From a virus: a stretch of DNA of 23,496 bases. Of this stretch, positions 1 through 23,496 are shown piece by piece. Position numbers and translations under genes: made by a program. Every line of letters begins with the position of its first letter. Position 1 is the stretch's first letter. Location: positions 1 through 23,496 of the IMG/VR virus record IMGVR_UViG_3300020474_000117; one strand, written 5' to 3'. The notes below the pieces were generated by a model that made no database searches, was not told the origin of the DNA, and was given only the letters and a program-made list of their open reading frames with translations.

Positions 1-185
1 TCTAATAGGTGTAGGTTTTGTTCACAAAATTTGTCGAGACCATACATCTGTCTCCATTGAGTAAGAGGTAACTGAGTTTCTCCAGCTTTTGCATTCTCAC
101 GGATTTCAGCAGTATTGGAACTCGCCCATCTTGCATATGTTTCAAGGGTGTCTATAACCCATGTCAGTCTTTGAAGGGTGTTCAT
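1..185 (-). CDS. Unknown protein, partial (runs off left edge)
   Basis: An open frame starts at ATG 185-183 and stays open to the window edge (about 61 codons). The protein begins MNTLQRLTWVIDTLETYARW and continues with a polar, mainly helical-looking stretch. I do not recognise the family. The start is supported by a GGAG directly before the ATG (close spacing) and by the strong promoter at 210-238, whose predicted transcript would start near 203 and leave a leader of about 18 bases. An alternative TTG start lies two codons upstream. The CobT-like gene ends 50 bases before it, but the strong promoter between them suggests separate early expression. Confidence 0.6.
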   Translation of the reverse strand, partial: MNTLQRLTWVIDTLETYARWASSNTAEIRENAKAGETQLPLTQWRQMYGLDKFCEQNLHLL

Positions 186-193
186 CTCCAATT

Positions 194-231
194 GTGAAAG
201 AGTACTATTATTATATAGTACTCACTTTCAC
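194..231 (-). repeat. Inverted repeat spanning the -10 and spacer
   Basis: The arms GAGTACTAT and ATAGTACTC (200-208 and 215-223) are perfect and are separated by six bases. The repeat extends outward with GTGAAA (194-199) pairing with TTTCAC (226-231) across a two-base bulge. That gives about 15 paired bases. It covers the -10 hexamer and most of the spacer of the promoter at 210-238. It could be an operator for a dimeric repressor, or an RNA hairpin at the 3' end of the upstream transcript. There is no T-run, so it is not a standard terminator. Confidence 0.7.
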
Positions 232-238
232 ATGTCAA
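210..238 (-). promoter_or_regulatory. Consensus sigma70-type promoter
   Basis: On the minus strand TTGACA (238-233) is followed by exactly 17 bases and then TATAAT (215-210). Both hexamers and the spacing match the bacterial housekeeping sigma consensus perfectly. The -35 overlaps the TGA stop codon (237-235) of the CobT-like gene. It points at the partial gene starting at 185. In T4-like phages such promoters normally serve early genes; that role here is inference. Confidence 0.85.
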
Positions 239-2469
239 GCAACTAGATCAACAAACTCAGTCAAAACTTTTTTGTTAGTCTTCTTTGCTTTGAATGATTT
301 TACAAATGCTCTCTTGATTTCTGCTTTAGTCATCGCATCATTTGTCTCTTCATCAAAGTCATAGTCACTGTTTAGTGATGTGGATGATAGTGCAAAGTAC
401 TTTTGATAACCAGTATTTTCTAGAGAGAATGATTTGTTTTTTCTCCACTCAGCAGTCTTCTTGTCAATCTGCCCCCAGTCATCAGTACCGTACATATATC
501 TACGGATGAAACTACTTGCATCACGACTTGCAAGAACTCTGAATCCTATAACATTAACACTGGGATGTACACTCCTAAAATCTTCTAATAGTAATTTAGT
601 AAAATCATGAAATGAATGATTAAATCTAGTTACATTACCAGTCTTACGATTCCTTAGGAAACAATTAGAGTTGATGGATGTAGTACCTAAGAAAGGTTCT
701 GACTCCCAGTGACGATCAACATAAGAATTTCTGCGAAGACTCTGTGCTTCACCATCAGTTAATATTACAACATTAACTTTCTCTACACCAGTTTTGTTTT
801 TGAACTGAGGAATTAAATCATTCAAACAGATGATTGATTCATTAAGAGGTGTACCAGATAAAGAAAGACCATTTGGTATTGTAAAAGCATGATTTCTCCA
901 CCCATCATAGTAGGCACACATTAAGAATAGATTTTTTATATCTGTGTCTATGTCTTTAGAACTACTAGATACAAAATTTAGTAGTGAGAAATCAGAACCA
1001 ATATCAATTGTATTTGCAACACGATCATATACTGGTGGAAGATCTGTTCTACTTGAATAGGATGACTGTCTACCCTTCCACTCATTACTGAAAGCATATA
1101 CATCAAATGGGATTTGAACTTTCTTACAAAACCAGATCAATTGTAACAACTGTTTACCTGTATCAAGTAATATATTTGACATAGATCCAGACCAGTCAAG
1201 TATGAAAACTAGACCGTGATTTTTACCATTAGGAACAACAGTTATCTTTTTAAAAAGATCTTCATTAAACTTATATGTATGGAGTTTAGTGCAGTCTAGA
1301 ACACCAGTTTTAGATGTTGTAGCACGAGCATATGCACTAGCAGATTTCTTACACTCAAACTCTTTAACTAGATAAGAAACTTCTTTAGCAGAATCTTTTT
1401 TGAATTGCTCAAACTTTTCAATCATACCTTGTCTTGTATTAGTTCTATACTCATCTGATTCGTAATAAGATTTTGGTAAAGATGCTTCATACTCTGTTCT
1501 TCTTGAATCTTCCTCTTTCCAATGCTCATTCAATGAATTACGGATTTCATCGGTGGAAATGACAATGCGATCTAAATGTAGCTTTGGTAGCTCTAAGTAT
1601 ACACTCTCTGCTGCACCAGTGTCTACTAGATCCTGCAATTTAGACTCAAGTGCATCTACTGTTGTTGTATCAAACTCGTCAGATCCCTCTGGTGATGCGG
1701 ATTCTGGTTGTGGTTGCATCTTACCACTGTCATCTTGCTGGTGTGGTAATCCTTCTGACAAATCTTCTAGGTCGTTACCTTCAGATTCCTCTGATGGTTC
1801 ATCTACATCCTCAGTTTCCTGTTTACCTTCTAGATCATTGTTACCAGATCCATCTAAATTCATCTTTACCTTGACTTCTTCTTCAATTCTTTCTTCCTGT
1901 TGTTGTTTGCAGAATTCTTGCAACTCTTTAGCGAGTACACAAACTTCATAGAATGTTTCTGCCTTCTCAATTCTGTCTACTAGATCCTGCTCAGTGTCAG
2001 TAAACTCAACACATAGGAAAGGACCTATCTTAGAGTATAGATTGATACGATCAGGGAAACTAAACTCATCTATTGGTCTATCAATTTCAAAAAAGTCATC
2101 TTCATGCAACTGACCATAACCACGATAGAATGTTTTAGCAAGACCTTCGTATCTACGCTTCATTAACTTCTCAATTCTAACATCCTCAATAATATTAACA
2201 AAGGAATGTGGGACTCCAACAAATTCTTCTTGCTCGAACCATGCATCACAAGGTGTGTATAGAGCATGTCCTACCTCATGAGCAATCAAAGCATCATAAA
2301 CAGACTCTTGAGAAATCTTCCAAAGAGGTAGTGTCAAAACTCTAGTCTCAACATTGAATTGAGCAGTCTCTACATTCTTGTGTTCTACTACAAGGTTCTC
2401 TGTAGCAAGGAGTCTTGCAAGTGTTCCTTTAATATTGTGTTGCATGTGATTCGTTGTGTATATACACAT
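235..2469 (-). CDS. CobT-like protein: HExxH-type motif plus von Willebrand A domain
   Basis: Numbering is from the ATG at 2469 (744 residues). An N-terminal metallopeptidase-like segment carries HEVGH at 64-68, followed by NIIEDVRIE at 92-100, which resembles the third-ligand region of such domains. An acidic, low-complexity linker covers about 195-270. A C-terminal VWA domain has a MIDAS motif, DWSGS at 425-429, then a SLSGTP segment and VVILTDGE downstream. This arrangement resembles CobT, the VWA partner of the MoxR-type AAA+ ATPase CobS in aerobic cobalt chelatase; CobS and CobT-like proteins are known from cyanophages. The true role in phage is uncertain: cobalt insertion, or a chaperone-like complex with an ATPase. 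A second in-frame ATG at 2445 is a plausible start. The 2469 ATG has GGGGG seven bases upstream, but that G-run lies in a hairpin (2473-2500). No ATPase partner is seen in the window. Confidence 0.8.
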   Translation of the reverse strand: MCIYTTNHMQHNIKGTLARLLATENLVVEHKNVETAQFNVETRVLTLPLWKISQESVYDALIAHEVGHALYTPCDAWFEQEEFVGVPHSFVNIIEDVRIEKLMKRRYEGLAKTFYRGYGQLHEDDFFEIDRPIDEFSFPDRINLYSKIGPFLCVEFTDTEQDLVDRIEKAETFYEVCVLAKELQEFCKQQQEERIEEEVKVKMNLDGSGNNDLEGKQETEDVDEPSEESEGNDLEDLSEGLPHQQDDSGKMQPQPESASPEGSDEFDTTTVDALESKLQDLVDTGAAESVYLELPKLHLDRIVISTDEIRNSLNEHWKEEDSRRTEYEASLPKSYYESDEYRTNTRQGMIEKFEQFKKDSAKEVSYLVKEFECKKSASAYARATTSKTGVLDCTKLHTYKFNEDLFKKITVVPNGKNHGLVFILDWSGSMSNILLDTGKQLLQLIWFCKKVQIPFDVYAFSNEWKGRQSSYSSRTDLPPVYDRVANTIDIGSDFSLLNFVSSSSKDIDTDIKNLFLMCAYYDGWRNHAFTIPNGLSLSGTPLNESIICLNDLIPQFKNKTGVEKVNVVILTDGEAQSLRRNSYVDRHWESEPFLGTTSINSNCFLRNRKTGNVTRFNHSFHDFTKLLLEDFRSVHPSVNVIGFRVLASRDASSFIRRYMYGTDDWGQIDKKTAEWRKNKSFSLENTGYQKYFALSSTSLNSDYDFDEETNDAMTKAEIKRAFVKSFKAKKTNKKVLTEFVDLVA

Positions 2470-2614
2470 TATAAGACCCCCGACGAGGATCGGAGGTCTT
2501 GAGTAGACACTTTATCAACTGTCTACGCCTCTCTCTTGCAGAGCGTAGTGCTTGTGGTTTAAGGTGGCGTTTCTTTTCCTTTTTGGAATGATGCTGCCAG
2601 TTTGGAGTATTCAT
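2429..2614 (-). CDS. Small basic protein, unknown
   Basis: A 61-residue ORF, very rich in Lys and Arg in its first 40 residues (SKKEKKRHLKPQ, then SARERRRQLIK), with no recognisable domain; it could bind nucleic acid. The ATG overlaps the stop of the 2OG oxygenase gene as ATGA (2614-2611), the same coupling used elsewhere in this operon, which is the main reason to believe it. Its last 41 bases overlap the start of the CobT-like gene in another frame if that gene starts at 2469 (17 bases if it starts at 2445). The hairpin at 2473-2500 is inside its coding sequence. It may end up as a leader ORF whose translation opens the next start site; that is inference. Confidence 0.55.
   Translation of the reverse strand: MNTPNWQHHSKKEKKRHLKPQALRSARERRRQLIKCLLKTSDPRRGSYNVYIHNESHATQY
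2473..2500 (-). promoter_or_regulatory. RNA hairpin before the CobT-like start
   Basis: On the minus strand AAGACCTCCGA (2500-2490) pairs with TCGGGGGTCTT (2483-2473) in an 11-base-pair stem with one G-U pair and a six-base loop. The G-run is the best ribosome binding site candidate for the ATG at 2469, so the stem would hide it. The sequence after the stem is ATAATG, not a T-run, which argues against a plain terminator. It also lies inside the small basic ORF 2429-2614, so a ribosome translating that ORF would melt it. Confidence 0.6.
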
Positions 2615-3141
2615 TTGAACATACAGGATACAGATACTCTCCAGAATGGAGTATCTACCTTGATAGGTAGAGCATCATGGAGTTTGTTCGACCTAAACAC
2701 TATAAAGTCTCCAGGTCCATATGTAAAGGTCTTGTCTTCAATTTGCAATTCTCCACCCCATGAAGGATCCCATTGGGGTGTTAGAAATCCTACTGCACTC
2801 CACACATGAGGACCATTACCATCAGCATCAGTATGAAACTCTGGTACATTACCCTTTCGTTGTGCATTAAATCCTATAGCAGCAACACTTTGTGTGGGTA
2901 AAATAAACCCATGTTGATTCTGTAGTCTATCTCTAACTCTAGCCATGGTAGCAATAAAGTACCCTGCTAGAAATGGATCATGCATACCTTTCTCATCCAT
3001 TGCTTGCATCCTAGGATACATTAACTCTGGATTGTCAAGACCACCATATGCACTATTTATTTTCCACAAACTATTTTCTATAACATGATTATAGATTTGC
3101 ATGACATCCTTATTGGACATCACATCATGAAGTACATACAT
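2611..3141 (-). CDS. 2-oxoglutarate/Fe(II)-dependent oxygenase (prolyl 4-hydroxylase-like)
   Basis: This 176-residue protein has the iron-binding triad of the 2OG-Fe(II) double-stranded beta-helix fold: HTD (H103, D105) and a distal H155 in NKLHDALP. R168 in FWRVSV is the likely 2-oxoglutarate-binding arginine. GGELQIEDK and YGPGDFIVF between them fit the core strands. The family hydroxylates proteins, nucleic acids or small molecules using oxygen and 2-oxoglutarate. Cyanophages often carry such genes; the substrate cannot be told from sequence. It starts two bases after the gp46 stop and ends by ATGA overlap with the next ORF, so it belongs to the gp46 operon. Confidence 0.85.
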   Translation of the reverse strand: MYVLHDVMSNKDVMQIYNHVIENSLWKINSAYGGLDNPELMYPRMQAMDEKGMHDPFLAGYFIATMARVRDRLQNQHGFILPTQSVAAIGFNAQRKGNVPEFHTDADGNGPHVWSAVGFLTPQWDPSWGGELQIEDKTFTYGPGDFIVFRSNKLHDALPIKVDTPFWRVSVSCMFK

Positions 3142-3143
3142 AA

Positions 3144-4871
3144 TTACTGCTCCACAGCACTCTTAGTAGCATAAGAGAATCCACCTTTCTTAGTAAATTC
3201 TATCATAGTTTGGAATCTATCTAACATATCTACCTTATGTGATATAACAAATACATTAGCATCTTTAACAACATACTTAATAATCTTAATGAATTCATCT
3301 GTTCCCAATCCATCTAACGATGAATCAAATACCTCATCCATAATAAGAAGGTTAGTATTCGTAGAATTTTTAAACCTAGCAACCTCTCTCCATGTGAACA
3401 GGAGTGCTAAGTCAATTCTCATCTTCTCACCCTCAGAGAATGAAGAGTATGTAAACTTGTCATGAATAGGATTTTCTATTGTTTCATTAAACTCTTCATC
3501 TAATCGAAAATTGATATAGAAATCCATCATCTGCAGATACCTATTGACCTGCTGATTGATAAGAGGAAGATACTTCTTAATTATTTTTCCTTTGACACCA
3601 CCATCCCTCAATAGTTCATAGGCATGGTCATTATATGTTATCTCGTCATTCTGTTTTGCAAGATTGCCAAAGCAAGACTCCAGATCTTTTTTATATTTCT
3701 CTAGCTTCTCATGTTCAGTATTTTTATTTTTAAGGTTGTCGGTAAGAATTTGAATTTCCTGTTGTAAATCTCCTGTCTGTTGCTGTAGTCCATTAACCCT
3801 AACACTGTTTTGAGAAATGCCATTTGTGAGTTCTGTAATCTCCTTAGATAGTTTGGTGAAGTGACGCTCTCGGATACCTTCTTCTGTTATCGACTCCTCA
3901 AGCTTTTGATAGCCATCTCTGAGTTCCTTTGCTTTATTTTGAGCGTCATCAATTCTATTTAACCGAAACGATTCTTCTATATTCTGGCTGCATGTAGGAC
4001 ATACCGTATTGTCTGTGAAAAACTTATGCTCTTTAGTAATCCTTGATACTTTATTGGATATCTTTTGCTTCAAAGAACCTAGTTTTACCAAGCGTTTTGA
4101 AGCATCTGATACAGTTTCTAATTGTGTTTGAACGCTGTCCAAATCTTTACTTAAGGATTCATTTTTACTTAATAATTGATTAACATCTAGAGCAATTGTA
4201 TCAAGTTTTAACTCCTTTTCTTTAATATCATCTTCACTTCTAGTATTCATCTTATCGATAAAATTTTCTTGCATTGAAACTTTATCTTTAAGAGTTTCTT
4301 TCTTAAGTTCTAATGTTCTTACAATCTCTCTATTTGATCTAAGTTTTTCTTTTAGGATTAGATTCATAGCGGAGAAAATTTTAATATCTAATAGATCTTC
4401 AATAACTTCTCTACGGTTAGGAGCACTTAGTTGCATGAAGGGTACAAAGTTGCTACTACCTAGTATTACAATTTGAGTAAATGATTTATAGTTTAATTTT
4501 AAAATCTGTTCTTCTAGGATTTTTTGATTGATTCTATCGTCTGCTTCTTTGTTACGCATTCGACCATCAATTTTAATATCAAATAGATTAGGTTTAATAC
4601 CTCTAGTCACATTATATTCTGTATTACCTATAGAAAAATCAATCTCAACAAGAGTTCCTTTCTCATTGGTAGTATTGATTAGTTGTGATTTTGTGATCTT
4701 ACGATATGGTTTATTAAATAATACAAAGCACAAAGCATCCAATATGGTAGATTTACCAGCACCATTTGTACCAACAACTATTGTTGTACCATCAGAATTT
4801 AAATCTATCTCCGTCCATTTATCACCAGTAGATAGAAAATTTTTAAACTTTACCTTTTTAAACAGAATCAT
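3144..4871 (-). CDS. 46: Recombination endonuclease subunit gp46 (Rad50/SbcC-like ATPase)
   Basis: 575 residues with the full layout of an SMC-type ATPase. Walker A GTNGAGKS is at 34-41. Long coiled coils run from about 170 to 280 and 305 to 410 and flank a zinc hook CPTC at 291-294. The signature SFSEGEKMR is at 477-485, Walker B LLIMDE at 508-513, and a switch histidine at H545 (VISHK). T4 gp46 (560 residues) pairs with the gp47 nuclease to resect DNA ends for recombination-dependent replication and host DNA breakdown. The gene overlaps the preceding DUF3110-like gene by 14 bases. The ATG at 4871 gives the expected N-terminus, MILFKKVKFKNFLSTG. Confidence 0.97.
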   Translation of the reverse strand: MILFKKVKFKNFLSTGDKWTEIDLNSDGTTIVVGTNGAGKSTILDALCFVLFNKPYRKITKSQLINTTNEKGTLVEIDFSIGNTEYNVTRGIKPNLFDIKIDGRMRNKEADDRINQKILEEQILKLNYKSFTQIVILGSSNFVPFMQLSAPNRREVIEDLLDIKIFSAMNLILKEKLRSNREIVRTLELKKETLKDKVSMQENFIDKMNTRSEDDIKEKELKLDTIALDVNQLLSKNESLSKDLDSVQTQLETVSDASKRLVKLGSLKQKISNKVSRITKEHKFFTDNTVCPTCSQNIEESFRLNRIDDAQNKAKELRDGYQKLEESITEEGIRERHFTKLSKEITELTNGISQNSVRVNGLQQQTGDLQQEIQILTDNLKNKNTEHEKLEKYKKDLESCFGNLAKQNDEITYNDHAYELLRDGGVKGKIIKKYLPLINQQVNRYLQMMDFYINFRLDEEFNETIENPIHDKFTYSSFSEGEKMRIDLALLFTWREVARFKNSTNTNLLIMDEVFDSSLDGLGTDEFIKIIKYVVKDANVFVISHKVDMLDRFQTMIEFTKKGGFSYATKSAVEQ

Positions 4872-5124
4872 CTTGTAGGGGTGGCATCACAAAATCGTTA
4901 GGGGTTACGATAGTATACTTATAATTATACATCTCACACGCTTTTATTGCAACATCTTCGTCTACTTCGACTACTTCCATTATAGCATCTTCTTCGGATT
5001 CTAGTTGCATTCTGTATCGTTCTGCATCATCTTCTTGTTCAAATAAGAACAAAACCTTATCATTATTGATGTCCTTAACAGCGTAAGCACCCTCACGCTT
5101 GCCATCTTCACATAATAACCACAT
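4858..5124 (-). CDS. DUF3110-like small protein
   Basis: 88 residues from the ATG at 5124, which overlaps the gp47 stop as TAATG and has GGTGGAG just upstream. A start 15 bases further up (5139) is possible but lacks these signals. The motif VLFLFEQEDDAERYRMQLE (24-42) followed by VVEVDED matches my memory of DUF3110, a small cyanobacterial family (hydrophobic strand, FE.EDDA.R, acidic strand). The function is unknown. Its position between the two subunits of the gp46/gp47 nuclease suggests a linked role or at least coordinated dosage. The family call is from memory of the pattern and is not certain. Confidence 0.7.
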   Translation of the reverse strand: MWLLCEDGKREGAYAVKDINNDKVLFLFEQEDDAERYRMQLESEEDAIMEVVEVDEDVAIKACEMYNYKYTIVTPNDFVMPPLQDDSV

Positions 5125-6182
5125 TACTCCACCTCGCATGCTTGAGCGTACAAACCTCCCACAAGTTTTTTAATTCTAGTTTTGTCAAGATCAATCTCTG
5201 ATTCTTCTATAAACCTATTTAACAAAGCAATTGTATTCTCATCTTCATCTGCATTGAAATCTGATGCATGAATATAACCATGATTCCAGTCAGCACTTTC
5301 GATGACCTTTAGATCTTCTACACCAACAGAATGTAGTTTATCAATAAACTTTTCAAAATCTTTAGGGTTAGATCTTTGTCTAACTATGACTTTGACAATC
5401 TTACCTGCATATTCTGTAGCATCAAAGATTTGATATGGAGTATCATCATAGTATATCTTATAGAACATTCTATGAGGATTATTAATAGGTTCTAAATCAT
5501 ATGTTTCTGTATCAAAAATATGAAATCCACGAGTGTCTTCACAATCATTCCAGAACATTTCATATGGATTACCTAAGTAAAATATTTTACCATCATTGGA
5601 TCTTGTATGATAATGTCCAGTAAATACTCTATCAAATTTCTCAAACATATCTGCATCACCACTAGCACCATGATCTTGTGTATATCCTTTGTATACAGCA
5701 TAACCATTTAGTTCTAGGTGACCAAATGCGACCTTCGCCTTTGTTGATTTAACTTTTCTTTTTATCTTACCTTTATTCTCTTCGTTAATCCAACCTAAGA
5801 AAAGACATTTTGTGTCGCCAATCTGATACTCTGCGTGATCTCTGACAAGCACCATATTAGGATACTCTCGTAGTAGTAAATCAATTGTATTAACATCGTT
5901 TTTGTTTTTAAAATAGGCAGTGTGATTACCGACAACAGAGTACACAGTAATCCCCATATCACGAAGACGGTCAAAGTAATGCGTTTTGCACCATTCCAAA
6001 GACCATAAATCAATCGACCTACGATTATCAAAAGTGTCCCCCATATCGATAAGCGTTGTAATCCCCTCTCGTTCCAGTGTTGGGAAAAAAATGTCTTCAT
6101 AAAATCTTTGAAAGTATTCATGGAATAACCTACTACCTTTCCTCATACCAAAATGTTGGTCTGTAATTATTGCTACTCTCAT
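5124..6182 (-). CDS. 47: Recombination endonuclease subunit gp47 (Mre11/SbcD-like)
   Basis: 352 residues, close to T4 gp47 (339). It has the calcineurin-like phosphoesterase motifs in order: DQH (D8, H10), GDTFDNR at 48-54 (D49), GNH at 85-87, H155 in AFGHLELNG and GHYHT at 189-193. These bind two metal ions for nuclease activity. It acts with gp46 to process DNA ends for UvsX/UvsY-driven recombination. Its start overlaps the stop of the preceding 59-residue gene as ATGA, and its stop overlaps the DUF3110-like gene as TAATG. Confidence 0.97.
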   Translation of the reverse strand: MRVAIITDQHFGMRKGSRLFHEYFQRFYEDIFFPTLEREGITTLIDMGDTFDNRRSIDLWSLEWCKTHYFDRLRDMGITVYSVVGNHTAYFKNKNDVNTIDLLLREYPNMVLVRDHAEYQIGDTKCLFLGWINEENKGKIKRKVKSTKAKVAFGHLELNGYAVYKGYTQDHGASGDADMFEKFDRVFTGHYHTRSNDGKIFYLGNPYEMFWNDCEDTRGFHIFDTETYDLEPINNPHRMFYKIYYDDTPYQIFDATEYAGKIVKVIVRQRSNPKDFEKFIDKLHSVGVEDLKVIESADWNHGYIHASDFNADEDENTIALLNRFIEESEIDLDKTRIKKLVGGLYAQACEVE

Positions 6183-6358
6183 TTTTTAGATGTGCTACTA
6201 CGAGTTCTATTAATTATACTAATAAATTTGTCACCTGCAAATGTTCCACCTAGACAAACATCTAACTCATCACCATCTTTCCAGTTGACATCACCATTCA
6301 TTTTAGTGTGGGTCATTGCAATTTGAATCTTGTCAATGACTTCTTGTGTTAATCTCAT
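6179..6358 (-). CDS. Small unknown protein between gp55 and gp47
   Basis: A 59-residue ORF linked at both ends by ATGA overlaps: its ATG (6358-6356) overlaps the gp55 stop and its TGA (6181-6179) overlaps the gp47 start. It begins MRLTQEVIDKIQIAMTH, then has KMNGDVNWKDGDELDVCLGG and a basic tail (NRTRSSTSKK). No family is recognised. The tight fit between two core genes is strong evidence that it is translated. The WKDGDELDVCLGG stretch looks like a small beta element, but I assign no function. Confidence 0.8.
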   Translation of the reverse strand: MRLTQEVIDKIQIAMTHTKMNGDVNWKDGDELDVCLGGTFAGDKFISIINRTRSSTSKK

Positions 6359-6831
6359 CTGTTTGAGTTCCTGTATTGTATGTTATCTTTAATAGTATTA
6401 TAATCAGATGAAGTACCACCTGCACCTTCTTCAACTACCATAACTTGTTCAAAACCAGTACGCTCTATGATTTTAGTTTTAATCTCTAACTGTTTCTTTT
6501 CTTTTTGTATTCTTCTTAAAAATGCATAGTATATAATCTGAGTAAAATATGCAAAGGGATTAGAAGATTTCTCTGGATTAAAGTTGTGTATGTATTGTAC
6601 ACAGTTTTCAATGCCGTCCCCGATCATATCCTCACGGAACATATAGTTTACAAAGTTAGGTTTATAAGATAAATGTGTTGCAATCTTAAGAAAACATTCT
6701 CCAAGATAGTTACTAATAGGTGGTGGATCAATCCCCTTTTCTTTTGAAATAGCAACTTTCTTGCGATAGACAACCATCGCCTCAAGGAGTTCTTTATTAT
6801 TTACATAATGATCAGACCTTTTTCTAGGCAT
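6355..6831 (-). CDS. 55: Late-transcription sigma factor gp55
   Basis: 158 residues from the ATG at 6831. It shares with T4 gp55 the N-terminal YVNNKELL, REDMIGDGIENC..IHNF (T4: KQEMIADGIEASIKGLHNF), PFAYFTQIIYYAFLRRIQKEKK (T4: [22 protein letters not shown]) and overall length (185 in T4). gp55 is a reduced sigma factor that directs host RNA polymerase to late promoters of the TATAAATA type. An upstream in-frame TTG (6882) would add 17 residues, but that stretch contains the promoter hexamers at 6854-6882, so the ATG is preferred. The early-type promoter upstream fits the need to make gp55 before the late genes. A GGA seven bases before the ATG is a weak ribosome site. Confidence 0.95.
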   Translation of the reverse strand: MPRKRSDHYVNNKELLEAMVVYRKKVAISKEKGIDPPPISNYLGECFLKIATHLSYKPNFVNYMFREDMIGDGIENCVQYIHNFNPEKSSNPFAYFTQIIYYAFLRRIQKEKKQLEIKTKIIERTGFEQVMVVEEGAGGTSSDYNTIKDNIQYRNSNR

Positions 6832-6853
6832 AAGTTTGTCCGAATCTGTAGGT

Positions 6854-6882
6854 ATTATAACACAGCTTGACACAAGTAGCAA
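6854..6882 (-). promoter_or_regulatory. Sigma70-type promoter before gp55
   Basis: Minus strand: TTGCTA (6882-6877), a 17-base spacer, then TATAAT (6859-6854), with TGTG just before the -10 (TGTGTTATAAT). The expected start near 6847 leaves a short leader of about 16 bases before the gp55 ATG. The same TGTG-Y-TATAAT appears at 10666 and 10921. Confidence 0.75.
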
Positions 6883-6928
6883 TTACCTGTACAATTAGCC
6901 TTGTGGCGGTTCAAAGGAACACTAGTAT

Positions 6929-7339
6929 CTATACAGTAGTAGATATTCCAGAAAATATTTTTTCTAAACTAGATCTAGTTTTTTCTACATTACCTTTATA
7001 ACCCATCTTTTCACTGATACTAACCTTTTGAGTATCTCTAGTTTCTCTACTTAAATTATAATGATTATATGCATGAGTCATCTCATGGTCTGCTTCTAAT
7101 TCAGTCATAGTAATAATTTTATCAAACCCAACACTATAAACTTCTTTATCATCATCTGGAATAGTAATCCAAGGAACCAATCTTACTAAAGTATTTGTTC
7201 CTTTATGTGTTAGTTCTACCTTAAGGGGTTTTGTTAGGAAAAATGCTGGTTCCACACCAGTATCATCAATTCTAGTGGCAGCGACGACCTCCTCGCCAGA
7301 AACCAATTTGAATACAAAGTAGGTTATGATTTCATCCAT
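6929..7339 (-). CDS. Unknown protein with Sm-like N-terminal half
   Basis: 136 residues, with a strong ribosome site (AAAGGAG, four bases before ATG 7339) and an eight-base overlap with the end of uvsW. The N-terminal 60 residues alternate as short strands (YFVFKLVSGEEVVAATRI, then FFLTKPLKVEL, then TLVRLVPWITI), which resembles the small barrel of Sm/Lsm proteins: a substrate statement such as LxSGEEV followed by a strand and a turn. The C-terminal 70 residues are charged and helical (EADHEMTHAYNHYNL). I do not recognise a named family with certainty. It lies between the UvsW helicase and the gp55 promoter. The Sm-like reading is inference from pattern alone. Confidence 0.75.
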   Translation of the reverse strand: MDEIITYFVFKLVSGEEVVAATRIDDTGVEPAFFLTKPLKVELTHKGTNTLVRLVPWITIPDDDKEVYSVGFDKIITMTELEADHEMTHAYNHYNLSRETRDTQKVSISEKMGYKGNVEKTRSSLEKIFSGISTTV

Positions 7340-8798
7340 GTTTCTCCTTTAATAAAACTCTCACAAGGTCATAGTTAAAATTTTCTTCATTGTATATTTT
7401 GATTCGTTCGACTAAATGGTTTAGTGTATAATTTTTTTTACTATCAGTCGAACAGTCATCTGCTATGTCATACAAAGTTGCTTTGAATTTATTGGTTCCT
7501 TTTCTTAGAACCCTTCCAATACTTTGTAGATTCCTAATCTTCGACTTCGATGGTGAAGCAAAAATTACATTATGCAGGTTTTTGATATTGATACCAGTAG
7601 AGAAAGTTCCATATGATGCAACAATGATTGCATTTTTCTCTCCCTCTGTGATAGAACGAGTTAACTCTCTATCATGTACATCAACTCCACCGTGAATAAA
7701 GAATACTTTACGATCATCATTATTATTTATGAGATTATATAAAACCTCTCCGTGGGTTTCTACTCTACTGTATAGGATTAAAGTATTACCTTTCAAGTCT
7801 AACGCTAGGTTTTTAATAAATTTATTTCTTTGTTCATGATTAATTAGATACTGTATTTCCTCTTCATAAGTATCAAATGGAGTTGCTTTATGTTTTAACA
7901 ATATAATCTTAGCATTTAGTCTTGCTAGATAACCTTTCTCCATCAACTCATGAGTTTTAATAGTTTTATATGATGGTCCGAACAGTCCTTCTAATACTAA
8001 CTTGTGTGTTTGTGTGCCGTCTAGCGTACCAGTAAAACCATAACGATACTTTGCTTGATGCAACTTAGTCATAATTTTTACGAGCGACGCTGATTTGAAT
8101 TGATGTGCTTCATCACCTACTACAACTTCAAATTTTTCAAAATATGTTTTTGGTAACTTATAGATAGATTGCCAGGTTGTAATAACCACAGGAGAATTTA
8201 TTTCTTTTTCTTTACCAGCGTATATTTTTTGACAATATGAATCAGCGTCCCATCCATAAGAAGCAAAGTCCTTATGCATCTGCTCTACCAGAGATGTCGT
8301 TGGAACAACTATCAGAGTCTTTTTATTTTGCTCTGCGAAGTAACGAACGATTGCGTAAATCATCAAAGATTTGCCAGAGGCAGTGGGGCTTATCACTAAT
8401 CTTCTATTGTGTCTTAGAGCATCGTATACTCCCTCTATTTGATAGTCTCGTGGAGTTGTCTTAGATATTGCATTCATGTAATCTTTAACACCCTCTAATG
8501 AAATCATTTCATTGACTTCAAAGGGAGTACCATAAAACTTACTATCTTCAAATTTATATTCATACTTATGATGCTTGCAAAAAGATACTATCTTATCAAG
8601 CAATCCAACATATATTTCTCCTGTCTGTAGATTAAATAATCTTATCTTACCATCCCAGTACCTTTTTCTATACTGAGGCATATACTTAGCACCAGGTATA
8701 TCAAAGGTAAACTGATCAGATAACTCATGAGCAACATGAGGTTCCGAGACGATCTTTAAAAAGACCTCATTCTTTTTTGTGATAGTAAGGTCGGACAT
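7332..8798 (-). CDS. uvsW: UvsW-like DNA/RNA helicase
   Basis: 488 residues from the ATG at 8798, which overlaps the UvsY stop as TAATG; the upstream in-frame TTG at 8819 is less likely. Superfamily 2 motifs, numbered from this ATG: Walker A SPTASGKS at 137-144, DEAH at 229-232, GFTGTL at 254-259 and QSIGRVLRKG at 424-433. T4 UvsW (503 residues) unwinds R-loops and branched DNA, and shifts replication from origin-dependent to recombination-dependent mode. Its position straight after UvsY fits the cyanomyovirus order. Confidence 0.95.
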   Translation of the reverse strand: MSDLTITKKNEVFLKIVSEPHVAHELSDQFTFDIPGAKYMPQYRKRYWDGKIRLFNLQTGEIYVGLLDKIVSFCKHHKYEYKFEDSKFYGTPFEVNEMISLEGVKDYMNAISKTTPRDYQIEGVYDALRHNRRLVISPTASGKSLMIYAIVRYFAEQNKKTLIVVPTTSLVEQMHKDFASYGWDADSYCQKIYAGKEKEINSPVVITTWQSIYKLPKTYFEKFEVVVGDEAHQFKSASLVKIMTKLHQAKYRYGFTGTLDGTQTHKLVLEGLFGPSYKTIKTHELMEKGYLARLNAKIILLKHKATPFDTYEEEIQYLINHEQRNKFIKNLALDLKGNTLILYSRVETHGEVLYNLINNNDDRKVFFIHGGVDVHDRELTRSITEGEKNAIIVASYGTFSTGINIKNLHNVIFASPSKSKIRNLQSIGRVLRKGTNKFKATLYDIADDCSTDSKKNYTLNHLVERIKIYNEENFNYDLVRVLLKEKHG

Positions 8799-9220
8799 TA
8801 GCCACTCAATTGTTGCCAATCAATAATGTTTTTTAGTTGATAACTTCTATTGTTTATTTGCCTAACAATATCTTCGAGATAAGTTAGCATCACATCATAG
8901 TATTTAATTTTTAGTGTAATTTCTTGTAGTCTTTTATCAGCATCTAAATGTTGTTTAATTACATCTTTCTCTCTAACTCTATATGGAAAAGGTTCGGCCT
9001 CATACACTTCAGGAGAAGATTTTCCAGTGTAATAATTATATCTTTCTAATCTAATACTTGACTCTTGTGTTTTTGCTTTCTCTCGCAAAAGTTTTAGAGT
9101 GTTATATACATCCCAGTATTTTGCATGAAGGGAAGGTATCTTCGCTGCCTCATCATGTATTTTAATTTGATCAATCTGTGAGTCTTTCTCCCACATACTT
9201 TGTATAGTCTCAAGGTTCAT
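8798..9220 (-). CDS. uvsY: Recombination mediator UvsY
   Basis: 140 residues against 137 in T4. Shared features are EAAKIPSLHAKYWDVYNT (T4: EAANNVMLYSKWLNKH), RLERYNYYTGKS (T4: KARLDYYSGRG), a charged KDVIKQHLDADKRL (T4: KTVLSADKDVL) and a C-terminal helix NRSYQLKNIIDW (T4: SRGFAIKHIQDM). UvsY loads the UvsX recombinase on single-stranded DNA covered by gp32. The start overlaps the gp3 stop as ATGA. It is under the late promoter before gp3, together with uvsW. Confidence 0.92.
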   Translation of the reverse strand: MNLETIQSMWEKDSQIDQIKIHDEAAKIPSLHAKYWDVYNTLKLLREKAKTQESSIRLERYNYYTGKSSPEVYEAEPFPYRVREKDVIKQHLDADKRLQEITLKIKYYDVMLTYLEDIVRQINNRSYQLKNIIDWQQLSG

Positions 9221-9792
9221 GCTGAATTAATAGATGACGATTTTACCTTGAATTGAGTATCAAGGATTTCATACAACAAATACTTAAAGGTAACTGTTGC
9301 TGTAAAGTATGTATAATCGTTTTCTTGGGCAGTAAATTCTAAAGTACTTAGTGATACAGGGAACATATCAGTAAACCTGACATATGCCATTGGATTAAAA
9401 TTACTATTTAATATGCTAAGTGTACCATCACTAAATTGTTTTAAGTTATCAATATCACCTGTATTTCTATCTAAAACAATTTGTTTAAATTGGTCTACAG
9501 ATTTAGGATACCCTAATCCATATATCCAGTTGTGTATTTCTAAATAATTTTCTAAACTCTCATCGACAAGAAATGATAAGGTAAGATCTTCAAACTGAAC
9601 TTGATCACCAGGAACAGGGACAGACTTTAAATAATTTCCAACATTAATTTCTCCCAATGTAATACCAGGAATTCTTGCACTATTAGAAAAGAAATCAACC
9701 TTTGGTGCTCTTGCCAAATTAAATTGAAATCCAGTAGGAGACAAGAAATTTCTATTCTTAATCTGCCTATCATAGAATGTGCTAGATGACAT
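9217..9792 (-). CDS. 3: Tail completion / sheath terminator protein gp3
   Basis: 191 residues (T4 gp3: 176). LTLSFLVDESLENYLEIHNWIYGLG resembles T4 gp3 LIVRFIVDEELKSWIGMYEWMLGT, and ARIPGITLG matches the SVPIPGIRI region. gp3 caps the end of the tail tube and sheath and is related in fold to the tube protein gp19. Its place right after the gp23 block is typical of cyanomyoviruses. A late-promoter motif at 9818-9824 is 26 bases upstream. A distant gp19-like paralogue is the alternative reading. Confidence 0.88.
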   Translation of the reverse strand: MSSSTFYDRQIKNRNFLSPTGFQFNLARAPKVDFFSNSARIPGITLGEINVGNYLKSVPVPGDQVQFEDLTLSFLVDESLENYLEIHNWIYGLGYPKSVDQFKQIVLDRNTGDIDNLKQFSDGTLSILNSNFNPMAYVRFTDMFPVSLSTLEFTAQENDYTYFTATVTFKYLLYEILDTQFKVKSSSINSA

Positions 9793-9817
9793 TAAACTAA
9801 ACAGTTGTAATCTTAAT

Positions 9818-9824
9818 TATTTAG
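9818..9824 (-). promoter_or_regulatory. Late promoter motif before gp3
   Basis: CTAAATA on the minus strand, 26 bases before the gp3 ATG. It overlaps the TAA stop (9823-9821) of the preceding gene. The wider context TGCTAAATAA is identical at 10459. Confidence 0.6.
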
Positions 9825-10420
9825 CAGTCTTTACTGAACTCTTCTGCCATACCGCCACCAATCTCTGCACCTTGGTTACCACCAAACATTGCTACCCATC
9901 CTGCTGCTAACCATCCTACAAATGGTATACCACTCAAGGCAGGAGCTGCTGCTGCACCAACACTAGTTCCTACAAGTCTTCCCGATTGTTCGCCACCACC
10001 GACTGCCTTGATACAGGCTTCGGTTCTGGCAGTTGACTTTCCCCCTGCGTCACCTCCTGTAATTGCAAGTGCTGCTGGATCTATCCAAGCACTCTTCGTA
10101 CTAACAGGACCGCCATGATGTATAGCACCATCCATTGTATACTCTTCAACAACTTTTTGTGTGTTGTTAGATAGTCCTAGGAATCCACCTTTAGTTTTAA
10201 TATCTTTAGTAGTGTACATAGTTTTAGGGTCATTTGCTCTATAAGCAATTTTATACCCATCCTCTGTTACTTCTGCCTGATATGTTGTATAGTTACCTGT
10301 AGGTATATTTAAATCGGGCAACTTACCATTATTTCTAGTGGCAAGCATACCAATCATACCAATATGGGAGGCAGCAAACAAACTACCAACTACTCCGATT
10401 GATATCCATTTAGCGTTCAT
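9821..10420 (-). CDS. Membrane protein with glycine-zipper C-terminus, unknown
   Basis: 199 residues. A hydrophobic N-terminal segment (about 5-27) looks like a signal anchor. A polar middle carries YTTYQAEVTEDGYKIAY and VVEEYTMDG. The C-terminus (about 148-190) is rich in Gly and Ala with a GxxxG-like pattern (GRLVGTSVGAAAAPALSG, GGNQGAEIGGG) and ends KDC. Such glycine-zipper segments insert in or bind membranes. The family is not recognised; it could be a structural, lysis-related or channel-like protein. It is preceded by a late-promoter motif at 10459-10465, so it is probably made late with the virion genes. Confidence 0.75.
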   Translation of the reverse strand: MNAKWISIGVVGSLFAASHIGMIGMLATRNNGKLPDLNIPTGNYTTYQAEVTEDGYKIAYRANDPKTMYTTKDIKTKGGFLGLSNNTQKVVEEYTMDGAIHHGGPVSTKSAWIDPAALAITGGDAGGKSTARTEACIKAVGGGEQSGRLVGTSVGAAAAPALSGIPFVGWLAAGWVAMFGGNQGAEIGGGMAEEFSKDC

Positions 10421-10441
10421 TTCAACACACTCATTCTACTA

Positions 10442-10555
10442 CTATATATCTGCGTCTTTATTTAGCAATTCTATCCATTCTTCATCAGGAGTAAAAACGA
10501 TAGGACCTTCTAGGATTCTTTCTTTTAATTCATCCTGAAGTTCTTCGTCGTTCAT
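10442..10555 (-). CDS. 37-residue acidic ORF after the structured RNA
   Basis: ATG 10555-10553 to TAG 10444-10442 encodes a 37-residue acidic peptide starting MNDEELQDELKERILEGP and ending LLNKDADI. Length is short and the ribosome site is poor (AAAGATTT before ATG), so translation is not certain. The reasons to list it are the acidic, protein-like composition and its place right after a promoter and a structured leader (10583-10660). No homologue is recognised. Confidence 0.5.
   Translation of the reverse strand: MNDEELQDELKERILEGPIVFTPDEEWIELLNKDADI
10459..10465 (-). promoter_or_regulatory. Late promoter motif before the glycine-zipper gene
   Basis: CTAAATA on the minus strand, 39 bases before the ATG at 10420. 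It is inside the last codons of the 37-residue ORF (10442-10555), the same end-of-gene placement as other late motifs here. Confidence 0.55.
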
Positions 10556-10582
10556 AAATCTTTATATTCTTTATTATATAGG

Positions 10583-10660
10583 TTGGTAGGTTCCTATAGC
10601 CGCTTATCCTGAACCTACCAAAGGGGATAACCGCAGTCGTAGGTAGCGAAACAAACGACT
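10583..10660 (-). ncRNA. Structured RNA element with pseudoknot topology
   Basis: On the minus strand three helices can be drawn. P0: AGTCGT (10660-10655) with ACGACT (10640-10635). S1: TTATCC (10630-10625) with GGATAA (10609-10604). S2: TTGGTAGGTTC (10621-10611) with GAACCTACCAA (10593-10583), 11 perfect pairs. S1 and S2 interlock, which is an H-type pseudoknot layout, with loops of three, one and ten bases. The three-base loop across an 11-pair helix is tight, so S1 and S2 may instead be alternative folds. A promoter-like TGTGTTATAAT sits just upstream (10666-10676), so the RNA would start almost exactly at P0. It could be a riboswitch-like leader for the 37-residue ORF or a free small RNA. 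I did not match it to a named class. Confidence 0.6.
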
Positions 10661-10665
10661 CATAC

Positions 10666-10676
10666 ATTATAACACA
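10666..10676 (-). promoter_or_regulatory. Extended -10 promoter before the structured RNA
   Basis: TGTGTTATAAT on the minus strand (10676-10666) has a perfect -10 and an extended TG. No good -35 is seen 17 bases upstream, where the tRNA-Leu gene lies. The expected start is near 10659, at the first hairpin of the structured RNA. Confidence 0.55.
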
Positions 10677-10679
10677 AAA

Positions 10680-10752
10680 TAGGAGTGGTGGGAGTCGAAC
10701 CCACACTGTAGAGATTTTAAGTCTCCTGTCTCTGCCGTTGGACTACACTCCC
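10680..10752 (-). tRNA. tRNA-Leu (UAA), short variable arm
   Basis: 73 bases fold as a cloverleaf: acceptor GGGAGTG/CACTCCT, D arm GTCC..AGAC (three good pairs and one C-A mismatch), anticodon stem GGAGA/TCTCT with loop CTTAAAA, T arm GTGGG-TTCGACT-CCCAC and discriminator A. The anticodon reads UAA, decoding UUA (Leu). The variable region is only five bases (ACAGT), although bacterial tRNA-Leu normally has a long class II arm. No CCA is encoded. It is the third tRNA of the cluster. Confidence 0.85.
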
Positions 10753-10756
10753 TAAG

Positions 10757-10829
10757 CGATTCAGGTAGGACTCGAACCTACAACCAATTGCTTAGAAGGC
10801 AATTGCTCTATCCTTTGAGCTACTGAATC
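10757..10829 (-). tRNA. tRNA-Arg (UCU)
   Basis: 73-base cloverleaf: acceptor GATTCAG/CTGAATC (seven perfect pairs), D arm GCTC/GAGC, anticodon stem ATTGC/GCAAT with loop CTTCTAA, T arm GTAGG-TTCGAGT-CCTAC and discriminator G. The anticodon UCU reads AGA and AGG. No CCA is encoded. It is four bases from the tRNA-Leu gene and three from the tRNA-Ile gene. Confidence 0.95.
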
Positions 10830-10832
10830 AAA

Positions 10833-10904
10833 TAGGACTACCGAGAATTGAACTCGGTTCACACCGTTATAAGCAGTGGGCATTAACCAATATGCGATAG
10901 TCCC
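10833..10904 (-). tRNA. tRNA-Ile (UAU)
   Basis: 72-base cloverleaf: acceptor GGGACTA/TAGTCCT (one terminal G-U), D arm GCAT/ATGC, anticodon stem CACTG/CGGTG with loop CTTATAA, a four-base variable region, T arm CCGAG-TTCAATT-CTCGG and discriminator A. The anticodon UAU reads AUA directly, whereas most bacteria read AUA with a CAU tRNA modified to lysidine. No CCA is encoded. It is the first tRNA after the promoter at 10921. Confidence 0.92.
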
Positions 10905-10920
10905 TTGTCTTGACTGATGA

Positions 10921-10931
10921 ATTATAGCACA
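10921..10931 (-). promoter_or_regulatory. Extended -10 promoter for the tRNA cluster
   Basis: TGTGCTATAAT on the minus strand (10931-10921) matches the sites before gp55 and the structured RNA except for one base. It lies between the gp23 terminator and the tRNA-Ile gene, with an expected start about ten bases before the tRNA. No clear -35 is present. Confidence 0.6.
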
Positions 10932-10957
10932 AAAAAAAGACCCCCCGAAGGGAGTCT
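10931..10957 (-). terminator. Intrinsic terminator after gp23
   Basis: Minus strand: AGACTCCC (10957-10950), tetraloop TTCG, GGGGGTCT (10945-10938), giving eight pairs with one G-U, followed by a run of T to 10931. This is a textbook rho-independent terminator, 26 bases after the gp23 stop. It separates capsid transcription from the tRNA promoter that follows at once. Confidence 0.92.
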
Positions 10958-10982
10958 CTTAAAGAAATATGTAATTTCTGAA

Positions 10983-12428
10983 TTACATGAGGTTCTGAAC
11001 AACAGTACGCTGATAGTAGCGGTTGCTGTTAGATGTGATGCGTCCAAGTCCTTGAGCAGTACCTTCAGCGAATGGGTTTGAAACAAGACCGTATCTTGTC
11101 TTAAATCCAATTTTTGGCTGGAAGGTGTTCTCTCCAACTGCTCTTACCATCTGTAGTGGTACATATGGGCAGTAGAATAGACCAGCATCATAAGGAGAAG
11201 ATCCTTTGTATCCAACAACATAGTACTGATTAGCAGCACTGTTAGCAGAGAATGGATCGATGTACACTTTGTACTTACCTTGGATAGTACCAGCAAATGT
11301 ATTACCAGTATCATCAACTTGTAGGTTAGCATTAAGTGCAGGTGTGTAATCAAGTACACCAGCCATTGTTAGAGCAGATGCTACATCGGCACTAGTTAGG
11401 ATGATGTTACCCTTTCCACGACGAGTTCTCTGTGCGATTCTGTTGGCATCTCTTTCGATGTTAAACAGAAGACCTTTGAACTTCTCAACTGACCATCTAC
11501 CATTGGAGTCAACATCTAGGTTAAAGAAACCTGCGTTTGCAACATTGACCTGTGAACCTGCTTCAGCAGTTTTGTAGATAGTACGAATAACTTCTCTGTT
11601 AATCTCTGCAAGAATCTCAGAAGAAAGAATGTTTGCTAACTCAGCCTCAGCGTTCAATCCGTGGATTGCCTTAAGGTCTTGAGCGAGTTCTAAACTGTAC
11701 TCTGCTTTTAGTGCTCTAGACTTAGCGGTTACAGTCACCTTCTCGATGGAGAATGCCATCTCGTTGAAGTGACCATTAGTGCCGTCGCCTAATGCTTCAG
11801 AGTCACCAGTTGCCATACCTTGACCCAATGAATACTGAGCTTGAACAGCATCAGAAGCATTGTTCTCTAGGATAGCAGGGTTTGTTCCACGCTGAGTTGC
11901 GGTTGAACCGAAACCAACTGTACCATCATCATCAGTAGCAGCAGTGTAATCACCCTGTGTTGTTTGACCAACATTGGTTCCTGCCTTATTAGCAGAGAAT
12001 GCTGAATCTGGTTCGTTGAAGAATGCTTCTGTACCAGACTGATTGGTGTAGCGTGAACGCATTGCGAAGATTAGTCCAGTAGGACCATTCATTGGCTGAA
12101 CACCTGCTAGTTCATAAGCAACTAGGTTAGGCATTGAGCGTCTAATCAATGAGATTAGAACTGGGTCGAAACCAGCAACAGGACCAGCTTCTGCTGAGCC
12201 TCCACCAAATGCACCAGAAGCACCAACAGCGTTACCACTGTTTGTTGGAGCTGCCTCAGTTAGCATTGAGGTTCCGTTCTCAAAAGCAGCTTGCTCTTTG
12301 AGGAATTTTTCTTGGTTCTCTAGAAGAACTGCGGTTACTGAACGACGGTGAGCATCCTTAATCGGATCTACCCCTTCAGCGTCGAGAAGTGGACTCCACT
12401 TCTCCATAATTTGTTCGGCATTGTACAT
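10983..12428 (-). CDS. 23: Major capsid protein gp23
   Basis: 481 residues (T4 gp23: 521), with the expected N-terminal propeptide. A gp21 cleavage motif of the L-x-E type, LTE at 56-58, is followed by AAPTNSG, so mature protein would start at A59. Shared core segments are SLIRRSMPNLVAYELAGVQPMNGPTGLIFAMRSRY and, near the end, GYKGSSPYDAGLFYCPYVPL and FQPKIGFKTRYGLVSNPF. It forms the hexamers of the head shell. A terminator lies right after the gene. The gene sits 27 bases after gp22 with only a weak late-promoter-like AT stretch between them, so it may depend partly on upstream transcripts. Confidence 0.98.
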   Translation of the reverse strand: MYNAEQIMEKWSPLLDAEGVDPIKDAHRRSVTAVLLENQEKFLKEQAAFENGTSMLTEAAPTNSGNAVGASGAFGGGSAEAGPVAGFDPVLISLIRRSMPNLVAYELAGVQPMNGPTGLIFAMRSRYTNQSGTEAFFNEPDSAFSANKAGTNVGQTTQGDYTAATDDDGTVGFGSTATQRGTNPAILENNASDAVQAQYSLGQGMATGDSEALGDGTNGHFNEMAFSIEKVTVTAKSRALKAEYSLELAQDLKAIHGLNAEAELANILSSEILAEINREVIRTIYKTAEAGSQVNVANAGFFNLDVDSNGRWSVEKFKGLLFNIERDANRIAQRTRRGKGNIILTSADVASALTMAGVLDYTPALNANLQVDDTGNTFAGTIQGKYKVYIDPFSANSAANQYYVVGYKGSSPYDAGLFYCPYVPLQMVRAVGENTFQPKIGFKTRYGLVSNPFAEGTAQGLGRITSNSNRYYQRTVVQNLM

Positions 12429-12455
12429 AGTACTTTACTTGTTAAGTTTGTAGGT

Positions 12456-13547
12456 TTATTTTTTGCCCATTGAAAGAGCTTGTAGGTAATTGCTCATAGA
12501 AGATGTTACTTCCATTGCGTCCCCACTACTGATACCTTCCGAAATGGTTTCGGATTTTCTTGAAACCTGAGGTTTGCTACCATCCTTAGGGAAATAAGAT
12601 TCCTTAAGTGTAACTAACTTCTCACGGTACTGTTCTTCACCTTCAAACTCAACACCTTCAGCTAGAGATTGTAATTTCTCCTTTTGTGTCTCAGCAAGTC
12701 CTTCGGCAATGTCACGGAAAATTCCATCAGCTGTAGATTCGCCAAGACGCTTATTGAGAGAGACATTTTTCTCTATCTGTTCGTTCAGTCTGCCTTCCAT
12801 ATCATCTAGTTTATTGACCATGCTTTCCAGCACATCATATTTATCGTCAGGGATTGATACATAATGATCTTCAAAAAGACTCTTCATTCCACTTAGGAAT
12901 GATTCGGTCATTTCGGTCTTGAGACCGTGCTCGACCTCTAGAGCATTTTCTTTGAGCCACTCATCGGAGACATACTCCAGATAAGCATCGCAACGCTCAA
13001 CGAGTTCTGACTTAACACCTTCAAGATGCTCAGTCAAAGTCTTTTCATATTCGGTTGACAATTCTTCTTTAACAACAGCAACCTTAGAGTTGACTGCAGC
13101 CTCGAAAATTGTCTTTGCCTTTTCTTGGAACTCTTCAGAAAGTTCTTCACCACCAAATAGTGCAGCAAGATCTTCTTCTACATTAACTGTAGGTGTTTCT
13201 TCTGTCACGGTGGTTTCCTCTGTAGTAGGTTCTTCAGCAACAACCTCAGCAGACTCTTCTGCTTCTGGATTGTCACCTTGCTTTAACACCTCAGTGCCAA
13301 TAGACTGCATTTTGTCTGCTGCAGCAGCACCTTTATTGACGATATCTTTTACTGTTTTTACAGTAGCAGACTTCAGCGATGCTGAGTTATCGTCTGGTTT
13401 ATAGTTTTGAGGTGTTGGGCCTCCGAGATCCTCGTAAGATGCTGATGCTCCAGGTGATGTGGAATCGTCAACCTTCTTCATAGGATCGCCAGATTTCGCA
13501 CCCCTTGTTACAGGATTGTCCATTTCGTTAAGTTCCTTAGCGGCCAT
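12456..13547 (-). CDS. 22: Prohead core scaffolding protein gp22
   Basis: 363 residues, highly charged and helical. It has an acidic low-complexity region at about 95-130 (EAEESAEVVAEEPTTEETT) and long coiled-coil stretches from 140 to 310. Several L-x-E motifs (LNE at 6-8, LEE-like sites later) fit cleavage by the gp21 protease during head maturation. T4 gp22 (269 residues) is the main scaffold of the prohead core. The identity rests on composition and on position between gp21 and gp23, since scaffolds diverge fast. Confidence 0.92.
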   Translation of the reverse strand: MAAKELNEMDNPVTRGAKSGDPMKKVDDSTSPGASASYEDLGGPTPQNYKPDDNSASLKSATVKTVKDIVNKGAAAADKMQSIGTEVLKQGDNPEAEESAEVVAEEPTTEETTVTEETPTVNVEEDLAALFGGEELSEEFQEKAKTIFEAAVNSKVAVVKEELSTEYEKTLTEHLEGVKSELVERCDAYLEYVSDEWLKENALEVEHGLKTEMTESFLSGMKSLFEDHYVSIPDDKYDVLESMVNKLDDMEGRLNEQIEKNVSLNKRLGESTADGIFRDIAEGLAETQKEKLQSLAEGVEFEGEEQYREKLVTLKESYFPKDGSKPQVSRKSETISEGISSGDAMEVTSSMSNYLQALSMGKK

Positions 13548-13587
13548 TTCTGATCTACTCCGAATAGTAGTAAGTATAATCTATGTT

Positions 13588-13595
13588 TATTTATT
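13588..13595 (-). promoter_or_regulatory. Late promoter motif before gp22
   Basis: AATAAATA on the minus strand, 41 bases before the gp22 ATG, in the 52-base gap after gp21. It matches seven of eight positions of the T4 late consensus TATAAATA. Confidence 0.65.
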
Positions 13596-13599
13596 GAGT

Positions 13600-14250
13600 T
13601 TAGAGATTTGATAGGAAGTTTTGGAATAATCCAAGCTTGTTCTCCTCAAGCTGTTTGCTGCCAACTAATGTGTTGACTTGCTTGTAAGTCTTGTGTGCTA
13701 GTTGTTCTCTAGCGACTCCACCGTCCCACACCCAGTCTTTACCTTCCATAATTCCTGACACAAATGCGTCTGGAGCAGAAGGATCAGCAACGATATCAGC
13801 AGCAGTTGCAAGCATAAAGTCATCAGAGACAACCTTAACACCTTCATTGTTGACTGCTAGAGTACCGAGTCCACGGGATGATACACCAAGTTTTACACCT
13901 TCATCTATAAGATTCTGTGCAATCCTACCCATTGGTGTAGAGAGGATTTTTGCTTTACCAATAAAATTAGATCCACTTTCTTTAAGTGAAACAATTTTAT
14001 GTGATACACGATCTAGATTTACTGTTGGTCCTTCGGGGTGACCGAGTTCTCCAACTGCACGACCAGATGTCACAAAACTTTCGTTATACCTTTGAACTTC
14101 TCTACGAAGAGTGTTCAATGGATACATACGACCATTGCGGTTTTGAATATCCCCTTGGAGGAAGATACCCTCGATAAACATAGATTTTTTACCGTTGCGA
14201 TTTTCAACGATAATCTCTACATCATCTATTTGTTCTGTGATTAACTTCAT
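13600..14250 (-). CDS. 21: Prohead core protease gp21
   Basis: 216 residues (T4 gp21: 212). The serine protease signatures of the phage prohead protease (herpesvirus assemblin fold) are clear: GELGHPEGPTVNLDRVSH with H71, and GVSSRGLG with the likely nucleophile at S124/S125. ADIVADPSAPDAFV follows at about 151-164. The enzyme sits in the prohead core and cuts scaffold and capsid propeptides after L/I-x-E sites. It is preceded within a few bases by the 87-residue gene. Confidence 0.95.
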   Translation of the reverse strand: MKLITEQIDDVEIIVENRNGKKSMFIEGIFLQGDIQNRNGRMYPLNTLRREVQRYNESFVTSGRAVGELGHPEGPTVNLDRVSHKIVSLKESGSNFIGKAKILSTPMGRIAQNLIDEGVKLGVSSRGLGTLAVNNEGVKVVSDDFMLATAADIVADPSAPDAFVSGIMEGKDWVWDGGVAREQLAHKTYKQVNTLVGSKQLEENKLGLFQNFLSNL

Positions 14251-14254
14251 TGGT

Positions 14255-14518
14255 TTAATTAGTAAATCCTACTTTAGATACTTCAACAGCATTACCTGTT
14301 ACATATATCTTGTCTGATGCGTTCTTCTCAACTAGATCTGCTGCACCACTTACGCTAGTATATGATCCGATAATATTATCATCAGAATCTGTTCTAACGA
14401 CAAGAGCAGCACCAGCATTAGATAATACTCTTACTACAGTAGCATTACCAACAGTAGTAGCATTACCACTACCAACTGCCAACGCTGCTTTTTGTCCTAG
14501 AGGTAATATTCTAGACAT
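14255..14518 (-). CDS. Small Gly/Ala/Val-rich protein, possible head component
   Basis: 87 residues from the ATG at 14518, which overlaps the preceding gene's stop by eight bases and has GAGGA about eight bases upstream. An in-frame start at 14548 would lie deep in the previous gene. The sequence is short alternating strands rich in G, A, V, T and N (GSGNATTVGNATVVRVLSNA) and ends KVGFTN. In T4 the gene at this position is gp68, a helical prohead core protein, but this protein looks beta-rich and does not resemble it. It is a likely structural protein made in the head module; the family is not recognised. Confidence 0.75.
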   Translation of the reverse strand: MSRILPLGQKAALAVGSGNATTVGNATVVRVLSNAGAALVVRTDSDDNIIGSYTSVSGAADLVEKNASDKIYVTGNAVEVSKVGFTN

Positions 14519-14729
14519 CTGCTGTTTCCTCTTCTGGTTGAGACTCAACTTCAGTTTCTACTTCAACTTCAGATTCCCCTTCGATGCCAAATAAATTTCC
14601 AGCAGCGTGAGGTCTCAGTTCATCGATTCTACCTGCTGATTTGGCAAATAAAGTATCTTTGATCTGATCACTAATATCCGCAGCAGACGCATCTGTCGCT
14701 ATCATGTTGACGAGTTCTTCCATAATCAT
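14511..14729 (-). CDS. 67: gp67-like prohead core protein
   Basis: 72 residues with a helical N-terminal half and a very acidic C-terminus (EGESEVEVETEVESQPEEE). T4 gp67 (80 residues) has the same build: MEGLIEAI, then IDLIKEEKIAIARNFLIEGEE, then a Glu/Asp tail. Here MEELVNMI, RIDELRPHAAGNLFGIEGE and the acidic tail line up. The position between portal gp20 and protease gp21 also matches T4. The ATG at 14723 (MEELV) may be the true start rather than 14729. gp67 helps to shape the prohead core. A TATAAATA late promoter lies 18-24 bases upstream. Confidence 0.75.
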   Translation of the reverse strand: MIMEELVNMIATDASAADISDQIKDTLFAKSAGRIDELRPHAAGNLFGIEGESEVEVETEVESQPEEETADV

Positions 14730-14746
14730 GTATATACTGATAAAGT

Positions 14747-14754
14747 TATTTATA
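14747..14754 (-). promoter_or_regulatory. Late promoter, exact TATAAATA
   Basis: A perfect T4 late consensus TATAAATA on the minus strand, 18 bases before the gp67-like ATG at 14729. It overlaps the TAA stop codon (14752-14750) of gp20. Confidence 0.8.
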
Positions 14755-16432
14755 TCTCTCCCTCATTAGCACCTGGTTTTGGTAACTTAGCTGCAGTCTC
14801 AGGTTTGGTCGGTGGAAGTTCTCCCATCGCTGCATTTGGATCTTCCATTTCCATACCCATCGCAGCACCCTGTTCCAACTCTAACATCTGTTGATTAGGA
14901 TCAGGTATGATACCCTTAGCAATTTCATCCTCTATCTGCTCATCAATTTCTACAATCTCTTGATCTCTTTGACGCAATACTTGTCTCCTTACATATTCTG
15001 TAGAATAGTATCTACCAACATAAGGTTCAACCATACCAAGAAGACCTAAACGACCTTCCATCAATTCCTTATCTTTTAGTTCTGCAAAGTGATTATCATA
15101 GATAAAATCAAATTGAATATGCTCAGACATTACCTCCCAATCGTCTGGGGTAACAATGTTCTTAAGTAACAACTGTGTTCTTAGCATATCTAAAAAGATT
15201 TTACCAAAACGCTTACGCAGTCTACCTACAAACTTACTAAACTTAAGTTCGTCTCTTAAAATTTCTGAACTACGACCGAGATTAAATCCATCACCAGATC
15301 CAGCGATTCTAGATTCAGGTACTCCCAAAGATCTGTACAACTTAGATTGGAAGTACTCAATGTCAGCCAACTCTCCAAGGTTCTGTCCACCTGGTAATGT
15401 TGTAATTTCTGTTCCTCTTCCACCCTCTCTTCTTGGTAACCAAAAGTCTTCAAGCATGGACATGTATTTTTTATCATCTCTTGTTTCACCTGTTTTTGAA
15501 TCATATACTAACTTGTTTCTATAACGAGACATTACATCTCTTAGATATTGCTCTGCTTTAATCTTAGGTAGATTACCAACATCAATATAAAATATCCTTC
15601 TTTCTGGTGCTCTCGATAGTCTGTATATAACAAGACTATCTTCAATCATCCTTAACTGATTGAGTGCTTTAATTGCTTTGTGGAGATAAGATAAACATGT
15701 ACCCTTATTCCTATCGACCAAACCAGAGGTACAATATGTAATAGAATCTTTTGCAAGTTTAACTCCTGTCATATGGGGTGCACTACCTTGTATCATATTA
15801 GTAGGATACCTAGGTGTGGGAGTATACATGAAATACTCTTCAATCTTAGGAAATACTACCTTATCATTATCATGTACATTAGGACTAGCATTAAACAAAT
15901 CTGATCTTTCTTTATTTTGTTTTTGTTCCTTACGAACATACCTCATCTTCATAGGATCGATATACCTTAACTCCTGTATACCATCTTGAGGTTTTTTGAT
16001 ATCAATTACTTTGTTGTAATATATCCTTCCATCAACATACCAGTTTCTAAAAATTTCATGAGATTTAGAATCAAAATCTAATAGATCTTTGATGTGTTTA
16101 AACTCAACTCTTATCTTATCTTTAATACCATCTGATGCATTTAAATTCTCCAAGTCTATCTCTACAGGAGAATCATTTGTATCCGATACAATTGCTTCAT
16201 TTACAATATCTTCTACAGCATTGTCCACTTCTGGATGAAGTGCCATCTCACGATATTTTTTAATTGATTGATGTTCGTCTTTATAAATCCCTTCAAGATC
16301 TATTACCTGACTAGAAAATCCACTCTGAATATAATAATCAACCCCATCCTCACCTGTCTGTGGAATGGGGGAGACTACACCCTTAGGTAGATCGTCGTTG
16401 TCGTCAATTGAGAATCCAAAAAGTTTGGCCAT
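14750..16432 (-). CDS. 20: Portal vertex protein gp20
   Basis: 560 residues (T4 gp20: 524). Recognisable segments include KYREMALHPEVDNAVEDIVNEAI, LRYIDPMKMRYVRKE, DSLVIYRLSRAPERRIFYIDVGNLPKIKAEQYLRDVM and RLGVPESRIAG-like SLGVPESRIAGSGDGFNLGRSSEILRDELKF. These are classic gp20 markers used in cyanophage surveys. Twelve copies form the portal ring through which gp17 pumps DNA. The C-terminus is Met- and Pro-rich and low-complexity. A late-promoter motif lies 26 bases before the ATG. Confidence 0.98.
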   Translation of the reverse strand: MAKLFGFSIDDNDDLPKGVVSPIPQTGEDGVDYYIQSGFSSQVIDLEGIYKDEHQSIKKYREMALHPEVDNAVEDIVNEAIVSDTNDSPVEIDLENLNASDGIKDKIRVEFKHIKDLLDFDSKSHEIFRNWYVDGRIYYNKVIDIKKPQDGIQELRYIDPMKMRYVRKEQKQNKERSDLFNASPNVHDNDKVVFPKIEEYFMYTPTPRYPTNMIQGSAPHMTGVKLAKDSITYCTSGLVDRNKGTCLSYLHKAIKALNQLRMIEDSLVIYRLSRAPERRIFYIDVGNLPKIKAEQYLRDVMSRYRNKLVYDSKTGETRDDKKYMSMLEDFWLPRREGGRGTEITTLPGGQNLGELADIEYFQSKLYRSLGVPESRIAGSGDGFNLGRSSEILRDELKFSKFVGRLRKRFGKIFLDMLRTQLLLKNIVTPDDWEVMSEHIQFDFIYDNHFAELKDKELMEGRLGLLGMVEPYVGRYYSTEYVRRQVLRQRDQEIVEIDEQIEDEIAKGIIPDPNQQMLELEQGAAMGMEMEDPNAAMGELPPTKPETAAKLPKPGANEGEI

Positions 16433-16457
16433 TATTTAATAAGTACCTGATCTTATC

Positions 16458-16465
16458 TATTTATC
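16458..16465 (-). promoter_or_regulatory. Late promoter motif before gp20
   Basis: GATAAATA on the minus strand, 26 bases before the gp20 ATG. It overlaps the TGA stop codon (16466-16464) of gp19. Confidence 0.65.
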
Positions 16466-17084
16466 AGCTTACTGAACCACCATTTCCAGCAGCTTCCCAC
16501 CACTGAACCTGTAAGGTTACGGTAAATTCTTCGATTGCGTCAGCAGAATCGTAAGAAAGATCTATCTGAGAAACATTAGTTGGGAACACACTATAGAATT
16601 TATATGTTCTAAGAACAGGCATGTTCTGATCAGATTGTTGATTACCACCAGCAACAGCAGATCTACCAAGTTGGTAGACATATGCGTCTCTAGTATAATC
16701 TTCTGGGTTAATGTTACCAGCGTTGTCAGATACTTTAGACATGGAGTTCATCCATCTCTCAAAGGAACTTCTGATTGCGAAATCTGTATCGTTGATGACA
16801 GTAATCTGCCACTCATCGAATGTTCTGTCTCCTGCAATTTTTAGTTGTCTTCCTCTAAAGGGGACACTAATAGGAGCGATGTTAGACGCAGGTAATGCTG
16901 CTGTCTTGACAAGGAACCTACTCTTAGGATCTATGTCAGCAACAGATGCATCTACTACACCATCTGGGAATGCAAGAACTACCTCAAACAGATTAGGTCT
17001 TGCAATACCACCAGTTAACCTGGACTTGAACTTATCAATAGTCCTTTCCGAGGTCTTTGGTGGGTTTGCGGAATTGATTGCCAT
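16464..17084 (-). CDS. 19: Tail tube protein gp19
   Basis: 206 residues (T4 gp19: 163). The start DKFKSRLTGGIARPNLFEVVLAFP and the end IDLSYDSADAIEEFTVTLQVQWWEA are typical of the T4 tail tube family, with the central DEWQITVINDTDFAIRSSFERWMNSM. Hexamers stack to form the inner tube through which DNA passes. It follows gp18 by 26 bases with no clear promoter between, so the two are probably cotranscribed. Confidence 0.95.
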   Translation of the reverse strand: MAINSANPPKTSERTIDKFKSRLTGGIARPNLFEVVLAFPDGVVDASVADIDPKSRFLVKTAALPASNIAPISVPFRGRQLKIAGDRTFDEWQITVINDTDFAIRSSFERWMNSMSKVSDNAGNINPEDYTRDAYVYQLGRSAVAGGNQQSDQNMPVLRTYKFYSVFPTNVSQIDLSYDSADAIEEFTVTLQVQWWEAAGNGGSVS

Positions 17085-17110
17085 TAGTCTTACCTAAAGT
17101 GAATTAATAA

Positions 17111-19351
17111 TTAAACTTTTCCAATAACTTCGTCAAAGGAAACACCTGTGCGTGTAGCAACAAATGTTAGACCTATGAAGTTAATAGATCTTGCTGGTTT
17201 AATATAGATGTCAGCAACAAACTCATTGCTGTCAATGATCGAAGGTGTGTTATTGGTCTCATCGCAGATAACGACGAAATCTTGAATACCACGCTTAGAC
17301 TGTACATCACGAAGGAATGGTTCAACAATGTTGATGAAATTAATTCTTGTAATTTCGTCGTTGAACTCAAAGAGTACATCTTTTGCTGCTGCAGCAATTG
17401 CTTTCTCAAGGAAGATAAACAATCTGCGAACATTGATTCTATCAAAGGCAGAAGACCTACCCAATCCAGTCTTATCACCAAACAGGATAATACCTGCACC
17501 AGGTGAGAAGATAATTGGATTGATTCTGTTAGAATACAATTTATCTCTATGTACTTTATTAGGTGCGTATGCTAGTTTAACAGCATTAAGAATAGCACCC
17601 CTTGCAGTTCCGCCTGGTGAGAACCAAGGGAAGTTATTAATATCGTTTCTTGCACATGCACCAGCGATGTCACCGTTCATAGGGACATATCTGAACTGTT
17701 GATTGAACCTATCATACATGTACTTGTAACCACTATCTAAGATCGCATAGGAACTAGATGTGATTGGTGAGTAGTAACTAACAATGTTGTCAGTAACTGT
17801 ATCTACATTTAACTGTAGTGATTCACCATTACCAGATGGACTCAAGAATGATCCTCTGAAAGGTGAGAGGAATGCGATTGCATCCTTTCTAAACTCGGCA
17901 ATCTCAATCAGTTTATTTGATAATGCTTGAGTTTCATACTTACCATGATTAGCACATCCTAATAGTAGGAAATCTACATCATAGAGATCTGGATCTCTTA
18001 GATAATCATATGCTTCTGATAGAGCACCGATATCTAGATTTAATGCATTTGATGCATTGATATCTACAACACCATTATAGTTCTTACCACCTGCTAGTGT
18101 TCCAGCAAAGTTACCGATACAACTAAATGTAATGTTCTCAGTATTCTGATCCCATCCACCATCACCAAATACATCCCATTGATCAGTGTCAAATCCTGTA
18201 GTAACAATACCAGCAGGAGCACTACCACCAAATAGGTTATCAGAACCAACTTCTAGTACCTTTCTCCAATATGATGCTGAACCAGCAGAGTATTGAGAGT
18301 CTTTTGCTTTAGATAAGTTAACATGTTTCTCTAGGATAGAACCTGAGTTACCAGTTAAAGTACCGCTATCGTCGTATGCAACAACATGTATTTCATCAAA
18401 TCTAGAGTTTCTAGCAGCAGCATAAGATGATGTGCCAGGTTTCTCAGCAATTTGATTCCACTTAACAACAGTACCATTGTTTAGTGTGATTGTTTGTTGA
18501 TCAAACCAATCTTTAGAACCAGTGTATGTTGTTACACCACTGTATGTTGCAGGTGATAAACCTCTCCATGAACCGTATCTCCTTACTTCACCAGTGTGGA
18601 TACCAAGATTACCAGTCTCAGAGAACTGATATGTACCTGCTTGTTGATAGTCAACAGCAGTTTCTGTGCCAGCACCAGATACATGAGAAACTAATTTAAC
18701 TGTAATTGCAGCGTTTCCAACTTCTGTAATTAATCCTTTTAAATATCCATCCAATACACTAGTTGAACCAGATCCAGCAATAACTGTGTTTGCAGGAACA
18801 GTTTGTGTTACAGCGTAACCAACTTGTAGATTAATAGGATCGATTGGAATGGTTGTAGAACCATAACCCAATACATCAGTGGTAACAATACCACTTAAAA
18901 CTTGATCGCCTTTGCCATCGATCATGGCAACTTTAATACCGTTTGACCATGAACCTGGATTTTTTGCAGCGAATGTAACACCAGCAAGGGTGTTCTCATT
19001 GTAACCAGCATCAGTGTAGTCATCTACACTTTTAATTTTAACGCTAGATGCTGTACCTACAAAACCATTTTTAAGTTCTTCGTCATCTGCTCTAACAACT
19101 CTCATAACCCCACCATAGGCAAGGTAAGATGAAGCAGTTAACCAATACTCGTAATGGTTATCTTTAGGATATGGTTGTCCAAAGGTATCCAAGAGATCGG
19201 CTTCTGTCTCTATAAGTTGCGGTCTCTCTACTGGTCCTTTAGCAAAAGGAGCAGCTAGTCCAGCAGTTTTAGTTGATGTTGCATCAACTCTACCGTTGGT
19301 CAGGTCTACTTCCCTTACAACAATTCCAGGAGATGCTAAATTTAGTGGCAT
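17111..19351 (-). CDS. 18: Tail sheath protein gp18
   Basis: 746 residues (T4 gp18: 659). The N-terminus ASPGIVVREVDLTN and YWLTASSYLAYGGVMRVVRADD are sheath hallmarks. The C-terminal domain SPGAGIILFGDKTGLGRSSAFDRINVRRLFIFLEKAI followed by FEFND is the conserved core that builds the contractile sheath. The middle, roughly residues 130-400, is the variable outer part. A GGGGA ribosome site is about seven bases before the ATG, and a late promoter lies at 19389-19396. Confidence 0.98.
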   Translation of the reverse strand: MPLNLASPGIVVREVDLTNGRVDATSTKTAGLAAPFAKGPVERPQLIETEADLLDTFGQPYPKDNHYEYWLTASSYLAYGGVMRVVRADDEELKNGFVGTASSVKIKSVDDYTDAGYNENTLAGVTFAAKNPGSWSNGIKVAMIDGKGDQVLSGIVTTDVLGYGSTTIPIDPINLQVGYAVTQTVPANTVIAGSGSTSVLDGYLKGLITEVGNAAITVKLVSHVSGAGTETAVDYQQAGTYQFSETGNLGIHTGEVRRYGSWRGLSPATYSGVTTYTGSKDWFDQQTITLNNGTVVKWNQIAEKPGTSSYAAARNSRFDEIHVVAYDDSGTLTGNSGSILEKHVNLSKAKDSQYSAGSASYWRKVLEVGSDNLFGGSAPAGIVTTGFDTDQWDVFGDGGWDQNTENITFSCIGNFAGTLAGGKNYNGVVDINASNALNLDIGALSEAYDYLRDPDLYDVDFLLLGCANHGKYETQALSNKLIEIAEFRKDAIAFLSPFRGSFLSPSGNGESLQLNVDTVTDNIVSYYSPITSSSYAILDSGYKYMYDRFNQQFRYVPMNGDIAGACARNDINNFPWFSPGGTARGAILNAVKLAYAPNKVHRDKLYSNRINPIIFSPGAGIILFGDKTGLGRSSAFDRINVRRLFIFLEKAIAAAAKDVLFEFNDEITRINFINIVEPFLRDVQSKRGIQDFVVICDETNNTPSIIDSNEFVADIYIKPARSINFIGLTFVATRTGVSFDEVIGKV

Positions 19352-19388
19352 CTTTTTATCCCCTAATAGATTCCAATTTGTCTATCAT

Positions 19389-19396
19389 TATTTATT
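19389..19396 (-). promoter_or_regulatory. Late promoter motif before gp18
   Basis: AATAAATA on the minus strand, 38 bases before the gp18 ATG. A second partial motif, GTAAATA, lies just upstream at 19396-19402. Both are in the 81-base gap that opens the virion gene block. Confidence 0.65.
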
Positions 19397-19432
19397 ATTT
19401 ACTAGTCTTTAAACGGGGAAACAGTGCATGAA

Positions 19433-19663
19433 CTACCAGTCTGGGTACACCCAGTTCATTGAGTCTTTCTTTCTACTAGCAGTTACTCTTGCAACTGTAC
19501 ATGACTTACACTCGTATGAATATGATGATGGAAGATGTGTACTATTCTTATGTGTTATATAAAATCCTTCTATTAAATTCTTGATACTACCACAGACTCT
19601 ACATCGTCTTTCGCTCAGTAGTAATTCTCCATGATCGAATTGTTGGTCTAAGTCGAATTCCAT
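19433..19663 (-). CDS. Four-cysteine zinc-finger protein, unknown
   Basis: 76 residues from the ATG at 19663; a TTG five codons upstream is a weaker alternative. Two CxxC pairs (C21-C24 in CRVCGS and C52-C55 in CKSC) would bind one zinc ion, as in recombination endonuclease VII-like and HNH-type zinc ribbons. No HNH catalytic residues follow, so I do not call a nuclease. A basic stretch (TASRKKD) suggests nucleic acid contact. The start overlaps the end of the nucleotidyltransferase by 16 bases, and it is the last gene before the gp18 late promoter. Confidence 0.75.
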   Translation of the reverse strand: MEFDLDQQFDHGELLLSERRCRVCGSIKNLIEGFYITHKNSTHLPSSYSYECKSCTVARVTASRKKDSMNWVYPDW

Positions 19664-20076
19664 TGTTTTAAGATCCAACTGCTAGAGTTTTGTTTATGTG
19701 TTCCACCAACTCCAAATGCAAATTGCACTCTAGGGTCTTTATCAAACTCGTCAATCTCAGGTATATTATCCTGTGTTCTATCTCCACCATTAGCAAATAA
19801 GACATCATCAAATAGTACCAGAGTCTTTTTAATAAGATCTATAGAACTATTATTATCATCATTAAATGCTACAGCACTATCAACCATTCTCAATTCTCGA
19901 ATGACTGCCATCCTTTCTTCTATGGGCATGAATGGTTTACCCTTCTTTCTAGTTAGCCATTCATCAGAGTTCAATCCTACTATGAGAATATCACCTAACT
20001 TCTTTGCTTCTTTAAAGTGTTCAATGTGTCCACTGTGGATAGGGTCAAATCCACCACTAACAATAACAACTCTCAT
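19648..20076 (-). CDS. Cytidylyltransferase-like nucleotidyltransferase
   Basis: 142 residues with the nucleotidyltransferase fold: GGFDPIHSGHIEHFKEAKKLGD carrying the HxGH motif (H14, H17), VGLNSDEW, IEERMAVIREL at 52-62 and FANGGDR at 94-100. This fits the TagD/RfaE2 group, which joins CTP or ATP to a phosphorylated alcohol or sugar. The substrate cannot be told. Such an enzyme could feed modification of a capsid, tail or host surface glycan. The ATG overlaps the previous stop as TAATG, with AGGAG six bases upstream. Confidence 0.85.
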   Translation of the reverse strand: MRVVIVSGGFDPIHSGHIEHFKEAKKLGDILIVGLNSDEWLTRKKGKPFMPIEERMAVIRELRMVDSAVAFNDDNNSSIDLIKKTLVLFDDVLFANGGDRTQDNIPEIDEFDKDPRVQFAFGVGGTHKQNSSSWILKQWNST

Positions 20077-20333
20077 TATTGCTCCTGTAGTTTTTCCATT
20101 ACAGTTGTCTTTCCTATTGCTGGTATATCATTAAGACCATTAACATCAAACCAAGGTGCATCTTCCCAATCAAATCCTTCACCAAATGTATTATCAGGTG
20201 ACATAATATACCAATGACATTTTGCATCGGGTATATCAACGGCACATACTGCCCAGTCATCAGACCATTGTGGAACTTGTACCCACATGACTGCTGCTAT
20301 TAGTATGGTAGATAATAATCCCCAGTCTCTCAT
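20076..20333 (-). CDS. Small membrane-anchored or secreted protein, unknown
   Basis: 85 residues from the ATG at 20333, which overlaps the gp17 stop as TAATG. A short hydrophobic segment at about 5-20 (GLLSTILIAAVMWVQV) looks like a signal peptide or anchor. The rest is rich in Trp and acidic residues (WSDDWAVCAVDIPDAKCHWYIMSPDNTFGEGFDWEDAPW), with two cysteines that could form a disulfide outside the cytoplasm. The family is not recognised. It is sandwiched between gp17 and the nucleotidyltransferase by one-base overlaps. Confidence 0.75.
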   Translation of the reverse strand: MRDWGLLSTILIAAVMWVQVPQWSDDWAVCAVDIPDAKCHWYIMSPDNTFGEGFDWEDAPWFDVNGLNDIPAIGKTTVMEKLQEQ

Positions 20334-21994
20334 TACTTGTACTCCCACATAAAAGATCTATCACCATACTCATCAACCCTTGCCCATCTATCACCTTCCC
20401 CATCTACAAACTCATCTTCATCATCTAAACCATCAGACATAAATCCAAAAGGAGCCATGTCCTGTTCAATCTGATTCTTTTGTTCTTCATAGATGCGTTT
20501 ACGAACATCTGTGTCTGTCATCTCCTTGAAGTAATCTTGTGCTACTAACCAAGCAAAGATAACTAAACACATTGCTAAGTCATCATGGCAACCATCTTCT
20601 GCCTCCCATGATTGTTTCTTTTGAACAAAGGTTGTTAGTTCTGCGATAATATCATAATCGTTCGTTACTATTTTATCATCTTCCATTAAAGTTTTCAAGT
20701 TAGAACAACCTAACTTTTTAACTGCTGCAGTCATCCTAACACCCATTTGTGTTTTACTACCTGAGAATCCTGATCCTACTTGTTGACCATTCCTTCCTCT
20801 CATAGCACACATCAGTAGATTTTCATACTCCAAATCATAATTCATAATGCTCGCTACCTGCTCTCCTATGTCATTGATCTCAATCAAAACATATGCTTGG
20901 TTGTAAGCATTGGCAATATCCATTATAATATTTGGAAATAGCATAGGTTTAATTTCATTATTCCTATACTTTGCTACAGTCCTATGTGGGAATGTAGTGA
21001 TGTCAAACACAATAAAACAAGAGTAATCATGATCTATTCCTCTAGCAGTATCAACCGTAATAATATAATCGTTACCTTTTATAGGTTGCTCATATATTAC
21101 CAATCCCTTTCCATTATTTTGTATTGGATCTTCAAAGACAAGGTTTCTTAACTTACTAACACTAATAAGAGTGTCAACAGATCCTAAGAACTCACATTCA
21201 AACTCAACCTTAAACTGTTGTTCAGATGTGTTCTTAATAGTCTGTTCCTTCCACTTAGCATCCCTACCAGGTACTTCTGACCAGTGGACTTCAGTAGCAG
21301 TGTATTCATTCTTACCTCTTTGTGCATCATGCCAATACCTATAGAAATGATTCATACCACATGGGGTAGAAACCATTATGACTTTGGTTGATTTACCAGA
21401 AGTGATAGTAGGATATACTGAGGAAAAGAATGCCTCAGCAATATGATTAGGAACAAAGGCAAACTCATCCAGAAAAATAATGTTAAAAGACATACCTCTA
21501 ACTGCTGATGCAGAGGTAGATGCTGCAAGTATTTTAGATCCATTTTCTAACTCCATTGATCCTTTATTCCATGACAAAATACCTTGCTGCATCCACTTAG
21601 GTAAATTTTCATAGGCAGTTTGTAACCTACCTAATAGTTCCCTTGCAGTTGCTGCTTTGTTTGCCAGAATACCTACATTAACACTATCATTAAAAACAAT
21701 ATAGTGCAATAGATATGAAACAGCAGTAGTGGATTTACCAGTCTGCCTTGGCATCTTACAGATATTAAATCTAGAATTATGGAAATTATTAATTAATTTT
21801 TCTTGGAAATCATACATCTTAAAGGGCACAAGACCTTCATCCAAAGATACAATTTTAATATAATTCTTTGCAAAATATATTGGATCTTGTTTACATTTGA
21901 TAAATTCCGCAATCTGTTTCTGACTAAACTCAACAGTTGTGTTTGCCTTTTTTAGATTGGGATTGCCAAGATAGATTTCATTTTGTGTAGGCAT
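20333..21994 (-). CDS. 17: Large terminase subunit gp17
   Basis: 553 residues (T4 gp17: 610). The ATPase half has Walker A PRQTGKS at 82-88 and Walker B IIFLDE at 172-177, with the coupling motif VSTPCG at 208-213. The C-terminal RNase H-like nuclease has D315 in TVDTARG, E372 in IEIND and D471/D472 in CHDDLAM. It cuts concatemeric DNA and pumps it into the prohead through gp20. The ATG overlaps the upstream nuclease gene as TAATG. The small terminase gp16 was not recognised in the window. Confidence 0.98.
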   Translation of the reverse strand: MPTQNEIYLGNPNLKKANTTVEFSQKQIAEFIKCKQDPIYFAKNYIKIVSLDEGLVPFKMYDFQEKLINNFHNSRFNICKMPRQTGKSTTAVSYLLHYIVFNDSVNVGILANKAATARELLGRLQTAYENLPKWMQQGILSWNKGSMELENGSKILAASTSASAVRGMSFNIIFLDEFAFVPNHIAEAFFSSVYPTITSGKSTKVIMVSTPCGMNHFYRYWHDAQRGKNEYTATEVHWSEVPGRDAKWKEQTIKNTSEQQFKVEFECEFLGSVDTLISVSKLRNLVFEDPIQNNGKGLVIYEQPIKGNDYIITVDTARGIDHDYSCFIVFDITTFPHRTVAKYRNNEIKPMLFPNIIMDIANAYNQAYVLIEINDIGEQVASIMNYDLEYENLLMCAMRGRNGQQVGSGFSGSKTQMGVRMTAAVKKLGCSNLKTLMEDDKIVTNDYDIIAELTTFVQKKQSWEAEDGCHDDLAMCLVIFAWLVAQDYFKEMTDTDVRKRIYEEQKNQIEQDMAPFGFMSDGLDDEDEFVDGEGDRWARVDEYGDRSFMWEYK

Positions 21995-22470
21995 TATTCT
22001 ACTAGCGTACCGTGTGCTCTACGAATCTCTCTGAGTTCTTCAAAGTTTTTTTGTTTTGTTCCACCATCATATGCCCAAGCGTAACCTTCTTGAATCATTA
22101 ATTCGTTGAGTGATACATCAGCATCGCCAACATATATCCAACCAAGAAGCCTACCATACTTACCCATGCCACCCTTAAGTTCGGTTCTAATAGTAAGTTC
22201 TTCATCGCCTTTAATTGTTTCTTCTAATTTTTGTTTCATCCACGCAGTAGCATCAAGACCCAATGCTTTCTCTTCTAAGTCTCTAGTTCTTTTCTCAGGA
22301 GTGTCCACACCAGCGATCCGTACCCTTTCTGTCTTCGCTATGTCAAATCCTAGATCAATAATGACATCAATAGTGTCACCATCAACTACCTTCTTTATCT
22401 TCGTTACCCTGAAGTTGTAGCAGCTCTTCCTGCTTGGTGGTGTCATCGCTCCCATTTGGCCAAATTTCAT
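21994..22470 (-). CDS. SNase-like thermonuclease
   Basis: 158 residues with all staphylococcal nuclease active-site features: VVDGDTIDV (D30, D32), VRIAGVDTPE (R51, D56, E59) and KYGRLLGWIYV (R107). These correspond to SNase metal ligands and the R35/E43/R87 catalytic set. It would cleave DNA or RNA with calcium. No clear signal peptide is seen, so it may act inside the cell, perhaps on host DNA. The start is unsure: ATGs at 22470, 22455 and 22446 are possible, and all overlap the 58-residue gene in another frame. The 22446 ATG has GGGAG close upstream. Confidence 0.88.
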   Translation of the reverse strand: MKFGQMGAMTPPSRKSCYNFRVTKIKKVVDGDTIDVIIDLGFDIAKTERVRIAGVDTPEKRTRDLEEKALGLDATAWMKQKLEETIKGDEELTIRTELKGGMGKYGRLLGWIYVGDADVSLNELMIQEGYAWAYDGGTKQKNFEELREIRRAHGTLVE

Positions 22471-22558
22471 CGTACTTAAATATGTAGTAGATTACGACAC
22501 CTACTAATATTAAGAGAAATGCTACCATATTGTTTACGAACCAGACAACTTCATTCAT
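22382..22558 (-). CDS. 58-residue membrane protein
   Basis: The ATG overlaps the preceding stop as ATGA (22558-22555). One strong membrane segment covers about 6-28 (WFVNNMVAFLLILVGVVIYYIFK) and is followed by a short acidic, Gln-rich tail. The single-span, short-tail layout could be a holin-like, spanin-like or membrane-tether protein, but no family is recognised. Its last 65-89 bases overlap the nuclease start in another frame, which is unusually long for this genome. Confidence 0.7.
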   Translation of the reverse strand: MNEVVWFVNNMVAFLLILVGVVIYYIFKYDEIWPNGSDDTTKQEELLQLQGNEDKEGS

Positions 22559-22821
22559 GATACTTTACCACCCCATTCAGAATTAGGATCTAATCTATCC
22601 ATATAATTAAATCCACTGCCTTCTGGGTAAATATATTTTCCATTCTCATCAAAGTTTGGACCTACCTTCTTTGCAGGATATGTTGGATAAGGTCTCAACC
22701 CTGCTCTCATCTCATTACCCTTTCTTCTTCTCATCTCATTACCAGTCTCATAATCTTCGGGCATAGTAGGACAAGAAGTTCCTAAAATCTTTCTGATATC
22801 TTCTTTAGTGTATCCTTTCAT
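22555..22821 (-). CDS. Unknown small protein with GNEMR repeat
   Basis: 88 residues from the ATG at 22821, which overlaps the upstream stop as TAATG and has GGAGG about ten bases before it. The start at 22863 is less likely. The protein has a short basic N-terminus (MKGYTKEDIRKILGTSCP), the repeat GNEMRRRKGNEMR in the middle, and a Tyr/Pro/Gly-rich C-terminus (YPTYPAKKVGPNFDENGKYIYPEGSG). No family is recognised. Its place upstream of gp17 is the region where gp16 would be expected, but it does not resemble T4 gp16. Confidence 0.75.
   Translation of the reverse strand: MKGYTKEDIRKILGTSCPTMPEDYETGNEMRRRKGNEMRAGLRPYPTYPAKKVGPNFDENGKYIYPEGSGFNYMDRLDPNSEWGGKVS
22705..22743. repeat. 15-base direct repeat inside a gene
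   Basis: TCTCATCTCATTACC occurs at 22705-22719 and 22729-22743 on the plus strand, 24 bases apart. In the protein on the minus strand this gives the repeated GNEMR, in phase, so it is probably a coding duplication of eight codons. Confidence 0.8.
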
Positions 22822-23114
22822 TAGTAATGATCCTCCAATCCTTCTTGTGGTACAGGTTTCCAATCCTTACCATAGTATTTTTCTAAGATATTATGGTGCG
22901 GTGCATCTGTTCCTACTACTACCTTCTTAGGTGGTGGAGGTGAGAACATCTCCATCTGTATCTCAGGTACAGAAAAGGTGTCACCACCTTTCCTGTGATG
23001 ACACCAATAAAATGTACCGTCTTGTTTTTTAAATAAATGGTCTGCCTCGTGAGGACTAATCAAAACCATCTGAACTATCTTATCTCCTTTTTCAATCACG
23101 CTGCCTCCAATCAT
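22821..23114 (-). CDS. Unknown small protein
   Basis: 97 residues from ATG 23114. Starts at 23126 (ATG) and 23099 (GTG, with GGAGG four bases upstream) are also possible, and the GTG has the best ribosome site. The protein has an N-terminal strand-rich part (VIEKGDKIVQMVLISPHEADHLFKK), a CHH motif in FYWCHHRKGG and a Pro-rich segment (FSPPPPKKVVVG). No family is recognised. It overlaps the end of the 99-residue gene and is coupled to the next gene by TAATG. Confidence 0.75.
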   Translation of the reverse strand: MIGGSVIEKGDKIVQMVLISPHEADHLFKKQDGTFYWCHHRKGGDTFSVPEIQMEMFSPPPPKKVVVGTDAPHHNILEKYYGKDWKPVPQEGLEDHY

Positions 23115-23391
23115 CAGACCTTTCATTGTGGAACCAGTCTACCACATCTTGTGGATCTCCGAAACCCCTGCGATGATGAGTTGAATCGGGGTCTCCAATG
23201 TTCAACTCATTCAGAAAAGAGTCTGTCGGGTCTGTACTAATTCTTCTTGCAGTGTTTAACATACCTCTAGCAGATGTATTCGACTTTGCCAATTTCTCTG
23301 CCCATATCATATCTTCTAAACTAACTTCGACTCCAGCACCTATATCTTTGCAGATTGCGGTTAACCTTAAACGATATTGTGTTGATAACAT
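23092..23391 (-). CDS. Unknown small helical protein
   Basis: 99 residues. The first 50 are helical (YRLRLTAICKDIGAGVEVSLEDMIWAEKLAKSN, then ARGMLNTARR), and the rest is charged and His/Arg-rich (STHHRRGFGDPQDVVDWFHNERSDDW). No family is recognised, though the pattern seems familiar from cyanophage genomes near gp17. A late-promoter-like TATAAATT lies 24 bases upstream, so it probably opens the gp17 operon. Confidence 0.75.
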   Translation of the reverse strand: MLSTQYRLRLTAICKDIGAGVEVSLEDMIWAEKLAKSNTSARGMLNTARRISTDPTDSFLNELNIGDPDSTHHRRGFGDPQDVVDWFHNERSDDWRQRD

Positions 23392-23414
23392 ATGTTAATG
23401 TATGTAATTAATAT

Positions 23415-23422
23415 AATTTATA
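23415..23422 (-). promoter_or_regulatory. Late-promoter-like site before the gp17 operon
   Basis: TATAAATT on the minus strand, seven of eight matches to the T4 late consensus, 24 bases before ATG 23391. The stop codon of the preceding gene lies four bases upstream (23428-23426). Confidence 0.5.
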
Positions 23423-23425
23423 ATA

Positions 23426-23496
23426 CTATACCCATGCCTGTGCTGCAAGTGTTACTGCTAGTGATAAAGATACTCCCATGATGGTGAGTCTACTCA
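23426..23496 (-). CDS. C-terminal end of a truncated gene, unknown
   Basis: An open frame enters from the right edge and stops at TAG 23428-23426. The visible end is SRLTIMGVSLSLAVTLAAQA followed by WV. It is hydrophobic, like a membrane segment at a C-terminus. It might instead be a 17-residue ORF starting at the internal ATG. Too little is visible to name it. Confidence 0.35.
   Translation of the reverse strand, partial: SRLTIMGVSLSLAVTLAAQAWV

Follow-up and report, generated by a model that had tools for sequence, protein, structure and literature searches.

A candidate promoter-linked pseudoknot RNA of marine T4-like cyanophages

Viruses that are common in the sunlit ocean include the T4-like cyanophages. 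On the minus strand of a viral stretch of 23,496 nucleotides (the complete stretch analysed, referred to as the window), a compact pseudoknotted RNA with its own promoter had been proposed from the letters of the sequence. This raises the question whether related phages keep such an RNA and, if so, whether it would serve the gene behind it or be a product in its own right.

In the window, the element is preceded by the major head gene and by genes for tRNA-Leu, tRNA-Arg and tRNA-Ile. The genes behind it were assigned with PHROGs to tail tube, a UvsY-like protein, a DNA helicase, the late sigma factor and SbcD/SbcC-like proteins. The best phage records matched by the head protein share 72-73% identity with it, and nine out of ten of them are Synechococcus phages; therefore, the window is taken to be a fragment of a T4-like cyanophage. 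A strong terminator-like site (10960-10935, minus strand) follows the major head gene, and a TATAAT box (10926-10921, minus strand) is located directly past this site, ahead of the tRNA cluster.

Structure and covariation of the element

Positions 10660-10585 of the minus strand can be drawn as a 76-nt RNA of three helices, i.e., a P1 hairpin followed by an H-type pseudoknot in which P2 and P3 interlock (Table 1). The three helices of 6, 6 and 11 pairs given in the sequence-only reading, two of them interlocking, are present. Eleven pairs of P3 form in the window versus the 8-9 kept in relatives, and the two U at 10621-10620 contribute the extra pairs. The TATAAT box ends 5 nt before P1, whose 5' arm is at the predicted transcription start. 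The 37-residue acidic ORF said to follow was also found; no PHROG family was obtained for it. An ORF of 38 aa with the same FTPDEE stretch is located behind the element in the viral locus L128 as well, and the two possibly represent a real small gene family.

Table 1. Predicted parts of the element in the window and the ORF behind it.
Feature	Position	Strand	Remark
Extended -10 promoter TGTGTTATAAT	10676-10666	minus	TATAAT at 10671-10666; predicted from sequence
P1 hairpin AGTCGT/ACGACT	10660-10655 / 10640-10635	minus	6 pairs, 14-nt loop
GCGG, 5' half of the P2 extension	10634-10631	minus	pairs C10633-G10601 and G10632-C10602; mismatch G10631.G10603
P2 5' arm UUAUCC (DNA TTATCC)	10630-10625	minus	6 pairs with 10609-10604
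Loop L1 CCUUU	10624-10620	minus	CCTT fixed in the loop-only scan
P3 full helix TTGGTAGGTTC/GAACCTACCAA	10621-10611 / 10593-10583	minus	11 pairs in the window
P3 5' arm core GGUAGGUUC	10619-10611	minus	pairs with 10593-10585
Junction A between P3 and P2	10610	minus	required by the scan, its constancy being no independent result
P2 3' arm GGAUAA (DNA GGATAA)	10609-10604	minus	pairs with 10630-10625
GCGGC-NAUAG, 3' half of the P2 extension and loop L3	10603-10594	minus	mostly fixed in the scans
P3 3' arm core GAACCUACC	10593-10585	minus	outside the loop-only scan pattern
Acidic ORF, 37 aa	10555-10442	minus	ATG starts 29 nt past base 10585

Single-sequence folding of the window element gave a z-score of -2.05 (7 of 200 shuffles as good) and, in a second run, of -1.88 (9 of 200). 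The fold obtained was a nested alternative; the program draws no pseudoknots. For five members, z-scores ranged from -0.14 to -1.88. Since a single sequence with a z-score of -2.05 cannot decide against chance, the comparison of relatives decides.

Using BLAST, matches covering the pseudoknot part and little flanking sequence were found in the Prochlorococcus phages P-SSM2 and P-SSM5 and in two single-cell marine viruses. A more distant relative in Synechococcus phage S-SKS1 shows paired changes in P1, P2 and P3. These relatives stand in other gene contexts than the window. The element is also carried by 45 listed records of phage ACG-2014f. IMG/VR was then scanned with the loop and junction bases fixed, whereas P2, the 5' arm of P3 and the whole 3' arm of P3 were left free. 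The loop-only scan yielded at least 119 stretches of viral contigs and, together with the earlier loci, at least 140 matches with 73 distinct cores (alignment A2). Of these cores, 68 came first from the loop-only scan, and the other five were obtained with BLAST or with scans in which the stems were partly fixed; one chance match to the loop pattern with unpaired stems (L125) was kept in A2.

In A2, 98.8% of the stem cells are paired and 13 of the 15 pairs show changes on both sides. Covariation was 0.446, compared to 0.186 after shuffling, and 0.040-0.093 was obtained when the pairings were slid by 1-3 columns from the true register. None of 500 shuffles matched the observed value of any of five measures. 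Both-side changes occur in all six pairs of P2 (98.4% of cells paired) and in seven of the nine pairs of P3 (99.1% of cells paired). The UUC/GAA end of P3 is nearly invariant, though it was left free in the loop-only scan. At the free positions of the GCGGC-NAUAG stretch, the first is G in 54 and T in 19 cores, and the second is T in 67, C in five and A in one. Thus, the covariation check in related phages, which had been proposed together with the element, speaks for the helices, and the compact pseudoknotted RNA with its own promoter is, as judged from the alignments, kept and covarying in those phages.

P1 was assessed separately. A perfect helix of at least five pairs just before GCNN is present in 235 of 312 listed loci versus 26 of 312 after shuffling. 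The loop of P1 is free while its stem stays, and four of its six pairs show both-side changes in a set that was selected for having the P1 helix. The loop and P3 had also been suggested to form an alternative, in which CTACC of the P1 loop pairs with GGTAG of P3. This pairing can be drawn in the window, but there is no sign of a conserved switch: CTACC is found in the P1 loop of 26 of 316 distinct listed loci and is also kept where P3 reads GGTGG (10 of the 26, pairable by wobble) or GATGG (one locus). An 11-nt pairing of the P1 loop of the window with 23S rRNA (E. coli rrlH 1928-1938) was rejected, as 29 of 500 shuffled elements gave an equal result.

Scans for forms with an eight-pair P3 and with other P2 extensions increased the number to at least 397 elements in 395 loci, determined by a structural caller which required pairing. 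These totals are lower bounds, and the shares by class depend on the scan patterns used. The P2 extension has the form GCGG/GCGGC in 276 of the 397 called elements, GCUG/GAGGC in 104, GCUC/GGGGC in 15 and other forms in two. At the pair G10632-C10602, nine base combinations were allowed in the scan, and just U-A and U-G were seen besides G-C. Because all 121 called elements without G-C there have U-A (106) or U-G (15), P2 is read as continuing beyond the G.G mismatch with G10632-C10602 and C10633-G10601. When a base other than C was demanded at the first L1 position of the nine-pair form, four contigs with two distinct sequences were found, all with UCUU; one further scan, the pattern of which still admitted the common base, added nothing.

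For 74 diverse members selected by the caller (alignment A3), 98.7% of the cells are paired and 17 of 23 pairs show both-side changes. A3 and the covariance model were built from members required to pair in P1, P2 and P3; hence, the 98.7% is inflated and descriptive only. All 12 loci from L031 to L042 hold elements according to the structural caller. The length of the element in 74 sampled loci is 61-89 nt, with P1 loops of up to 17 nt.

Promoter, neighbouring genes and distribution

In 272 of 310 distinct listed loci, P1 is preceded by a TATAAT-like hexamer (5 or 6 matches) whose end is 3-7 nt away, compared to 19 of 1112 control windows; the other 38 loci have no -10 box at the expected place. 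A -35 box (5 or 6 matches to TTGACA) at a distance of 17 nt was found in 107 of 154 listed loci with a tRNA gene behind the element, a figure without control. The promoter claimed for the window, set such that the transcript would begin at the first helix, is thereby matched in relatives: a σ70-type -10 box is placed so that P1 should begin at, or within 1-2 bases of, the transcript start. The preceding gene, as annotated in S-B43 and S-H68, runs into P1.

The region behind the element was analyzed in 316 distinct listed loci with at least 150 nt downstream. A tRNA gene follows within 40 nt in 154 of them, always 2-7 nt from the called P3 end and in 138 cases 3-4 nt from it. The first tRNA is tRNA-Arg in 117 and tRNA-Pro in 34 of these loci. 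Neighbouring tRNA genes behind the element are 0-3 nt apart in just 98 of 273 pairs, so the tight spacing between element and tRNA is not simply that of the cluster. In 145 loci, the ATG of an ORF of at least 30 codons is located within 80 nt, and 67 of these ATGs are 17-20 nt behind the element. Of the remaining loci, two have a tRNA gene further on and 15 have neither. In total, 48 downstream labels were assigned over the 316 listed loci, whereby tRNA kinds and 'other' were counted; ORFs were split by their first eight residues where no motif grouped them, and a few families are perhaps double-counted. Of the 46 cores with multiple loci, 16 precede two or more labels. The gene that the predicted RNA would head is not fixed.

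Terminator-like sites within 80 nt behind the element were found in four of the 316 listed loci. Before the element, such sites are present in 46 of 140 listed loci of the ORF type versus three of 154 of the tRNA type. As there is hardly any terminator behind it, the RNA should be co-transcribed with what follows, forming the head of a longer transcript. In 16 of the 316 listed loci, a TTGACT-TATAAT promoter of the next gene itself starts 4-30 nt behind the element. When all kinds of strong promoter starting within 100 nt behind it were counted, they were present in 33 of 316 listed loci, compared to 11 of 316 for a control stretch.

A comparison with a riboswitch-like leader had been made for the window, and this part of the sequence-only reading, in the usual sense of the term, was not supported. 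A riboswitch, or another cis-regulator sensing a metabolite and controlling the gene behind, would be compact and pseudoknotted with constant loop bases like the element, and it could act in the 145 listed loci with an ORF behind, some of which are metabolic by motif (PurM-like in 11, PstS-like in three). The tRNA genes 2-7 nt behind the element, found in almost half of the listed loci, leave no room for an expression platform and make translation control impossible there. No common pathway was seen among the downstream genes. In simple pattern tests for an expression platform, terminators were as rare as stated above, and SD-like tetramers before the ATG were found in six of 140 listed loci. 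Consequently, a translational riboswitch fits poorly and is unlikely, and control of the downstream gene by metabolite sensing is, taken as a whole, very improbable.

Several further observations concern the surroundings of the element. In P-SSM2, PSSM2_175 (L001:3073-3741) is annotated as purM, and its sole PHROG match, 3704, is described as ferredoxin; the next gene, PSSM2_176, is annotated as purM as well. Stretches shared between contigs are located just behind the element in L290, L294, L320, L333, L345 and L365, with GTGAAGCACCTCTTGAGC in some and GTGGGCAAACGCAAGGCAGGGGTGAG in others. No Rfam match at gathering score was obtained in these six loci, and the stretches are possibly further unnamed RNAs. 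The tRNA cluster of one carrier contains a cyanobacterial-type tmRNA (RF01851 with 146 bits; RF04321 matches as well) at L126:2511-2752 on the minus strand, and that of another contains an abiF RNA (RF03085) at L084:2577-2613, minus strand.

Using the covariance model with strict filters, which weak second copies might escape, 11 of 19 phage records were found to contain the element, each with one match. S-PM2, Syn9, P-SSM4, P-SSM7, S-CREM1, S-SSM7, pelagiphage HTVC008M and T4 gave no match. The 19 records are a non-random sample of ten carriers known by BLAST and nine added records, of which S-SM2 was positive, and include the near relatives P-SSM2/P-SSM5 and S-B43/S-H68. Nine of the positives are filed under Kyanoviridae, S-SKS1 is filed as Llyrvirus and S-SCSM2R has no family. 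For P-SSM2 and P-SSM5, BLAST lists two places and the covariance model finds one. Twelve IMG/VR records, which may be incomplete, were chosen as carriers; 11 contain the element once and one contains it twice. Overall, the element is single in 22 of 23 positive records, the sole exception being L202, with copies at 568-609 and 1742-1783 (minus strand) at a distance of 1.2 kb. Because eight of the 19 phage records are without a match, the element is considered dispensable for the group.

A host origin was rejected: the scan of 84,980 bacterial and archaeal species (one genome each), for which the form with GCGG/GCGGC, TTC/GAA and a nine-pair P3 only was used, gave one match, in Sutterella, with unpaired stems. 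A plasmid origin was likewise rejected, since just a 20-nt chance match was found.

Possible roles of the RNA

A cis-regulator keeps to a gene or pathway, and the element keeps to neither. The conserved unit is a single copy of the RNA with its promoter, which suggests that the virus retains the knotted RNA as such rather than the downstream gene. We tentatively favour the reading of the element as a promoter-RNA cassette whose RNA would be the product, co-transcribed with the downstream genes and binding a macromolecule. The transcript would start at P1 and run through the pseudoknot into the following gene. Before tRNAs, RNase P would cut the RNA free, giving a molecule that is about 60-90 nt long and base-paired at its 5' end. 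Before ORFs, it would stay on the mRNA or be cut off in the linker, perhaps by an endonuclease. The constant loop bases, which would be gathered in the pseudoknot core, may bind a macromolecule of the host or of the phage in the course of infection. As there is no long constant unpaired stretch, binding of a protein is likelier than antisense pairing.

This product reading is favoured by the mostly single copy per record, by the variety of downstream labels, also among cores found at more than one locus, by the tRNA genes 2-7 nt behind the element in 154 of 316 listed loci, by the TATAAT-like box fixed to P1 and by the listed loci in which the next gene has a promoter of its own. Other observations count against it. 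A free RNA would need processing, because terminator-like sites behind the element are so rare. The frequent ATG at 17-20 nt is what would be expected of a kept 5' UTR with room for the ribosome. Moreover, some listed loci are without a -10 box, eight phage records are without the element, and the spacing to the tRNA is tighter than that within the clusters. In its widest form, which is put forward with slightly more reserve, the proposal would be a new class of phage RNA, comprising the first 60-90 nt of one transcript and encoded by a mobile promoter-RNA cassette. At the head of a tRNA operon, this RNA would be released by RNase P, and its target in trans would belong to the host machinery, such as a defence toxin, an RNase or the RNA polymerase.

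The main rival to the product reading is a put-like cis element. Here, the nascent pseudoknot would bind the host RNA polymerase after initiation and confer resistance to pausing or termination on the operon behind. According to the excerpted text of PMC9378689, the putRNAs of HK022 are about 70 nt long, are located downstream of early promoters (putL just past PL) and require no dedicated protein. The element, of about the same length, starts at an early-type promoter at the loci with a TATAAT-like box, and precedes tRNA operons as well as ORFs. The few terminators behind it and the tight ATG spacing would also agree with a leader at the 5' end that affects the polymerase or the transcript to which it belongs. 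P-SSM2 has two terminator-like sites 0.1-0.9 kb behind the element on the same strand, but the number in that region is near that of shuffles (6 versus 3.8). On the minus strand of the window, one weak terminator-like site was found in the 10 kb behind the element (shuffles 3.4, both strands). A putRNA consists of two stem-loops (excerpts of PMC9378689), in contrast to a P1 hairpin plus pseudoknot. Furthermore, HK022 has two putRNAs per genome, and the one copy found here is few for a general tool. HK022 is an E. coli phage, and the likeness is one of length and of position behind a promoter. A put-like role is rather unlikely. The two readings are not far apart, since the activity of putRNA is independent of its tether to the polymerase (PMC9378689, as excerpted).

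A third explanation is a shield of the 5' end, in which the helix at the start and the pseudoknot would protect the transcript against cyanobacterial RNase E and RNase J, the latter a 5'-3' exonuclease, so that the downstream RNA lasts longer. An RNase J gene is present in every sequenced cyanobacterial genome according to the excerpt of PMC10989914. P1 begins at the predicted first base, its stem is kept while the loops vary, and the downstream gene makes no difference, all of which a shield would explain. However, tRNAs are separated from the leader in any case, a shield of general use would be expected at many genes per genome and not at one, and the constant loop bases demand more than a plain block. 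We consider this explanation unlikely.

The RNA might also be a decoy or antitoxin occupying a host toxin or defence nuclease, similar to the pseudo-ToxI of phage TE. The H-type pseudoknot is the fold of ToxI antitoxins, and a pseudo-ToxI was produced by phage TE escape mutants, so that a phage-borne mimic is known (excerpts of PMC5086642). The element has the H-type pseudoknot of the type III antitoxin RNAs, the tRNA cluster of one carrier contains an abiF RNA, and Phd-like antitoxin-type ORFs were found by motif behind the element in seven of 316 listed loci. One member of these matched PHROG 375 in a check which covered five downstream proteins and three neighbours. Such cases are few, however. 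ToxI antitoxins are repeats beside a toxin gene, whereas the element is a single unit with a 5' hairpin, and no tandem repeats were found in 22 of 23 positive records, each of which has a single element. A decoy is thus quite improbable.

Finally, the element could be part of a replication origin, its transcript priming DNA synthesis. The T4 origin ori(uvsY) is one with transcript-primed DNA synthesis. The element is mostly single-copy and promoter-linked, it is located about 1.4 kb upstream of the uvsY-like gene in the window, and in P-SSM2 it is about 4 kb from the point at which the detrended cumulative GC skew is lowest. Against this, the GC skew has no sign change at the element in four genomes, and the other three have no minimum nearby. 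In six reference phages, no uvsY is annotated within 1.5-3 kb on each side, where many genes are 'hypothetical'. An origin is the least probable of the explanations and would be surprising.

A mostly single-copy RNA whose helices are kept by paired changes amid turnover of its neighbourhood points to a so far unrecognised step in the handling of the host by T4-like cyanophages. The element is short, has its own predicted promoter and is present in the cultured phages P-SSM2, S-SM2 and S-SKS1; therefore, its role can be tested directly. In addition, it serves as a marker for a sizeable class of tRNA operons in marine phages.

Relation to known RNA families

A search with Rfam had been recommended for the window. 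Using 4227 families of Rfam 15 at the gathering cut-off, no match was obtained at the window element or at 30 further whole loci, which were taken from sets of 15, 5 and 11 (L064 is in two sets). With E-values of up to 10, no Rfam match was found at the element in the region 10300-11000 of the window. A relaxed Rfam search of P-SSM2 (L001:2880-3080) matched just two models, one of a human lncRNA and one of a snoRNA, both far below the cut-off.

Glutamine riboswitches are pseudoknot leaders of cyanobacteria and cyanophages, one of which is found ahead of short peptides. Their signature bases had not been found in the sequence-only reading, in agreement with the search, as neither glnA RNA (RF01739) nor the Downstream-peptide RNA matched up to E=10 in the same region.

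In the excerpts of PMC9964418 and PMC9602691, the ncRNAs named for T4-like cyanophages are CFrI, PhotoRC-II, wcaG and the glutamine riboswitch, and those for S-CREM1 are abiF, wcaG, manA and glnA; the knotted RNA is absent from the ncRNAs named there. Among the open-licence papers listed, no title or opening of an abstract describes the RNA, and an earlier mention elsewhere is possible. The element is apparently one copy of an unnamed and undescribed RNA family of marine T4-like cyanophages, as far as its sequence relatives indicate.

Both manA and wcaG had been named as candidates to exclude, and neither matched at the window element. Like the element, wcaG RNA (RF01761) is a cyanophage RNA, and the two are up to about 3 kb apart at four loci, but they occupy separate positions at all four (L087, L148, L011, L127). 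For manA RNA (RF01745), matches were obtained elsewhere in the same records. It is shared with the element by marine T4-like cyanophages and located near or in the same tRNA clusters, but differs in its model of 192 positions. In P-SSM2, manA is at L001:1787-1984 and the element at L001:2984-3053. The order in ACG-2014f and S-B43 is element, tRNA-Arg, manA, tRNA. In both phages, manA fills the gap between two tRNA genes with spacers of 0-2 nt (L157:1632-1842 in ACG-2014f and L158:1630-1840 in S-B43), and in these tRNA clusters it can hardly act as a 5' UTR regulator of a protein gene.
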